Positions 1 through 64,000 of a stretch of DNA of 64,000 bases are shown here, in pieces. Every line of letters begins with the position of its first letter. Within the stretch, counting starts at the first letter, position 1. Below the pieces are notes generated by a model, which was given only the letters and a program-made list of their open reading frames with translations, searched no databases and was not told where the DNA came from. Position numbers and translations under genes: made by a program. The stretch is from Natrinema salsiterrestre (lineage in GTDB: Archaea > Halobacteriota > Halobacteria > Halobacteriales > Natrialbaceae). The DNA is taken from contig NZ_JAMQOT010000001.1 of the NCBI RefSeq assembly GCF_029502005.1, positions 434,001-498,000 of the forward strand, given 5' to 3'.

Positions 1-135
1 CGACTCTGGAGTCGATCGCGAGTCGGACTGGCCCGCACATCCCGCCAGTAGTCCCCCGCCGACGACCGCCCCACCGTATTTCACGTACTCGCGCCGCGTT
101 GGTGCCTCGGTTGTGTTGGGATCGTTATCACTCAT
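1..135 (-). CDS. Iron-siderophore ABC transporter substrate-binding lipoprotein, N-terminus only
   Basis: Only the first 45 codons are in the window; the rest lies before base 1. They hold a Tat lipoprotein signal: acidic N-terminus, TRREYVKYGG twin-arginine segment, glycine-rich core and the lipobox LLAGC. This is nearly the same as the signals of the three binding-protein genes just upstream. The ATG begins 2 bases after the stop of the preceding gene, so it is the last visible gene of a tandem series. By family it would be a membrane-anchored FecB/TroA-like protein outside the cell, but only the signal is seen, so the family call rests on the paralogues. Confidence 0.8.
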   Translation of the reverse strand, partial: MSDNDPNTTEAPTRREYVKYGGAVVGGGLLAGCAGQSDSRSTPES

Positions 136-137
136 GG

Positions 138-1298
138 TCAGTGATCTCCGTTGATGATGTCTGCAACGCGCTGTCGGTCGAACAATTCGTCGTCGTCGGT
201 CACGTCGCCGAACGTGTCCGGATAGATCTGTTTTGCCGCCCGTTCGGTCAGGAAGAGGTTGTGAATCGGACCTTGACGGAGATACCCACCTCGGTAAACG
301 CGGCCGTTCTGCACGGCCGTCAGTTCACTCCCGATGGGATGATCCCGCATATAGGCGAGAACGGTGTCGCGGAACTCCGAGGCAGACTTCCCTTCGTGGC
401 CACGGATCAGGAGAACGTCCGGATCGATTTCGAGGAGGTTCTCGTAGTCGAGTTCGGTCCGGTTTTCGGTGCTGAGGTTCTCGATGCTGGTTCCGGCGAG
501 CGCATCGCCAACGCCGAGATCGTTCCACTGTTTCTTGCTCGTCCCCTTGTCGGTGAGCCGGTACGGCGAAAACGTCTCCGGCTCATCGGTTCCCTCGTAC
601 GTGAGGAATACGCTCGGCCGATCGTCCGCAGGCGGCATCCGGGATTGAATGTTCGCAACGAATTCGTCGTGGAGTTGTTTGAAAGCCTCGTAGCGTTCCC
701 GCTCTTGGAACACCTCAGCCATCGTTTCGAACGCCTGATAGAGGCTGTAATACCGATAATCGTGCCAGCTGTCCGACCGCCTGAAGATCATGTTCCCGAG
801 GAACGGTGCGACGTTCTCGCTGATCTCTTCGATATCCGACCGGCTCCAATCGAACCAGTTGCTCAGCATCCCGGTATCGATGACGTGGACGTCACTGTCC
901 ATCTCGTAGAACAGTTCCTTGGACATCTCGGCCTCGACCAAGTCGTTCGACGCGATGCGCTCGCGATCGAGGCTCACTCCCGGTAACTCGTCGTAGACGT
1001 CCGTGTAGTACTCACCAGCCTGACCGATACCGACCATCCCCTCAGCGCGTCCCAATGCGACACCCATATCGGCGTAATCGCCACCGTACGGAACCCACGT
1101 CTCCGGAACCGACTCGAATGTCACTTCGCCCATCGGTTCCATCGAGACCGAATACGATCCTGCTGTGGCTGACTCTTCGCTCGAGTCCGGTTCCTCGAGT
1201 TCCGTACAGCCGCCGAGCAGGCCGCCGGCCGCGACTGCGCCGCCGTACTTGATCGTCTGCCTGCGCGTCGGTCCTGTCGTGGTGTCGTTGTCGCTCAT
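138..1298 (-). CDS. Iron-siderophore ABC transporter substrate-binding lipoprotein (FecB-like)
   Basis: This 386-residue protein has a Tat lipoprotein signal (TRRQTIKYGG, then LLGGC) followed by a TroA/FecB-like solute-binding fold. It should be lipid-anchored outside the membrane and deliver a ferric-siderophore-type ligand to the FecCD permease encoded further upstream on this strand. The start at 1298 is chosen because it gives a proper Tat signal and overlaps the previous stop by 4 bases (ATGA); an upstream in-frame start would bury the signal. The C-terminus, LFDRQRVADIINGD, is shared almost letter for letter with its paralogues. The ligand is inferred from context, not from binding residues. 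Confidence 0.88.
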   Translation of the reverse strand: MSDNDTTTGPTRRQTIKYGGAVAAGGLLGGCTELEEPDSSEESATAGSYSVSMEPMGEVTFESVPETWVPYGGDYADMGVALGRAEGMVGIGQAGEYYTDVYDELPGVSLDRERIASNDLVEAEMSKELFYEMDSDVHVIDTGMLSNWFDWSRSDIEEISENVAPFLGNMIFRRSDSWHDYRYYSLYQAFETMAEVFQERERYEAFKQLHDEFVANIQSRMPPADDRPSVFLTYEGTDEPETFSPYRLTDKGTSKKQWNDLGVGDALAGTSIENLSTENRTELDYENLLEIDPDVLLIRGHEGKSASEFRDTVLAYMRDHPIGSELTAVQNGRVYRGGYLRQGPIHNLFLTERAAKQIYPDTFGDVTDDDELFDRQRVADIINGDH

Positions 1299-2491
1299 GG
1301 TGAGAGGTCTCCGTTGATGATGTCCGCAACACGCTGGCGGTCGAACAGCGTGAGTGACTCGTCGGCCAGCGTCTCTATTCCGCTCCACTCGCCGAATTCC
1401 CCGGGGTAGAACTGTCTTGCAGCTGCCTCGGTCTGGAAGAGGTTACCGATCGGTCCTTGGTAGGAACCCCCGCCACGGTAGAGCCGATCATTTTGTACGG
1501 CCGAGAGTTGGCTACCGATCGGATCCTCACGCATGGTTTCCAACCGGGACTCGAACTCCTCGCCCGATACGTGCGTGAAGCCGTACTGGAACACGATCGC
1601 ATCGGGGTCGACCTCGAGTAGCTGTTCGTAATCCCACTCGCCCCAGCTCTTTTCGAGGTGGTCGTCGAAGGCCCCGCGCATCTCGAGATCGCGGTACTGT
1701 TTGTGGTTGTTCCCCTCCTGAACCGGGTAGACGTAGAACGACCCGTTCTCGAAGTCAGAGTTGACTGACACCAACCCGACCGTCGGCCGTTCCTCTGTCG
1801 GTGGCAGCGACTCGTCGATGGCCTGCTGTGCGTCCTCGTGGACCGACGCGATCGCCTCGTACCGGTCGCCCTCGTCGAACGCGTCCGCGACGATCTCGAA
1901 GGCCTCGTACAGCGAATAGTACCGGTAGTCGTGCCACTCGTCGCCGCGTCGGCGGCTGTAGTTGCCGAGGAACGGCCCGACGTTCGCTGCGACCTCTTCG
2001 GCGTCGTCGTCGGACCAGTCGTCGTTCAGGACGCCCAGCCAGTTCGGGTCGATCAGATGGACATCGCAGTCCAACTCGTAGAAGATTTCCTTGTCGAACT
2101 CCCCGTCTACGGCGATCGGGGTAACATCCTCGAAGGAGACGTCTACGCCTGGTAGCGCGTCGTAGAACGCCGTCGGCATGGTTTCGGGATCCCACAGCCC
2201 ACGGAGACCGTCGGCCTTGCCCAGCGCGATTCCCATGTCGCCGTACGTGCTGAGGAAGGCCGACCACGTCTCCGGTGCCTCCTCGAATTCGACGGCACCC
2301 ATCGGCTCCATCGTCACCGAGGACGAGGTGTCTTCGGAGGCCGTCGACTCCTCGCTCGTTGACGTAGCCTCGCTCGAGGTGTCGTCGCTATCGCCGGTAC
2401 ACCCGGCGAGCAGTCCCCCGCCAATGACTGCGCCGCCGTACTTCATGTAGTCTCTACGTGTCGGTACGATGCGCGTCTTGTTGTCGTTCAT
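1295..2491 (-). CDS. Iron-siderophore ABC transporter substrate-binding lipoprotein (FecB-like)
   Basis: This 398-residue paralogue of its neighbours has a Tat signal (PTRRDYMKYGG), the lipobox LLAGC and then a Ser/Thr/Glu-rich linker typical of haloarchaeal lipoproteins. A TroA-like domain with conserved EWHDYRYYSLYEAFE follows, and the C-terminus reads LFDRQRVADIINGD. The start is 1 base after the previous stop and the end overlaps the next start (ATGA), so co-translation is likely. The linker and the ligand-facing parts differ most between paralogues, which would fit different siderophores. That last point is inference. Confidence 0.88.
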   Translation of the reverse strand: MNDNKTRIVPTRRDYMKYGGAVIGGGLLAGCTGDSDDTSSEATSTSEESTASEDTSSSVTMEPMGAVEFEEAPETWSAFLSTYGDMGIALGKADGLRGLWDPETMPTAFYDALPGVDVSFEDVTPIAVDGEFDKEIFYELDCDVHLIDPNWLGVLNDDWSDDDAEEVAANVGPFLGNYSRRRGDEWHDYRYYSLYEAFEIVADAFDEGDRYEAIASVHEDAQQAIDESLPPTEERPTVGLVSVNSDFENGSFYVYPVQEGNNHKQYRDLEMRGAFDDHLEKSWGEWDYEQLLEVDPDAIVFQYGFTHVSGEEFESRLETMREDPIGSQLSAVQNDRLYRGGGSYQGPIGNLFQTEAAARQFYPGEFGEWSGIETLADESLTLFDRQRVADIINGDLSP

Positions 2492-2492
2492 C

Positions 2493-3701
2493 TCAGTTTC
2501 CTTCGGTGATAGTGGTCGCCAGTCGGTCGCGGTCGAACAGTCGTTCCGATGAGCCGTGTTCGCCGACGCCGTTCCATTCGCCGAACTGTTCGGGGAACAA
2601 CTGTTTCGCGGTCATCTCGATCTGGAAGATGTTCATAACAGGACCTTGAGTGGGCGTGCCGCCGACGTAGACGCGGTCGTTTTGGACGGCAGTGAGTTCT
2701 TGAGCGACGGAGTTGTCGGCGAAGAAATCTCGCATCGCGCGGGTCCGGTCCGTCGGCTCGATGTCCCAGTTGTGAATGATCACGTCGGGGTCGACTTCGA
2801 GAAGCCCCTCGATGTCGTAGCTCCCCTCGTAGTTCTCCGCGTACGTCTTGTCGCTGTCCGCGAAGGCGTCCTTGACGTCAAACGGCCGGTACTGAGCCTT
2901 GCCGTAGCCCGACGCGTTGATATTGTACGGCGAGAACGCCTCTTGGTCGGGAGAGAACACGAGAAGCCCGACCGAAGGCCGGTCGGAGCGGGACGGTAGG
3001 TCGTCCGTGATTTCGGCGACCAGGTCGTCACGGATCGCTTTTAGTTCGGCTGCACGCTCGGCTTCGCGGTATACCTGTCCGAGTTTCTCGGTGAGTTCCC
3101 AGAGCGTGTAGTACTCGTAATCATCGCCGTACTCAGCCGGCGGTTCGGAGTGGGCGCGGCTCAACCGGTTCGCAAAGAACGGTCCGATGTTCTCTTCGAT
3201 CTCTTCGACGTCCGTCATCGACCATCCCGACCAGCCGCTATACCCGATGTTGACGGGATCGAGGTGGTGGACGTCCGCATCGAGTTCGTAGAACTGCTCC
3301 TTGTCGAGCCCGTCGTTATACAGCGGTGCGAGATCGCTCGTGTCGAAGGAGACGCTGTCGAGCTGGTCGTAATAGCCGGCGTAATAATTTTCTGGATGGC
3401 CGAGCGAGAGTACAGCGTCGCCGTGCCCGAGGCCCACGAGGATGTCGGCCCACGTCGCATCGTATACCGTCGCCCTTTCGGGCGGACGCTTGAAGTCGAC
3501 CGTCCCGACGGGCGACATCGTCACCGAATAACTGGTGTCCTCGGTCGTGTTCTCTGTCTCCGTACCTTCGGACGCCGGGGTGGCGTCACTGCCGCTATCG
3601 CCTGCACATCCCGCGAGCAGACTCCCGGTGACGACTGCGCCGCCGTACTTGATCGTGTCTCTGCGTGTCGGTGTCTCGAGTTCCGTGGCGTCGTTGGCCA
3701 T
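2493..3701 (-). CDS. Iron-siderophore ABC transporter substrate-binding lipoprotein, first gene of a sub-operon
   Basis: This 402-residue protein has a Tat lipoprotein signal (PTRRDTIKYGG, LLAGC) and a TroA/FecB-like domain. The C-terminus is a diverged form of the family ending (LFDRDRLATTITEGN). The ATG at 3701 is preferred over a much longer in-frame extension because the extension would run through two iron-box palindromes and a TATA-like stretch and would give no signal peptide. The gene begins just after those boxes, 55 bases past the ABC exporter stop. It therefore probably has its own iron-repressed promoter as well as read-through from upstream, and it heads the run of four binding-protein genes. 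Confidence 0.88.
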   Translation of the reverse strand: MANDATELETPTRRDTIKYGGAVVTGSLLAGCAGDSGSDATPASEGTETENTTEDTSYSVTMSPVGTVDFKRPPERATVYDATWADILVGLGHGDAVLSLGHPENYYAGYYDQLDSVSFDTSDLAPLYNDGLDKEQFYELDADVHHLDPVNIGYSGWSGWSMTDVEEIEENIGPFFANRLSRAHSEPPAEYGDDYEYYTLWELTEKLGQVYREAERAAELKAIRDDLVAEITDDLPSRSDRPSVGLLVFSPDQEAFSPYNINASGYGKAQYRPFDVKDAFADSDKTYAENYEGSYDIEGLLEVDPDVIIHNWDIEPTDRTRAMRDFFADNSVAQELTAVQNDRVYVGGTPTQGPVMNIFQIEMTAKQLFPEQFGEWNGVGEHGSSERLFDRDRLATTITEGN

Positions 3702-3705
3702 ATTT

Positions 3706-3719
3706 TTAGGCTGGCCTAA
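3706..3719. promoter_or_regulatory. DtxR/Idr-type iron-box palindrome (operator)
   Basis: TTAGGCTGGCCTAA is a perfect TTAGG-N4-CCTAA dyad, the half-sites known for iron-dependent DtxR/IdeR-family repressors. It lies between a TATA-like stretch (about 3721-3729) and the ATG at 3701. Haloarchaeal transcripts often start at the ATG, so a bound repressor here would cover the transcription start. Confidence 0.75.
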
Positions 3720-3720
3720 A

Positions 3721-3729
3721 ATAATATAG
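3721..3729 (-). promoter_or_regulatory. TATA-box-like element for the binding-protein sub-operon
   Basis: On the minus strand this reads CTATATTAT, 20-28 bases upstream of the ATG at 3701. That is the spacing expected for an archaeal TATA box driving a leaderless transcript. It is flanked by iron boxes on both sides. Confidence 0.55.
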
Positions 3730-3741
3730 TAGTTCCGATTT

Positions 3742-3755
3742 TTAGGCCAGCCAAA
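3742..3755. promoter_or_regulatory. Second iron-box palindrome, one mismatch
   Basis: TTAGGCCAGCCAAA matches TTAGG-N4-CCTAA except for one base in the right arm. It is centred about 36 bp from the first box and lies upstream of the TATA-like element. Its left end is 13 bp beyond that element and its right end meets the stop codon of the ABC exporter gene. Confidence 0.6.
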
Positions 3756-3756
3756 A

Positions 3757-5658
3757 TCAGTGTCCGACCGGGGAACGATTCGTCCGGGAGAGAAAGTCCT
3801 CCGGCAGCGATTCGATCTCCCCGGCCTGTACGCCCCAGAGGTTCGCGTACAGCCCGTCGGCCGCGAGCAGCTCCTCGTGGGTGCCGCGCTCGACGACCCG
3901 CCCCTCGTCCAGAACGACAATCGTGTCGGCGTCCTTGATCGTCGAGAGCCGGTGAGCGATCACCAGCGTCGTTCGGTCGGCCGCCAGCCGGTCCAGCGAC
4001 CGCTGGATGAGATACTCCGTCTCCGTGTCCACCGCGCTTGTCGCCTCGTCGAGCAACAGAATTTCGGGGTCCTGCAACACCGTCCGAGCGATAGCGATGC
4101 GCTGGCGCTGGCCGCCCGAGAGTTTCACACCGCGTTCACCGACGCGGGTGTCGTACCCGTCCGAAAGGTTCCGAATGAAACCGTGTGCTTCAGCCGCCTC
4201 CGCAGCCGCGACCACGTCTTCGCGGTCGGCGTCGAACCGGCCATAACGGATGTTTGCCGCGACGGTCCCGTCAAACAGGAACGTGTCCTGGCTCACGTAG
4301 CCGATCGAGGAGCGTAGGTTCGCGAGTTGCACATCGCGCACGTCGTGGCCGTCGACCCGGACTGCTCCGTCCGTTACGTCGTACAGGCGCAGGAGAAGCT
4401 TCGCGACCGTCGACTTCCCAGCCCCGGTCGGGCCGACAATGGCGACCGTCTCGCCCGGCTCGGCGTCGATGTCGACCCCGCTGATCACCGTTTCACCACT
4501 GTCGTACGCGAAGGTCACGTCGTCGTACGCGACCCGTCCGTCGACGTCGTCCAGCGCGATGGCGTTCGGCGCGTCGTCGATCCGGGTGGGGACATTCATC
4601 AGCCCGCAGATGCGCTTGCCCGACGCCTTCGCGTTCTCGTACCAGTCGACGATGCTCGACAGCTGGGCCATCGGGCCCGTCAGCCGCTGGGTGAGCAGCA
4701 TGAACACGACGAAGTCGCCGGTCGTCAGCTCCCCAGAGAAGAACAGGGGCGGTCCGGAGAACACCCACAACCCGCCGAGAACGAACGTCGCGAGCAACGC
4801 CGCCCCGGTGATGAGCTCCATCCCCGGCCGGTAGAAGTAACTCAGCTTCAGCACGTCCATGTTAGCGTCGAAGACCTCTCTGGACACCGTCCGGACGCGG
4901 TCGTTCTCGTAGTCCTCGGTGCTCGTTGTCTTGACGAGTTCGATGCCGCTGAGACCGTTTTCGATGCGGGTATTCAGATCGCCGATGGTCTCGCGGTGGC
5001 GAGTGTAGCGCGGTTCGATCGCCCGCATGAACCACCACGTGAACCCGACGAGCAGCGGCACCGCCCCGAGCGTCACCAGCGCGAGCTGAGCGTTCGTGTA
5101 CAGCAACGCCGAGGTCACGCCGGTCACGATGACGCCGATCCGCACCGAATCGCCGAGCGCGTTGTCGAAGAACACCTCGAGGTTACCGGTGTCATTGTTC
5201 AGGATGGACATCACCTCGCCGGTCTCCTTGTTGTCGAAGAAGGTCATGTCCAGGCGCTGCATCTTCTCGTAGGCGTCGACGCGGATCGCGTACATCACGC
5301 CGTGGGCGAAGAAGTTAATCGCTACCCCGCGCACCCACTGCAAGAACGCGCCGCCGAGCAACGCCCCGCCGACGACCGCCGTCGAGAACCGGAACTGCGC
5401 CGTTCGCTCGTCTGGCAGCCACGCCTCGGGCACGAGCGGCAGCGCGTACGCGCTCTCCTGGGCGAACACCGCATCGATGGTCGTCCCCAACACGATGGGG
5501 GTCACGAGCACTGTCCCGTACGCGAGGACGCTCGTGAGTAGCCCGACCGCGAGCCACGCGGCCTTTCCCGGAGCGTACGCCCGGAAGAGTCGCCACAGTG
5601 GCTTGTCGACCCGTTCGCGGTAGGCGTCCAGCTCCGTCTCGAACCCGTCGTCCGCCAC
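3757..5658 (-). CDS. Exporter-fold ABC transporter, fused membrane and ATPase domains
   Basis: This 633-residue half-transporter has an N-terminal six-helix membrane domain (about residues 30-330) and a C-terminal ATPase domain with Walker A GPTGAGKST, signature LSGGQ and Walker B ILLLDEAT. The fold is that of the ABCB/MsbA group, and it should act as a homodimer in the cytoplasmic membrane. It starts at a GTG overlapping the stop of the FepC-like gene (TAGTG), so it belongs to the iron operon. Such proteins normally export. In mycobacterial IrtAB and Yersinia YbtPQ, however, the same fold imports ferric siderophores, so either siderophore export or import is possible here. The sequence alone does not decide. 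Confidence 0.9.
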   Translation of the reverse strand: MADDGFETELDAYRERVDKPLWRLFRAYAPGKAAWLAVGLLTSVLAYGTVLVTPIVLGTTIDAVFAQESAYALPLVPEAWLPDERTAQFRFSTAVVGGALLGGAFLQWVRGVAINFFAHGVMYAIRVDAYEKMQRLDMTFFDNKETGEVMSILNNDTGNLEVFFDNALGDSVRIGVIVTGVTSALLYTNAQLALVTLGAVPLLVGFTWWFMRAIEPRYTRHRETIGDLNTRIENGLSGIELVKTTSTEDYENDRVRTVSREVFDANMDVLKLSYFYRPGMELITGAALLATFVLGGLWVFSGPPLFFSGELTTGDFVVFMLLTQRLTGPMAQLSSIVDWYENAKASGKRICGLMNVPTRIDDAPNAIALDDVDGRVAYDDVTFAYDSGETVISGVDIDAEPGETVAIVGPTGAGKSTVAKLLLRLYDVTDGAVRVDGHDVRDVQLANLRSSIGYVSQDTFLFDGTVAANIRYGRFDADREDVVAAAEAAEAHGFIRNLSDGYDTRVGERGVKLSGGQRQRIAIARTVLQDPEILLLDEATSAVDTETEYLIQRSLDRLAADRTTLVIAHRLSTIKDADTIVVLDEGRVVERGTHEELLAADGLYANLWGVQAGEIESLPEDFLSRTNRSPVGH

Positions 5659-6602
5659 TACTCCGCCTCCACGCCTTCGGGGTGATTGGGTGCCTCACCG
5701 TCTCCCTTCGTCTCGTCGTCGTGTCGAGCACGGAGCGGTTCGATCCGGGGTCCGCGGGGCGTGAGTTCCACCTCGGCGTCGATCTCGAACACCGCCGCGA
5801 GCAACTCTTCGGTGACGACGTCCGCGGGCGTCCCGCGGGCCCGGATCTCGCCGTCTTTGAGCGCGATCACCCGGTCGGCGAGTCGCGCTGCCTGCTGGAG
5901 GTCGTGGAGCACGACCACGACCGTGATGTCGCTCTGGTCGCGCAGCGTCTCGATGATCTCCATCACCTCCAGCTGGTGGTGCAGATCGAGGAAGGTCGTC
6001 GGTTCGTCGAGCAACAGCACGTCCGTCTCCTGAGCGAGCACCATCGCGATCCACGCCAGCTGTTTCTGCCCGCCGCTGAGACTGCCGACTTCGCGGTCGC
6101 GCAGATGGCCGCAGCCGGCCTGTTCGATGGCGCGCTCGACCGCTTGCTCGTCCTCGTCGGTGACGCTCTCGAAGAAGCCGCGATGGGGATACCGGCCGTG
6201 ATACACCAGATCCTCGACTGTGATGCTATCCGGCGAGGTGCTCTCTTGAGAGAGCAGGCCGAGCTTCCGGGCGAGTTTCTTTCGATCCAACGACCGGATC
6301 GACTGCCCGTCGACCAGTACGGAGCCGGCTTCCGGTTCGAGCTGGTCGGCGAGTCCCTTCAACAGCGTGCTCTTGCCCGAGCCGTTCGGGCCGACGAGCG
6401 CCGTGACGGCACCGGGTTCGGCGACCAGCGTCTCGCCGTCGACGACCGGCTCGTCGCTGCTCGGATATTCCAACACCAGATCTTCACCCGAAAGTGGGGC
6501 ATCCTCACTATCACTCCCCCGCGAGCGGGTCCGTGATGTCGACTCGTTCTCGGTAACGTCGTCCCCGTTCGTTCGTGGATCCACGTTCGTGTGTCGTGCC
6601 AT
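5658..6602 (-). CDS. Ferric-siderophore ABC transporter ATP-binding protein (FepC/FhuC type)
   Basis: This 314-residue protein is the cytoplasmic ATPase that powers the FecCD permease encoded just upstream. Walker A GPNGSGKST is at residues 71-79, signature LSGGQ at 175-179, Walker B LLLDEPT at about 196-202, and the H-loop is in VVVVLHD. The order and spacing are those of the FepC/FhuC/BtuD family. An acidic N-terminal extension of about 38 residues precedes the domain, as is common in haloarchaea. The start codon overlaps the permease stop (TAATG) and its own stop overlaps the next start, so the three transporter genes are translationally coupled. Confidence 0.93.
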   Translation of the reverse strand: MARHTNVDPRTNGDDVTENESTSRTRSRGSDSEDAPLSGEDLVLEYPSSDEPVVDGETLVAEPGAVTALVGPNGSGKSTLLKGLADQLEPEAGSVLVDGQSIRSLDRKKLARKLGLLSQESTSPDSITVEDLVYHGRYPHRGFFESVTDEDEQAVERAIEQAGCGHLRDREVGSLSGGQKQLAWIAMVLAQETDVLLLDEPTTFLDLHHQLEVMEIIETLRDQSDITVVVVLHDLQQAARLADRVIALKDGEIRARGTPADVVTEELLAAVFEIDAEVELTPRGPRIEPLRARHDDETKGDGEAPNHPEGVEAE

Positions 6603-7732
6603 TAGATTTCACCCATCTTGTCTTGCTTGCGCATCAGGTAGAGGAAGTAGGGTCCGCCGACGAGTCCCGTGACGATACCGACGGGGATCTGCGAGTCCGC
6701 ACCGGTGAGCACGCTCATCCCGAGCCGTGCCCCGACGTCCGCCCCGACCATGAGCGCCGGGCCGGCGAACATACAACCGATGACGAGCTTCCGGTAGTCG
6801 CTGCCGACGATGTTGCGCACCATGTGTGGGACGATCAACCCGACGAAGCCCACGATACCCGCCACCGCGATGCTCGCCGCTGCCGCGAGCACCGCTACCC
6901 CGGAGAGCGCGAATCGTACCTTCTCGACGCTCATGCCCAGCGACTTGGCGGTGCTCTCACCGAGCAGGAGGACGTTCAACTGCCGGGAACTAAGCAACGC
7001 CAGTAGCATCGCCACGGCGGTCCACGGCAACGCCATCCGGACCTGCTCCCAGTCGGTCCCCGTGAGCGATCCGGTCGTCCAGGCGATCGCGGACTGGACG
7101 ACGCCGATGTCGTCGGCGAAGAAGAACAGCGCCGTCTGCAAGCTGCCGAAGACGGTGCCGACGATGACGCCGGCCAATACCAGCCGGACGGGCGAGGTGC
7201 CGTTTTTCCAGGCGATGGCGTAGACGATCAGAAACGCGAGCGCGCCCCCGACGGCGGCGATCAGCGGCAGGAACGCCGACAACCCCGAAAAGACCACGAG
7301 CGTCAGCAGGATCATCAGCCCGGCCCCGGAGGAGACGCCGAGGATGAACGGACTCGCCAGTTCGTTTCGGGTGACGGCCTGGAAGATCGCGCCAGAGACG
7401 GCGAGGTTCATCCCGACGAGCGCAGCGACGAACACCCGCGGCAGGCGGATGTTCCAGACGATGAGGCTGCGCTTGTTCATTTCCGGAAGCTCGCCGCCGA
7501 ACAGGAACGCGTCCCACGCTTGCAGGCTGAAGAGAACGTTCGGATTGAACACGGCCTGCCAGGCCTCGAGGATCGTCATCGAGAACGCGCCGAAGCTCAC
7601 CTGGACGAGCGCCCCGCCGACGATCACGGCGAGGCTGCCCACGATGAGCGTGAACATCGAGCCGTCGAACCACCCGAGCCAGCGATCGCGGCGCGTGGTA
7701 GCTACCGTCTCGGTGACCGATTTACTCGCCAT
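6602..7732 (-). CDS. FecCD-family iron-siderophore ABC permease
   Basis: This 376-residue, very hydrophobic protein has about nine or ten membrane helices and FecCD hallmarks such as RLPRVFVAALVGMNLAVSG near residue 98 and GFVGLIVPHMVRNIVG near residue 292. It forms the channel through which the ligand passes from the binding lipoproteins. Only one permease gene is present, so a homodimer is likely. Five binding-protein genes surround this single channel, which suggests that one pore serves several receptors. It starts 2 bases after the oxidoreductase stop and overlaps the ATPase gene. Confidence 0.93.
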   Translation of the reverse strand: MASKSVTETVATTRRDRWLGWFDGSMFTLIVGSLAVIVGGALVQVSFGAFSMTILEAWQAVFNPNVLFSLQAWDAFLFGGELPEMNKRSLIVWNIRLPRVFVAALVGMNLAVSGAIFQAVTRNELASPFILGVSSGAGLMILLTLVVFSGLSAFLPLIAAVGGALAFLIVYAIAWKNGTSPVRLVLAGVIVGTVFGSLQTALFFFADDIGVVQSAIAWTTGSLTGTDWEQVRMALPWTAVAMLLALLSSRQLNVLLLGESTAKSLGMSVEKVRFALSGVAVLAAAASIAVAGIVGFVGLIVPHMVRNIVGSDYRKLVIGCMFAGPALMVGADVGARLGMSVLTGADSQIPVGIVTGLVGGPYFLYLMRKQDKMGEI

Positions 7733-7734
7733 CG

Positions 7735-8715
7735 TCAGTCCCCTGCCTCGCTCACGTGTCGATCGGCTTCGAGTTCGCGAGCCGCCTCGAGGACGAGTTC
7801 GTCGTCGACGTGCTCGAGCAGTCGTTTCTGGCCGCGCTCTGCACGCTGCTCGATCACCTCGTCGGCGAGATACGACTCGAACGACCGGTCGATATCCCGT
7901 TCACGCAACTCCACGCGCCGGTCGTCGTCGATGTCGTGGTCGTCGGAGAGTTGGTCGTCGAACCACTCGCGCCAGCGGTCACGGTCACTCCATTCGTCGT
8001 CGAGTTCGGACTCCTGGCGCATCCAGTCGTAATGATCGGCGACGGCCTCGGGGTAGCCGCGTTCCCGGCGACTGTCTTCGATGACCCGGTGCCCGACGCG
8101 CGCTCCTCGCCCGGCGGCTATCAACGCCTGCCTGTCCTCGATGGAGGGAGAAGCAACGTACAGTCCTTCGACCGGTGTCGAACCGTCGTGGTCGGCGTAT
8201 TCACCGTCGAAATGCTCGTGCGTCTCGCCGTCGTGCTCGTGGGTCTCGAACATCGCTGCGTCGTCGTCGAGCCCGCGCATGTACTCGCCGTCGTAGCGCG
8301 TCGCGGCGACGACTCGTCGCGCAGTGACGGAGTCGCCCTCTTGGCGTTCGATGACGAATCCCTCGCCGTCACCGGACCCCGTAGCTCCGGTCGGCTCGGC
8401 GGCCGGCGTCCGTCGACCGTCGTCAGCACGCTCGACCGATTCGACGAGGTCGGGGACGATCTCGCAGCCGGCTTCCTCGGCGTGGTCGTGCATCAACCCG
8501 TACAGCGTCTCGATGTCGACGCCCGCCGGGAATCCGAGGTAATTCTCGAGGTGGGCACACCGCTGGATCGAGGAGCGGCCACGGTCGAAGATGACCGTGT
8601 CGAGGCCGTACCGGGCGGTGAACACGCCGACCGCACAGCCCGCCGGGCCACCGCCGACGATGGCGACGTCGTGGTCGCACTCGATCCGTTCTTCGAGAGA
8701 TTCCGTCGTACTCAT
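7735..8715 (-). CDS. FAD-dependent oxidoreductase with His-rich patch, candidate ferric-siderophore reductase
   Basis: This 326-residue protein has an N-terminal Rossmann dinucleotide site, VGGGPAGCAVG, near residue 20 and the general layout of thioredoxin-reductase-like flavoproteins. It lacks the CxxC redox pair of true thioredoxin reductase. Between the two halves lies a His/Asp/Glu-rich stretch (ETHEHDGETHEHF), which looks able to bind metal. The C-terminal third is highly charged and probably helical. It sits between a binding lipoprotein and the permease with 2-base gaps, under the iron-box promoter. Reducing imported ferric siderophore is the natural proposal, but it is inferred from context. 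Confidence 0.75.
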   Translation of the reverse strand: MSTTESLEERIECDHDVAIVGGGPAGCAVGVFTARYGLDTVIFDRGRSSIQRCAHLENYLGFPAGVDIETLYGLMHDHAEEAGCEIVPDLVESVERADDGRRTPAAEPTGATGSGDGEGFVIERQEGDSVTARRVVAATRYDGEYMRGLDDDAAMFETHEHDGETHEHFDGEYADHDGSTPVEGLYVASPSIEDRQALIAAGRGARVGHRVIEDSRRERGYPEAVADHYDWMRQESELDDEWSDRDRWREWFDDQLSDDHDIDDDRRVELRERDIDRSFESYLADEVIEQRAERGQKRLLEHVDDELVLEAARELEADRHVSEAGD

Positions 8716-8717
8716 AA

Positions 8718-9947
8718 TTAGATGTCGCCGTTGATGATGTCCGCAACTCGCTGGCGGTCGAACAATTGGTTCTCTTCGGGCACATCTAGCGGTGCGTCGA
8801 AATCAAGCTCGCCGAACTCCTCGGGGTAGAACAGCCGCGCCGTCAGTTCGGTCTGGAACGCGTTGACGAGCGGTCCCTGCTCTGCGGTCGGCCCTGGAAG
8901 CACGCGTCCCTCCCGAACCGCAGTGAGCTGGCTACCGATGTCGTCGTTTTCCATGGGGGTAACGAACTCTTCGTGGAACTGTTCTGCGTCGAACGCACCA
9001 TCCCCGCCGAAGGTCACCGACCCGGTCGTGATACCCCAATGGACCAGAATGATGTCCGGGTCCACTTCGAGCATCGTCTCGTAGTCCGTCATCCCGTACT
9101 GGCCGGTCTCGACACCCGCGAAGGCGTCCGCTTCGACCACCCCGAGATCACGGTACGGCTTCATCTCGTACCCGGTATCCTCCAGATAGAGCGCGTAGAA
9201 CTCGCCCTTATCAGGTGCGGACCCGCTATTGATCAGACCGACCGACGGCGTCTCGCCGTCGTCCGGAATCCTGGACCGTAGCTCGGCCTGTAGTTCCTCG
9301 TGGAGGTCGAGCCAGGCCTCGGTCCGCGCCGGTTCGTCGAGCACGGTTCCGACCGTCTCGAACGCCTCGGGCATCGTCGGTGCCCGCTCGGGGTAGCCCT
9401 GCTCTTTCTGCCAGTCGGCCCGGATTCGGCGGTTGTGACAGCCGAAAAACGGCGCGACTGTCGTCTCTATCTCTTCGATGTCGGACTCGTCCCAGTTGTC
9501 GTCCCACGCCTGGATCAGGTTGGGGTCGATGAGAAAGGCATCTGGGTCGTGTTCGTAGAAGATTTCCTTCGGCATCCCTCCATCCTGCCACAGCGGGGGC
9601 CAGTCCCTGTCGTAGTCGATATCGAAACGGTCGTAGAATAGCGTTGGGGCAGTAAGTCGGTTCGTCTGAAGCTTGTCCACCTGGCCGAGTGAGACGACCA
9701 TGTCCGCCCAGCCCATATTGTACGTCGTCACGGACTCCGGGACGCCCTCGAACTCTACCTCGTCGACGGGGAACATCTCGACCGTGTAACTCCCGTCCTC
9801 GGTCGAGCTCTCCGGCTCGCTCGGCGTCGATCCGGAATCTGACTGTCCGGCACACCCGGCGAGCAGCCCCCCACCGACGATCGCCCCGCCGTACCTCATG
9901 TAGTCTCGTCGCGTCGGTGCCTCGTCCCGCGTATCGTCTCTCGACAT
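8718..9947 (-). CDS. Iron-siderophore ABC transporter substrate-binding lipoprotein, first gene of the iron operon
   Basis: This 409-residue protein has a Tat lipoprotein signal (PTRRDYMRYGG, LLAGC), a TroA/FecB-like domain and the C-terminus LFDRQRVADIINGD found in its paralogues 5-9 kb away. The ATG at 9947 is preferred to a GTG at 9962 because the GTG lies inside an iron-box palindrome. It is the first gene after that promoter and is followed within 2 bases by the oxidoreductase gene. It differs from the downstream paralogues in its middle (for example the CHNRRIRADWQKEQG segment), so its ligand may differ. Confidence 0.9.
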   Translation of the reverse strand: MSRDDTRDEAPTRRDYMRYGGAIVGGGLLAGCAGQSDSGSTPSEPESSTEDGSYTVEMFPVDEVEFEGVPESVTTYNMGWADMVVSLGQVDKLQTNRLTAPTLFYDRFDIDYDRDWPPLWQDGGMPKEIFYEHDPDAFLIDPNLIQAWDDNWDESDIEEIETTVAPFFGCHNRRIRADWQKEQGYPERAPTMPEAFETVGTVLDEPARTEAWLDLHEELQAELRSRIPDDGETPSVGLINSGSAPDKGEFYALYLEDTGYEMKPYRDLGVVEADAFAGVETGQYGMTDYETMLEVDPDIILVHWGITTGSVTFGGDGAFDAEQFHEEFVTPMENDDIGSQLTAVREGRVLPGPTAEQGPLVNAFQTELTARLFYPEEFGELDFDAPLDVPEENQLFDRQRVADIINGDI

Positions 9948-9952
9948 ACGGA

Positions 9953-9966
9953 TTAGGCTCACCTAA
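9953..9966. promoter_or_regulatory. DtxR/Idr-type iron-box palindrome
   Basis: TTAGGCTCACCTAA is a perfect TTAGG-N4-CCTAA dyad ending 5 bases upstream of the ATG at 9947. A repressor here would cover the start of a leaderless transcript. Confidence 0.75.
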
Positions 9967-9988
9967 ACCACTAAAGTGCTTTCGAATC

Positions 9989-10002
9989 TTAGGCTGGCCT
10001 AA
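9989..10002. promoter_or_regulatory. Second DtxR/Idr-type iron-box palindrome
   Basis: TTAGGCTGGCCTAA is identical to the box at 3706-3719. It is centred 36 bp upstream of the 9953 box, the same spacing as the pair at 3706/3742, which argues for cooperative binding of two dimers. Confidence 0.75.
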
Positions 10003-10011
10003 AAAGTCTAG

Positions 10012-11019
10012 TCAGTACGGCGCGCCGCAACGCGGACACATCGGCGGGCCGTTCTCAGGGAGTGCAAGGCCGCAGTGGGGACACTCTCCGTCGCCGTCCG
10101 GGGCGGTGAGCGCCGCGACCGCGTCCTCGGTCGTGTCACGGACCCCCTCGACGGTCCCGATGGCCCCGGGTATCTTTTTGCGTGAGCCTTTACCTGCAAT
10201 CGCTCCTCGAGCGAAGCGCACCCGTTCGACCGCGAACGATTCCTCCGAGTCTTCTTTTTCCGGTAGATCATCGCTGGAGACCGCCTCTGGCTCGGCACGC
10301 GCGAGCAGACCGAGTGCCTCCGCGGCGCGGCCACGAACGTACGGGTTCTCGTCCGCCAGTCGCGTCGTGAGCGCCTCATATGCGTCCGCGAGCTTCGTCG
10401 GGTTCTCACACCCGATCGCGACCAGCGCCGTACAGAGGTGATACCGAACGAGTTCGTCGTCGTCCTCGAGATGTTCGGCCAGCGACGAGACCTGGTGGCG
10501 AAGTCGGCTCGGATCACCCAGCGCCACGTACGCTAGCGCCTTCGCCAATTTCTCTCTGACTTCCGGTTCGTCGAAAGACAGCCCGATCCGAAGGTCCGCC
10601 AGTATCTCAGGGTCGTTCACGTCTGCAGGGGATTCCAGCGCGACGTACCCCAGTGCCTCGGCACACCGCGCTCGAACGTAATAGAACGCCTCGTCGTCGG
10701 CCAGTCGTTCGGCAAGCGAATCGACCGCGGGCAGGACAACTGTGGGGTCCGCTTTGGCTAGCGTGACGAACAGTTTCGCGGTCGTTAGCGTGACCGCTCG
10801 ATCGTCGTCGGTGAGGAACGTCGCGAGCGGGTCAGCAAGTCCGTCGAAAACGACCGGACGGTCTTCGGCCACGTTCCGAGCCGCCCGTAGCGCGCGTTTG
10901 CGAACCCCAGTATCGGCCGCTGTGAGGCGCTCGAGACGCGCCACCACGTCCTCCCGGGCACCGTCGTGGAGGAGGTCGGTCAAGCGGTCGGCCGCTAGCG
11001 GGTCATCTGGGTCACTCAT
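10012..11019 (-). CDS. HEAT-repeat protein with C-terminal zinc ribbon
   Basis: This 335-residue soluble protein is built of HEAT-like helical repeats (about residues 15-250, for example the VRKRALRAARNVAEDRP and YVRGRAAEALGLLARAE units). A charged linker and a short C-terminal ribbon with CPHC and CPRC follow. Repeats of this kind form protein-binding scaffolds, and the ribbon should hold one zinc. The ATG at 11019 is chosen because the 12 residues before it are basic and unlike a haloarchaeal start. It ends 9 bases before the iron box at 9989, on the same strand as the iron operon, but nothing ties it to iron. The specific role is unknown. Confidence 0.8.
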   Translation of the reverse strand: MSDPDDPLAADRLTDLLHDGAREDVVARLERLTAADTGVRKRALRAARNVAEDRPVVFDGLADPLATFLTDDDRAVTLTTAKLFVTLAKADPTVVLPAVDSLAERLADDEAFYYVRARCAEALGYVALESPADVNDPEILADLRIGLSFDEPEVREKLAKALAYVALGDPSRLRHQVSSLAEHLEDDDELVRYHLCTALVAIGCENPTKLADAYEALTTRLADENPYVRGRAAEALGLLARAEPEAVSSDDLPEKEDSEESFAVERVRFARGAIAGKGSRKKIPGAIGTVEGVRDTTEDAVAALTAPDGDGECPHCGLALPENGPPMCPRCGAPY

Positions 11020-11408
11020 CGGAGCAGAGGTTCTGCGAGCGGCTTTCACGACCAATCTGCTTCAATCCGCTGGTTTTGCGCTGACGCGTGAACCTCACGG
11101 GGAGCCACGATTCCGACGAACAGTTTCGATCGAGGTGGTCTCGGTATTCAAGTGGCGAGGGGACCCACGAATCGACGGAGACTCGCTCTAAAATAGCCTT
11201 CCTCCGAAAATGTGCATCGTACCGAGGGAATGTGTATACCGAAATACAGTTTACGCGAAACGTCCGCCCATTCCGAATGATAACGGATTCAGCACCCACA
11301 GACGTCGAACGGGTCGTATCAAGATGGCCGACAAGCGACGTCTTCGATCGACGTCCCGTGAAATCTCTCGTCACGCCGTTTTTACGTACTCACCGGCTAT
11401 CCACGCCT
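11020..11408. other. Intergenic region between divergent genes
   Basis: This 389-bp stretch separates the HEAT-repeat gene (leftward) from the Rio2 gene (rightward). A TATA-like TTTTTACGTA at about 11380-11389 lies about 25 bases before the Rio2 ATG. Reading frames here code for basic, unpatterned peptides and no RNA fold stands out. Confidence 0.5.
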
Positions 11409-12317
11409 ATGGTGCGAAACGTCGCCGGATTGCTCCCGGAACTCGACGAGGAAGACTTCTATCTCCTCTCGGGGGTCGAACAGGGGATGCGGTTCTCCGA
11501 GTGGGTGCAACGCGAGAAGCTCCCGAAGTTCGCCAACATGACCGAAGAAGAGGTCGACTACCGGCTCGAGCGCTGTCTCAAACGCGGGCTAGTCGAGAAG
11601 AAGACGATCCAGTACGAGGGGTACACCCTCCAGTTCGAGGGCTATGACGTCCTCGCCTTGCGAGCGCTCGTCGAACAGGACACGATCGCCGAGTTCGGCT
11701 CGCCGCTGGGCGTCGGCAAGGAAAGCGACGTCTACGAGGTCAAATCGTACAAACCGCTGGCGCTGAAGTATCACCGCGAGGGCTATACGAACTTCCGGAA
11801 GATCCACAAGGAGCGCGATTACACCGCCGAGAACGACCACGTCTCCTGGATGTACACCGCGCGGAAGGCCGCCGAGCGCGAACACGACATTCTCGAGGAG
11901 CTCTATCCCGACGTCGCGGTGCCGCAGCCGATCGGCCAGAACCGCCACGCGATCGTGATGGAGAAGATGGACGGCGTCGAGCTCTCCCAGACCCGACTCG
12001 AGGACGAGCAGGTGCTCGGCGTCCTCGAACTGCTGGTCTCCGAAATGGCTCGCGCGTACGCGAAGGGGTACGTCCACGCGGACATGAGCGAGTACAACGT
12101 CTTCGTCAACGAGGAGGGAGTGAAGATCTTCGACTGGCCCCAGGCCGTCCCGACGGATCACGAGAACGCGAGCGAGTTCCTCCGCCGTGATCTGACGAAC
12201 ATCGTGGGCTACTTCCGCCGGAAGTACCCCCAGCACGTCCCCGACGAACTCGAGAGCGACGAGCTCGCTCGCGGTATCGAGGACGAATCGTTCGAGTCGC
12301 TCGGGGCTCACGTGTGA
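11409..12317 (+). CDS. rio2: RIO2-type serine/threonine protein kinase
   Basis: This 302-residue protein is the archaeal Rio2 kinase, an atypical protein kinase/ATPase needed for late maturation of the small ribosomal subunit. An N-terminal winged helix (about residues 1-85) precedes the RIO domain. The flexible P-loop is LGVGKESDVYEVKS (from about residue 100), the catalytic loop HADMSEYN is at 223-230, and the metal-binding FDW is at 241-243. The length is normal for the family. The ATG at 11409 matches the family start; the longer in-frame extension upstream is not protein-like. Confidence 0.95.
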   Translation: MVRNVAGLLPELDEEDFYLLSGVEQGMRFSEWVQREKLPKFANMTEEEVDYRLERCLKRGLVEKKTIQYEGYTLQFEGYDVLALRALVEQDTIAEFGSPLGVGKESDVYEVKSYKPLALKYHREGYTNFRKIHKERDYTAENDHVSWMYTARKAAEREHDILEELYPDVAVPQPIGQNRHAIVMEKMDGVELSQTRLEDEQVLGVLELLVSEMARAYAKGYVHADMSEYNVFVNEEGVKIFDWPQAVPTDHENASEFLRRDLTNIVGYFRRKYPQHVPDELESDELARGIEDESFESLGAHV

Positions 12318-12739
12318 GGTCACCGTCTCGAGAGACCGCAAAGAGACGCACCGATTCCGGTAGAATTGCATCGACAGCGATCGTCTCTGTCTCGTTCGGT
12401 GAGCGATAGCTTCGACATCTCGAAACGGCTCCCCGTTTCGGATCACCCGCTTTCACCTCCCCTAGCTGCTCAGTGTGCGCGGAGATTCAGCTCTACGACT
12501 CCCTCGGTCACGGATCGAGCGTGACGAGAGTCAGCAGTCGTATTCACTCGCTTCGGCGGGAACAGGCGACAATCGATGCATGAATCCCATGATGATATAT
12601 CAAAGTGGGCGTTGTTCCGTGACGGGCGGAGACGGCTCGACCGGATGGCAGATGCGACGGTGGACCTATCGGCCCGCTCGACTCTCACTGAAAATTTCCA
12701 ATGGTGGGACTGATGACAGTCGAAGTCGTACCCCCTCAT
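12318..12739. other. Intergenic region
   Basis: These 422 bases follow Rio2. The possible reading frames on both strands have no recognisable domains and look antisense-like. No strong hairpin or repeat was seen. An AT-rich spot (ATGATATATCAAA, about 12590-12602) could be promoter-like, but it is too far from the next start to assign. Confidence 0.4.
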
Positions 12740-13270
12740 ATGAGTGATACTGGCACGCATAGTCTCGACGGCGTCGGTGTCTGGGGCGGCGGCGTCACCG
12801 GTGGACTGGTCGCCGGAATCGCCATGGGACTCGTCCTTCACTTCGGCGGGAACCAGATCGAGCTGCTCGGCGGGCTCGCGACGGAACCCGGCACGGCGGT
12901 CGGCGTCGGCTGGACCATCCACCTCATGCTGAGTATCGCGTTCGGGCTCCTGTTCGCGGCCATCGCCTCGAGGAACGCAGTCCAACAGCTGATGGACGAT
13001 TTCAGCGACTACGTCATCGCGGGGCTCGTTTTCGGTGCGATCCTCGGGCTCTTCGCCGGCGGCGTCCTGTTCCCGCTGGCGATGGAGCGGGCCGGCGTCG
13101 CGGCGTTACCGGTGCCGTTCCTGCCGATCGCGGGAACCACGGCGGAACTGTTCAGCGCGCTCCTGTTCGGCTTCGGCCACCTCGTCTACGGGCTGGTGCT
13201 GGGTGGCGTCTTCGCGACGGTGAACGGAATCACGCCGAGCGGCGTCCGCGAACGCGCTCCGGTGCGATAG
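12740..13270 (+). CDS. Small integral membrane protein, four predicted helices
   Basis: This 176-residue protein has about four hydrophobic segments, near residues 13-35 (VTGGLVAGIAMGLVLHF), 55-75, 95-115 and 140-160, with short polar ends. The glycine-rich helices resemble uncharacterised haloarchaeal membrane proteins; I do not recognise a function. The start at MSDTGTHSL is preferred because the 13 residues before it are atypical. It precedes L15e on the same strand but is separated from it by a long structured leader, so an operon is unlikely. Confidence 0.75.
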   Translation: MSDTGTHSLDGVGVWGGGVTGGLVAGIAMGLVLHFGGNQIELLGGLATEPGTAVGVGWTIHLMLSIAFGLLFAAIASRNAVQQLMDDFSDYVIAGLVFGAILGLFAGGVLFPLAMERAGVAALPVPFLPIAGTTAELFSALLFGFGHLVYGLVLGGVFATVNGITPSGVRERAPVR

Positions 13271-13340
13271 CGAGCCACGCGCGTCAGTCGGCCGATCGCC
13301 CAAAGCGGACCGTTCGCTTCGATATATCCCCGAAGTTCGA

Positions 13341-13350
13341 AGCCCTTATA
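13341..13350 (+). promoter_or_regulatory. Probable promoter (TATA-like) of the L15e transcript
   Basis: AGCCCTTATA, preceded by CGAAGTTCGA, lies about 25 bases upstream of 13373-13378. That would place the transcript start just before the first arm of the structured leader and give a leader of about 120 nt. Confidence 0.45.
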
Positions 13351-13379
13351 CTCGAGAGTTGGGAAGAGTGAGTAGACTC

Positions 13380-13486
13380 GCTGGTTCGCGGGCATCAGCG
13401 GGCACCTGTACGACACTACGTCACAGGTCGGGATGTGATCCGCGGGGCATGTGCCCCGGTCGGGATTGAACCAGCAAACGCCCGCG
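13380..13486 (+). ncRNA. Structured 5' leader of rpl15e with two competing long-range pairings
   Basis: GCTGGTTC (13380-13387) is exactly complementary to GAACCAGC (13468-13475). CGCGGGC (13387-13393) is exactly complementary to GCCCGCG (13480-13486). The two pairings are interleaved, so they form either a pseudoknot or alternative states. Inside lie a hairpin ACCTGTACG/CGT-C-ACAGGT (13404-13428) and a GGGGC/GCCCC hairpin (13444-13457). The element ends 10 bases before the L15e ATG. Most haloarchaeal mRNAs have no leader, so this looks like a cis-regulatory RNA, possibly bound by a ribosomal protein. Confidence 0.5.
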
Positions 13487-13496
13487 GGTGAATACA

Positions 13497-14087
13497 ATGG
13501 CAGAAAGCTTCTATTCCCACATCAAGGACGCATGGAAGGACCCCGGCGACGGGAAGCTCGGGGAGCTGCAGTGGCAGCGCAAACAGGAGTGGCGCGACCA
13601 GGGCGCGATCGAGCGAATCGATCGCCCGACGCGCCTCGACAAGGCACGCGAACTCGGCTACAAGGCCAAACAGGGCATCATCGTGACCCGGGTCTCGGTC
13701 CGGAAGGGGACCGCCCGGAAGCAGCGACACAAAGCCGGTCGGCGCTCGAAGCGCCAGGGTGTCAACCGCATCGGGCGGCGCAAGAACATCCAGCGCATCG
13801 GTGAAGAGCGCGTCTCCCGGAAGTACCCCAACATGCGCGTGCTCGCCAGCTACTGGGTCGGAGAAGACGGCTCGCAGAAGTGGTTCGAAGCGATCCTCGT
13901 CGATCCGAACCACCCCGCGATCGAGAACGACGACGATCTCAACTGGATCTGTAGCGACGACCACACGAACCGCGCGTTCCGCGGCCTCACCAACGCCGGC
14001 AAGGCGAACCGCGGACTCAACACCCGCGGCAAGGGTGCGGAGAAGGTCCGACCGTCCAACAACGGCGGGCAGGGCCGAGCGAAGTAA
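13497..14087 (+). CDS. rpl15e: 50S ribosomal protein L15e
   Basis: This 196-residue protein is the archaeal/eukaryotic L15e of the large ribosomal subunit. Typical features are the start MAESFYSHIKDAW, a highly basic centre (GTARKQRHKAGRRSKRQG) that binds 23S rRNA, and a C-terminus ending GGQGRAK. The length fits the family. The ATG at 13497 is chosen over an in-frame GTG three codons earlier because the family begins with this MA sequence. Expression may depend on the structured leader just upstream. Confidence 0.97.
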   Translation: MAESFYSHIKDAWKDPGDGKLGELQWQRKQEWRDQGAIERIDRPTRLDKARELGYKAKQGIIVTRVSVRKGTARKQRHKAGRRSKRQGVNRIGRRKNIQRIGEERVSRKYPNMRVLASYWVGEDGSQKWFEAILVDPNHPAIENDDDLNWICSDDHTNRAFRGLTNAGKANRGLNTRGKGAEKVRPSNNGGQGRAK

Positions 14088-14248
14088 CGCGGGCAGTCGC
14101 CGCAGCGGTTCGACGCCGATTTTTCTGAACCCGTTACGAGCCGAGAGCGGCCGCGCCGTGAGCCGACGGCGAATCGACCGGCGGGCGCTGTTTCCGGACC
14201 CGCGATAGCCGCGGGCGGCACTAAGTGGGCGAGCGTGATAGGAGCCGT

Positions 14249-16375
14249 ATGCCACGCTCACAGGTCGCCACGTTCTCGATCGATCGCGTCGAGATACTGG
14301 ATCAGGACGGCCGCGTCGACGAGTCGCTCGAGCCGGATATCGCCGACGAGCGCCTGCTCGAGTGGTATCGCACGATGAAGCGATCGCGGCGACTCGACGG
14401 GCGGGTTATCGCCCTCCAGCGACGGGGAGAACTCGGGACGTTCGCGCCCGCGACGGGCCAGGAGGCGGCGCAGGTCGGGAGCACCGCGGCGCTGGACGAA
14501 GACGACTGGACGGTGCCCGCGTTCCGCGAGCATCCGTCGGCGCTGGCCCGCGGGGGCTCCGCGCGAGAAATCATCGAGTACGCGATGGGGCTCGAGGAGG
14601 GCGGCGAACCGCCCGACGACGTTCCGATGATGCCGCCCTCGATCGCCGTCGGGACGCAGCCGCTGCACGCGGCGGGGATCGGCTGGGCGGAGGCGATGAA
14701 GGAAACCGATTCGGTGGCGCTCACCTACTTCGGGGACGGTGCCACGAGCGAGGGCGAAGTCTACGAGGCGATGAACCTGGCCGGCGTCTACGACGCGCAA
14801 ACGGTCTTCTTCTGCCAGAACAATCAGTACGCGATCTCGACGCCGCTGTCGAAACAGACGCGAGCCGCGACCCTCGCACAGAAGGCCGTCGCCGCGGGCA
14901 TCGAGCCGATTCAGGTCGACGGGAACGATATTCTGGGCGTCTATGCGGTCACGAAAGCGGCACTCGAGCGCGCCCGTCGCGGCGTGCCGACGTTGATCGA
15001 GGCGACGACCTACCGGCGGGAGATGCACACCACGGCGGACGACCCGTCCGTCTACCGCACCGCCGAGGAGGAAGAATCGTGGGAGCCGCTGGATCCGATT
15101 TTGCGGTTCGAACGGTATCTCCGCGAGCGCGGGATCCTCGACGACGAGACGGTCGAGTCGATCGACGCCGAGATCGAAACCGATCTCGAGGAGTCGCTGG
15201 AGGCGGCCAGAGAGACGAAGTCGAACGCGGATCAGGTCGATATGTTCGATTACGCGTACGAGGAGCGGCCGCCGTACCTCGAGCGCCAGCGCGAGGCGTT
15301 CGTCGCGGACGAGGGCTACACCGTTGCTCCCGTCGCGGGAAGCCGCGGTGACGGCGGATCGTCCGCGCTCGAGGGGAGACATGAGGACGCGGTCGATGGC
15401 GGCGAGGAGGGCGCGGATCGACTGAACATGGTCGAGGCGATCCGGGAGACGCTCCGCGCCGAGATGGAGCGGGACGACGACGTGCTCGTCTACGGGCAGG
15501 ACGTCGGCGTCGACGGCGGCGTGTTCCGGGCGACGCAGGGACTCCTCGATTCGTTTCCCGAGCGAGTTCACGACGCGCCGGTGGCCGAAGCCGGTATCGT
15601 CGGCCTCGGCGTCGGCCTCGCGGCGGCGGGCTATCGGCCGGTGGCCGAGATTCAGTTCGCTGGCTTTAGCTTCCAGGCGTTCGCACAGATCCAGCAACAC
15701 CTCTCGCGGATCCGTCATCGGTCCCGCGGCAAGATCACGTGTCCGATGGTCGTCCGCGCGCCGTACGGGCTCGGAGTGAAAGCCCTCGAGCACCACTCCG
15801 AGAGCTACGAGGCGGGGTACGCTCACATTCCAGGTATCAACGTCGCGATTCCGTCGACCGCACGGGACGCGGCCGGCCTGTTGCGGTCGGCGATCCGCAG
15901 TCCCGATCCGGTGCTCTTTTTCGAACCGATGCCGCTGTATCGGGCGGCTCGGCGGCCAGTTCCCGACGAGACGCTCGTCCCACTGGGTGAGGCGCGCGCG
16001 GTCGAACGGGGAACTGATGCGACGGTCATCGCGTGGGGCGCGATGGTCCGAGCCGTCGAGGACGCCGTGAACGATCTCGACGCCGAGATCGAGATCATCG
16101 ACCTGCGGACGATCAGTCCGATGGACACCGAGACAGTGCTCGAGTCGGTCCGCAAGACCGGGCGGTGCGTCGTCGTCCACGAAGCCCCGCGGACGGGCGG
16201 GTTCGCCGGCGAAATCGCCGCACGGATCGCCGACGAGGCCGTCTGGCACCTCGAGGCACCGATCGAGCGGGTGACGGGTTACGACGTGCCAGTACCACTG
16301 CCGGCCCGCGAGGAATCCTATCGGCCCGGCCCGGACAGCATTCGAGCGGCGGTCGAGCGGGTGCTCGCCGCGTAA
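14249..16375 (+). CDS. Fused 2-oxoacid dehydrogenase E1 alpha-beta protein
   Basis: This 708-residue protein joins both halves of a thiamine-diphosphate-dependent 2-oxoacid (pyruvate or branched-chain) dehydrogenase E1. Residues 1-345 are the alpha part, with the ThDP motif GDG (162-164) through NN (191-192). A glycine- and acid-rich linker (about 363-392) follows. The beta part starts at about 394 (NMVEAIRETLRAEMERDD) and contains VYGQDVGVDGG and the C-terminal transketolase domain. The two parts are normally separate genes of about 370 and 330 codons. No E2, E3 or lipoyl gene is adjacent, so partners must lie elsewhere. The substrate cannot be told from the sequence. Confidence 0.9.
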   Translation: MPRSQVATFSIDRVEILDQDGRVDESLEPDIADERLLEWYRTMKRSRRLDGRVIALQRRGELGTFAPATGQEAAQVGSTAALDEDDWTVPAFREHPSALARGGSAREIIEYAMGLEEGGEPPDDVPMMPPSIAVGTQPLHAAGIGWAEAMKETDSVALTYFGDGATSEGEVYEAMNLAGVYDAQTVFFCQNNQYAISTPLSKQTRAATLAQKAVAAGIEPIQVDGNDILGVYAVTKAALERARRGVPTLIEATTYRREMHTTADDPSVYRTAEEEESWEPLDPILRFERYLRERGILDDETVESIDAEIETDLEESLEAARETKSNADQVDMFDYAYEERPPYLERQREAFVADEGYTVAPVAGSRGDGGSSALEGRHEDAVDGGEEGADRLNMVEAIRETLRAEMERDDDVLVYGQDVGVDGGVFRATQGLLDSFPERVHDAPVAEAGIVGLGVGLAAAGYRPVAEIQFAGFSFQAFAQIQQHLSRIRHRSRGKITCPMVVRAPYGLGVKALEHHSESYEAGYAHIPGINVAIPSTARDAAGLLRSAIRSPDPVLFFEPMPLYRAARRPVPDETLVPLGEARAVERGTDATVIAWGAMVRAVEDAVNDLDAEIEIIDLRTISPMDTETVLESVRKTGRCVVVHEAPRTGGFAGEIAARIADEAVWHLEAPIERVTGYDVPVPLPAREESYRPGPDSIRAAVERVLAA

Positions 16376-16434
16376 GCTCCCGGTCCGTCGGAAAGAGAGG
16401 TGGACTTATTCCGGCGGCCGGCGTATCGGTACCC

Positions 16435-16869
16435 ATGGCAAAACACGTCCTCGTCGCGGTCGACGATTCGACGCAGTCAACCGAAGCCCTCGAGTTCGCC
16501 TGCACGGAGTATCCGGAGGCGACGATCACTGCGCTCTACGTCCTCGACCCGGGGGACTTCTACGCGGTCAGCGGCATCGAAGGGACCGCGATGGCGAACT
16601 ACGACGAGATACAGGGTCACCACGAGGACCGGGCCGAAGGGATCCTCGAGACGGCACGGGAGCAGGCGGGCGAACACGGCGTCGAAATCGAAACGGAACA
16701 CGTCGTCGGCGGCGTCTCGCGGTCGATCGTCGACTACGCCGCCGAGCACGACGTCGACCACATCGTCGTCGGGAGCCACGGCCGGACGGGCGCGAGTCGG
16801 ATTCTCCTCGGCAGCGTCGCGGAGACGGTCGCCCGCCGGTCGCCGGTGCCGGTGACGATCGTTCGATGA
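16435..16869 (+). CDS. UspA-family universal stress protein
   Basis: This 144-residue single-domain Usp has the N-terminal strand VLVAVDDSTQS and a C-terminal nucleotide-binding signature GSHGRTGASRILLGS, which suggests the ATP-binding type. Such proteins form dimers in the cytoplasm; their exact roles in haloarchaea are mostly unknown. The ATG at 16435 gives the standard length. It is 59 bases after the fused E1 gene on the same strand and may share its transcript. Confidence 0.92.
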   Translation: MAKHVLVAVDDSTQSTEALEFACTEYPEATITALYVLDPGDFYAVSGIEGTAMANYDEIQGHHEDRAEGILETAREQAGEHGVEIETEHVVGGVSRSIVDYAAEHDVDHIVVGSHGRTGASRILLGSVAETVARRSPVPVTIVR

Positions 16870-16993
16870 CCGGCGAGCCGACGCCGACGGGCTGAACGCT
16901 CTCGAGGAGTACCGCTCGGAACAGCGATTTCACGAGAAGGATCCTGTAGAGAGAGAGACGCACTGCGAAAATAGGGACGAACGCCGGCGCGGA

Positions 16994-17440
16994 TCAGGCC
17001 GAGACGGTCTGGCCTTCCCGTTCGCTCTCGGTCGAGCGCATGTCCAGATCGGCCTTCAGGGCCTCGATGGCGTCTTCGGGATCGGTCTCGGAGTCGAAGA
17101 CCCGATCGAATCCCAGCTTCCGGAAGAACGACCGCGTCTCCTCGAAATCGTCCTGCCCGACGGCGAGGTTGCCGCCGATGTAGGTCGTGACGTCGAGGTC
17201 GGCCTCGGCGATCCGCTGGTGGAAGCCCTCGCAGTCCTGTTTGGCGTGGCCGTAGAGCGACGAGACGAGTACAGCCTCGGCGTCGTTGTCGGATGCGGCT
17301 TCGACGAACTCTTCCTGAGAACTCTGGACTCCCAGGTTGACGACGTCGAATCCAGCTGCCTCCAGCGCCTGTTCCAGGATGGTAATCCCGACGACGTGAG
17401 CGTCGGACCCGATCACGCCGAGGATGACTGTCTTCGTCAT
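16994..17440 (-). CDS. mamA: Methylaspartate (glutamate) mutase small subunit, B12-binding
   Basis: This 148-residue protein is a cobalamin-binding domain with the base-off motif DAHVVG (D13, H15, G18), the SSLYG turn and IGGNL. It is the S component of glutamate mutase, which interconverts glutamate and methylaspartate with the large E component. In many haloarchaea this reaction belongs to the methylaspartate cycle for acetyl-CoA assimilation. The ATG at 17440 gives the family start MTKTVILGVIG; the 32 residues before it are not conserved-looking. Its partner genes (mamB, methylaspartate ammonia-lyase) are not next to it, which is unusual. Confidence 0.88.
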   Translation of the reverse strand: MTKTVILGVIGSDAHVVGITILEQALEAAGFDVVNLGVQSSQEEFVEAASDNDAEAVLVSSLYGHAKQDCEGFHQRIAEADLDVTTYIGGNLAVGQDDFEETRSFFRKLGFDRVFDSETDPEDAIEALKADLDMRSTESEREGQTVSA

Positions 17441-17633
17441 GTGCGTACCACCACAAACTGGGGGGACCACCATAAACCTAATGATTAATAATGTGCTAAT
17501 GGTTCGCACGGTCCCCGTCGTGCGATTTTTCGGCACACTTTGTCGGACAGGCTTGCCGATGAGTCATTCGTCCATTCTCGAGAGAGATTCCTATTCGATC
17601 GTCCCACCGACGATCGAACCGCGGGTCGGTCGG

Positions 17634-18344
17634 TCAGACGCTGACGAGCGAGCCGATCGGTGCGTCGGTACGTTCGCGGGCGCGCCGGATCCCGTCCTCG
17701 CCGGCCGCGATGAGCGCGAAGACACCGGCGACGTCGGCCTCTGCGGTGTGGACGATGTCCAACAGGAGTTCCTGGGTCTCGCCGGATCGGATGAGATCGT
17801 CGACGACGAGGACCGACTCGCCGGGATCGATGGCCGAGGCGGGCAAATAGTAGGTGAGTTCGATCCCGGACTGCAGCCGCTGGCGGGCCTCGATGAAATC
17901 CTCGACGGCGGTCTCCTTTCGCTTTTTCGCGTAGGCGCAGCGAACCCCGTAGTAACTCGCGAGCGCTGCCGCGAGCGTGATCCCGTCGGTCGCGGCAGTG
18001 AGGACGACGTCCGGCCGATCGAAATCGAACCCGTTGGCCACGACCGGGGCGGCCAGGTCGAGGAACGGCTGGTCGAAGACGGTCGCAGAGTTGTCGACGT
18101 ACCCCTCGTCGTCGACGCTGATACGGGCGTCGAGCTCCTCCGCGAGCGCCTCGCGGCCGAGTTCGTCGACCACTTCGCGTGCGCGGTCGGCTCCGGGAAG
18201 GACGTGCCCGTTGACGTATCGATTGAGATCGCCGGCCGGAAGCCCCGTCGTCTCGGCGAGTTCGTCGTAGGTCCGCGTCTGCTTCAACATCCGCAACACG
18301 TCGACGGCGCGTAACTGGAGGGCCGCCTTCTCGGCTCTGTTCAT
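17634..18344 (-). CDS. gfcR: GfcR-type transcriptional regulator with phosphoribosyltransferase fold
   Basis: This 236-residue protein has an N-terminal helix-turn-helix (about residues 1-60, TYDELAETTGLPAGDLNRYVNG) and a PRTase domain with the PRPP-loop-like VLVVDDLIRSGETQELL. This matches GfcR, which activates sugar catabolic genes in Haloferax, and PurR-like PRTase regulators. The ATG at 18344 gives the HTH start, and the longer frame upstream is not protein-like. It lies upstream of the mutase S gene on the same strand, with a 193-base gap that holds AT-rich promoter-like sequence. Confidence 0.88.
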   Translation of the reverse strand: MNRAEKAALQLRAVDVLRMLKQTRTYDELAETTGLPAGDLNRYVNGHVLPGADRAREVVDELGREALAEELDARISVDDEGYVDNSATVFDQPFLDLAAPVVANGFDFDRPDVVLTAATDGITLAAALASYYGVRCAYAKKRKETAVEDFIEARQRLQSGIELTYYLPASAIDPGESVLVVDDLIRSGETQELLLDIVHTAEADVAGVFALIAAGEDGIRRARERTDAPIGSLVSV

Positions 18345-18501
18345 ACAGTTATGCACGATCCCACAAGTATGGGTATTACGATCGAATTCACGGACTGGGA
18401 TCAGCACGAACGTGGTTTCCTCGAGCGAGCGGCGTCCCGATCGATCGGTTCGAACGAGATGCCGAGGACGGCGAAGCGCGGCGGTGACGGGTGAAAAGGC
18501 G

Positions 18502-20448
18502 CTACTGCAGGAAATCCGGCTCCGTCCGCTGCTCGTCGCGTTCGGCCTCGAGATGACTGCGGAACGCTTCGATCTCGACGTCGTACTCCTGATCCTCGAA
18601 CCGATCACGGACCGAGATATTACCGTCTTCCTCCTCGTTGTCGCCGACGATGATCTGGTAGGGGACCCGGTCGTCGTGGGCCGCGCGGATCTTCCGTTCT
18701 AACGTGCTGTCGCGGCCGTCGACCTCGACGCGGAAGTCGTCGAACTCGTTCGCGACGCGGTGGGCGTAGCCGAGGTTGTCGTCGGAGATCGGCAGCACGC
18801 GGACCTGTTCGGGCGCGAGCCACAGCGGGAACCGACCCTCGTAATGCTCGATGAGCATCATGAAGAACCGCTCGTAGCTGCCGTACAGCGCGCGGTGGAT
18901 CATGACCGGCCGGTGTTCCTCGTTGTCCTCGCCGACGTAGTTCAGGTCGAACCGCTCGGGCATGTTGAAGTCGAGCTGGACCGTCGGGCCGTCCCACGAC
19001 CGGCCGATCGCGTCCTCGAAGGCGAAGTCGATCTTCGGACCGTAGAAGGCACCGTCGCCCTCCTCGATCTCGTACTCGTGGCCGTGAGAGTCGAGCACGC
19101 TCTCGAGTTGCTCCTCCGCGCGGTCCCAGATCTCGTCGCTCCCGACCGACTTCTCTGGGCGGGTGGCCAGTGCCATCTCGTAGTCGAGATCGAACGTGTC
19201 GAGCACTTCGGTGATCATGTCCATGATCTCCTCGACCTCGCTCTTGATCTGCTCGGGGCGGACGAACAGGTGGCCGTCGTCGATCGTGAACGCCCAGACC
19301 CGCGAGAGCCCGGAGAGCTCGCCGCGTTGCTCCTTTCGGTAGACCTTCCCGTTCTCGGCGTAGCGAATCGGCAGGTCGCGGTAGCTCCAGGAGTGATCCT
19401 GGAAGATGGCGGCGTGGCCGGGACAGTTCATCGGCTTCAGGCCGAACTCGTCGTCGCCCACGTCGAAGATGAACATGTCGTCCTGATAGTTCTCGTAGTG
19501 GCCCGACCGGTGCCAGAGGTCCGTCTTGAACACGTGGGGCGTCTCGACGTAGTCGTAGCCCGCATCTTCGTTCAGCTCCTTGACGAACTCCTCGAGCTCC
19601 GAGAGGACGGTCTTCCCGGCGGGGTGATAGAGCGGCAGCCCCGGCCCCGTCACGTCCTGAATCGAGAAGAGATTCATCTCGTTGCCGATCCGGCGGTGAT
19701 CGCGCTTCTCGGCTTCCCGCTTGCGCTCGAGGAAGGCCTCGAGATCGCTCTCGTCCGCGAAGGCGGTGCCGTAGATGCGCGTTTGCATCGTGTTCTCTTC
19801 ATCCCCGCGCCAGTAGGCACCGGCGATCTCGAGCAACTCGATCGCGCCGATTTCGCCCGTCGAGTCGACGTGCGGGCCGGCACAGAGGTCCTCCCACTCG
19901 CCCTGCTTGTAGAAGCTCACGGTGTCGTTCTCGTCGGCGAATTCCTCGAGGAGTTCGAGTTTGTAGGGTTCGTCGGCCAGTCGTTCCTCGGCCGCCTCGA
20001 TCGAGACGTCCTCGCGCTCGATGTCGTAGTCCTCGGCGATGATCTCCTCCATCTCCGCCTCGAGGTCGGCGAGGTCCTCCTCGTCGAGATCGAGGTTGTC
20101 GAAGTCGTAGTAGAAGCCCTCGTCGGTCGGGGGACCGATCGCGAGTTTGACCTCGTCTTCGTCGTACAGTCGCTCGACGGCCTGCGCGAGACAGTGGGAG
20201 GCGGAGTGGCGCATGACCTCGAGGTACTCGTCGGACTGATCGGTGACGATCTCGAGTTCGGCGCCGTCGTAGACCGGCGCCTCCTTGGCGACGAGCTCGC
20301 CGTCGAGTTTACCGGCGACCGTGTCGCTGCCGAGACCGGGACCGATCTCGTATGCGCAGTCCTCGACCGTCGCGTCGGCGTCGACCGCGAGTTCGGATCC
20401 GTCGGGCAGTACGACCGTTACCTGTTCCTGTGAGTCTGATTCTGACAT
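18502..20448 (-). CDS. thrS: Threonyl-tRNA synthetase
   Basis: This 648-residue class II synthetase charges tRNA-Thr. It has the bacterial-type layout: a TGS domain (about residues 8-70), an editing domain starting at HSASH (81-85), a catalytic core with MNCPGH, and a C-terminal anticodon-binding domain ([10 protein letters not shown] onward). The editing domain means it can clear serine mischarged on tRNA-Thr. Many archaea have a different N-terminal editing domain. The ATG at 20448 gives the full TGS domain. A structured leader of about 150 nt precedes it. Confidence 0.97.
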
Positions 20449-20471
20449 GGCTGTAATCGTCGCTGATCGGG

Positions 20472-20596
20472 GAACTTCTGTGAGAAGTTCGGTCGGGCGT
20501 CCGCGTGTGCCGCTCGCCTGTGCAACGGGACGGACACAGCGAGCGGTAGGTGTGGGTTAGAAACGGGCGAAAGCCCCTGTAAAGCGGACACCTACC
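20472..20596 (-). ncRNA. Structured 5' leader of thrS: three hairpins in series
   Basis: Three stable hairpins fill the gap before the thrS ATG. In the thrS sense the first has a 9-bp outer stem GGTAGGTGT/ACACCTACC (20596-20545) capped by GGGC-TTTC-GCCC. The second has CCGCTCGC/GCGAGCGG plus TGTG/CACA (20546-20510) with a 12-nt loop tccgtcccgttg. The third is GAACTTCT/AGAAGTTC (20490-20472). The loop of the second contains CGT twice, which is a threonine anticodon. AT-rich promoter-like sequence at about 20609-20636 would start the RNA at the first hairpin. A tRNA-mimicking autoregulatory leader is possible but unproven. Confidence 0.5.
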
Positions 20597-20654
20597 ATCG
20601 TGACTCCGAATTATCTCGAGCGGGGTAAAAACCTTCTGATGGTGTGTCGTCGCG

Positions 20655-22796
20655 TCAGAACTGGTCGATCGTCGTGGCGATCGTCTCGTCGCTCCCGATC
20701 TCGTTCTCGAGTTCCGTCGGATCCGGGGCGGGAAACGTCACCACCGGATCGGCGTCGGTGACGGTTCTGACGAGTCGCCGGAGTTCGTCGAACACCGGAT
20801 CCCCGTTCCCCGTCCCCGTGATCTGACACCACGCACGGGTCCGGGTGAGGCCGACGAACGCCTCGTTACGCGGGCTGACTCGGTTGTCGTGCCAGTACGG
20901 ATCCTCGAGATACTCGAGGTTCAGCAAGTAGACGGACGAGGCTTCATTGCCCTTCGCGCGGTTGATCCCGGAAATCGTTACCTCGCCCTGTTTCGCGAAG
21001 ACGCTCTTGTTGCCGTTCCAGACGAGGTTCGCGTCGACGGACCGATCCGCGAGCCGATCGGCCAGTCGCCGTCCGATCGACCGGGCGTGGTTGATGGATC
21101 CGAGCGGGATCGCGAGTACGTTCTCCGGTTCGAGTCCGTGATCCTGCACGTCGGCGGCGATCGCGTCGGCGACGGTTGCCAGTTCGTCGTCTTTCTCGTC
21201 GAACGAATCGAACGCGACGAACGGTTTCGCTTCGGGTTTGTCGGACAGCGGATGGGGCGAGTGCTCCGCCGGACGACGGATCGACACCGGCTCGCCGGTT
21301 CGTCGGAAGTCTCCCTCGAGCACTTCGTATCCGATGTCTTCCCAGCCGTCCTGCGTCGTAATCGCCTGCACGGCGCCGCGGTCGCTCGTGAGTCCCATGC
21401 CGAAGACGTGAGCGAGCATCAGCACCGACCGCGGCGTCCGGTAGGACTTGCGCATGATCTGGCTCTTCTGGATGCCGCCGTGGTACGACCCGCTCAGGTC
21501 GACTGCCGGCTCTCCCTCGTCGTCCGTTCCGAAGATGTGTTTCGGGCTCGGGGCCGAGAGGCTCGTGAGATTCTGGGCTTCATCGTAGGCCCAGATCAGA
21601 CGCTTCGGTGGCTTCAGCGCCTCGTAGCACATCTCGTAGAACGCGGGTTCCATGTCCTGTGCCTCGTCGATGAGGATCGCGTCGTAGCGCTCTTGGATCG
21701 GCTCGTCGTCGACGAGTTGTCGACAGCAGGCCTCGAGCAGTTCGCCGGGACCGCCGTCGCCGAACTCGTCCTTCGCGGAGCCGACGTGGTGTGGTGTCCG
21801 TCCCGCGTCCTGCGCGATCTTGTAGTACATTCCGTGTTCGCTCTTGCCGCCCCAGCCGTGGAGCACCTCGAGGCAGTCCCAGTCGGGCTCCTCGCCCCCG
21901 AAATCGGCGTAGAATCGGTCGACTGAATCGCGGATCGTCTGATAGAGACTCCGGGTGTTGAACGTGAGCGCGATCCGCCAGTCGGGATGTGTGGCGTGCA
22001 TTGCGGCCGCCTTCCGCGCGAGGAGTGCGGTCTTCCCCGAGCCGGCGATCCCGCGGATCTGCTGGGGTCCGTCGGGAGTCTGTACGCCGATTTCCTCCTG
22101 TCGCTCGTCGAATTGCTTCAGTCCCTTCCGAACGGTCTCGTACAGCCCTGCCTTCGTGTCGCCCTCGGACAGGACGGGTCCACGGTCGCTGCTGATCGCC
22201 TGTCCGCCGCCGAGCACCGCGCGAGCGTCGGCGTACTGGTCCGTCGTCAGCTCGGTGTCGCCGGGCAACGATTCGAAGACCCCTCGAAGCGACGACGCCG
22301 TGAGGTCGTCCCGGAGAATCACTCGAGGAGCGGACGGAAGATCGTCGAATCCGCGCGCTTCCCATTCCTCGCGGGTGACGTTCGGCAGCGCGACGAGCGG
22401 CGTCATCGCGATGTGACAGTTGCCTCGCTCGTCGACCAGCGACGGCTCGCGCATCATCGGCGATCGGATTCGAAACCCGTGATCCCGCGCCTGCGAGTAC
22501 GGCGCCGCGTGATCCTGTGCCGTTCCGGTCAACGACCACCGGGACCCTTCGATCGCCTCGACGTGGTCGATCCGATACCCCTTGCACTCGATGACTGCGA
22601 GTCCGTAGCGTCTGTGCAGCAGGACGAAGTCGGCCTCCCGGTCGAGATCGTCGTTCTGTTGGTCGACGATCGGATAGCGATAATAGCAGACGCCGATATC
22701 GTCCGCCGTGAAACACCCCTTGAGTCGATCCCAGACGGTCAACTCGGCGTCGACACCGGACGCGTCGGAGTCGTATTCGGCCGCGACGAATTTCAC
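20655..22796 (-). CDS. NERD-like nuclease domain fused to UvrD/Rep-type SF1 helicase
   Basis: This 713-residue protein has an N-terminal NERD/PD-(D/E)XK-like domain (E18, D56 and ECK at 70-72). A superfamily 1 helicase follows, with Walker A GIAGSGKT (249-256), Walker B IDEAQD (376-381) and late motifs including GINRAKGNEASSVYLL and FVGLTRTR. It should unwind and perhaps cut DNA. It starts at a GTG at 22796. It stands alone, with thrS downstream and a divergent HAD gene upstream. Such fusions occur both in repair and in stand-alone phage defence; the sequence does not say which applies here. Confidence 0.82.
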   Translation of the reverse strand: MKFVAAEYDSDASGVDAELTVWDRLKGCFTADDIGVCYYRYPIVDQQNDDLDREADFVLLHRRYGLAVIECKGYRIDHVEAIEGSRWSLTGTAQDHAAPYSQARDHGFRIRSPMMREPSLVDERGNCHIAMTPLVALPNVTREEWEARGFDDLPSAPRVILRDDLTASSLRGVFESLPGDTELTTDQYADARAVLGGGQAISSDRGPVLSEGDTKAGLYETVRKGLKQFDERQEEIGVQTPDGPQQIRGIAGSGKTALLARKAAAMHATHPDWRIALTFNTRSLYQTIRDSVDRFYADFGGEEPDWDCLEVLHGWGGKSEHGMYYKIAQDAGRTPHHVGSAKDEFGDGGPGELLEACCRQLVDDEPIQERYDAILIDEAQDMEPAFYEMCYEALKPPKRLIWAYDEAQNLTSLSAPSPKHIFGTDDEGEPAVDLSGSYHGGIQKSQIMRKSYRTPRSVLMLAHVFGMGLTSDRGAVQAITTQDGWEDIGYEVLEGDFRRTGEPVSIRRPAEHSPHPLSDKPEAKPFVAFDSFDEKDDELATVADAIAADVQDHGLEPENVLAIPLGSINHARSIGRRLADRLADRSVDANLVWNGNKSVFAKQGEVTISGINRAKGNEASSVYLLNLEYLEDPYWHDNRVSPRNEAFVGLTRTRAWCQITGTGNGDPVFDELRRLVRTVTDADPVVTFPAPDPTELENEIGSDETIATTIDQF

Positions 22797-22965
22797 GGCG
22801 GGTGTCAGGAATCCGACCGTGATAAACTAACCGACTAGTATCCGTCGGACGGACGCTATACGTCACAGGAACTCGCTTCCGATCACACAATGTTTGTAAC
22901 TCGAGGTATCCCGACTACTGCATCTCGACCGGTACTCGTTTTTCGGTTCCCGTTGATGACAGGGT

Positions 22966-23676
22966 ATGAACGTCAACGCCGTCCTCTTCGACGTCGATAA
23001 CACGTTCTATCCCTATCCGCCGTGCAACGAGGCGGGAAAGGGCGCCGCTCGAGGGGCCGCACGGGACCTCGGCTACGACTTCGATCGCGAGTCGTTCGAG
23101 GCGTTCTACCAGGAGGGACGCCGTGCGGTGAAGCGAGAGATTCCCGGGACGGCGGCCTCCCACGAGCGGTACCTCTACTTCAAGCGGGCCCTCGAGCACC
23201 GCGTCGGCCGTCCGAAACCGGCGGACGCGCTGGCGCTGGGTGAGGCATACTGGGACGCGTACGTCGACGAAATGGAACTCTACGCCGGCGTCGAGCGGAC
23301 CCTCGAGGTACTCCGCGACGACGGGATCGACATCGGCGTCCTCACGAATCTCACGACGCGGATCCAACTCGAGAAACTCGCCGCGCTGGGACTCGAGTCT
23401 CACGTCGACCTGCTTCTCACCTCCGAAGAGACGGGTCGGGAGAAGCCGGGATCGAGCATGTTCACGCTGGCGCTGTCGCGCCTCGATCGACGCCCGTCGG
23501 AGGCGGTGATGGTGGGCGACGATGTCGAGGCGGACATCGCCGGCGGGAACGCCGTCGGACTCGAGACCGTGCTGTTCGACGCCGACGGCGAGACCGACGA
23601 CGAAGTGCTCGGGGGGGATCGACGGCCGGACCACGAGATCGCTTCGTTCGCGGAGCTTCCCGAGGTGATCCTGTGA
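22966..23676 (+). CDS. HAD-superfamily phosphatase
   Basis: This 236-residue hydrolase has motif I DVDNT (nucleophile D9, acid/base D11), motif II Thr in VLTNLT, a Lys in GREKPG, and motif III GDDVEAD. A helical cap lies between motifs I and II. The substrate is unknown. Its stop overlaps the start of the class II aldolase gene (GTGA), so the two are co-translated and may act on the same phosphorylated sugar or sugar-acid pathway. Confidence 0.88.
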
Positions 23677-24314
23677 TTCTCGAGTCCCAGCGACGGGCGG
23701 TGGTCGAGCACGCCCCGGAACTCGCTGCGCTGACGCCCGGCCGGACGGGGAACCTGAGCGTTCGAGACGGCACAACGGGCGACGCCTTCGCGGTCACGCC
23801 GACCGGCGTTCCGTACGACAGCTTCGACGTCGCAGACGTCCCGGTCGTCGGTGCCGACGGCGACCGGCGCGACGGCGATATGGCCCCGAGCAGCGAGGTC
23901 CCGATGCACGCCGCGATCTACCGTCGCGAAGCCGTCGGCGCGATCGTCCACACCCACTCGCCGTGGTCGACTGCGATGGCGGTCGCACACGAGCCGCTGC
24001 CGCCGATCCACTACATGATCGTGGCGGTGGGCAAGCGCGTCCCCGTCGCCGAGTACGCGCCCTACGGCACCGACGAGTTAGCCGAACGCATCGTCGCGGC
24101 GATGGACGAGGCAGACGCGACGGCGACGTTCATCGAGAACCACGGTCTCGTCGTCACCGCTCCGGATATCGAAACTGCACTCGAGAACACCCACCACGTC
24201 GAGAGCCTCGCCCGATTGTACCTCCAGACGCGCGCGGCCGGGCTGGAGCCGCGGACGCTCTCGGACGCGCAACTCGAGGCGGTCCTCGAAAAGTTCGAGT
24301 CCTACGGGCAGTAA
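23673..24314 (+). CDS. Class II aldolase/adducin-family protein (fuculose-phosphate aldolase-like)
   Basis: This 213-residue protein has the zinc-aldolase pattern: GRTGNLSVR near residue 23, TPTG, the catalytic Glu in SSEVPMH, the zinc ligands HTHSPW and a later His in ENHG. Members cleave sugar-1-phosphates such as fuculose-1-phosphate or ribulose-1-phosphate to dihydroxyacetone phosphate and an aldehyde. It starts at a GTG overlapping the HAD gene. The exact sugar is not known. Confidence 0.88.
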
Positions 24315-24339
24315 GGGTCGGCAGTGATCGAACGGCCGC

Positions 24340-24864
24340 TCAGTCCCGGTCGGCCAGCAACTCGCTGGCGGTCACCAGCGACTCCATCTCGACGCCGGCG
24401 TCTTCGACGTTCTCGCGGCCGCCCTCCTCGCGGTCGACGACGACCAGTGCGCGCTCGACGGTCGCGCCCGCCCCCCGGAGCGCCTCGACGGCCTCGACGA
24501 GGCTCGTCCCCGTCGTGACGATGTCCTCGACGACGACGACCTCCTCTCCCTCCTCGAGTCGACCCTCGATCAGGTTGCCGGTACCGTACTCCTTGCGCTG
24601 CTTGCGCGCGATGACGTAGGGGACGCCCGCCGCGACGCTCGTCGCGGCGGCCAGCGGGACGCCGCCCAGCGCGACGCCGCCGAGTTTGTCGTCTGCGAGT
24701 CGCTCGGCGAAGGCCTCGGCGATCAGCTCGAGGCAACCGGGATCGGTCTCGAAGAGGTACTTGTCGACGTAGTACTCGCTCGTACCGCCGTGAGAGAGTT
24801 CGAACTCGCCGAACTGGACGGCGTCGGCCGCGCGAAGAGCGTCGATGAGGTCCTGATTCGTCAT
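24340..24864 (-). CDS. pyrE: Orotate phosphoribosyltransferase
   Basis: This 174-residue enzyme of UMP synthesis joins orotate and PRPP to give OMP. The PRPP motif is [18 protein letters not shown], the flexible loop region is [10 protein letters not shown], and the length is typical. The ATG at 24864 gives the family-like start [11 protein letters not shown]. It converges on the aldolase gene with a 25-base gap between stops. GfcR, about 6 kb away, has the same fold, but this protein keeps the catalytic loop and has no HTH. Confidence 0.95.
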
Positions 24865-25048
24865 TGTTCGACAGGGCGCACCGAACCGAAATAAGCGGTG
24901 TGGAACGGTCCGCCGAACCCGAGTCACCGACTCCGGTCCGAACGGGCGACCGATCAGGGCAGCTACGTCGAGTGAGAACCGGCCCGTACCGCCGGCTGCG
25001 GTTCCCCTGCAGGTATCTTTTTGTCTCCTCGGGCAAGTGTACCGTACG

Positions 25049-26008
25049 ATGACACCAGGCAGAGCGGACGAGCCACATCCCGACGTACAGGCGTTTCTCG
25101 AACTCTACAACTCCCTCGACACCCCGTCGTTCGACGAGGTGTCGGCCCAGGAGGCTCGGCGGATGTTCGAGGAGATGCAGGTCAGCGACGAGCCCGCCAT
25201 CGAACTCGAGTCCGTCGAGGACCGGACCATCGACGGTCCGCGCGGCGACCTGCCGATTCGGATCTACGATCCCGGTACCGACGGCGAAGATCGACCGCTG
25301 ATTCTGTACATTCACGGCGGCGGCTGGGTCATCGGCAGCGTCGACACCCACGACGACACCTGCCGAAAGCTCGCCGCTGAATCGGGATATCCCGTCGTCA
25401 GCGTCGACTACGGGCTCGCACCCGAACACCCGTTCCCCGAGGGATTGCAGGACTGTTACGCCGCCCTCGAGTGGGTAGCCGACGCGACCGACGAACTGAA
25501 CGCGGATCCCGACCGGATCGCCGTGGCGGGGGACAGCGCCGGCGCCAACCTCGCGGCGGGACTGAGTTTACTCGTGCGAGATCAGGGCGGCCCGGAAATC
25601 GCCTATCAGTTGCTGGTCTACCCCAGCACGGGCAAGGTGACCGAGACGGACGCCTACGAGGAGAACGGCGAAGGGTACATGCTCACGAACGACGACATGG
25701 CGTGGTTCCGCGACCACCGCTTCGAGCGCGAGATCGATCTGGGGAACATCTACGCGACGCCCCAGCTCGCACACGACCTCTCGGACCTGCCGCCGGCGAC
25801 GGTCATCACGGCCGGCTTCGACCCCCTCCGTGACGACGGTTCCAATCTGGTCGAGCGACTCGAAGACGACGGCGTCCCCGTCGAGTACCACCACTACGAC
25901 GACGTGATCCACGGCTTCTTCGGCATGATTTCGGAACCGGTGGATCTGGATCGCGCCCACGAGGCCCACGCGGACGCGGTCGCGGATCTCGAAGCGGCGC
26001 TCGAGTAA
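25049..26008 (+). CDS. Alpha/beta hydrolase, hormone-sensitive-lipase-like esterase
   Basis: This 319-residue esterase has the HSL/GDXG family signatures: oxyanion motif HGGGW, nucleophile elbow GDSAGAN, an acidic residue in GFDPLRDDG and the catalytic His in VIHGF. It should hydrolyse short-chain esters or related acylated compounds in the cytoplasm. An in-frame GTG at 25037 would add four residues; the ATG at 25049 is the better start. There are no obvious functional partners. Confidence 0.9.
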
Positions 26009-26079
26009 TGACGAAATCGACGAATTCGATCGGAAAATCGCTATCGAGTTGTATGAGTTCGTCTCCGTCAAGTAGCTCG

Positions 26080-26520
26080 TCACGTGCCGTCGAGTCGATT
26101 ACGAACCCAGTGCGAGATACCGGAGAGTCCCATCCGACGGGCAGCGCCTCGAACGATAACTGCGATAGCGAGCGCAGCGCCGAAGATGAGCGAGAAAAAG
26201 CCTGTCACGAAGAGTCCTCCGGACGGCTCGGGATACAGTAGCGTCTGGACGCCCATCGCAGCCATCCAGACAGTGGGGACGCTGAGGGCGACGATCACGA
26301 TCGAACTGACACGGATTCCATCACGAACGGCACCGATGAGCGCAGCGATGGCAAGTAACCCCGGGAAGATCAGCTCTGGATTGACCGGTAGTCCCGCTAC
26401 AGTGGGCCACGCGGGGTACGGTTGGGGGAGATCAGCGAACGTTATCGTCGCAATGAAAAGAACCAGCAACGCGAGCCCCGCTTCGATCGTGCGGAATCGC
26501 GATTCGGTAAGTAGGTTCAT
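26080..26520 (-). CDS. Small four-helix membrane protein
   Basis: This 146-residue protein has about four hydrophobic helices (near residues 13-30, 48-65, 72-95 and 103-122), a polar start and a basic C-terminal tail. I do not recognise the family. A frame of similar length on the other strand covers the same bases, but its translation is Ser/Thr/Pro-rich and antisense-like. This strand is preferred for its clear membrane pattern. Confidence 0.65.
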   Translation of the reverse strand: MNLLTESRFRTIEAGLALLVLFIATITFADLPQPYPAWPTVAGLPVNPELIFPGLLAIAALIGAVRDGIRVSSIVIVALSVPTVWMAAMGVQTLLYPEPSGGLFVTGFFSLIFGAALAIAVIVRGAARRMGLSGISHWVRNRLDGT

Positions 26521-26699
26521 ATAGAGGACCCTACGCGTTGAACTATACTTATTAGATCGTGTTACTATATCGGAACGGTTCGAGAGATCGAACCCGTTCG
26601 GAAAGGAGCGCCTCGAGTTTCAGCGTAGTATACTGCTCGATGAATCGCCGTCCGGTAGTGAAATCGCCACCACTCGGTAGCAGCCGACTCTCAGGGAGA

Positions 26700-27245
26700 C
26701 TACCACGGCTCGTTCTTCAACCCGAGTTTGTACGCGATCATGTTCGTCGTCACGTGCAGCACGGGCGTGAGCACGACGACCACGAGGATGACCTCGAGCG
26801 TGAACCACTCGCGGAACCACTCGACGTCCAGCAGCGCGACCAGCGGTAGGGAGACGACGACGAAATCCAGCTGGTCGAGGCCGGGGAACATCGCGCCGCG
26901 CTGGCGGCCGGTTCGGCGTTTGAGGAAGGACGCGAGGATGTCGCCGAGCATCGCACCGCCGGCGAGCCCGAGCGCGGCCAGCGGCGTGAACGCGGGGACA
27001 GCGAAGCCCAGGGCGTCGCTGACGCTCGGCTCGAGAACGGTGAGGACGGCCGCGAGCGCGAGTCCGGCAGCGATACCCATCGCCGTGCCGCGCCAGGTCT
27101 TGCCGTCGCCCAGCACTCGCTTTTCCCCCCACGTCCGGCCGCCGTCGATCGGGCGGCTACCCCCGGCCAGCACCGCGGCGTTGTTGGGAACGTAGGCGGG
27201 CAACATCGCCCAGAACGCGATCGCGACAGTCTCGAGGATTGCCAT
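26700..27245 (-). CDS. carS: CDP-archaeol synthase
   Basis: This 181-residue integral membrane enzyme activates unsaturated archaetidic acid with CTP, a core step of archaeal lipid synthesis. Typical features are the start MAILETVAIAFWAMLPAYVPNNAAVL, the basic loop GEKRVLGDGKTWRG, and GLDQLDFVVVSLP. About five helices are visible. The ATG at 27245 is the family start; the upstream extension is unlike it. Confidence 0.93.
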   Translation of the reverse strand: MAILETVAIAFWAMLPAYVPNNAAVLAGGSRPIDGGRTWGEKRVLGDGKTWRGTAMGIAAGLALAAVLTVLEPSVSDALGFAVPAFTPLAALGLAGGAMLGDILASFLKRRTGRQRGAMFPGLDQLDFVVVSLPLVALLDVEWFREWFTLEVILVVVVLTPVLHVTTNMIAYKLGLKNEPW

Positions 27246-27373
27246 ATCGCTCGGGACGAACCGACGTGTCTTAATCGCCGGTGGTTCGAGGGAGCGGATT
27301 CGTGGGACTCGAGTCGACTCGCTCGCGACTACGGCCCGATAGACGCCGGTCGCTCTCCGGTCGACACCGTATT

Positions 27374-27392
27374 GTAAACAATATCTGTATCT
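27374..27392. promoter_or_regulatory. Shared 19-bp dyad, site a (before the ectoine-hydrolase-like gene)
   Basis: GTAAACA-ATATC-TGTATCT is a 7-5-7 dyad matching five other sites found before catabolic genes between 34.9 and 45.7 kb. It lies 60-78 bases before the ATG at 27452. An extra half-site, GTATACA, follows at 27394-27400 and may overlap the TATA box. Confidence 0.55.
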
Positions 27393-27451
27393 AGTATACA
27401 CGAAAAACTTTTAGTACTCCTGCTGGACTCCCATGTAGAGGCCCTGTTATC

Positions 27452-28633
27452 ATGCCACGAGAGCATATTTTCGACGAAGCCGAGTACGAGCGGCGGGTCG
27501 CTCGAACGAAAGAGCGACTGCGCGAGGAGGAGCTCGACGCCATCGTCGTCGCCGATCCGGCGAACATGAACTACCTGACGGGGTACGACGGCTGGTCGTT
27601 CTACGTCCACCAGGCCGTCGTGGTCACGCCCGAGCGCGCGGAACCCGTCTGGATCGGCCGCGACATGGACGGCGGCGGAGCGCGCGCGACGACCCACCTC
27701 GCCGACGAGAGCATCCGCGCGTACAGCGACGACCACGTCCACTCGCCGCACGACCTCCACCCGATGGACTACGTGGCGGGCGTCCTCGAGGAACTGGGCG
27801 TCGACGACGGTCGGATCGGGCTCGAGATGGACGCCGCCTACTTCACCGCGAAGTCCTACACCCGATTGCAGGAGAACCTCCCCGAGGCCGCGTTCGAGGA
27901 CGCGACGCTGCTGGTCGGCTGGGTTCGGATCAAGAAATCGGAGCAGGAACTCGAGTACATGCGTCAGGCCGCCCGCATCTCGGAGAACGCGATGCAGGCG
28001 GGACTGGACGTCATCGAGGAGGGCGTCCCGGAGTACGAGGCAGCGGCCGCGATCTACGAGCAGCTGATCACCGGGACCGAGGAGTACGGCGGCGACTACC
28101 CCTCGATCGTCCCGCTGATGCCCTCGGGCGACCACACGGGCACGCCGCACCTGACCTGGACCGACCGCGAGTTCGAGGACGGCGATCCGGTCATCATCGA
28201 ACTCTCCGGCTGTCGCCACCGGTACCACTCCCCGCTGGCCCGGACGACGTTCGTCGGGGACCCGCCCGCCGAACTCGAGGAGACCGCCGAGATCGTCGTC
28301 GAGGGGCTCGAGGCCGCGCTCGACGCCGCCGAACCCGGCGTCACCTGCGAGTCGGTCGAGAAGGCGTGGCGCGACACCATCGCCAAGTACGGCCTCGAGA
28401 AGGAGGACCGCATCGGCTACTCGATGGGACTGGGCTACCCGCCGGACTGGGGCGAACACACCGCGAGCATCCGTCCCGGCGACGAGACCGTCCTCGAGGA
28501 GGACATGACGTTCCACATGATCCCCGGCATCTGGACCGACGAGATCGGCATGGAGATCAGCGAGACGTTCCGCGTCACGAGCGACGGTGCGGAGACGCTC
28601 GCGGAGTTCCCGCGGCAACTGTTCACGACGTAG
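27452..28633 (+). CDS. doeA: M24-family hydrolase resembling ectoine hydrolase (DoeA/EutD)
   Basis: This 393-residue protein has the creatinase/prolidase pita-bread fold. Several stretches resemble ectoine hydrolase as I remember it: NYLTGYDGWSFYVHQ, GGDYPSIVPLMPSGDHTG, PHLTWTD and GYPPDWGEHTASIRPGD. The metal ligands of true prolidases are not kept (ELSGCRHRYHSPLARTTF replaces the usual Asp), which fits the metal-independent DoeA/creatinase group. DoeA opens the ectoine ring to N-acetyl-diaminobutyrate. Deacylases, aminotransferases and a BCCT carrier nearby support this. The symbol is given by similarity; creatinase-like or Xaa-Pro dipeptidase activity is the alternative. Confidence 0.72.
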   Translation: MPREHIFDEAEYERRVARTKERLREEELDAIVVADPANMNYLTGYDGWSFYVHQAVVVTPERAEPVWIGRDMDGGGARATTHLADESIRAYSDDHVHSPHDLHPMDYVAGVLEELGVDDGRIGLEMDAAYFTAKSYTRLQENLPEAAFEDATLLVGWVRIKKSEQELEYMRQAARISENAMQAGLDVIEEGVPEYEAAAAIYEQLITGTEEYGGDYPSIVPLMPSGDHTGTPHLTWTDREFEDGDPVIIELSGCRHRYHSPLARTTFVGDPPAELEETAEIVVEGLEAALDAAEPGVTCESVEKAWRDTIAKYGLEKEDRIGYSMGLGYPPDWGEHTASIRPGDETVLEEDMTFHMIPGIWTDEIGMEISETFRVTSDGAETLAEFPRQLFTT

Positions 28634-28696
28634 CGCGGCCCACACCGATCATATTACCGTCGCAATACTCCCGACTACGACACCACTACGACATCG

Positions 28697-29983
28697 ATGA
28701 CAACACCATCGCCCGAAACCGAGAGCAAATCCGAAGACGAACTGGATTCGGCGCTCGTCACCGCACGCCGACAGCTCGAACGAGCCGCGACGCACGTCGA
28801 CGTCGATCCCGGCGTCGTCGAGCGCCTGAAACACCCGACGCGGGTCCAGCAGGTATCGGTGCCCCTCGAGCGCGAGGACGGCTCCGTCGAGGTCTTCACC
28901 GGCTACCGCGCCCAGCACGACGACGTTCGCGGCCCGTACAAGGGCGGGCTCCGCTATCATCCCGAGGTCAGCGCCGAGGAGTGTACCGGCCTCTCGATGT
29001 GGATGACCTGGAAATGTGCGGTGATGGACCTCCCCTTCGGCGGCGGGAAAGGCGGGATCGCCGTCGATCCCAAGTCGTTGAGCGAGGACGAGACCGAGCG
29101 GCTCACCCGCCGGTTCGCGGAGGAGCTGCGCGACGCCGTCGGGCCGACGAAGGACGTCCCCGCGCCGGACATGGGCACCGACGCCCAGACGATGGCCTGG
29201 TTCATGGACGCCTACTCGATGCAACAGGGCGAGACGATCCCCGGCGTCGTCACGGGCAAACCGCCCGTCATCGGGGGGTCCTACGGCCGCGAGGAGGCAC
29301 CCGGCCGCTCGACGGCGATCGCCGCACGCGAAGCCATTCAGTATTACGACCGCGAGGTCTCGGCCACGACGGTCGCCGTCCAGGGGTTCGGCAGCGTCGG
29401 CGCCAACGCCGCCCGCCTGCTCGAGGACTGGGGCGCGACCGTCGTCGCCGTCAGCGACGTTAACGGTGCAATCTACGACCCGGACGGCCTCGACACGCAC
29501 GCGATTCCGACCCACGAAGAGGAGCCCGAGGCCGTGCTCGAACAGGACGCCCCGGAGACGCTGGGCAACGAGGACATCCTCGAGCTCGACGTCGACGTGC
29601 TGATCCCGGCCGCCGTCGGCAACGTCATCACCGCGGAGAACGCCGACGCGATCGAGGCCGACATCGTCGTCGAGGGCGCGAACGGCCCGACGACGTTCGC
29701 CGCGGACACCATCCTCGAGGAGCGCGGCGTCCCGGTGATCCCCGACATCCTCGCGAACGCGGGCGGCGTGACGGTCAGTTACTTCGAGTGGCTTCAGGAC
29801 ATCAACCGTCGCCAGTGGTCGCTCGAGCGGGTCAACGAGGAACTCGAGGAGCACATGCTCGATGCGTGGGACGACGTCCGCGAGGAGGTCGACGCCGCGG
29901 GGCTGACGTGGCGCGACGCCGCCTACGTGGTCGCGCTCTCCCGAATCGCCGAGGCGAAGGAGACGCGCGGACTCTGGCCGTAG
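28697..29983 (+). CDS. gdhB: Glutamate dehydrogenase
   Basis: This 428-residue Glu/Leu/Phe/Val-type dehydrogenase has a glutamate-binding segment [12 protein letters not shown], the catalytic Lys region PFGGGKGGI, and a Rossmann site [12 protein letters not shown]. It interconverts glutamate and 2-oxoglutarate plus ammonium. It starts 63 bases after the ectoine-hydrolase-like gene on the same strand. In this setting it would recycle 2-oxoglutarate for the nearby aminotransferases. The symbol letter is provisional because haloarchaea have several paralogues. Confidence 0.92.
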
Positions 29984-30086
29984 TCGGTCCGGGCCACCGG
30001 CAGGACGAACAAGCGGTCGCTATCGGTTCCGCGAGCGGGCACGGAGAAGGGAAGGGCTCATGTCCCGCCGGTCACATGCTCCGATA

Positions 30087-30755
30087 ATGGCGTCGTGGAA
30101 GCGGGTGTTCGCGAGCGGCCTGATCCTTCTCGGACCGATACTCGTCACGCTGTACGTCGTCTACCGGGCCTACGTGCTCGCGATCGGATTCACGCCGGCG
30201 GTCCTGTTCGATCCGAACATGCTGAGCGGCCTCATCGGCAACGAGCCGACTCGCGTGCTCCTCATCCGGATCCTCCAGATCGGCGTCTCGCTCGCCTTTT
30301 TTCTAGTGGTGGCGGTCGCGATCGGCGTCCTGACCCGGACGACGATCGGCGATATCTTCGCGCGGAGCATCGACGGCGTCGCGAACCGCGTGCCGGGGCT
30401 GCGCGTCCTCTACAACGCGTCGAAGATCGCCGCCGAAACGACGATCGGGGAGGAACAGGCGCTGCAGGAACCGGTGAAGGTGCGGAGCTGGGACGGGACG
30501 CACATGCCGGCGTTCAAGACCGGACACACCACCACCGACGGGCGAGTCGTGCTCTTCATTCCGACGGCACCGAACGTCTCCTCGGGGTTCGTCGTCGAAG
30601 CCGAGGCCGATCGAATCATCGAAACCGACGAATCCGTCGAAGAGGTGCTCGCACGCGTTCTGAGCGGCGGGTTCGGTGACTCCGAAAGCCCGCAGGATCG
30701 AACGCGAACCGTTCCGTTCGATGCATCGGGAGATCGATCGGACGAGGAGGAGTAA
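30087..30755 (+). CDS. DUF502-family membrane protein
   Basis: This 222-residue protein has two membrane helices (about residues 8-30 and 60-85) and then a soluble domain with the family's GLRVLYNASKIAAETTI and FIPTAPNVSSGFV. The C-terminal tail is acidic. Function is unknown for the family. The ATG at 30087 puts the start right before the first helix. It converges on the large dehydrogenase gene with only 15 bases between stops. Confidence 0.85.
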   Translation: MASWKRVFASGLILLGPILVTLYVVYRAYVLAIGFTPAVLFDPNMLSGLIGNEPTRVLLIRILQIGVSLAFFLVVAVAIGVLTRTTIGDIFARSIDGVANRVPGLRVLYNASKIAAETTIGEEQALQEPVKVRSWDGTHMPAFKTGHTTTDGRVVLFIPTAPNVSSGFVVEAEADRIIETDESVEEVLARVLSGGFGDSESPQDRTRTVPFDASGDRSDEEE

Positions 30756-30770
30756 CGGGACGACCGTCGC

Positions 30771-33700
30771 TTACCGCGAGAGCGCCGCCGCGACTTTCTC
30801 CACCGGGTGCGGCGGATCATCACAGCCGTCGTACTCCGAGAGCTGGGTCCGGCAAGACGCACCCGGTGCGACGACCGTCTCGCCGTCGCTCCCGTCGATC
30901 TGATCGAAGAGGATCCGCCCGATCGCCCGACTCAACGAGTAGTGTTCGGCCTCGTAGCCGAAGGAGCCGGCCATCCCGCAGCAACCCGAATCCAGCGCGT
31001 CGACCTCGTAGCCGACTGCCCGCAGGACGGTCGCCGCGTGGCCGTCCTTCTTCGTCGCTTTCTGGTGGCAGTGGCCGTGGTAGGTCACCCGCTCGTCGGG
31101 ATCGGCGACCGGCAGCCCGTCCGCCAGTTCGAACCGGTCGAGGTACTCCATGACGCCGTAGGTGTTCGCCGCGACCCGCTCGGCGTCGCGCCCGGTGAGC
31201 AAGTCGAGGTAGTCGGACTGGAGCATGACCGCGTCCGAGGGCTCGACGAGGACGACCTCCCAGCCGTCCTCGGTTCGGGGAGCCAGCGCCTCGACGTTCG
31301 TTCTGGCGCGCTCGCGCGAGACATCCAGAAAGCCCTTCGAATGGGCCGGCCGGCCGGTCGACGTGACACCTTCGGGCACGGCCACGTGGACGCCCGCCGT
31401 CTCGAGGACCTGCACGGCGGCCTTCCCCGCCCGCGGATGGTTGTAGTTCGTGTACGTGTCGGGGAAGAGGAGCACCTTTCGAGAGGCCTCCTCGAGCGGG
31501 ATCCGGGAGCCACCTCGCGCCTCGAACCAGTCTTCGAAACTCTCGCCGGCGAACGTCGGGAGATCGCGCTCGCGTGCGATGCCGACGGTCTTTTCGGCGA
31601 TCGTATCGGCGCCGGGCAGCGACGCGGCCCAGTTCGAGAGGGGCGCGAGCGCGGAGCCGACGGCGTTGAGCCGGTCGACGTTGGCGAAGAGCCGATCGCG
31701 GAGGCTCGCACCGTTCTCCTGATGGTTCGCGTGCTCGACCTCGGCCTTGAGCTTCGCCATGTCGACCTCGCTCGGACAGTCCCGCGCACAGCCCTTGCAG
31801 CCGACGCAGAGGTCCATCACTTCGGCCAGGAACTCGGGATCGGTCGACTCGGCGTCGAGTTCGCCGTTCATCGCACCGCGGAGCATGTTCGCGCGCCCGC
31901 GGGTGCTCAGACTCTCCTCCTCCGCCGCGCGATATGTCGGACACATCACGCCGCCGGTCGTCTCCTGAGAACCGCGACAGCCGGCACAGCCGTGACAGAG
32001 TTCGACCATTCCCTGCATGCCGTTGTCGACGTCCCACTCGAGGGCGGGCTCGAAGCCGGCGTCGAACTCGTAGTCGGGGGAGAACCGCAGGTGCTCGGTC
32101 ATGTCGTGATCGCCGCAGACGTTGCCGGGATTCAGGAGCCAGTCGGGGTCGAACGCCGTTTTCAGGTCGCGGAAGAGCGACCAGACGTCGTCGCCGTAGA
32201 GCTTCCGGTTCCACTGAGTTCGGGCGCGGCCGTCGCCGTGTTCGCCCGAGACCGAGCCGCCGTACTCGACGACGAGATCAGTGACGGCGTCGGAAATCGC
32301 CTCGAACTGGTTCAGTCCGGCCGGGCTCTTGGTGTCGACCAGCGGCCGCATGTGCATACAGCCCGGGCCGGCGTGGGCGTAGAAGCTCGCGAAGGTGTCC
32401 TGCTCCTCGAGTACCGCCTGGAAGTCGGCCACGTAGTCCGCGAGGTTCTCGGTCGGGACGGCCGTGTCCTCGATGAAGGAGATGTGCTTGGTGTCGGAGG
32501 TTCGGGAGAGCAGAATCGGCGCGGCGCTCTTGCGGAGCTTCCAGAGCTCCGCCCGATCGGCGGGCTCGTAGGCCTCGAGGGCATCGAACGCGCGGACGGG
32601 GTCGTCACCGGTTTCCGGCTCCCGGACGGTCGGTCCGCCGTTCGGTGTCGGGGCCTGCGAGTCCGGGAGCCGGTCGGACAGCATCTCGGCGACTTTGTCT
32701 CGAGCGTCGGCCTCGCTCTCGGCGTAGAACTCGACGAGCAGGGCCGTCTCGGTTCCGTCGGGGAGGTTCCCCGCGACGTCGGCGAACTCCTCGGTGTCGC
32801 GAGCGAGCTCGAGCAAGACGTCGTCGATCGCCTCGATCGCCGCCGGATCGAAGTTGCGGACGATGGTGTCGACGTCGGCCATCGCCTCGAGCAGGTCCGT
32901 GTACGTCAACAGGACGACGCCGGTGGTTTCGGGGACGGGCTCGAGCGAGACGGTCGCTTCCGTGATCACGCCGAGGGTTCCCTCGCTGCCGGCGAAGACG
33001 CGGGCCAGGTTGACCGTCGCGTCGGGGTCGGGCTCGCCGTCGATCTCGACCGTCTCGTCCGTGTTTTCGTCGAACGCCTCCGGATCGCCGTGGGCTTCCG
33101 CGACGAGTCGATCGAGGTTGTAGCCGGAGACGTTCCGCTTGAGCTGCGGGAAGACCTCGCTGATCGCCGCGGCCTCCTCGTCGACGACGCGGCGCAGCGC
33201 CTCGTGAATCCGCTCGAGGAGGTCGCCGTCCGGATCGGCCCGCTCGCGGAGTTGGCCGACCGTCACGTCGCCGAAACGTTCGACGGAACCGTCCGCGAGG
33301 ACGACTTCGACCTCGTCCACGTAGGCGTCGGTCTTGCCGTACTGCAGGGAGTGTGCGCCGGTGGAGTTGTTGCCGATCGCGCCGCCGATCGTGCTGCGGT
33401 TTCCGGCCGCCGGGTCGGGTGCGAACTTCAGATCGTGGGGCTCGAGCGCCCCGTTCAGGTCCGCGAGGACGGTCCCCGCCTGTACCGTCGCTCGGCGCTC
33501 GTCGGCCGACAGCTCGAGCAGACCGTCCATGTGCGTCGTCAGGTCGAGGACGACGGCCTCGTTGACCGCCTGTCCGGCGAGGCTGGTGCCGCCGCCCCGC
33601 GGGAGGACCGGAACCCCGTTGTCAGCGCAGTACTCGACGACTGCAGCGACGTCGTCGGTCGAGCGCGGGAGGACGACGCCGACGGGCGTCACCTCGTAGG

Positions 33701-33920
33701 CGCTCGCGTCGGTCGCGTAGAGCCGCCGGCTGTACTCGTCGAACCGGACCTCGCCGTCGATGCGTTCGTCGAGCGCCGCGACGAGTTCGGGGCGGTCGAT
33801 ATCGCCGCCGACGTAGTCGTACTCGGCGCGCGGGTCCGCCGCCGGATCGCTCGCCTGCGAATCCGGTGCTGGGTCAGCATTACCGGTGTCGTCGGCTCGT
33901 GAAGAATCGTGCGTCGCCAT
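30771..33920 (-). CDS. Large FAD-linked oxidase/Fe-S dehydrogenase (D-lactate or D-2-hydroxyacid dehydrogenase type)
   Basis: This 1049-residue fusion has an N-terminal FAD-binding type 4 domain (PRGGGTSLAGQAV near residue 108; FAGSEGTLGVITEA) and the linked oxidase C-terminal domain (SGEHGDGRARTQWN). Two ferredoxin-like clusters follow (CHGCAGCRG and CVGCKGCARDCP), then a C-terminal CCG domain (DSGCCGMAGSFGY). This is the layout of YdiJ and glycolate/D-lactate dehydrogenases, which pass electrons from 2-hydroxyacids to quinone. It starts 2 bases after a D-2-hydroxyacid dehydrogenase gene, so the pair likely handles the same substrate. Which hydroxyacid is unknown. Confidence 0.9.
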   Translation of the reverse strand: MATHDSSRADDTGNADPAPDSQASDPAADPRAEYDYVGGDIDRPELVAALDERIDGEVRFDEYSRRLYATDASAYEVTPVGVVLPRSTDDVAAVVEYCADNGVPVLPRGGGTSLAGQAVNEAVVLDLTTHMDGLLELSADERRATVQAGTVLADLNGALEPHDLKFAPDPAAGNRSTIGGAIGNNSTGAHSLQYGKTDAYVDEVEVVLADGSVERFGDVTVGQLRERADPDGDLLERIHEALRRVVDEEAAAISEVFPQLKRNVSGYNLDRLVAEAHGDPEAFDENTDETVEIDGEPDPDATVNLARVFAGSEGTLGVITEATVSLEPVPETTGVVLLTYTDLLEAMADVDTIVRNFDPAAIEAIDDVLLELARDTEEFADVAGNLPDGTETALLVEFYAESEADARDKVAEMLSDRLPDSQAPTPNGGPTVREPETGDDPVRAFDALEAYEPADRAELWKLRKSAAPILLSRTSDTKHISFIEDTAVPTENLADYVADFQAVLEEQDTFASFYAHAGPGCMHMRPLVDTKSPAGLNQFEAISDAVTDLVVEYGGSVSGEHGDGRARTQWNRKLYGDDVWSLFRDLKTAFDPDWLLNPGNVCGDHDMTEHLRFSPDYEFDAGFEPALEWDVDNGMQGMVELCHGCAGCRGSQETTGGVMCPTYRAAEEESLSTRGRANMLRGAMNGELDAESTDPEFLAEVMDLCVGCKGCARDCPSEVDMAKLKAEVEHANHQENGASLRDRLFANVDRLNAVGSALAPLSNWAASLPGADTIAEKTVGIARERDLPTFAGESFEDWFEARGGSRIPLEEASRKVLLFPDTYTNYNHPRAGKAAVQVLETAGVHVAVPEGVTSTGRPAHSKGFLDVSRERARTNVEALAPRTEDGWEVVLVEPSDAVMLQSDYLDLLTGRDAERVAANTYGVMEYLDRFELADGLPVADPDERVTYHGHCHQKATKKDGHAATVLRAVGYEVDALDSGCCGMAGSFGYEAEHYSLSRAIGRILFDQIDGSDGETVVAPGASCRTQLSEYDGCDDPPHPVEKVAAALSR

Positions 33921-33922
33921 CG

Positions 33923-34900
33923 TTACTCTCGAGCCGCGTCCGGCTGATAGACGGCGTTCTCGAGTTCACCGCCCGACTCGAGCGCGTCGACGTTGTCCGC
34001 GACGATGTCGGCCAGTCGGTCCCAGTGTTTCGGCGTGTGACCGCCGGTGTGGGGCGTGATGAGGCAGTTCTCGAGGTCCCAGAGCGGGTGGTCGGCGGGG
34101 AGCGGTTCGGGATCGGTGACGTCGAGGGCGGCCCCGCGGATCCCCTCGAACTGCAGCGCCGAGACGAGCGCGTCGGTGTCGACGATGCCGCCGCGGGCCG
34201 CGTTGACGACGACCGCGTTCGGTGGAAGCGTGGCCAGTTCGTCCTCGCCCACGAGCCCGCGGGTCAAGTCGTTGAGCGGGCACGCGAGGACGACGTAGTC
34301 GCTCCGCGAGAAGGCCTCGTGGACGTCGTCCTCGTCGAAACCGAGCACCTCGTCGGTCGGCCCGCCTTTCTCGGGCGTGTACCGGATCCCGATCGTCTCC
34401 ACCTCGAAGCCCTCGAGGCGCTTTACGACGGCCTGCCCGATCGAGCCGAGGCCGACGACCGTGACGGTGCTGTCGGTGAACTCGTGCGACTGGAAGTGGC
34501 GCCACTCGCTGTTCTCCTTGCGCCGCCAGCCCTCGTGGAGCCGGCGCGCGAAGACGAGCATGTTGCCGATCGTCTGCTCGGCGATGCCGGGGGCGTGAAT
34601 GCCGCCGGCGTTCGTCACGGCCACGCCGTGGTCGGCCAGCGCGTCCATCGGCACGTGGTCGGTGCCGGCGAAGGTACACGCGAACAGTTCGAGCCGATCG
34701 GCGCGCTCGAGGAGGTCCTCCTCGATCGTGATGCCGGTCACGACCCGCGCTTTCGGCACGAGTTCGCGCTCCTCTCTCGGCGTCCGCGCGAGTGCGACGG
34801 TGTGCTCGGGCAGTCGCTCGCGCAGCGTTTCGGCGTACGACTCCATCGACAGTCCTTCCGTTCCCTCTCGGAGAACGACGATATCTGGGTCCGTGCTCAT
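33923..34900 (-). CDS. D-isomer-specific 2-hydroxyacid dehydrogenase
   Basis: This 325-residue NAD(P)-dependent enzyme has the Rossmann motif VGLGSIG, the substrate-binding Arg in NAARGGIVD, the Glu in DPEPLP and the catalytic His in TPHTGGHTP. It reduces 2-oxoacids to D-2-hydroxyacids or the reverse. It is transcribed away from the M20 deacylase gene across a 111-base gap that holds dyad site b, and it is followed at once by the large Fe-S dehydrogenase. The pair could oxidise a hydroxyacid made from the solute breakdown. Confidence 0.92.
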   Translation of the reverse strand: MSTDPDIVVLREGTEGLSMESYAETLRERLPEHTVALARTPREERELVPKARVVTGITIEEDLLERADRLELFACTFAGTDHVPMDALADHGVAVTNAGGIHAPGIAEQTIGNMLVFARRLHEGWRRKENSEWRHFQSHEFTDSTVTVVGLGSIGQAVVKRLEGFEVETIGIRYTPEKGGPTDEVLGFDEDDVHEAFSRSDYVVLACPLNDLTRGLVGEDELATLPPNAVVVNAARGGIVDTDALVSALQFEGIRGAALDVTDPEPLPADHPLWDLENCLITPHTGGHTPKHWDRLADIVADNVDALESGGELENAVYQPDAARE

Positions 34901-34960
34901 GGAAGCTTCCGCGTTGCCCTACGATTGTCACGGCCTCTCTTATCTTTTTGTGTATCCATC

Positions 34961-34979
34961 GTAAACACTGATTGTGTAT
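34961..34979. promoter_or_regulatory. Shared 19-bp dyad, site b (divergent promoter)
   Basis: GTAAACA-CTGAT-TGTGTAT is a 7-5-7 dyad between divergent genes, 33 bases before the ATG at 35012 and 61 bases before the ATG at 34900. The right arm runs into a TATA-like GTATAATTAAG. A further half-site, TGTGTAT, is at 34949-34955. One regulator could control both directions. Confidence 0.6.
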
Positions 34980-35011
34980 AATTAAGTTGCTGGGGCGCGT
35001 CAGCGACTCGC

Positions 35012-36340
35012 ATGACCGAGCCAGTACGGGACCGACTCGTCAGCCTCCGCCGGAGTTTCCACCGCCACCCCGAGCCCGCGTGGCGCGAATTCCTCACGAC
35101 GGCCAGACTCGTCGAAGAGATCCGGGCCATCGGGGTCGACGAACTGGCCGTCGGCCCGGACGCCTACGACCCCGCCGACCGGATGGCCGTCACCGACGAC
35201 GACCTCGGACCGTGGGTCGAACGCGCTCGCGAGCGCGGCGCGGACGAGGCCGTCCTCGAGCGGATGACCGGCGGCAACACCGGAGCCGTCGCCGTCCTCG
35301 ATCGCGGCGAGGGGCCGGCGATCGGCCTGCGCGTCGACATCGACGGGCTGTTCATCGAGGAATCGACCGACGAGGAGCACGACCCGGTCGACGAGGGCTT
35401 CCGCTCTGAGATCGAGGGGACGATGCACGCCTGCGGCCACGACGTCCACATGACCTGGGGGCTGGCCGTCCTCGAGGCCATCGCGGAGAGCGACTTCTCG
35501 GGACGGCTGGTGGTCTTCTTCCAGCCCGCCGAGGAGACCGGCGGCGGGGGCTGCCCGATGGCGAAAAGCGAGTTCGCCGACGACCTGGATTACTTGCTGG
35601 CGGTCCACGTCGGCCTCGACCACCCGACGGGCGAGGTCGTCGCCGGGATCGAGAAGCCGCTGGCGATGTGCCACGTCGACGCGACGATCACGGGCACCTC
35701 CGCGCACGCGGGCAAGGCACCCAACGAGGGGGCCAACGCCATGCATGCGATGGGAACGGCGATCGTCAACGCCTACGGCATCCCCCGGCACAGCGACGGG
35801 ATGACCCGGGTGAACATCGGCAAGGCCGAGGCGGGGACCGCGAGCAACGTTATCGCCGAGCGCGCCGAGATGGAGGCCGAAGCGCGGGGCGAGACGACCG
35901 AACTGATGGAGTTCATGGAGCGGCGACTCGAGCGCACGATCAAGTCGGCGGCGAAGATGCACGGCTGCCGGGCGGACGTCGACGTCGTCAGCAAGTCGCC
36001 GCGGGCCGACAGCGATCCGGAACTGCAGGCGCTGGTGAGCGAGATCGCCGGCGGCGTCGAGGGGATCGAGCACGTGCTGCCGGCCGCCGATTTCGGCGCG
36101 AGCGAGGACGCGACATTCCTGATGGAGCGCGTCCAACAGGACGGCGGGCTCGCCACGTACATGATCGTCGGGACCGACCACCCGACGAGCCACCACACGC
36201 CGACGTTCGACGTGGACGAGGCGAGCCTGCAACACGGCGTCGACGCGCTGGTCGGGACGATTCGCGAACTCGAGCACCGGCATCCCGTCCCGCAGGTCGA
36301 CGAGATGGCGGACGTCGAACGCGCGGAGGCCGGGGAATGA
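35012..36340 (+). CDS. M20-family amidohydrolase (deacylase), paralogue 1
   Basis: This 442-residue metallo-amidohydrolase is of the AbgB/HipO group. Metal-site motifs are GLRVDID (about 105-111), HACGHDVH (139-146) and the catalytic PAEE (172-175). The dimerisation domain has GTSAHAGKAPNEGANAM. It is expected to remove an acyl group from an N-acyl amino acid. It overlaps the dehydratase gene by 4 bases (ATGA), which implies the product feeds that enzyme. In ectoine breakdown, deacetylation of N-acetyl-diaminobutyrate would be the matching step; this is inferred. Confidence 0.9.
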   Translation: MTEPVRDRLVSLRRSFHRHPEPAWREFLTTARLVEEIRAIGVDELAVGPDAYDPADRMAVTDDDLGPWVERARERGADEAVLERMTGGNTGAVAVLDRGEGPAIGLRVDIDGLFIEESTDEEHDPVDEGFRSEIEGTMHACGHDVHMTWGLAVLEAIAESDFSGRLVVFFQPAEETGGGGCPMAKSEFADDLDYLLAVHVGLDHPTGEVVAGIEKPLAMCHVDATITGTSAHAGKAPNEGANAMHAMGTAIVNAYGIPRHSDGMTRVNIGKAEAGTASNVIAERAEMEAEARGETTELMEFMERRLERTIKSAAKMHGCRADVDVVSKSPRADSDPELQALVSEIAGGVEGIEHVLPAADFGASEDATFLMERVQQDGGLATYMIVGTDHPTSHHTPTFDVDEASLQHGVDALVGTIRELEHRHPVPQVDEMADVERAEAGE

Positions 36341-37569
36341 GCAGGGCCCGCGTCACTCTCGAGGAGATCGACTCGGCCCGGGAGCGCATCGACGGCGTCG
36401 TCCACCGGACGCCGCTGGACACCTCGCGGACGTTCGCCGAGCTGAGCGGCGCGGCCTCGGTCGGGCTCAAACTCGAGAACGTCCAGCGGACGGGCTCGTT
36501 CAAGATCCGCGGGGCGTACAACACGATGGCACAGTTGTCTCCCGACGAGCGCGACGCCGGCGTCATCGCCTCGAGCGCGGGGAATCACGCACAGGGCGTG
36601 GCGCTGGCCGGCGACCTCCTCGACGTCGAGACGACGATCGTCGTCCCCGAGGTCACGCCCGCCGCGAAGATCGAGGCGACTCGCGGGTACGGTGCCGAGG
36701 TGGTCGTCGAGGGCGACATCTACGAGCGGTCCTACGAGTACGCCCTCGAGCGCGCCGCGGAGACGGGGGAGACGTTCGTCCACCCCTTCGACGACGAGGC
36801 CATCGTCGCGGGGCAGGGGACGATCGGTCTGGAGTTGCTGGAGCAATACCCCGAGATCGACACCGCGCTGGTCGCCATCGGCGGCGGCGGGCTCATCTCG
36901 GGCATCGGGACCGTGCTGAAAGCCGCCGAGCGCGACGTGCGCGTCATCGGCGTGCAACCCGAGGGCGCGGCACACGCGAAGCCGTCGCTCGAGGGCGAGG
37001 GGATCCACGAACTCGACGACGTCGACACCGTCGCGGAGGGGATCGCGGACACCCGCATGCTCGAGACGACCGTGGAGATCGCCCGCGAGGTCGTCGACGA
37101 CGTGGTGAGCGTGAGCGACCGGGAGATCGCCGCTGCAGTCACCCTGCTCGCCGAGCGAGCGAAGACCGTGGCCGAGAGCGCCGGTGCCGCGCCGCTCGCT
37201 GCCGCCCTCTCGGACCGGACAGATCTCGAGGGGGAACACGTCGGGGTCGTGATCTCCGGCGGCAACGTGAACCTCACCGACCACGCCGAACTGACCCGAA
37301 CGGGTCTCCACGAGCTCGAGCGCTATACCGAAGCGCGGCTCGCGCTCGAGGGGTGGCCGACCGCAGTGAGCGACGTGGTCGAGACCGTCGCAGCCGAGGG
37401 TGCCGAACTGGACGTCCTCGAGCGCGCCCGTCGAACGTCGGTCGATCACCCGAATCGGACGCCGGTGACGATCGGCCTCGAGGGGAGCGGCCCCGAGCAT
37501 CTCGAGGGGGTGCTCGCAGCGCTGGACGCGCTCGAGGGCGTTTCGGTCGTCGAACGGTCACTGAACTGA
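36337..37569 (+). CDS. Threonine ammonia-lyase-like PLP enzyme with ACT domain
   Basis: This 410-residue fold-type II PLP enzyme has the Schiff-base Lys in SFKIRGAYN, the Asn loop SSAGNHAQG and the phosphate-binding IGGGGLISG. A C-terminal ACT-like domain (about 330-410) is typical of catabolic/regulated threonine dehydratases. The ATG overlaps the deacylase stop. In hydroxyectoine users the related protein EutB acts beside the deacylase, so a role on a hydroxylated diamino acid is possible. Plain threonine or serine deamination is the conservative call. The length with the ACT domain fits threonine dehydratase better. Confidence 0.88.
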   Translation: MSRARVTLEEIDSARERIDGVVHRTPLDTSRTFAELSGAASVGLKLENVQRTGSFKIRGAYNTMAQLSPDERDAGVIASSAGNHAQGVALAGDLLDVETTIVVPEVTPAAKIEATRGYGAEVVVEGDIYERSYEYALERAAETGETFVHPFDDEAIVAGQGTIGLELLEQYPEIDTALVAIGGGGLISGIGTVLKAAERDVRVIGVQPEGAAHAKPSLEGEGIHELDDVDTVAEGIADTRMLETTVEIAREVVDDVVSVSDREIAAAVTLLAERAKTVAESAGAAPLAAALSDRTDLEGEHVGVVISGGNVNLTDHAELTRTGLHELERYTEARLALEGWPTAVSDVVETVAAEGAELDVLERARRTSVDHPNRTPVTIGLEGSGPEHLEGVLAALDALEGVSVVERSLN

Positions 37570-37924
37570 CTACGTTCTGTATACTGCTGGCGCGCTGAAC
37601 CGCGACGGAGTCGCGGTTCGAAAAGCGCGAGGGATGAGCGAAGGAGCGAAGTGACTGAGCGAATCGGTCGGGGAGGACGTGGTAATTGCCTGTTGCCAGT
37701 ACGAGCAGGACACTCGTGTTCGCTGTCAGCTTGTAACTGGGCTCATCGACACCGCCACAATAGTAGGATTTTTAATTTGAATAGCTCTGCTGCGTCGCTG
37801 ACGGGCCGATATCGTCCTGAAATCCGTCTGCTATAGGACCCGCCGAATTACGCCACACTCTCCCATCGGAGCCGCTTGAGCCACCGCAAAAACGGAAATT
37901 GATATCCGAAAACGCAGGACCGAA
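37570..37924. other. Intergenic region with hairpin and IS-like debris
   Basis: These 355 bases separate convergent genes. A perfect 10-bp hairpin (37597-37619) is the first notable element. Then comes a simple GAGCGAAGGAGCGAAGTGA-like stretch, common in haloarchaeal spacers, and an AT-richer part (about 37760-37840) whose composition differs from the neighbours and could be an old insertion-sequence end. No intact gene is seen. Confidence 0.4.
37597..37619. terminator. Inverted repeat after the dehydratase gene, possible terminator
   Basis: GAACCGCGAC and GTCGCGGTTC form a perfect 10-bp stem with a 3-base loop, 28 bases after the stop of the PLP dehydratase. There is no following T-run on the plus strand, so termination is only a suggestion. 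Confidence 0.35.
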
Positions 37925-39286
37925 TCAGGCCACTTTCGCGCTCGGGCCGACCGCCTCGATCGCCTCGAGGAAGATCCCGATCCCCAGTTCGATCTCGCGT
38001 TCGGTCGAGTCCAGCGGCGGGAGCAGCCGGATCGTCTTCTTCCCGCACCCGAGGGTCAGCAGGCCGCGCTCGAGGGCCGCCTCGACCACCGCCGACCGAC
38101 GCTCGGGGGTGTCGAACTCGACGGCGAGCATCAGGCCCGTGCCGCGGACGTCCTCGACGTACTCGGGCACGTCGTCGCGGAGGAGCTCTTTGGCCTGCTC
38201 GCCCCGACGGGTCGCGTTGTCCAGCAGGTCGTGTTCCCGGATGGCCTCGAGGGTGAACGCGCCCATCATCGAGCCCAGGATGTCGCCGCCGCCGAAGGTC
38301 GATCCCAGGCGATTCTTTTCGCTGGGGAAGACCTCCGAGCGGGAGATCGTCGCGCCGACGCGCAGCGCCTTCGCACTGGCGATGACGTCGGGTTCGATGG
38401 GGTAGTGATCGGACGCCCAGATCTCACCGGTGCGGCCGACGCCGGACTGGATCTCGTCGACGACCAACGGGATGTCGTACTCGTCCGTGACGGCCGCGAC
38501 TTCTTCCATGAACGCCTCGCTGGGGAACCGGTAGCCGCCGACGCCCTGAATCGGCTCGAGGGTGAGGAAGGCGATCTCGTCGGGGTTGACGTGGCCGCCT
38601 TCGGGGGCGAGCATGTTGCGGAGCTGCGAGCCGCCGCCCGCGAAGAAGCCGCAGTCGCAGCTGTCGGCGTCGCAGCCGCGGTCGGCGCAGAAGGGGACGG
38701 TCTCGATCCCGCTGATCTCGGGGTAGTGACGCGTGTAGACCTCCTTGGACTTCGTCAGCGACAGGGTCCCGAGCGTGCGCCCGTGGAAGCTACCGCCGAA
38801 GGCCACGCCGTACTTCGCGGGCGCTCGGTGGTCGTGGGTGATCTTCATCGCGTTCTCCATCGCTTCCGCGCCGGAGTTCGAGAGGAAGACGGTGTCCATG
38901 CCGTACTGACTCGAGACCTCGGTCAGTTTTTCCATGAGGTGACTCGAGCCGGGGACGTCCGCCTCGTCGGGGCTCGGACCGGAACCGAAGTACATGTCCT
39001 GACCCGCGATCTTCATCGGTTCGACGAGATCGAACTCGCGGAGCTTCCCGAGCACCTTCTCGTTGTTGTACCCCAGCGGAGCAGCGCCGATGTGACAGGT
39101 GAAGTCGAGGAGGACGTTCCCGTCGACGTCCGTGACGAATGGCCCGTCGGCGTCCCGCGTCACGTCCCAGACGAATTCGTGGGAGTACTCGCTGGGCGCG
39201 GAGTACTCCTGGTGGAAATCGACCCATTGCTGCGCGTTCGGACCCGGAAGCGCGGCCGCGTCGGGTTCCGCCGTGTCCCTATCCAT
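37925..39286 (-). CDS. Class III aminotransferase with Cys-rich insert
   Basis: This 453-residue PLP aminotransferase has NSGAEAMENAMK for cofactor phosphate, the Asp in VVDEIQSGVGRTG, and the Schiff-base Lys in SAKALRVG. An insert at residues 200-212 (CADRGCDADSCDC) has four cysteines, which could bind a metal; that is unusual for the family. It likely moves an amino group to 2-oxoglutarate or pyruvate. The start lies within dyad site c. It is divergent neither from nor in an operon with the BCCT gene, which lies upstream on the same strand. The substrate is unknown. Confidence 0.9.
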   Translation of the reverse strand: MDRDTAEPDAAALPGPNAQQWVDFHQEYSAPSEYSHEFVWDVTRDADGPFVTDVDGNVLLDFTCHIGAAPLGYNNEKVLGKLREFDLVEPMKIAGQDMYFGSGPSPDEADVPGSSHLMEKLTEVSSQYGMDTVFLSNSGAEAMENAMKITHDHRAPAKYGVAFGGSFHGRTLGTLSLTKSKEVYTRHYPEISGIETVPFCADRGCDADSCDCGFFAGGGSQLRNMLAPEGGHVNPDEIAFLTLEPIQGVGGYRFPSEAFMEEVAAVTDEYDIPLVVDEIQSGVGRTGEIWASDHYPIEPDVIASAKALRVGATISRSEVFPSEKNRLGSTFGGGDILGSMMGAFTLEAIREHDLLDNATRRGEQAKELLRDDVPEYVEDVRGTGLMLAVEFDTPERRSAVVEAALERGLLTLGCGKKTIRLLPPLDSTEREIELGIGIFLEAIEAVGPSAKVA

Positions 39287-39303
39287 ACACAGTTTATGTG
39301 TAT
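39285..39303. promoter_or_regulatory. Shared 19-bp dyad, site c (perfect palindromic arms)
   Basis: ATACACA-GTTTA-TGTGTAT has perfectly complementary 7-base arms. It overlaps the ATG at 39286. A TATA-like GTTTTAATG (about 39311-39319, minus strand) lies about 28 bases upstream. Binding here would block a leaderless start, so repression is likely at this gene. Confidence 0.65.
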
Positions 39304-39442
39304 CTCGTACATTAAAACTTGTTATAGATTGGCGAGGATGTCAGCGACGAACGGCTGCGGAGCGTCGCTCTCCGCGCGAGAAAACGGACAGCATGACGGC
39401 CGACGCGGTTCGTCGGCCACGAGGTGGAGGGCGTCGGCGCGA

Positions 39443-41083
39443 TCAGTCGTCGTCGCTTTCGACCGGGCCGCCGGGACCGGGCGACTCGGGTTCGGTTTTC
39501 TTGCTCGAGCCGATGAGGACGGTTTTGTCCTGCAGGAGCACCCGGCCGTAGCTCGAGCCGAAGTCCTTGATCAGCGAGAGCATCGCGGCGAAGCAGACGA
39601 AGGCGAACGGCGCACCGGTGATGATGACCGCGTCTTGAAGCGCGCTCGTCCCGCCCTCGCCGCCGAGGATCATGAGGATCGCGGCGGTCAAGCCGAGGAC
39701 GACCCCCCAGAAGACGCGGTTAATAGTCGAGGGTCTCGCCTTCCCGCCGGTCGTCATCATGGAGACGGCGAGCGTCGACGAGTCCGCCGACGTGATGAAG
39801 AACGTCGTGACGAGGATCATGAACGCGATCATGAACACCGTCCCGAGCGGGAAGGCGTCGAAGAGGATGAAGCCCGATATCTCCGGCGTGAAGTTGTTGA
39901 TAACGGGACTGAAGTCCGCAACGCCGGTGTGGTGGTACTGCAGCGCGGTTCCGCCGACGACGGTGAACCACGGAATGGTCGCCGCCGAGGTCGCGCCGAT
40001 ACCCGTGAACGCGACTTCGCGGACGGTTCGGCCCTTGGAAATGCGGGCGATGAACAGTCCGGCGAACGGGGACCACGAGAGCGCCCACGCCCAGTAGAAG
40101 ACCGTCCACGAGTTCATCCACCCCGTCCCGCCGTCGGAGCCGGTACCGGTGTAGAGGCTCATGGACGTGAAGTCGGCGATCATGCCGCCCATCGCCTGCG
40201 AACCCAACAGGAGCAAGAAGAGGGTCGGCCCCAGGATGAACGTCGCCACCATGAGGATGACGAACAGGATCATGTTGAAGTTCGACAGCCGGCGAATCCC
40301 CCTGTCGACGCCGAGCACCATCGAGACGGTAAACAGAAGCGTCATCGTGGTCACCACGAGGAGGATCCCGACGTTCCCGAGGTCGATCCCCCACTGGTAA
40401 TTGAGACCGGCGATGAACTGACTTCCGATGAAACCGAGCGACGTCGCCACGCCGCCGATCGTCGCGAAGACGGCGAGGATGTCGACGACTTTCGCGGCCG
40501 GACCGTCGAGGTTCTCCTTCCCGAGGATCGGCGTCAGCGCCGACGAAACTCGGAGCGGGACGTCCTCGTAGTTGTACGCGAAGTAGGAAATCGCGAGCCC
40601 CATAATCGTGAACACCGCCAACTGGGGAAGCGCCCAGTGGAACAGCGTCTGCTGGATCGCGTACGGCACCGCCTCGCTCGTCCCGCCTTCGATTCCGAAC
40701 AGCGGCGAGGGGTTATCGTAGTAGAACAGCGCCTCCGTCGGGCCCCAGAACACGACGCCCGCGGCGAATCCGGCGGAGTACAGCATCGCGAAGTACGACA
40801 GGAAGCTGTACTCCGGGTCCGAGTCCCCCATCTTGATTTTCCCCCACGGACCGACGATCAGGAACAACAGGAAGAGGACGATCAGGAACACGATCACCAA
40901 CAGCGCCCAGTTCAGGTACGTGACCACCCATTCGTAGAGGGTCCCGATCGTCTCCGTGACGAGCGCCTGATTGACGAAGAAGCCCACGATCACGCCGGCG
41001 GTCAGCAACGCGCCGAACGCGAAGACGATCGGGTCGATCTCCTCTAAGAACTCGTCGACCATCCCCTGCTCCGCGTCACTCAT
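39443..41083 (-). CDS. BCCT-family betaine/carnitine/choline-type transporter
   Basis: This 546-residue sodium-coupled carrier has about twelve helices and the family signature around residue 330, SWTVFYWAWALSWSPFAG followed by LFIARISKGRT. BCCT carriers import compatible solutes such as glycine betaine or ectoine. Both ends are polar and acidic. Dyad site d lies about 100 bases upstream. Its place among solute-degrading genes suggests that it feeds them, but substrate residues were not resolved. Confidence 0.95.
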   Translation of the reverse strand: MSDAEQGMVDEFLEEIDPIVFAFGALLTAGVIVGFFVNQALVTETIGTLYEWVVTYLNWALLVIVFLIVLFLLFLIVGPWGKIKMGDSDPEYSFLSYFAMLYSAGFAAGVVFWGPTEALFYYDNPSPLFGIEGGTSEAVPYAIQQTLFHWALPQLAVFTIMGLAISYFAYNYEDVPLRVSSALTPILGKENLDGPAAKVVDILAVFATIGGVATSLGFIGSQFIAGLNYQWGIDLGNVGILLVVTTMTLLFTVSMVLGVDRGIRRLSNFNMILFVILMVATFILGPTLFLLLLGSQAMGGMIADFTSMSLYTGTGSDGGTGWMNSWTVFYWAWALSWSPFAGLFIARISKGRTVREVAFTGIGATSAATIPWFTVVGGTALQYHHTGVADFSPVINNFTPEISGFILFDAFPLGTVFMIAFMILVTTFFITSADSSTLAVSMMTTGGKARPSTINRVFWGVVLGLTAAILMILGGEGGTSALQDAVIITGAPFAFVCFAAMLSLIKDFGSSYGRVLLQDKTVLIGSSKKTEPESPGPGGPVESDDD

Positions 41084-41470
41084 TCGGTCTCACCCCTGAA
41101 ACCGGGTGACGGCGCACTGATTGACCGCCTTTCCACCTACCGTTCGCCATGCTGCGTGATGGCATACCGCCACCATTGACAGCGTATACAATAAGTGTTT
41201 CTCACTCTGCGAGACTATCCACGGATTGCGTTTATTTGATGTTCGATGGAGTATCACGCGGTTATCGCCAATATAACTATCATCCGATTACTGTATCCCA
41301 GATAATCGAACAAAAAGACGATAATACACCACTTCCCGCGGCAACTGACAATATCCGAGATGGTTCGATATCCGATTACAGCGGGCCGAAACGAGGCGGC
41401 TCGTCGATCGGTCCGGCGGCGTGCCGGCTCCGGACGGCGGCGAGTCGTAATCGAAAATCGATACGGCGGG
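41084..41470. other. Intergenic, AT-rich promoter region of the BCCT gene
   Basis: These 387 bases lie between two minus-strand genes. The part at 41160-41370 is much richer in A/T than its surroundings and holds dyad site d (41184-41202). The rest shows no gene-like frame and no strong hairpin. Confidence 0.5.
41184..41202. promoter_or_regulatory. Shared 19-bp dyad, site d
   Basis: GTATACA-ATAAG-TGTTTCT fits the 7-5-7 pattern with a weaker right arm. It lies about 100 bases before the BCCT ATG. The minus strand reads TATTGTATAC here, so it may overlap the TATA box of a transcript with a leader of about 80 nt. Confidence 0.5.
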
Positions 41471-42118
41471 TCAGTTCGTCAGTTCCTCGAGCGTCTGCTC
41501 CCGGGAGTCGGCGCTCTCGGCCACCTGCTCGGAGAACTCGTCGACGCGGTCTTTGATCTCCTCGCGGGCCGCTTCCGGTGAGAAGCCCTCGGACATCGTC
41601 AGGAGCCGGACGAACGCGCGGAGTTCTTCGTCCGTGAGCTGGGCGAACTCCTCGTTCTCGAGCTTCGCGACGACCTCGTCGACGTCGATCTGGCCGACCG
41701 GTTCGACGTTGAACTCGACGTTGACCATCCGGTAGTTCGAGCCGGCGAGTCGTTGTTCGGCCTTGCCGACGCCCTCGGAGAGCATGTCCTTGAACGGCGT
41801 GTGATACCCCATCGTCCCGAGGTGGAGGAACGCGAGCATGTCGGTGATCCCCTGCGTGTAGGCGTCGCGGTCCTCGTCGTCGGGGTCGAAGACCGTTTCC
41901 CGATCGCGCTGTTCCATGTACTCGAAGAGAATGCTGAAATCGAGGATCGCGTTGCGAACCCGTCGTCGAATCCGGTTTCGCTTCTGTTTCTTCGAGTGAT
42001 CCGTGTAGTCCGTCTTCCGACCGAGCAGAAAGTCGCGGTCGGAGGGCGTGAGAATCCCGCGCGGCCGGTCCGAGTCCGCCGCCGCCCGTAGCGACTCCGG
42101 CACGTCGTCCTGGCTCAT
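41471..42118 (-). CDS. Conserved-looking haloarchaeal protein of unknown function
   Basis: This 215-residue soluble, charged, largely helical protein has a basic patch KKQKRNRIRRRVRNAILDF near residue 44 that could contact nucleic acid, and an acidic C-terminal half. There is no signal or membrane segment. I do not recognise the family. It stands alone between the BCCT gene and the second M20 gene, with no sign of an operon with either. Confidence 0.75.
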   Translation of the reverse strand: MSQDDVPESLRAAADSDRPRGILTPSDRDFLLGRKTDYTDHSKKQKRNRIRRRVRNAILDFSILFEYMEQRDRETVFDPDDEDRDAYTQGITDMLAFLHLGTMGYHTPFKDMLSEGVGKAEQRLAGSNYRMVNVEFNVEPVGQIDVDEVVAKLENEEFAQLTDEELRAFVRLLTMSEGFSPEAAREEIKDRVDEFSEQVAESADSREQTLEELTN

Positions 42119-42259
42119 ACCTCACACATACGGCGAGTGCGAATTAACGTTTCCGTTCTCTCGAACGTGATCGTTGTCGAATACCTTCGGCCCTCGAGGG
42201 GCGGTTCACGGCGGACCGGACCGTGTGTCGGAGCGTTGCCGCTCGTATCGAACCGTCGC

Positions 42260-43540
42260 TCAGACCGGCCGCTGGGAGAGTTCGATCGCCGTCTCGGAGA
42301 GCAGGGACGTCCCGATCGCGAGGCTCGATTCGTCGATATCGAACGTCGGCGTGTGGTGACTCGTCGGGTGGTCGGTGCCGACGAGGACGTACGAGGCGAA
42401 GCCGCCGTCGTCTTGGACGCGCTCCATCAGGTACGTCACGTCCTCGCTCACGCCGAACTCCTCGCTGGAGATCACTCGCTCGACGCCGTCGACGTCCCAC
42501 GCGACGTTCCCGACGAGATCGCGGAGCGCGGGGTGGCTGTCGACGCTCGGTGACTCGCTGATCACTCGCGGCGTGACGTCGCAGTCGTGCATCTCCGCCG
42601 CGGCGTAGCAGACCCGCTCGAGTTCCGTTCGCGTGTACTCCATCAGCGCGGTCGTCTCGCCGCGGACCTCGGCCTCGATCGTGACCTCCTCGGCGATGAC
42701 GTTGCTCGCGGTTCCCCCCTCGATCTGGCCGACGTTCACCCGCGTCAACCCGTCGCTGTGCCGCGGGATGCCGTAGGCGTTCTGGATCGCGGTCGCCGCC
42801 GCCTGCATGGCGTTGGCTCCCTCGTTGGGTGCCTTCCCCGCGTGGGCGCTCGCGCCCTCGAACGTCGCGGTGAGGTGGGCCATCGCCAGCGGCTTCTCGA
42901 TCCCCGCGACGATCTCGCCCGTCGGGTGATCGAGCCCGATGTGCAACGCGAGGAGGTAGTCGACGTCGTCGAGGTAGCCGCTCTCGGCCATCGCCTTCCC
43001 GCCGCCGGAGATCTCCTCGGCGGGCTGAAAGAACACCTTCAGCGTCCCCTGGAACTCGCTGTCCGCGACCGCCTCGAGCGTCCCCAGCGCCATCGCGACG
43101 TGGGCGTCGTGGCCGCAGGCGTGCATGTAGCCGTCGTGCTCGGAGCGAAACCCGTCCGCCGCCGGCCGGTGGTCGCTCTCCGACGACTCCCGCATCGAGA
43201 TCGCGTCGAGATCGACGCGGATCCCAATACAGGGGCCCGGCCCCTGTTCGAGGACCGCGATTACGCCCGTGTGGCCGCCGGCCGTGCGCTCGAGGATGTC
43301 CGAGCGCACCCCCGCCTCCCGCGCTCGCTCGAGCCACGGCTCGAGTTCCGACTCGGGAGGGACGGCCATCCGCTCGTCGGTCGCTAGCGCGTCGCGACCG
43401 ACGGCGATCTCGTCGACGCCGATCCGCTCGAGCTCCTCGACGACGCGCGCTGTCGTCCGGAACTCTCGCCACCCTGGTTCCGGATGGCGGTGAAACGCCC
43501 GCCGGAGATCGCTCAATCGGGACCCCACGTCGTAGGACAT
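42260..43540 (-). CDS. M20-family amidohydrolase (deacylase), paralogue 2
   Basis: This 426-residue close paralogue of the M20 protein at 35 kb has GIRVDLD, HACGHDAH, PAEE and GASAHAGKAPNEGANAM in the same places. The ATG at 43540 is preferred to a TTG within dyad site e, and it aligns with the start of the paralogue (RLSDLRRAFHRHPEPGWREF). It should deacylate an N-acyl amino acid. It has its own promoter with dyad site e just upstream of a TATA-like TTAAGTAT. The two copies may act on different acyl compounds. Confidence 0.9.
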   Translation of the reverse strand: MSYDVGSRLSDLRRAFHRHPEPGWREFRTTARVVEELERIGVDEIAVGRDALATDERMAVPPESELEPWLERAREAGVRSDILERTAGGHTGVIAVLEQGPGPCIGIRVDLDAISMRESSESDHRPAADGFRSEHDGYMHACGHDAHVAMALGTLEAVADSEFQGTLKVFFQPAEEISGGGKAMAESGYLDDVDYLLALHIGLDHPTGEIVAGIEKPLAMAHLTATFEGASAHAGKAPNEGANAMQAAATAIQNAYGIPRHSDGLTRVNVGQIEGGTASNVIAEEVTIEAEVRGETTALMEYTRTELERVCYAAAEMHDCDVTPRVISESPSVDSHPALRDLVGNVAWDVDGVERVISSEEFGVSEDVTYLMERVQDDGGFASYVLVGTDHPTSHHTPTFDIDESSLAIGTSLLSETAIELSQRPV

Positions 43541-43574
43541 TCGTGCCGGTGCTACGCCTGCGAGATACTTAACC

Positions 43575-43593
43575 GTAGTCAATATTCGTATAC
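43575..43593. promoter_or_regulatory. Shared 19-bp dyad, site e
   Basis: GTAGTCA-ATATT-CGTATAC is a weaker match to the 7-5-7 pattern, with the A/T spacer also seen at site a. It ends 34 bases upstream of the ATG at 43540, directly before the TATA-like element. Confidence 0.45.
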
Positions 43594-43813
43594 TGGTTGG
43601 TCACGATCGATGTAATTCCCCCTCCCGGACGGGTTCCGATGTCTCGGAACGCTGCCGGGCACGCCTCGGACGGACTGCCGTCGTCTCGCCGCAGACCGGG
43701 ACGGTGCTGCGCACCATCGCGTACAGTCCGTTCGACTCGATGCGAGACCGGTAGCCGAGACTGAGGGCGGTAATAAATAGCACGATACGCGGCTTCGAAC
43801 CGCTCGGGGACGG

Positions 43814-44203
43814 TTACCCGAGGTACGCGGTCGCGTCCAGTTCGACCCGGACGTCCTCGGGGAGCCGCGAGACCTCGACGCAGACTCGAGCCGGCGGGTC
43901 CGCTCCGAATCGCGCGCCGTAGGCCTCGTTGACTCGCTCGTAGTCCTCGAGGTCCGTCAGATAGACGGTCACTTTGACGACGTCCGCGAGGCCGTCGCCG
44001 CCGGCTTCGTCGACGACGGCGGCGATGTTGTCGAGTACCCGGTCAGTCTGTGCGTCGATATCGCCGTCGACGACCGCACCCGTCTCGGGATCGACGGGGC
44101 CGTACCCCGAAACGTAGAGCGTGTCGCCGGCGCGAACGCCCTGCGAGTAGGGGTTGTCGGTGTTCGGTGCGTCGTCGGTCTCGATGGGATCGGTGTCGGA
44201 CAT
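43814..44203 (-). CDS. ridA: RidA-family enamine/imine deaminase
   Basis: This 129-residue YjgF/RidA protein has SGYGPVDPETGAVV, the family region VVKVTVYLTDLEDY, the key Arg in PPARVCVEV and the late Glu-containing ELDATAYLG. RidA proteins hydrolyse reactive enamines and imines released by PLP dehydratases and aminotransferases. It starts 22 bases after the aminotransferase stop, in the same operon, which fits that role. The N-terminus has about 16 extra acidic residues. Confidence 0.93.
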   Translation of the reverse strand: MSDTDPIETDDAPNTDNPYSQGVRAGDTLYVSGYGPVDPETGAVVDGDIDAQTDRVLDNIAAVVDEAGGDGLADVVKVTVYLTDLEDYERVNEAYGARFGADPPARVCVEVSRLPEDVRVELDATAYLG

Positions 44204-44225
44204 GGGATTCGTATCGCCGTCGGTC

Positions 44226-45608
44226 TCAGGCCGTCCGTTTCGCTTCGGCCGTCACTTCTTCGATCGCTTCGACGACGACGTCGAGCGCCGTCTCTGCCAG
44301 TTCGTGCGTGAGCACGAGCGGCGGCAGGAACCGGAGCACGTTGCCGTGACGACCGGCGGTCCAGATCAGGACCCCGCGCTCGAAGCAGTACTGCTGGATC
44401 GCGTCGACGAGATCGCCGTCGGGCTTCCCGTCGGCGTCGACGAACTCCGCGCCGATGAACAGGCCCTTGCCGCGGATGTCGGCGAGGTGTTCGTTCCCGT
44501 CGCCGGCCTCGCGGAGGCGACTCTGGATGTACTCGCCCAGATCGCGAGCGTGCGCGAGCAGGTCGTGGTCCTGAATGTACTCGATGGCGCGAGTCCCGGC
44601 TCGCATGCCGACGACGTGGCCGCGGTAGGTACCGGCGTGGTCGCCCGATCCCCACGTGTCGAGGTCCTCGTGATACATGGTCGCCGAGAGGGGGAATCCG
44701 ACCCCGCCCAGCGCCTTCGCGGAGGTCATCGCGTCGGGGGTGACACCCTCCCAGTCGCTGGCCCACCACTGACCGGTGCGACCGAGCCCGCTCTGGATCT
44801 CGTCGAAGACGAGCGTGACGTCGTTGTCGTCGGCGATGTCGCGCAGCCCCTGCAGGAAGCCCTTCGGGGGCGTGACGATGCCGCCCTCGCCCTGAATCGG
44901 TTCGACGATGATCCCGGCCGGGTTCGCCAGCCCGCCGTAGGGATCCTCGACGATCGCCTGGACCTCCTCGAGCGCGTGATCGACCGCTTCCTCCGGCGCC
45001 TTGTCCTGTCGGAACGGGTGCGGATAGGGCGCGTGGACGACGTCCGAGAGCAGCGGCGTGTAGTGTTCTTTGAACTTCTTGTTCGACGTGACGCTCATCG
45101 CGCCGGTCGTCGCGCCGTGGTAGCCGCCGCGGAACGCGATCAGCCCGTCGCCGCCGGTGTTGTACTTGGAGAGTTTGATCGAGGCTTCGATCGCGTCACT
45201 GCCCGTCGGGCCGCCGAAGACGACCTTGTTCTGGCCCTGTAGGCCGTCGGGTGCGATCTCGTCGAGTTTCTCGATCAGCTCGAGGCGCGCTTCGGTCGGG
45301 AAGTCGACCGTGTGCACGAACTTGTCCGCCTGCTCGTGAACCGCCTCGAGCACGTAGGGGTTCGAGTGACCGACGTTGAGCACGCCGATCCCCGCGAAGA
45401 GGTCGATATAGGTGTTGCCGTCGGCGTCCCGTACCGTCGCGCCCTTGCCCTCCTCGAACGCGATCGGGATGTCGTCGGGGTACGCGACCGCACTACTGTC
45501 GATCTCGCGCTGTTTCTCGAGCAGCGCTCGGGTGTTCGGGCCGGGAACTGAGTCGACGGTCGGTGCGTCCTCGAAGTGGAGTTCGTCTATCGGCGGTCCT
45601 GCCGTCAT
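44226..45608 (-). CDS. Class III aminotransferase, diaminobutyrate/4-aminobutyrate type (DoeD-like)
   Basis: This 460-residue PLP enzyme has [20 protein letters not shown], a variant of the cofactor loop characteristic of diaminobutyrate aminotransferases (EctB/DoeD). [12 protein letters not shown] and the Schiff-base Lys in SAKALGG are also present. It should transfer the terminal amino group of a diamino acid to 2-oxoglutarate or pyruvate. The ATG at 45608 has a TATA-like TTATTTATG about 25-30 bases upstream, consistent with a leaderless transcript. It is followed by ridA. It would be the third step after ring opening and deacetylation of ectoine; 4-aminobutyrate use is the alternative. Confidence 0.9.
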
Positions 45609-46140
45609 GCGTAGGAGCAGGTGGAACACTCATAAATAACTTGTCCACAGTATTCATGAGTCCTGTATACAATTACTGAATACAAACGGGCGTCGAACCC
45701 GAGTACGGGAGAGCGAGAACTCGCTCCGTTTCGGTCCCGTCGGCGTCCGGAACGGCTCGCTCGAGGGTTGGAGAACGGCGAATCCGCAGGGCGGTCGTTC
45801 GTCGTCCCGGACAGTGTTTCCGCCGGTGTTCCGACATCGACTCCGGATCCGAACAATGGACGCCGCCAATTCTTTGCGATCGCCAATATAATTTCACGAA
45901 AATAACGATCCCGCAATTCAATCAGGGAGTTTATCACCGTCTCCGACTCAAATCAGAATCAATGAACGCCCGATATCGCGCCCGCGGTCCGCCACGGTCG
46001 TCGGTACCGAACGCGATCAGCCGACAGGAACACCGAGCGAGGCGGTGCTACGAGGGCGAACGCCCGTTCCCTCTCGGTTCGACCGAGACGATATCGGCTC
46101 CCCGCGCCGCTGACATCGGAGACGACGGAGGACCCCTCGC
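45609..46140. other. Intergenic region between divergent operons
   Basis: This 532-bp gap holds the TATA-like element (45630-45640) and dyad site f for the leftward aminotransferase. Near 45885-45960 there is an AT-rich stretch that may be the rightward promoter for the APC transporter, leaving a leader of roughly 180 bases. The small frames here have no protein-like pattern. Confidence 0.5.
45665..45683. promoter_or_regulatory. Shared 19-bp dyad, site f
   Basis: GTATACA-ATTAC-TGAATAC is a 7-5-7 dyad 57-75 bases before the aminotransferase ATG at 45608, upstream of its TATA-like element. That is a position more usual for activation than for blocking. Confidence 0.55.
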
Positions 46141-48438
46141 ATGAGCGACGACGGGGAACTCGCGAAGGACCTCGGACTGTTCTCCGCGATCGCGATCGGC
46201 ATCGGCACGATGATCGGTGCCGGTATCTTCGTGTTGCCGGGCACCGCGGTCGCTCGAGCGGGGCCGCTGGCCGCGCTGACGTTCGTGATCGGCGGGGTCA
46301 CCGCGCTGTTCACGGCGCTGTCGGCCTCGGAACTGGGAACGGCGATGCCGAAATCCGGCGGTGCGTACTTCTACATCAATCGCGCGCTCGGCCCGCTGTT
46401 CGGGTCGGTGAGCGGCTGGGCCAACTGGCTGGGGCTCGCGTTCGCGTCCGCGTTCTACATGTACGGGTTCGGCGAGTACGTCAATCAGCTCGTGGGCGCC
46501 CCCGCACTCGCGCTCGGTCCGGTGACGATATCGGCGGCCCAGACGATCGGGCTCGTCGGCGCAGTCCTCTTCATCGCGATCAACTACATGGGTGCCAAGG
46601 AGACCGGCGGACTCCAGATCGCGATCGTGTTCACGCTGCTCGCCATCCTCGGCGTGTTCACTATCGTCGGGCTCCTGAACGCCGATCTCGAGTCGCTGCG
46701 ACCGCTCGCGCCCCCGGGAACGACGAGCGAAGTGCTCCCGGTGACCGCCATCGTCTTCGTCTCCTATCTCGGCTTCGTCCAGATCACGTCCGTCGCCGAA
46801 GAGATCAAAGACCCGGGCCGTAACCTCCCGCTGGCGGTCATCGGCTCGGTCGTCATCGTCACCGTCGTCTACGCCCTGTTCCTCCTCGTCCTGCTGGCGG
46901 CGGTTCCCAACGAACTGGTGGCGAACAACGACACGGCCGTCGTCGAAGCCGCTCAATTACTCTTCGGCCAGTACAGCGTCTTCGGGTTCAGTCTGGGCGC
47001 GCTCGGCTGGGGGCTGTTGCTGCTCGGCGGGCTCCTGGCGACGGCCTCGAGCGCGAACGCGTCGATCCTCTCGTCGTCGCGGATCAACTTCGCGATGGGC
47101 CGGGAGAAGATCATCTCGCCGTCGGTCAACGACATCCATCCCCGCTTTGGCACGCCCTACAAGTCGATTCTCATTACCGGCTCGCTCATCATCGCCTTCC
47201 TCCTCTTTGGCAACCTCGAGATCCTCTCGACGGCCGGTTCGGTGCTCCACCTGATCGTCTACGGGCTGTTGAACATCGCGCTGATCGTCATGCGGGAAGC
47301 CGAACCCGCCGACTACGACCCCGACTTCGAGGTGCCGCTGTATCCGTTCGTTCCGATCATCGGGACGATCTCGTCGTTCGCGCTGATCGCGTACATCGAA
47401 CCGTTCGTCATCGTCCTCTCAGCGGGGCTCGTCGTCTTCGCGGCCGCCTGGTACCTGCTGTACGCCCGCCAGCGCGTCGAGAGCGCCGGGGTCTTCGCCG
47501 GCTGGATCCTCGACCGCTCCGACGAGATGCCCGACGCCGCAGTGGCCGCGGCCGACTCGGTCCGCCCCGACGCCGCCAAAACGCCCGCCGCGGGGACGAA
47601 CGGCGGTGACTTCCGCGTCATGGTGCCGCTGTCGAACCCCCGAACGGAGAAGGACCTGATCACCCTCGGCGGGGCCATCGCGAAACAGCGCGGCGGCACG
47701 GTCCACGCCGTCCACATCGTCCAGGTCCCCGACCAGACCCCGCTCAAACGCGCCGAACAGAACGAACGGATCGACGCCGAGTCCCAGAAGCTACTCGAGC
47801 AGGCGCGGACCGACGCCGAGACGTTCGGCGCACCCGTCGAGACGCACACGGTGCTCTCACACCGCTCGTTCGAGGAGGTCTTCGACGCCGCCCGGACCTT
47901 CGACGCCGATCAGGTCGTGATGGGCTGGGGGCCGACCTCCCACGGCCGCGCCGAGTCGCGAATCGACGAGCTGACTCACGATCTCCCCTGTGACTTCCTG
48001 GTGTTGAAAGAGCGAGGGTTCGACCCGTCGCACATCCTGTTGCCGACCGCCGGCGGTCCGGACTCGGTACTGGGTGCGGACGTCGTCCGGCTGCTCCGCG
48101 AGGAGTTCGACTCCGAGGTCACGCTCTTGCACGCCCTCTCCGAGGACGAGTCCCTCGAGGACGGCGAGCAGTTCCTCGAGGAGTGGGCGGCCGAACACGG
48201 ACTGGCCGACGCCGAACTGGTCGTCGACGAACGGGACGTCGAGACCGCGATCGAAGCTGCGGCCGCCGACGCCACGCTGGTCGTGATCGGCGCGACCGGC
48301 AAGGGCCTGCTCTCCCGGATCGTCCGCGGCTCGCTGGTGCTGGACGTCCTCGAGGACATCGACTGTTCGGTGTTGCTCGCGGAAACGGCCCGCAAGCGGA
48401 CCGTGCGCGAGCGCCTGTTCGGTCACAGCGACGACTGA
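46141..48438 (+). CDS. APC-family amino-acid transporter fused to two Usp domains
   Basis: This 765-residue protein has an N-terminal permease (about residues 10-440, twelve helices; signature IGIGTMIGAGIFVLPG). Two cytoplasmic universal-stress domains follow, about 490-625 (FRVMVPLSNPRTEKDLITL) and 628-755 (HILLPTAGG, VVIGATGKGLLSRIVRGS). The second keeps the nucleotide-binding GxTGKG-like turn; the first does not clearly do so. Usp tails on transporters probably regulate transport in response to nucleotide. It is a likely amino-acid importer; the substrate is not known. Confidence 0.93.
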   Translation: MSDDGELAKDLGLFSAIAIGIGTMIGAGIFVLPGTAVARAGPLAALTFVIGGVTALFTALSASELGTAMPKSGGAYFYINRALGPLFGSVSGWANWLGLAFASAFYMYGFGEYVNQLVGAPALALGPVTISAAQTIGLVGAVLFIAINYMGAKETGGLQIAIVFTLLAILGVFTIVGLLNADLESLRPLAPPGTTSEVLPVTAIVFVSYLGFVQITSVAEEIKDPGRNLPLAVIGSVVIVTVVYALFLLVLLAAVPNELVANNDTAVVEAAQLLFGQYSVFGFSLGALGWGLLLLGGLLATASSANASILSSSRINFAMGREKIISPSVNDIHPRFGTPYKSILITGSLIIAFLLFGNLEILSTAGSVLHLIVYGLLNIALIVMREAEPADYDPDFEVPLYPFVPIIGTISSFALIAYIEPFVIVLSAGLVVFAAAWYLLYARQRVESAGVFAGWILDRSDEMPDAAVAAADSVRPDAAKTPAAGTNGGDFRVMVPLSNPRTEKDLITLGGAIAKQRGGTVHAVHIVQVPDQTPLKRAEQNERIDAESQKLLEQARTDAETFGAPVETHTVLSHRSFEEVFDAARTFDADQVVMGWGPTSHGRAESRIDELTHDLPCDFLVLKERGFDPSHILLPTAGGPDSVLGADVVRLLREEFDSEVTLLHALSEDESLEDGEQFLEEWAAEHGLADAELVVDERDVETAIEAAAADATLVVIGATGKGLLSRIVRGSLVLDVLEDIDCSVLLAETARKRTVRERLFGHSDD

Positions 48439-48479
48439 CGTCCGCAGCTGATCTCGCCGGGTATCGGCTCGATGCCGTT

Positions 48480-48558
48480 GTAACCGTTCTCCGCCCGTTT
48501 CTGTCGTAACCGCTCCCCATCCGTTACCGTCGCAACCGCTCCCCACCCGTTTATCGAC
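48480..48558. repeat. Three imperfect tandem copies of a 26-bp unit
   Basis: Copies at 48480-48505, 48506-48531 and 48532-48558 share a GTAACCG(C/T)TC-type start and a CCGTTnnnGTC-type end. They fill the space between the APC stop and the proline dehydrogenase promoter. No hairpin is obvious. Confidence 0.7.
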
Positions 48559-48619
48559 GGCGAGGGTCGTCCGAAAAACGGAGTAATATCCTTAGGGGGT
48601 GGCGACATATATTGCAACC

Positions 48620-49456
48620 ATGATCCCACCTATCGCAAACCAGTTCGTCGCGGGGGAATCACCGGCGGTCGCGCTCGAGCACGTCCGCCACCTGAACGAC
48701 CGCAACGTCGACGCGATCTGCAATCTGCTGGGTGAACACTACGACGAGCGCGGCCCCGTCGCCGACGACACCGCCGAATACCGACAGCTCGTCGCCGATA
48801 TTTCGGAATCCGGCCTCGGGGCCTGCATCTCGGTGAAACCCTCCCAGCTGGGACTCGACCTCGGCGAGGACGTCTTCCGGACGGAACTGGAGACGATCGT
48901 CGACACCGCCGACGAACACGACGTGTTCGTCTGGATCGATATGGAGGATCACACGACCACCGACGCGACGCTGGACGCCTTCGAGGACTTCGCTCGAGAG
49001 TACGGGGGCGGCCTCGGGCTCTGCGTGCAGGCGAACCTCAAGCGGACGCGGGGGGACGTCGAACGCCTCGCCGACGTCCCCGGCAAGGTCCGGTTCGTCA
49101 AGGGCGCGTACGATCCGCCGGCCGACATCGGGTATTCGGACGGGGCGCGCGTCGATCGGGAGTATCGATCGCTGCTCGAGTACGCGTTCGAACACTACGA
49201 CGGCGGGATCGGGGTCGGGAGCCACGATCCGGCGATGATCGACCACGCGAAGGCGCTCCACGAGCGCTACGGGACGGACTTCGAGATCCAGATGCTCATG
49301 GGCGTGCGCGAGGACGCCCAGTACGAACTGGCCGAGGAGTACGACGTCTATCAGTACGTCCCCTACGGCGACCGCTGGAAGTCCTACTTCTACCGGCGGG
49401 TCATGGAACGGCGGGAGAACCTCTGGTTCGCGCTTCGCGCCGTGCTCGGCAGGTGA
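48620..49456 (+). CDS. Proline dehydrogenase
   Basis: This 278-residue FAD enzyme oxidises L-proline to pyrroline-5-carboxylate. It is a single-domain TIM barrel with QANLKRTRGD, KGAYDPP, the C-terminal substrate signature YVPYGDRWKSYFYRRVMER (Arg-Arg pair) and no fused P5C dehydrogenase. The ATG at 48620 has a TATA-like TAATATCC about 30 bases upstream, consistent with a leaderless transcript. No P5C dehydrogenase gene is in the window. It adds proline to the solutes broken down in this district. Confidence 0.93.
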   Translation: MIPPIANQFVAGESPAVALEHVRHLNDRNVDAICNLLGEHYDERGPVADDTAEYRQLVADISESGLGACISVKPSQLGLDLGEDVFRTELETIVDTADEHDVFVWIDMEDHTTTDATLDAFEDFAREYGGGLGLCVQANLKRTRGDVERLADVPGKVRFVKGAYDPPADIGYSDGARVDREYRSLLEYAFEHYDGGIGVGSHDPAMIDHAKALHERYGTDFEIQMLMGVREDAQYELAEEYDVYQYVPYGDRWKSYFYRRVMERRENLWFALRAVLGR

Positions 49457-49700
49457 GGACACCGGTCGACCCGGCTCGAGAGTGGCGTCGTACGAGCCGT
49501 CCTCGAGACGTTACGAACGATGAGCGAGGGGAAATCCGCGTCCTCACTCGGAGGGAGTCTGCCGCGATCCGGACGACCTGCCTCGGATATCGATTCCGAC
49601 CGGACGAGGGAGAGTAACCGATCCCCCGTCCCCCGAATCGAGTGCCCGCTGCTCGAGATCAAAGGATAGTATAAAGGCGAACGGGTTCATCGTGAGGGAC

Positions 49701-50660
49701 ATGACGACGACGCTCGGAACGGCGAGCGCGGGGCCCGGAGAGATCGATACGGGCCGTCTCGAGGTCGGGGAGACCCGGGATGGGAGTCCCGTTGGACTGC
49801 CCGTTGCCGTGGTGAACGGCAGCGATTCGGGGAAGACCCTCTACATGCAGGCGGCCAGTGACGGCGACGAACTCAACGGCGTCGGCGTCATCCAGCGCGT
49901 CGTGCCGCAACTCGATCCGGCCGAGATCTCGGGAACGATCCTCATCGTGGGGATCGTCAACTATCACGCGTTTCAGGTCGCCGAACACCGCAACCCGATC
50001 GACGACACGAAGATGAACCGCGCCTATCCCGGCAACGAGAGCGGGACCTCGACCGAACGGATCGCGGCCGCGACGTTCGACGCCGCAACCCGAGCGGACC
50101 TGATCCTCGATCTCCATCAGGGGTCGACCAGTCGGATGCTGGACGAGGTCCGCGTCCGCTGTGGGAAGCGCCACCGGCTCCACGACCAGTGTCTCGAGCT
50201 GGCGAAGGCCTTCGGCTGTGGCTACGTGCTCGATCAGAAGGGACCGGACGGGCAGCTCGCCCGTGCAGCCCCCGACGACGGCATCCCGACCGTCGACCCG
50301 GAGCTCGGCGGCGCCGTCGGCTGGGACGAGACGAGCATTCGGACGGGCGTCGAGGGCGTGTGGAACGTGCTCCGATATTACAACTTTCTCGAGGGCGACC
50401 AACCGCTCGAGACGCAGACCCGCGCCAGAGGGTTCGAGCAGTACGGCGCACCCGAAGGCGGGCTCGTGACGCTACGGAAGGAACTCGGCGACCGGGTCCA
50501 GCCCGGAGAGCCGCTGTTCGAGGTGACGACTCCCTTCGGCGAACGGAAGGCCGAGGTGACCGCCGACAGTGACGGGATCTTCTGGCGGGCGCGCCGGCTT
50601 CCCCAGGTCGCAACGGGCGAATACGTCTGCTCGGTCGGGACCGACGTCGGTGAGTACTGA
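49701..50660 (+). CDS. Succinylglutamate desuccinylase/aspartoacylase-family deacylase
   Basis: This 319-residue M14-like protein has ASDGDELNG where the family usually has xHGDE, and DLHQGS with the second zinc His. So the first zinc-ligand His is replaced by Asp here while the Glu is kept. A C-terminal biotinyl-lipoyl-like beta domain (about 240-319) is typical of the family. DoeB/EutE, the N-acetyl-diaminobutyrate deacetylase of ectoine breakdown, is in this family, but the altered ligand makes that uncertain. It is followed 1 base later by a PLP enzyme gene. The ATG at 49701 is preferred to a GTG three codons earlier. Confidence 0.85.
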   Translation: MTTTLGTASAGPGEIDTGRLEVGETRDGSPVGLPVAVVNGSDSGKTLYMQAASDGDELNGVGVIQRVVPQLDPAEISGTILIVGIVNYHAFQVAEHRNPIDDTKMNRAYPGNESGTSTERIAAATFDAATRADLILDLHQGSTSRMLDEVRVRCGKRHRLHDQCLELAKAFGCGYVLDQKGPDGQLARAAPDDGIPTVDPELGGAVGWDETSIRTGVEGVWNVLRYYNFLEGDQPLETQTRARGFEQYGAPEGGLVTLRKELGDRVQPGEPLFEVTTPFGERKAEVTADSDGIFWRARRLPQVATGEYVCSVGTDVGEY

Positions 50661-50661
50661 G

Positions 50662-51819
50662 ATGGCGTCCGATCTCACCTGTCCCGACTGCGGGGCCGTC
50701 TACGAGGCCGGGCCGGACGAACCGTGGTGCTGTGCCTGCGGCCGCGCGCTGGAGTTCACCGCGCGCCCCCACCCGAACGGGGATCCGCTCCCGCTGCACA
50801 GTCTCGACACCAGCGAGGGCCTGTGGACGTTCTTCGAGTTCCTCCCGATCGAACAGCACGTCACCTTCTACGAGGGCTTTACGCCGATGGTCGACGCGCC
50901 CGACTGGGACGCGGAGTTCAAACTCGAGTACGTCTTTCCGACGGGCTCGTTCAAGGACCGCGGCGCGACGACGACCCTCTCTCGAGCCGTCGAACTGGGC
51001 GTCGACAAGGTCATCGAAGACTCGTCGGGGAACGCGGGCGCGTCGATCGCGACCTACGCGGCCCGGGCGGGGATCGACGCGGACATCTACGTCCCCGCGG
51101 ACGTCAAACAGTCCAAACTGATGGCGATCCAGCGGGCCGACGCCCGTCCCGTCCGCGTCGAGGGCTCTCGAGAGGACGTCACGAGGGCCTGTCTCGACGC
51201 CGTCGAAGGCCGCTCGGATACCGGCGGTGGAGACGCCGAGGACGGCGACGCCCCGAGGCAGGACGGCGACGGCTGGTACGCCAGCCACGCCTGGAACCCC
51301 GCGTTCTACGCCGGTACGATGACGTTCGCGTTCGAAGTGGCCGCCCAGCAGGGGTGGACCGTCCCCGACGCCGTCGTGCTCCCGGTCGGCCACGGGACGC
51401 TCTTCCTGGGCGCCTACCGCGGATTTTCCCTGCTGAACGAGGCCGGCATCGTCGACGGAATGCCCCGCCTACTCGGCGCACAGGCGGCCGGGTACGCGCC
51501 GATCGTCGGCGCGCTCGGCGGCGACACCACCGACGAGGAGGGCGAGGGAACGGCGATCGCCGACGGGATCCAGATCACCGAACCCGCCCGCGGCACCGAG
51601 ATCCTCGAGGCGATCGAGGAAACCGACGGCGACGCGATCGCGCTCGGCTCGGACCCGATCGAGACCGCGCTGGATCGACTCCACCGCAACGGGTTCTACG
51701 TCGAACCGACCTGTGCGGTCGCCCCGGCGGCGCTCGAGCAGTACCGCGAGGACGGCGTGGTCGACGCCGACGACGACGTCGTGGTCCCGCTGACCGGAAG
51801 CGGATTCAAAACGCTTTGA
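50662..51819 (+). CDS. Threonine-synthase-like PLP enzyme with zinc ribbon
   Basis: This 385-residue fold-type II PLP enzyme has an N-terminal ribbon (CPDCGAVY and CCACG, residues 7-27). The Schiff-base Lys is in PTGSFKDRGAT, the Asn loop is SSGNAGASIA and the phosphate site is PVGHGTLFLG. Threonine synthase is the closest known type, but haloarchaea carry several paralogues with other beta/gamma-elimination activities. It starts 1 base after the deacylase stop, so the pair probably deacylates an amino acid derivative and then eliminates or replaces a side-chain group. Confidence 0.88.
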   Translation: MASDLTCPDCGAVYEAGPDEPWCCACGRALEFTARPHPNGDPLPLHSLDTSEGLWTFFEFLPIEQHVTFYEGFTPMVDAPDWDAEFKLEYVFPTGSFKDRGATTTLSRAVELGVDKVIEDSSGNAGASIATYAARAGIDADIYVPADVKQSKLMAIQRADARPVRVEGSREDVTRACLDAVEGRSDTGGGDAEDGDAPRQDGDGWYASHAWNPAFYAGTMTFAFEVAAQQGWTVPDAVVLPVGHGTLFLGAYRGFSLLNEAGIVDGMPRLLGAQAAGYAPIVGALGGDTTDEEGEGTAIADGIQITEPARGTEILEAIEETDGDAIALGSDPIETALDRLHRNGFYVEPTCAVAPAALEQYREDGVVDADDDVVVPLTGSGFKTL

Positions 51820-51844
51820 ACCCTCCGCGACAGTGATCGAATAG

Positions 51845-52381
51845 ATGGTCAGCCGACCGCCGACGTTCTGTCCCGACTGTGCCACCCGCCTCGAGACGGT
51901 CACGTTCGACGAGCGCGAGCGCAGGCGCTGTCCGAACTGCGAGACGGTCGTCTGGCACAACCCGGTCCCCTGCGCCGGCGTCGCAGTGGTCGACCGATCG
52001 GGTCGGGACCCCGCCGTGCTCTGCGTCGAGCGCGGCGTCCCGCCGGGCGTGGGGGAGTGGACGATTCCCGGCGGCCACATGGAGATCGGCGAAGAGCCCG
52101 CGACGGCGGCCGCACGCGAACTGGAAGAGGAGACCGGCGTCGCGGTCGACCCGGCGGACCTCGAGATCCTGAGCGCGTCGGCGATGCCGCCTCGAGAGGG
52201 GAAACACGTCGTGACGGTCCACTACGTCGCCGCTCGAGCCGACACCGCTGGCGAGCCGGTCGCCGACAGCGACGCCACGGACGCCCGGTTCTGGACGCCG
52301 GCCGAGTTCGATGCCTCGGCGGAGACGTTCCGACCCGTTCACGAGCGGCGGTTCCGCGAGGCCGCCGCGCTGTTCGAGTGA
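51845..52381 (+). CDS. Nudix hydrolase with N-terminal zinc ribbon
   Basis: This 178-residue protein has a four-Cys ribbon (CPDC, CPNC at about residues 9-32) and then a Nudix domain with the box GGHMEIGEEPATAAARELEE. The ribbon plus Nudix layout resembles NADH pyrophosphatase NudC, though it is shorter. It should cleave a nucleoside-diphosphate-linked compound with magnesium. It stands 25 bases after the PLP gene on the same strand. Confidence 0.9.
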   Translation: MVSRPPTFCPDCATRLETVTFDERERRRCPNCETVVWHNPVPCAGVAVVDRSGRDPAVLCVERGVPPGVGEWTIPGGHMEIGEEPATAAARELEEETGVAVDPADLEILSASAMPPREGKHVVTVHYVAARADTAGEPVADSDATDARFWTPAEFDASAETFRPVHERRFREAAALFE

Positions 52382-52460
52382 GTGCCGCGGCTCGCCGACG
52401 GGGACGGGCCGACGCCCCGGGATCAGGGGATTCATTAGCGGTCCAGTCCAGATTCGGACG

Positions 52461-53138
52461 ATGAGCACACCGTCGTTCGCCATCGGGATCGCCGGCGGCA
52501 CGGGAGCCGGGAAGACGACGGTCGCGCGCACGGTCGCGGACACCGTCGGCGAGGCCGTTACCCGAATCCCGCTCGACAACTACTACGAGGACCTCTCCCA
52601 TCTGGCGTTCGAAGAGCGCGAGGAAATCAACTACGACCACCCCGACGCGTTCGAGTGGGAGCTGCTCCGGGAGCAACTCGAGACCCTGCTCTCGGGGCGG
52701 TCGATCGAGATGCCCCAGTACGACTTCGAGGTACACAACCGCACGGACGAGCGCGTCACCGTCGAGCCGTCCGACATCATCGTCCTCGAGGGGATCCTCG
52801 CCCTGCACGACGAGGTGATCCGCGAGCTGCTCGATCTCAGGGTGTACGTGATGACCGACGCCGACGTCCGCATTCTGCGTCGGATCGAACGGGACGTCAT
52901 CGAGCGCGGGCGCGACCTCGAGGGGGTCATCGACCAGTACCTCGAGACGGTCAAACCGATGCACGAGCGGTTCGTGGCCCCGACGAAGAAGCAGGCCGAC
53001 GTGATCATTCCCGAAGGCGCGAATCGCATGGCGCTCGATCTGCTGATCGAGAAGGTCCAGGCCGAGTTGCCGGACGACTCGCCCCGATCCGACGCCCCCG
53101 ACCGGGAACTGTCCTTCACCGACCAGTCGACGGACTGA
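52461..53138 (+). CDS. udk: Uridine kinase
   Basis: This 225-residue P-loop enzyme phosphorylates uridine/cytidine in pyrimidine salvage. Walker A GGTGAGKTT is at about residues 12-20, DNYYEDLSHL holds the catalytic Asp, and NYDHPDAFEW and VLEGILALHD are family hallmarks. The ATG at 52461 gives the family start. The phosphoribulokinase family is related, but the length and motifs fit uridine kinase. Confidence 0.93.
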   Translation: MSTPSFAIGIAGGTGAGKTTVARTVADTVGEAVTRIPLDNYYEDLSHLAFEEREEINYDHPDAFEWELLREQLETLLSGRSIEMPQYDFEVHNRTDERVTVEPSDIIVLEGILALHDEVIRELLDLRVYVMTDADVRILRRIERDVIERGRDLEGVIDQYLETVKPMHERFVAPTKKQADVIIPEGANRMALDLLIEKVQAELPDDSPRSDAPDRELSFTDQSTD

Positions 53139-53222
53139 GCGCCGTCGCGTCGGAGCGGCGATCCCGACGGCGGCGAGACGAAACCCGACATTCCTTTACT
53201 CGAGCCCTGAATACGGGCGGGT

Positions 53223-55001
53223 ATGTTCCTCTCCCTGCGCGCGGAGGTCGAGGACGCCCTCGAGGGGGCGCTCTCGACGCTGGACTTTCCGACCGACGAT
53301 CTGGGAATCGAAGAACCGCCGGAGGACGTCGCGAGCGTCCTGGCCTCGAGCGTCGCCTTTCGCCTCGCCGACGAAGCGGGCGCGCCCCCACCGCAGGTCG
53401 CGGGGCGGATCGCCGACGAGATCGACGCCGACGAGCTGACCTACGTCGCCGAGGTTCAGGCGCAGGGACCGTACCTGAACTTCCTGCCGAGCGACGCCTA
53501 TCTCGCCGAGACGCTCGACGAAGCGACCGACGAGACGTACGGACGCCTGCCGGACCGCGACACGAGCGTCGTCGTCGAGCACACGAGCGCGAACCCGACG
53601 GGGCCGGTCCACGTCGGCCGCGCCCGGAACCCGATCATCGGCGACGCAGTGGCAAATCTGGTCGATTTCGCCGGCTACGACGTCGACCGCCACTACTACG
53701 TCAACGACGCCGGCCGCCAGATGGCCGTCTTCACCTGGGCCTACGAGACGTTCGACGAGGAGGACCTGGACGAGCCGCCCGAGCGCGACCGCATCGAGTA
53801 CGACCTCGTGCGCTACTACCGCAAAGGGAACGCCTACCTCGAGAACGCTCCCGAGGACGAGGTCGAGGCGGCCGAGGCCGAGATCGAGTCGATCATGCAG
53901 GGGCTGGAGGCCGGCGATGACGAGGCCTACGAGCGGGTCAGCGAGGTCGTCGACCAGGTCCTCGGCGGGATGACCGAGTGTCTCGCCCGCCTGCCCGCCG
54001 AGTTCGACGAGTTCGTCAAGGAGACGCGGTTCATGCGCTCGGGCGCGACCGACGACCTCGTCGATCGTCTCAAGGAACTCGACGAATCGATCTACGAGGA
54101 GGACGCCTGGCAGCTCGAGCTCGAGGACCACGGCATCGACAAGAACCTCGTCTTCCTGCGCTCGGACGGCACGTCGCTGTATGCAACCCGCGACCTGGCC
54201 CACCACGAGTGGAAGTTCGACGAGTACGACCGCGCGGTGACGGTGCTGGGCGAGGACCACAAGTTACAGGCCAAACAGGTCCGGACGACCCTCGAGTTGC
54301 TGGGCAACGAGACGGACCAGCTCCGACAGGTCCTCTATTCGTACGTCAACCTGCCGGAGGGGAAGATGAGCACCCGCCGGGGAACCGGCGTCGACCTCGA
54401 CGACCTGCTCGACGAGGCGATCGATCGCGCCCGCGAGGAAGTCGAGGACCGGCTGGACGACCGCATCCGCGACGACGAGCTGGACGACGACGATATCGAG
54501 CGCATCGCCCACCAGGTCGGGATCGGTGCGGTCCGCTACGACATCGTCTCGAAACAGCCGACGAAGGCGATCACCTTCGAGTGGGAGCGCGCGCTGGACT
54601 TCGAGGCCCAGTCGGCACCCTACGTCCAGTACGTCCACGCGCGCTGCTGTGGCATCCTCGAGGAAGCCGGGATCGACCCCGAGACCGGCATGGACGACGT
54701 CGAGACGGCCGTCGACGCCGAGTTGCTCGAGACCGAGGCCGAGCGGGACCTGCTCGAGACGATCGCGCGGTTTCCGGCGGTCGTCGACGAGGCGGCCGAC
54801 GACCTCCAGCCCCATCAGATCGCGACGTACACGCGCGAGTTCGCCAATCGGTTCAACGGCTTCTACCGGGAGTGTCCCGTCCTCGCCGACGACGTCGACC
54901 CCGAGGTCCGCGAGGCGCGGCTGGCGCTGGTCGCGGCCTCGAAGCACGCGGTCGCGAACGCCCTCTCGATCCTGGGCGTTGCCGCGCCCCGGTCGATGTA
55001 A
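53223..55001 (+). CDS. argS: Arginyl-tRNA synthetase
   Basis: This 592-residue class I synthetase charges tRNA-Arg. It has an N-terminal Add1 domain, the HIGH-type signature HVGRARN (here as [15 protein letters not shown]), the KMSKS-type signature KMSTRRG and a C-terminal DALR anticodon domain ending GVAAPRSM. The length is normal. A TATA-like spot is hard to see; the gene begins 84 bases after uridine kinase. Confidence 0.97.
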
Positions 55002-55069
55002 GCTCGGCGACCCGGCGCTCTCCGTCGCCGTGATCGAAAGAACAGACCGTCTGTGTACCGTTCCGGTAC

Positions 55070-55603
55070 TTACTCCGTCTCGTCGGCGGTATCGAGGACG
55101 GTCTCGATGAACTCGTCCTCGCTCATCTCGTCGTTGATGTACTCGAGCGCCCACTGGACGTCGACGTAGAACGACATCACCTGCGTGCCGTCCTGCTCGA
55201 GTACCCACGTGACGCTGTCGACTTCGGCTTTGAACTTCTCGGCGTCCGTGATCGCCGCGGCGATGGTCTCCGCGAGCGAGTGCAGCTCCTTCTTCAGCGT
55301 GTCGGGATCGGTCGTGGTCGTCGTCGCGACGACGTCGACCTCCTTGCCGTTCTTGTTGACGTCTTCGACCGACATCTTGTCGCTGTCCAGTTTCAGCTTG
55401 TCACGGTCGAGCCCCGGAACGTCCGCGTCGCCGTCAGTCTCGTTGGTATCGCCGTTGTCGTCGGTATTGTCGTTGTCGTTGAGCGATTCGTCGGAATCGT
55501 CGCCGTTCGGTCCCGACTCGTCGCCGGTCTCGTCACTGGAACAACCCGCGAGCACGGTTGCGAGCGCTGCACCACTGCCGAGGAGGATCTTTCGTCGCTC
55601 CAT
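55070..55603 (-). CDS. Secreted lipoprotein of unknown function
   Basis: This 177-residue protein has a short signal (MERRKILLGSGAALATVLAGC) with the lipobox LAGC and a twin-arginine-like start, then a very acidic Asp/Asn/Gly linker (about 22-62). A compact domain of about 110 residues with a KKELHSLAETIAAAITDAEKF helix follows. It should be membrane-anchored outside the cell. I do not recognise the domain. It converges on argS. Confidence 0.82.
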   Translation of the reverse strand: MERRKILLGSGAALATVLAGCSSDETGDESGPNGDDSDESLNDNDNTDDNGDTNETDGDADVPGLDRDKLKLDSDKMSVEDVNKNGKEVDVVATTTTTDPDTLKKELHSLAETIAAAITDAEKFKAEVDSVTWVLEQDGTQVMSFYVDVQWALEYINDEMSEDEFIETVLDTADETE

Positions 55604-55912
55604 GGATCACCCATCGAGAACAGTCATGATTAGTAATCAGTTCGTTATCGTTTCTGTCCCCGAGATCGACCGTTTCGTACGACGAACGTCGGCGAAACCG
55701 GGTCGGAAGGGACCGACAAACGGGTCGAAAACGGCCCCATTCCGACACGAAACGGCCTCGAGACCGGACGGACGGTCAGCCCCCGCTGACAGTCTCTAAC
55801 TGGCGGTAATCACCGCGTTCGAAGGGACGGAGTCGATCGGGGTGCGAACCGACGGGAGAAGGAACCACTTACCGTCACGTTTCGGGCGCGGTCGCGTCGA
55901 CGCGGACCTCAC
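55604..55912. other. Intergenic region upstream of the lipoprotein gene
   Basis: These 309 bases hold an AT-rich spot (about 55622-55652) that is probably the lipoprotein promoter. The rest, up to the MinD-like stop, shows no gene-like frame or strong fold. Confidence 0.4.
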
Positions 55913-56800
55913 TCAGGAATCCGACTCGGCTTCCGTGATCGCACTCGAAACGTCGTCGTGTGCCGCTTCTCGTTCGGTCGCGTCGTCGTTTCCGCCGGCC
56001 GAATCGGTCCCGGCGTCGGCGTCTGCCCCTGTCGAGCCGGTGGACGCAGTTCCGTCGTCAGTGGCCCCGTCGTCCGCCGGGACCGACGTTTCGACGCCGG
56101 TCAAGTCCGCTGCGATCCGACGGTACGCGGTCGCGGCGGGCCCCTCGGGCTCGAAGACGACTAGCGGCGTCCCGGCGTAAACGCTATCGCGGGCGGCGGG
56201 GTCTTCGGGAACCGTTCCGAGCAGGGGCACCTCGAGGCGGTCGGCGATCTCCTCGTGGGAGACGTCGCCGTCCGGGCGAGTCCTGGTGAGGACGAGGCCG
56301 GCGACCTCGCCGCCGGATCGGTCCGTCAGCTCGATGGTCTTCTTGGTGTCGTGGACGGCGGCGGGTTCGGGCGTCGAGACCAGGACGACGGCGTCGGCGA
56401 GCCCCAGCGGGAGGACGGTCTCGTGGCTGATGCCGGCGCCGACGTCGAGAAAGACGTAGTCGAACTGCGATCGCAGCTCCTCGACGACCTCGCGCAGCCC
56501 TTCCGGGGAGGTCTTGGCGTACTCGTCGAGGCTCGTGCCGCTCGGGACGGCGACGATGTTGTCCGCCAGTCGATAGGTGGCGTCGTCGATCGATGCGTCT
56601 CCGGCTAACACGTCGTATAGAGTAGTCGAGTCGGGGGAGAGGCTGACGAACCCGGCGAGGTTCGCCATACCGAGATCGGCGTCGACGATCGCGACGCGCT
56701 CCCCGGCCTCCGCGAGGGCCGTGCCGAGGTTTACCGTCGTCGTCGTCTTGCCGACGCCGCCCTTCCCGCTCGAAATAGCATAGACCGTCTCGTGGGACAT
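55913..56800 (-). CDS. MinD/ParA-family ATPase
   Basis: This 295-residue protein has the deviant Walker A SSGKGGVGKTTT (signature Lys present), the switch VDADLGMANLAGF and the switch II region FLDVGAGIS. After about residue 235 there is a low-complexity Ala/Asp/Thr tail in place of the membrane-targeting helix of bacterial MinD. Haloarchaea have several MinD paralogues that position motility and other machinery rather than FtsZ. The role of this one is unknown. It is divergent from the aRF1 gene. Confidence 0.92.
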   Translation of the reverse strand: MSHETVYAISSGKGGVGKTTTTVNLGTALAEAGERVAIVDADLGMANLAGFVSLSPDSTTLYDVLAGDASIDDATYRLADNIVAVPSGTSLDEYAKTSPEGLREVVEELRSQFDYVFLDVGAGISHETVLPLGLADAVVLVSTPEPAAVHDTKKTIELTDRSGGEVAGLVLTRTRPDGDVSHEEIADRLEVPLLGTVPEDPAARDSVYAGTPLVVFEPEGPAATAYRRIAADLTGVETSVPADDGATDDGTASTGSTGADADAGTDSAGGNDDATEREAAHDDVSSAITEAESDS

Positions 56801-56989
56801 ACTCGGGTACTGTCCGAACAGTGGAACGGGAACACCTTAAATCGTCACCACACGGTCCGTGTCGACCGGACGACAGATGTCTGACCAGCGTCGAACGTGT
56901 TCCCGTCCGTATGCCGGACCGGCCGACCCGGTCTCACGTCGACGGGTGTGTCAAAGGATTCTTACCCACAGCCCCGTTTTATACGGCTA

Positions 56990-58249
56990 ATGAGCCAGGA
57001 GGGCGCGCAGGAGCAATCAGACCGGAAAAAGTACGAGTTCCGGAAGGTCATCGAGGACCTCAAGGACTACGACGGCTCCGGGACGCAGCTCGTGACGATC
57101 TACATCCCCGACGACAGACAGATCAGTGACGTCGTCCAGCACGTCACCCAGGAACACAGCGAAGCGGCCAACATCAAATCGAAGCAGACCCGAACGGCCG
57201 TCCAGGACGCGCTGACGAGTATCAAAGACCGGCTGCGCTACTACGACACCTACCCGCCGGACAACGGCATCGTGCTGTTCTCGGGTGCCGTCGACTCCGG
57301 CGGCGGCCGCACCGAAATGGTCACCAAGGTCCTCGAGAGCCCGCCCCAGCCCATCGAGTCCTTCCGCTATCACTGCGACTCCGACTTCCTGACGGAGCCC
57401 CTCGAGGAGATGTTGGCCGACAAGGGCCTCTACGGCCTGATCGTCCTCGACCGCCGCGAGGCCAACGTCGGCTGGCTGAAGGGGAAACGCATCGAGCCGG
57501 TCAAGTCCGCCTCCTCGCTGGTCCCCGGCAAGCAGCGAAAGGGTGGCCAGTCCGCCCAGCGATTCGCCCGCCTGCGACTCGAGGCCATCGACAACTTCTA
57601 TCAGGAGGTCGCGGGGATGGCCAACGACCTGTTCGTCCCGCAGCGCCACGAAATCGACGGCATCCTCGTCGGCGGTCCCTCGCCAACCAAAGACGAGTTC
57701 CTCGACGGTGACTACCTCCACCACGAACTGCAGGACGAGGTGCTGGGCAAGTTCGACGTCGCCTACACCGACGAATCCGGCCTGAAAGACCTCGTCGACA
57801 ACGCCGAGGACGCGCTGGCCGACGCCGAGGTGATGAAGGACAAGAAGGTGATGGAGGAGTTCTTCGAGGAACTCAACGCCGGCGACCTCGCGACCTACGG
57901 GTTCGAGCAGACCCGCCGGAACCTGATGATGGGATCGGTCGACCGCCTCCTCATCAGCGAGGACCTCCGGAAGGACGTCATTACCTACGAGTGTCCCGAG
58001 TGCGACACCACGGAGCGCGAGGTCGTCGACCGCCGCAAGTCGACGCCGACCCACACCTGTACCGAGTGCGGGACCGACGTCGAGGGGAGCGAGGACGCCC
58101 GCGAGGACGCGATCGACCATCTCATCGAGATCGCCGAACAGCGCGGGACCGAGACCAAGTTCATCTCGACGGACTTCGAGAAGGGCGAACAGCTGCTGAA
58201 CGCCTTCGGCGGGTTTGCGGGCCTGCTTCGGTACTCGACGGGCGTCTAA
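56990..58249 (+). CDS. prf1: Peptide chain release factor aRF1
   Basis: This 419-residue archaeal release factor reads all three stop codons and triggers peptide release. Stop recognition uses NIKS (61-64), and peptidyl-tRNA hydrolysis uses GGQ (185-187). A C-terminal zinc-like CPEC/CTEC insert is at about residues 330-360. The ATG at 56990 matches the family start; the 31-residue upstream extension lacks family features. Confidence 0.97.
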   Translation: MSQEGAQEQSDRKKYEFRKVIEDLKDYDGSGTQLVTIYIPDDRQISDVVQHVTQEHSEAANIKSKQTRTAVQDALTSIKDRLRYYDTYPPDNGIVLFSGAVDSGGGRTEMVTKVLESPPQPIESFRYHCDSDFLTEPLEEMLADKGLYGLIVLDRREANVGWLKGKRIEPVKSASSLVPGKQRKGGQSAQRFARLRLEAIDNFYQEVAGMANDLFVPQRHEIDGILVGGPSPTKDEFLDGDYLHHELQDEVLGKFDVAYTDESGLKDLVDNAEDALADAEVMKDKKVMEEFFEELNAGDLATYGFEQTRRNLMMGSVDRLLISEDLRKDVITYECPECDTTEREVVDRRKSTPTHTCTECGTDVEGSEDAREDAIDHLIEIAEQRGTETKFISTDFEKGEQLLNAFGGFAGLLRYSTGV

Positions 58250-58459
58250 CGCTGCCGTTCTCCGGTTTTGTTCGTCGGTATCGACCTTGATCTCGAGGGA
58301 TGATCAGTACAGATGCAGCACGTGTAATTCGATTAATCAGGCCATCAAAAACCAATTTTCTACCGGTTCCCCCTCAAGTGAATGTTGTACCGTGTTATAT
58401 GAACCCATATATTAATAATAAATTCTGAAGGTTTCAAGTGTCTCCCCTTCCTGTATAGA

Positions 58460-58984
58460 ATGAGACATATGATGGGCGGTGATCAGCAAACGTTCGATCT
58501 CGTTATTGACCTCGTAGAAGCGTGGATTCCCGAGAAGGCGTATGGACATGAACGGGACTTTCAGAGCGAACTTCAGGATTACCTCGATTATGAACTCAAC
58601 GAGAGGCAAGGAGGCGGTGGAATGGGTCAACAACGAGAACTTCCCGTATCGACCGAGCGAGGGAAGGCGAAAGCCGATGTCGTTGTCGACGATCTCGTCG
58701 GCATCGAACTGAAGCGCGACCTTACAAACAGTCAGAGAAACAAACTTGATGGACAGATCAACGAGTATCTGAAGGAATATCCATACGTCATCGTCTGTAC
58801 CTGTGGAATCCAGGATCTGGATGGCTGGCGTCGGCTCAAAAACGAATACGAGGGGTCCTCTGGATTCGGGATGAATCAACAGGAGGTCGTGTTCATCCAC
58901 AAGCGAACGGAGAACTTCGGCAAAGATCCGTCTGAATTCCGTGAGAACAACGATGGGATCTTTGGCGGTGGTAGCATCCTCTAA
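58460..58984 (+). CDS. PD-(D/E)XK nuclease-like protein
   Basis: This 174-residue protein has the core nuclease pattern: E37, D73 (in KADVVVDDLVG), the E83-x-K85 pair in GIELKRDL, and a Q-x3-Y helix (Q99, Y103) as in RecB/Cas4-like nucleases. It is expected to cut DNA with a metal ion. The coding sequence and its upstream region (58290-58460) are clearly lower in GC and codon bias than the neighbours, which suggests transfer. A TATA-like ATATTAATAATAAATT lies about 40 bases upstream. There is no methylase or other partner next to it, so restriction is unproven. Confidence 0.75.
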   Translation: MRHMMGGDQQTFDLVIDLVEAWIPEKAYGHERDFQSELQDYLDYELNERQGGGGMGQQRELPVSTERGKAKADVVVDDLVGIELKRDLTNSQRNKLDGQINEYLKEYPYVIVCTCGIQDLDGWRRLKNEYEGSSGFGMNQQEVVFIHKRTENFGKDPSEFRENNDGIFGGGSIL

Positions 58985-59143
58985 TGGCGGATATGACTCG
59001 TGTATGAGCGTCTCCGAGTTGAATACCGACGTTCTATTTCTCAACCGGAATTCGGCGGATCATCTGGCGCTGCTCGCTCAGCCCACCATCTATTCATCAG
59101 TGAAAACAATAGTTATAAGTAACAACGAATAGAGTATTAAATC
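58985..59143. other. AT-rich spacer before the hairpin block
   Basis: This holds a TATA-like AGTTATAAGT (59111-59120) about 26 bases before the first hairpin on the plus strand. A 42-codon frame (59004-59132) is present but has no pattern, so it is not called as a gene. Confidence 0.4.
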
Positions 59144-59238
59144 GGAGGCTACGTCTCCAACGGGGGCGTACGCAAACGCCCCGGGTGGTGGCACACCCGA
59201 GACTAGCTTCCAAACCCAACACACGGGTTTCCGGAAGC
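59144..59238 (+). ncRNA. Candidate small structured RNA: four adjacent hairpins
   Basis: Four stems follow one another with almost no gap: GGAGG/TCTCC (59144-59158), GGGGCGT/ACGCCCC (59163-59182), CGGGTG/CACCCG (59182-59199), and GCTTCC+AAACCC/GGGTTT+GGAAGC (59206-59238, with a CC bulge). A TATA-like element sits about 26 bases before the first stem on the plus strand. Another, TTTATAT (59260-59271), sits about 26 bases from the other end on the minus strand, so strand is not certain. A G-U pair in the first stem mildly favours plus. No known RNA family was recognised. Confidence 0.5.
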
Positions 59239-59341
59239 ATGATTCCGTACATTCTACCGGGATATAAACGTCCCGCACGACAGCCGAATCGCCAGCCGCA
59301 ACTAGCTTCGGTTCCGACGCCGGTCTCGAGGCGCAATCACC

Positions 59342-59533
59342 ATGTCTAACGACGGCGACCCGCTCGCGGAGCGCCCGTCGTCGCGTCCCGACTGTCCGAA
59401 CTGCGGCGAGCCCGTCAGCATCGTGACCTCGAGCAGGCTGTACAGGGGCACCGTCTCCCCCTGTGGCTGCTCGGTGAATCCGGGTCTCCTCACGACCGAC
59501 CCCGCCGACCGCGGGCTGGGGACCGGCGAGTGA
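59342..59533 (+). CDS. Small zinc-finger protein 1
   Basis: This 63-residue protein has CPNC (residues 18-21) and a later CGC pair, giving four cysteines that could hold one zinc. The rest is Ser/Asp/Pro-rich. Haloarchaea encode many such tiny zinc-finger proteins, most without known function. Its stop overlaps the ATG of a second tiny zinc-finger gene (TGATG), so the two are probably made together. Confidence 0.65.
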   Translation: MSNDGDPLAERPSSRPDCPNCGEPVSIVTSSRLYRGTVSPCGCSVNPGLLTTDPADRGLGTGE

Positions 59534-59679
59534 TGACCGGGCCTCGAGTCACGGAGTCGAAGCGCTGTCCCGACTGTGGGGCGGTACTTCCACTCTGCGA
59601 CCCGATTGTGGGCTGGTGGCTCTGTGACGACTGCGAACTCGGGGTCGACGAGAACGGCGAACGCGTCACCGACCGGTAA
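59533..59679 (+). CDS. Small zinc-finger protein 2
   Basis: This 48-residue protein begins at an ATG overlapping the previous stop. It has two CxxC pairs (CPDC at 12-15, CDDC at 31-34) plus an extra Cys, around a WW pair. A single-zinc fold is likely. It is rich in acidic residues like other haloarchaeal proteins, which supports it being real despite its size. Function unknown. Confidence 0.65.
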   Translation: MTGPRVTESKRCPDCGAVLPLCDPIVGWWLCDDCELGVDENGERVTDR

Positions 59680-59780
59680 CCGCTAGCGCGGGTGCCGTTT
59701 GACTCGTCGTTCCGTTCGAATCGAGCTGTCTCCGAGATCGAAACGCAACTACTTACCACCCCGTCGCTGAACCACCGCCC

Positions 59781-60710
59781 ATGTCCATCTCGAGCCGAGA
59801 CGTACTCGTCACGGGCGGTGCCGGCTTCATCGGGTCGCATCTGACCGAACGCCTGCTCGCGGACGGCGCGAGCGTAACGATCGTCGACGATCTCTCGAAC
59901 GGCGACCGCGACCGCGTACCCGAGGAAGCCGACTTCCTCGAGGCCGATCTCACCGATCCCGACGCCCTCGAGGGCCACCTCGACGGTATCGATCTCGTCT
60001 TCCATCTCGCGGCGTCGAAACACGTCGACACGGACCGGCCTCACGGCCAGTTCGACGACAACACGCGGATGACGCGCAACATCCTCGAGGCGATGGCCGA
60101 CGCCGGCGTGACCGAGATCGCCTACACCTCCTCGTCGACGGTCTACGGCGAGGCCCCGCGGCCGACGCCGGAGGATTACGCGCCCCTCGAGCCGATCAGC
60201 GCCTACGGGGCGAGCAAGCTGGCCGACGAGGGGTTGCTCTCCGCGCGAGCGCACAGCCACGATCTCACGGTCTGGAACTTCCGATTCGCGAACGTGGTCG
60301 GGCCGCGGCTCCGCGGGGCAGTGATCCCGGATTTCATCGAGAAGCTTCGGGACGACCCCGAGCACCTGACGATTCTCGGCGACGGCCGACAGGAGAAGTC
60401 CTATCTGCACCTTGAGGACTGTCTCGACGCAATGTTGCACGTCGTCGAACACGCCGACGACGCGATGAACACGTACAACCTCGGCACGCGAACGACGACC
60501 TCGGTCGACCGGATCGCGGCCATCGTCGCCGAGGAGCTGGGCGTCGACCCCGACCACGAGTACACCGGCGGCGACCGGGGCTGGACCGGCGACGTCCCGA
60601 AGATGCGCCTCTCGATCGAGAAGCTCTCGGCGCTGGGCTGGGAACCCCGGCTCTCGAGCGACGAGGCGGTCCGCCGGTCGACGCGGGAGATCATCGACGA
60701 ACTCCGCTGA
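59781..60710 (+). CDS. NAD-dependent sugar epimerase/dehydratase (UDP-glucose 4-epimerase-like)
   Basis: This 309-residue extended-SDR enzyme has the NAD site TGGAGFIGSH, the catalytic Tyr-Lys in YGASK, the Ser triad member in SSSTVYG and a sugar-nucleotide-binding YLHLEDC region. It probably acts on a UDP-sugar for glycan or glycolipid synthesis. It lies before a flippase-like gene and a glycosyltransferase-like gene on the same strand, but a separate promoter with an iron box follows it. Confidence 0.9.
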   Translation: MSISSRDVLVTGGAGFIGSHLTERLLADGASVTIVDDLSNGDRDRVPEEADFLEADLTDPDALEGHLDGIDLVFHLAASKHVDTDRPHGQFDDNTRMTRNILEAMADAGVTEIAYTSSSTVYGEAPRPTPEDYAPLEPISAYGASKLADEGLLSARAHSHDLTVWNFRFANVVGPRLRGAVIPDFIEKLRDDPEHLTILGDGRQEKSYLHLEDCLDAMLHVVEHADDAMNTYNLGTRTTTSVDRIAAIVAEELGVDPDHEYTGGDRGWTGDVPKMRLSIEKLSALGWEPRLSSDEAVRRSTREIIDELR

Positions 60711-60783
60711 GCGCGGACAGCTCGTTTCTTTTCGTCGCAGGAAACGGCCTCGAGAGCGACCATCGAGCCCGGTCCGACGCGTT

Positions 60784-60797
60784 TTAGGTGGGCTTAA
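60784..60797. promoter_or_regulatory. Iron-box palindrome, one mismatch
   Basis: TTAGGTGGGCTTAA matches TTAGG-N4-CCTAA except for one base in the right arm. It lies 27-40 bases before the ATG at 60824, so it could overlap the TATA region. Confidence 0.55.
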
Positions 60798-60823
60798 ATA
60801 TCTGGGCTCGAGATGGTTCGACA

Positions 60824-62002
60824 ATGAACGACGGCGGCGAGGATTCGAGCTCGCAGGACGCCGACCGCGGGTCGGGATCGGAGAGCGACGGATCGGCGAG
60901 CGGCGGCCTCGCGGGCGCGGTCACTCGCCGCCGACTGACGATCGCGGGGACGGTGCTCGTGGTGCTGGGACTGGTCGTCGCCCTTCGAGAGATCGATATC
61001 CGGACCGTCGGGGCCGAGATGGCGAACGCCGATCCGCTCGTTCTCGGCGCTGCGGTGGTCGTCTACGCGCTCTCGTGGCCGCTCCGGGGACGCCGATACG
61101 GCGACGTACTGGCCGCGATGGGATACCGCGGCGGGACGGTCCTCCCGACGCTGGCGGTCTTCGTCAGCCAGACCGCGAACCTCGCGATTCCGGCGCGAGC
61201 GGGCGACGCGGTCCGTGCGTACGTGATGAACGATCGCCGGGGCGTTCCCTACACAACCGGCTTCGCGTCGCTGGCCGTCGAGCGGGTGTTCGATCTGGCG
61301 ACCATCGCCGCGCTCGCGGGCGTCGCGACGGCGTGGCTCGCGCTGGGTGGCACCGCCGGGCCGCTCGAGATCGTCTCGGAAGCCGGGGGCGCTCGGACCG
61401 CGCTGGTCGCCGCCGCGGCGGTCAGCACGGCCACCGTCGGCGTCGGGTTCGTCGTCGTCACGTCCGCTCGGGCCGATCACGGACTGGGGGGACGACTTCG
61501 GGCGCGAGTCGCCGGTCGGCCGCGCCTCGAGTCGGGTCTCGAGGCCGCGCTTCGCTTCGCGGGCGACGTTCAGGTCGTCGCTCGCCGGCCGAAAGCGGTG
61601 GCGACCATCGGCGCGGGGAGTCTACTGATATGGGCGCTGGACGTGCTCACAGCGGTCCTCGTCCTCGCGGCGCTGGGCAGCGGGCTCGGCGTCGCCACGC
61701 TGTTGGCGGTCGGAACGCTGGCCGTCAGCGTCGGGAACCTCGCGAAGGTGTTGCCATTGTCCCAGGGCGGCGTTGGCCTCTACGAGGCCGCGTTCACCGC
61801 GCTCGTCGTCGGGCTGACTCCCCTCGGCGCGAGTACGGCACTGGCCGCTGCGATCGTCGATCACGCGCTGAAAAACGGCGTCACGCTGGTCGGCGGGGCC
61901 GGTTCGGTCGCCTCGCTGGGGGTCTCGCTTTCGGACGCGGCGGATGCGAGCCAGGACGCGACGCGGGAGACCGACACGTTTTTAGGTGAGCCTAAAAGAT
62001 AG
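60824..62002 (+). CDS. Lysylphosphatidylglycerol synthase/flippase-like membrane protein (UPF0104)
   Basis: This 392-residue protein has an acidic, Ser-rich N-terminus (about 35 residues) and about eight membrane helices of the LPG-synthase/AglD-like transmembrane family. The glycine-rich signature LPLSQGGVGLYEAAFTALVVGL is near residue 308. Such proteins move or modify lipids or lipid-linked glycans. The last codons (FLGEPKR) overlap the iron box for the next gene. Confidence 0.88.
   Translation: MNDGGEDSSSQDADRGSGSESDGSASGGLAGAVTRRRLTIAGTVLVVLGLVVALREIDIRTVGAEMANADPLVLGAAVVVYALSWPLRGRRYGDVLAAMGYRGGTVLPTLAVFVSQTANLAIPARAGDAVRAYVMNDRRGVPYTTGFASLAVERVFDLATIAALAGVATAWLALGGTAGPLEIVSEAGGARTALVAAAAVSTATVGVGFVVVTSARADHGLGGRLRARVAGRPRLESGLEAALRFAGDVQVVARRPKAVATIGAGSLLIWALDVLTAVLVLAALGSGLGVATLLAVGTLAVSVGNLAKVLPLSQGGVGLYEAAFTALVVGLTPLGASTALAAAIVDHALKNGVTLVGGAGSVASLGVSLSDAADASQDATRETDTFLGEPKR
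61982..61995. promoter_or_regulatory. Iron-box palindrome inside the end of the upstream gene
   Basis: TTAGGTGAGCCTAA is a perfect TTAGG-N4-CCTAA dyad. It encodes part of the last residues of the membrane protein and ends 14 bases before the ATG at 62010. Confidence 0.7.
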
Positions 62003-62009
62003 CGGAGCA

Positions 62010-63176
62010 ATGAGTCAGGATATCTGCGTCGTCGTCCCGACGATCCGAGAGTACGAGTGCATGCGGTCGTACTTCGCGAACGCGCGCGATCACGGCTTCG
62101 ACCTCTCGCGGCTGCACGTCGTGCTCGTCACCGAGGACTTCTGTGACACCGACGAGATGGAAGCGATGCTCGAGGAGGAGGGCGTTTCGGGCGAGGTCTT
62201 CGACGGCAGTCGACGCGAGGAGTGGTACGCGGAGCACGACGTCGCCGAGTACGGCCACATCGTCCCGGCGGCGAGCCACGCCGAGACGAGCTTCGGCCTG
62301 CTCTACATGTGGGCCCACGACGAGTTCGAGTACGGCTTCTTCATCGACGACGACACGCTTCCCCACGAGGATCAGGACTTCTTCGGGACGCACATGGAGA
62401 ACATCGCCTTCGAGGGCGAGATCGAGGCGGTCTCCTCCGACGAGCAGTGGGTCAACGTCCTCTACCAGAACGCCGACGAACACGGTCTCTACCCGCGTGG
62501 CTACCCCTATTCGGCGATGAACGAATCGGTCGAGACCGGGACGACCGAGATCGGGGGCGGCGAGGTCGTCGCCTCGCAGGGCCTGTGGACCAACGTGCCC
62601 GATCTGGACGCCGTCCGCATCCTCATGGACGGCGACCTCGAGGGCCAGGCCCAGACGCGAACCTCGAGCGACGACTTCGGCGACGACTTCGTCGCCGCGC
62701 GGCGCAACTACCTCACCGTCTGCTCGATGAACCTCGCCTTCCGACGCGAGGTGATCCCGGCCTTCTACCAGCTCCCGATGGACGACAACGAGTGGGAGGT
62801 CGGCCGGTTCGACGACATCTGGTCGGGCGTCTTCCTCAAGCGCGCCTGCGACGTCCTCGGCAAGCGGATCTACAACGGCGCGCCCCTCTGTGAGCACAAC
62901 AAGGCCCCTCGGAGCACGTTCGACGACCTCAACAACGAGGTTCCGGGCCTCGAGCTGAACGAACACCTCTGGCGGATCGTCGACGACGTCGGGTCGGACG
63001 CGGACGACTACGCCGAGGTCTTCGAGGCCATGGCCGACGAACTCGCCGGGGGCGACTGGGAGGAGTACAACAACGGCGCGTTCTTCAACTACGTCGGCGA
63101 GCACATGCGCGACTGGCTCGAGTGCCTCTCGGCGCTCGAGCGCACCGCAACGGTTGTGGAGAATCGACGCTTATAA
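62010..63176 (+). CDS. Reversibly glycosylated polypeptide (RGP)-family glycosyltransferase-like protein
   Basis: This 388-residue soluble protein belongs to the alpha-1,4-glucan-protein synthase/RGP family (UDP-arabinopyranose mutase-like in plants). It begins with ICVVVPTIREYECMRSYF, has an FIDDDTLPHEDQDF DxD-like metal/nucleotide site and a later DDIWSGVFLKRACDVLG. It probably handles a UDP-sugar. The ATG at 62010 is preferred to a GTG at 61986 inside the iron box. With the epimerase and flippase-like genes it suggests an iron-controlled glycan or glycolipid step; this is inference. Confidence 0.85.
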   Translation: MSQDICVVVPTIREYECMRSYFANARDHGFDLSRLHVVLVTEDFCDTDEMEAMLEEEGVSGEVFDGSRREEWYAEHDVAEYGHIVPAASHAETSFGLLYMWAHDEFEYGFFIDDDTLPHEDQDFFGTHMENIAFEGEIEAVSSDEQWVNVLYQNADEHGLYPRGYPYSAMNESVETGTTEIGGGEVVASQGLWTNVPDLDAVRILMDGDLEGQAQTRTSSDDFGDDFVAARRNYLTVCSMNLAFRREVIPAFYQLPMDDNEWEVGRFDDIWSGVFLKRACDVLGKRIYNGAPLCEHNKAPRSTFDDLNNEVPGLELNEHLWRIVDDVGSDADDYAEVFEAMADELAGGDWEEYNNGAFFNYVGEHMRDWLECLSALERTATVVENRRL

Positions 63177-63182
63177 GTATAT

Positions 63183-63196
63183 TTAGGTTAGCCTAA
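63183..63196. promoter_or_regulatory. Iron-box palindrome, perfect dyad
   Basis: TTAGGTTAGCCTAA is a perfect dyad and the closest of the set to the bacterial DtxR consensus. It ends 5 bases before the ATG at 63202, the same spacing as the box at 9953. Confidence 0.8.
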
Positions 63197-63201
63197 AACA
63201 C

Positions 63202-64000
63202 ATGACGAAGCAATACGATTCCACGGGACGGCGAACGTTCCTCGCCGGTTCGGCGGCGATCGGTACGGCCGGGCTGGCCGGCTGTACGGGTCTCATCGGC
63301 GGCGAAGACGAGGACGAAGACGGCGGCAACGTCTTCAATCAGATCGGTTCCGGGCGATCCGGTCGGGGCACGCCCGGCGGGACGCCGATGGCGGAGCTCC
63401 CCGATCTCGAGGGGGAACTGCACATCTACTCCGGTCGAAACGAGTTCCTCGTCGGAACGCTCATCAGCAGCCTCGTCGACGAGTACGACGACTTCGAGGT
63501 CGTCGGACCGCGCTACGGCGGCTCCGCCGATCTCGCGAACCAGATGGTCGAAGCGGGCTCGGGGACCGACGCGGACGTCTTCTTTACGGTCGACTCCGCC
63601 GCGCTCGGCGAGGTCGCGAACGAGGGGCTGTCTCGATCGCTGTCGGACGACGTCCTCGAGATGGTCCCCAGCGAGTTCCGGACCGATCAGTGGGTCGGCA
63701 CCTCCGGTCGAATTCGGACGATCCCGTATAATACGGAGGAATACTCCGAGAGCGACCTGCCGACGAGCATCGACGCTTACGCCGACTTCGAGGGCGACCT
63801 CGGCTGGGCCCCCTCCTACGGCTCCTGCCAGTCGTTCGTCACCGCGATGCGCATCCTCCAGGGCGAAGAGGAGACCCGCGAGTGGCTCCAGAGCGTCGTC
63901 GACAACGGAATCCAGGCCTATCCCGACGAACTGGCGGTCTGTCAGGCCGTTGCAGACGGCGAAATCGACGCCGGCTTCACGAACCACTACTACATCCAGC
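63202..64000 (+). CDS. Iron(III) ABC transporter substrate-binding lipoprotein (FbpA/FutA-like), 3' end missing
   Basis: Only 266 codons are in the window. There is a Tat lipoprotein signal (GRRTFLAGS, lipobox LAGC), then an acidic linker, then a type 2 periplasmic-binding fold with LHIYSGRNE, PRYGGSADLANQM, RTIPYNTEEYS and TNHYYIQ. The tyrosines, including the YY pair, are in the places that bind Fe(III) in FbpA-type proteins. It should bind free ferric ion rather than a siderophore, unlike the binding proteins at the other end of the window. The permease and ATPase genes would follow after base 64000. Confidence 0.9.
   Translation, partial: MTKQYDSTGRRTFLAGSAAIGTAGLAGCTGLIGGEDEDEDGGNVFNQIGSGRSGRGTPGGTPMAELPDLEGELHIYSGRNEFLVGTLISSLVDEYDDFEVVGPRYGGSADLANQMVEAGSGTDADVFFTVDSAALGEVANEGLSRSLSDDVLEMVPSEFRTDQWVGTSGRIRTIPYNTEEYSESDLPTSIDAYADFEGDLGWAPSYGSCQSFVTAMRILQGEEETREWLQSVVDNGIQAYPDELAVCQAVADGEIDAGFTNHYYIQ

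What the first reader, a model, noticed from the sequence alone, without database searches (positions are those of the whole stretch)
59144..59238. Four back-to-back hairpins with promoter-like boxes on both sides
About 95 bases fold almost entirely into four stems, with TATA-like elements about 26 bases outside each end. No protein frame with sense is present. It lies in a transferred-looking segment next to a nuclease-like gene. It could be a new small RNA, a mobile-element end, or a phage or plasmid relic. A 9-base sequence, ACTAGCTTC, recurs at 59202 and 59301.
Basis: partly seen in the sequence, partly recalled or inferred. Interest (0 to 1): 0.6.

Follow-up and report, generated by a model that had tools for sequence, protein, structure and literature searches.

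The report
Two-fold RNA switch in haloarchaea
The hairpin block is the start of a messenger RNA that can fold in two mutually exclusive ways, one of which puts a helix right against the start codon; about 28 copies sit in this genome and relatives occur across salt-loving archaea, mostly in front of tiny zinc-binding protein genes, so it looks like an undescribed family of on/off RNA switches.

Summary
The structure is real and strong on the + strand (-49.1 kcal/mol, z -5.6), but it is not a stand-alone sRNA or IS end. It is the ~95-nt 5' leader of a small operon: TATA box 59113-59120, leader 59144-59238, basic 36-aa ORF 59239-59349, overlapping CPxCG zinc-finger ORF 59342-59533. The genome has 28 strong copies. 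The folds are near-isoenergetic (-48.4 vs -48.9). Both helices co-vary: 0 of 2000 permutations reach the own-partner energy inside Natrialbaceae and in other families. A model built without c finds the element in 198 of 392 order-level genomes, 63 of 95 genera. In most hits read outside Natrialbaceae, a b-complementary c lies directly before an ATG. Downstream genes mostly encode small zinc/cysteine proteins. No Rfam match and no earlier description found. Best reading: a haloarchaeal translational RNA switch. The trigger, and which fold is ON, are unknown.

The parts
59113..59120 (+). TATA box TTATAAGT of the operon promoter
   Evidence: TATAA lies 30 nt upstream of the first stem in 74 and 29 nt in 7 of 84 scored copies
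   Evidence: searches (z -5.58; two folds), 28 genomic copies
59144..59151 (+). strand a (GGAGGCTA), pairs with b in fold B; 59153-59157 (GTCTC) extends the helix with 59199-59203
59163..59182 (+). hairpin H2, conserved AAA on the 3' side of its loop
59183..59198 (+). hairpin H3, GUG/CAC pairs at the loop invariant in 40/40 aligned sequences
59204..59211 (+). strand b (TAGCTTCC), shared by the two mutually exclusive helices
59233..59238 (+). strand c (GGAAGC), pairs with b in fold A and abuts the start codon
59239..59349 (+). 36-aa basic ORF MIPYILPGYKRPARQPNR..., frame kept in the copies, stop overlaps the next start
   Evidence: (overlap -8, -4 or -11 in 71 of 76 copies with a detected zinc-finger ORF); protein-level constraint weak (N/S about 1)
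   Evidence: G-C to A-U compensatory change, 85 vs 34, both sides nonsynonymous
59342..59533 (+). 63-aa CPxCG zinc-finger protein
   Evidence: CxxC...CxC in 76 of 76 homologues (CxxC...CxC was also the search criterion); no Pfam or NCBIfam family at cut-off
59533..59679 (+). 48-aa second CPxCG ORF, TGATG overlap with the previous stop; also seen in close paralogues
   Evidence: sequence; L028 paralogue; homologous unit of about 570 bp

Best explanation
The block is a cis-acting, two-state 5' leader RNA controlling translation of a small-protein operon. Transcription starts near 59142-59144 (inferred from TATA spacing). In fold B, strand a pairs with b, closing a three-way junction with H2 and H3; c, just before the AUG, is then unpaired. 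In fold A, b leaves a and pairs with c, placing a helix directly against the AUG. The likely effect (inferred) is that fold A hinders and fold B allows ribosome entry. In Natrialbaceae the first ORF serves as a relay: ribosomes end on a stop overlapping the zinc-finger start and re-initiate (inferred). In many other haloarchaea the switch stands directly before the gene. Shown by comparison: two mutually exclusive conserved helices, position against the start codon, wide distribution. Not shown: transcription, the trigger (metabolite, metal ion, protein, temperature or salt), direction of control.
For: Both folds near-isoenergetic: window -48.4/-48.9; 124 Natrialbaceae-type relatives, median difference 2.25 kcal/mol, helix b:c present in 117 A folds and a:b in 120 B folds. 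Own-partner pairing better than swapped partners, 0/2000 permutations for a:b and b:c in 125 copies and in 59 hits of other families with 22 distinct b strands (a:b -10.4 vs -6.9; b:c -9.1 vs -5.7). All three strands change together: GGAAGCC/GGCTTCC/GAAGCC; Halostagnicola GAAACC/GGTTTC/GAAACC; GGAAGAC/GGTCTTCC/GAAGACC in Haladaptatus-type genomes; AGACAG/GGCTGTTT/AAACAGC. b non-GG goes with c ending GC, Fisher p 5e-10. c lies next to the ATG (gap 0) in 94 of 125 and 45 of 59 although model R3 held no c. Core covariation: 13 pairs with two-sided changes vs 6.5 shuffled, 0/500. 28 strong copies here, 63 of 95 genera. Overlapping ORFs in 71 of 76. In Hfx. volcanii, synthetic leaders that mask the AUG region repress translation (PMC8241225), and overlapping genes are translationally coupled in archaea (PMC6728339).
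Against: No transcript or expression data were available. Outside Natrialbaceae fold B is favoured by a median 4.8 kcal/mol, so fold A may need help or form during transcription. Folding was computed at 37 C in standard salt, not in molar KCl. c is imperfect or not adjacent to the ATG in some copies (16 of 125 lack a perfect 4-nt match). In the tests outside the family the ATG was chosen by best pairing, a mild bias. Permutations do not correct for relatedness, though the changes recur in many lineages.
Confidence: 0.78

Rival explanations
1. Protein-responsive leader: the small zinc-finger (or basic) proteins encoded downstream bind the three-way junction and set the fold, an autoregulatory or cross-regulatory circuit like ribosomal-protein leaders. 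This is a version of the switch with a protein trigger.
For: Most downstream products are small CPxCG or SWIM zinc proteins; [quoted passage not shown] salinarum (Brz/Brb, PMC3184054); many copies share one core, fitting a common trans factor.
Against: Downstream proteins are diverse (CPxCG, SWIM, PadR, OB-fold) while the RNA core is constant, which argues against each product being the ligand.
Confidence: 0.3
2. The leader is released as a small RNA acting in trans on other copies or mRNAs; the mRNA context is secondary.
For: Compact, strongly folded, many copies.
Against: c is fixed against the AUG across families, and H3 loop sequences vary without an obvious pattern; both fit a cis role.
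Confidence: 0.08
3. RNA thermometer or ionic-strength sensor: the two folds exchange directly with temperature or salt, no ligand.
For: Near-equal energies of the two folds; haloarchaea face large salt swings (general knowledge).
Against: Nearly invariant unpaired AAA in H2 and invariant GUG/CAC in H3 suggest a specific tertiary or binding site.
Confidence: 0.15
4. Mobile-element terminus, MITE or relic whose inverted repeats happen to fold.
For: Dispersed, multicopy, some copies on large plasmids.
Against: Shared unit is promoter + leader + ORFs; orthologous position with 95% identical flanks in a relative; compensatory changes that preserve RNA pairing; no phage or viral-contig match.
Confidence: 0.02

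Closest known systems
Translational riboswitches / leader switches with mutually exclusive helices (general class; the fluoride riboswitch of T. kodakarensis is cited in PMC8241225 as the only experimentally determined natural one in archaea)
   Same: 5' leader position, conserved core, alternative helix that competes next to the initiation site
   Different: No ligand known; the competing strand is not a Shine-Dalgarno sequence but the nucleotides directly against AUG; about 28 copies in one genome; found only in haloarchaea here
Hbt. salinarum bp4-OE2447F-boa4 and brz-brb operons (PMC3184054, PMC2253796)
   Same: Small basic protein ORF overlapping or following a small CPxCG zinc-finger ORF in one transcript
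   Different: bp4 has almost no leader by the published start site (my calculation from the reported distances); linked to Bat-type regulators; no sequence relationship shown
Rfam chrB-a (RF03078)
   Same: Weak chance-level alignment over 59157-59241
   Different: 21.2 bits versus a gathering score of 43.9, E 0.67
C(P)XCG micro-proteins of Haloferax volcanii (PMC11241148, PMC6562870; abstracts read only)
   Same: Small two-motif zinc-finger proteins
   Different: No common leader RNA mentioned in the abstracts; the family here matches no Pfam or NCBIfam model at cut-off

Membership tests
Riboswitch | Located in the 5' leader of an mRNA | tested here: met
   Conserved TATA 30 nt upstream, ORF start directly downstream in most copies; the transcript itself was not seen
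Riboswitch | Conserved structured core supported by covariation | tested here: met
   all measures 0/500 shuffles; conserved AAA and GUG/CAC
Riboswitch | Mutually exclusive helices forming an expression platform | tested here: met
   a:b and b:c both co-vary; by comparison and computation only
Riboswitch | Direct binding of a small molecule or ion that changes expression | not testable with these tools
   No ligand data; so it is not filed as a riboswitch
Known Rfam RNA family | Match at or above the gathering score | tested here: not met
IS/MITE terminus | Terminal inverted repeats bounding the unit | tested here: not met
   no substantial inverted repeat bounds the unit; one 12-nt 92% pair 513 nt apart (59079/59604), inside the unit at one end and not checked in other copies
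IS/MITE terminus | Target-site duplication, empty sites in relatives | tested here: inconclusive
   One relative has the element at the same site; duplications not searched in all copies
Stand-alone sRNA gene | Own transcription unit without a linked ORF | tested here: not met
   An ORF follows directly in nearly all parsed copies
Brz/Brb-type operon | Neighbouring small basic and CPxCG ORFs in one unit | tested here: met
Brz/Brb-type operon | Adjacent Bat-like regulator gene | tested here: inconclusive
   Flanking ORFs of the 26 copies are diverse by eye; they were not annotated by profile search

The most novel reading that the evidence does not exclude
A new class of natural ligand-binding riboswitch (perhaps for a metal ion such as zinc or a redox/sulfur metabolite) used in tens of copies per genome in haloarchaea to govern a network of small zinc proteins, regulating initiation by placing a helix directly against the AUG rather than by hiding a Shine-Dalgarno site.
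Probability: 0.35. Interest if true: 0.93.

Novelty: new variant of a known kind. Interest (0 to 1): 0.83.

Why it matters
A 2021 paper (PMC8241225) names only one experimentally determined natural riboswitch in all archaea, none in haloarchaea. An RNA switch present in about two thirds of sampled haloarchaeal genera, with 28 strong copies in one genome, would be a major undescribed layer of gene control. It would show how leadered, SD-poor haloarchaeal mRNAs can be regulated at initiation, would link the puzzling abundance of small zinc-finger proteins to a common control, and makes mechanism and ligand directly testable in genetically tractable haloarchaea.

Tried and rejected
Rfam at gathering and relaxed thresholds: nothing. 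Phage, viral-contig and plasmid searches: the DNA itself occurs only on chromosomes and large plasmids of Natrialbaceae. Reading the second TATA as a minus-strand promoter: rejected, it is hairpin H5 in the ORF. Reading the ORF peptide as the conserved product: weak, N/S about 1 outside H5, so it is treated as a relay whose frame matters more than its sequence. First attempt at constrained folding used a wrong constraint flag and gave wrong energies (energy part; its Fisher test stands); repeated correctly. Model R2 lost its structure because MAFFT misaligned the 5' arm and was not used. Pfam, NCBIfam and PADLOC gave no family at cut-off for the peptide, zinc finger or neighbouring nuclease-like ORF (PADLOC was run on the zinc finger and the nuclease-like ORF only). 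Three variant sequences (L161, L166, L170) appear to use the same a/b/c logic with different arms; noted by eye, not counted.

Full report
Observation. The 95-base block folds strongly on the + strand (-49.1 kcal/mol, z -5.58, no shuffle as low) and less so on the - strand. The upstream TATA box is real by conservation; the downstream one is the loop region of a hairpin inside a reading frame.

It is a family. The window DNA finds 26 dispersed copies in its own genome, and a covariance model built on them finds 28 strong ones. Reading them shows one layout: TATA box, ~95-nt structured leader, ATG, a basic ORF of usually 33-44 codons (MIPYILPGYKRPARQPNR...), and a CPxCG zinc-finger ORF whose start overlaps the first stop by 8, 4 or 11 nt in 71 of 76 scored cases. 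On two Natrinema plasmids looked at, no gene is annotated under the element (that gene table is known to be incomplete). Flanking genes differ between copies. At the window locus a related genome has the element between the same genes (flanks 95%, element about 84%), without the nuclease-like ORF, so the element is old at this place and evolves faster than its neighbours.

Two exclusive helices. Strand b (GGCTTCC-like) is complementary to 5' strand a (GGAAGCC-like) and to 3' strand c (GAAGCC-like) that touches the ATG. In 125 copies, own partners pair better than swapped ones for both a:b and b:c, 0 of 2000 permutations. Where b lacks the second G, c ends GC instead of GCC (Fisher p 5e-10; the four apparent exceptions of one kind are the Halostagnicola sequences, in which all three strands have changed together to GAAACC/GGTTTC/GAAACC). 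Constrained folding over 124 copies gives a median difference of 2.25 kcal/mol between the folds.

Independent test. A model of the core alone (a, H2, H3, b; no c, no ATG) was built from 40 diverse sequences; its helices show covariation beyond all shuffles and slid controls. It finds matches in 198 of 392 genomes of the order, 63 of 95 genera, in nine families; in a phylum-wide draw every match lay inside the order. The 60 hits read outside Natrialbaceae were then inspected for c: in most, a sequence complementary to that hit's own b ends directly at an ATG 10-29 nt downstream, with 22 distinct b strands and own pairing well above swapped pairing (0/2000). Because c was never in the model, this is strong evidence for a conserved switch.

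Downstream genes. Besides CPxCG proteins: SWIM zinc-finger proteins in many copies on Haladaptatus plasmids, short cysteine-rich proteins, a PadR regulator, an OB-fold protein (weak match, below cut-off), and one locus with a phage-type integrase further downstream. Zinc-binding small proteins are the common theme but not universal.

The first ORF. Its frame and stop position are kept, but its amino-acid sequence is only weakly constrained (N/S about 1 outside the hairpin). Hairpin H5 within it switches G-C to A-U on both sides in 34 versus 85 sequences, changing two amino acids each time. RNA structure is conserved at the expense of protein sequence there. I infer a relay role by termination-reinitiation, which is established for overlapping genes in archaea (PMC6728339).

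Mechanism. Most likely a cis-acting translational switch; fold A is expected to be OFF because a helix abuts the AUG. Synthetic leaders that mask the AUG region repress translation in Hfx. volcanii (PMC8241225). The direction and trigger are not shown. Nearly invariant unpaired AAA in H2 and invariant GUG/CAC in H3 hint at a specific tertiary or ligand site.

Known or new. No Rfam family matches, and literature searches found no description; the library lacks most subscription papers. The nearest biological analogue is the small basic plus zinc-finger ORF pair of Hbt. salinarum (PMC3184054), which lacks such a leader by its published start site. It works like a riboswitch-type leader; it is not filed as a riboswitch because ligand binding is untested.

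Noticed in passing
window 58252-59032: A segment of about 782 bp carrying a nuclease-like ORF (58460-58984, weak sce7726-like match below cut-off) is missing at the same locus of a related genome, directly upstream of the element.
   Followed up: partly
window 59533-59679: A second very small CPxCG ORF overlaps the stop of the first zinc-finger ORF (TGATG) and recurs in close paralogues, so the cassette may hold three coupled ORFs.
   Followed up: partly
window 13405-13477: eL15-Euryarchaeota ribosomal protein leader, the only Rfam match of the window at gathering score.
   Followed up: no
L161, L166, L170 (other haloarchaeal families), matches at 1501-1670: Variant leaders with a differently placed a strand (ACGGAAGC / GCCTCCGT / ACGGAAGC-ATG) seem to follow the same three-strand logic; in L170 the hairpin region and the zinc finger are in one ORF.
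   Followed up: no
L217-L246 (Haladaptatus-type genomes), matches at 1501: Up to 19 copies per genome of the leader, many before SWIM zinc-finger proteins that are common on Haladaptatus plasmids; reason for the amplification unknown.
   Followed up: no
L064, L077, L089, L098, L112, L139 (Halopiger djelfimassiliensis): Copies with a longer first ORF (MIAYPLPRHKRLARHSV...) and no detected zinc-finger ORF behind it.
   Followed up: no
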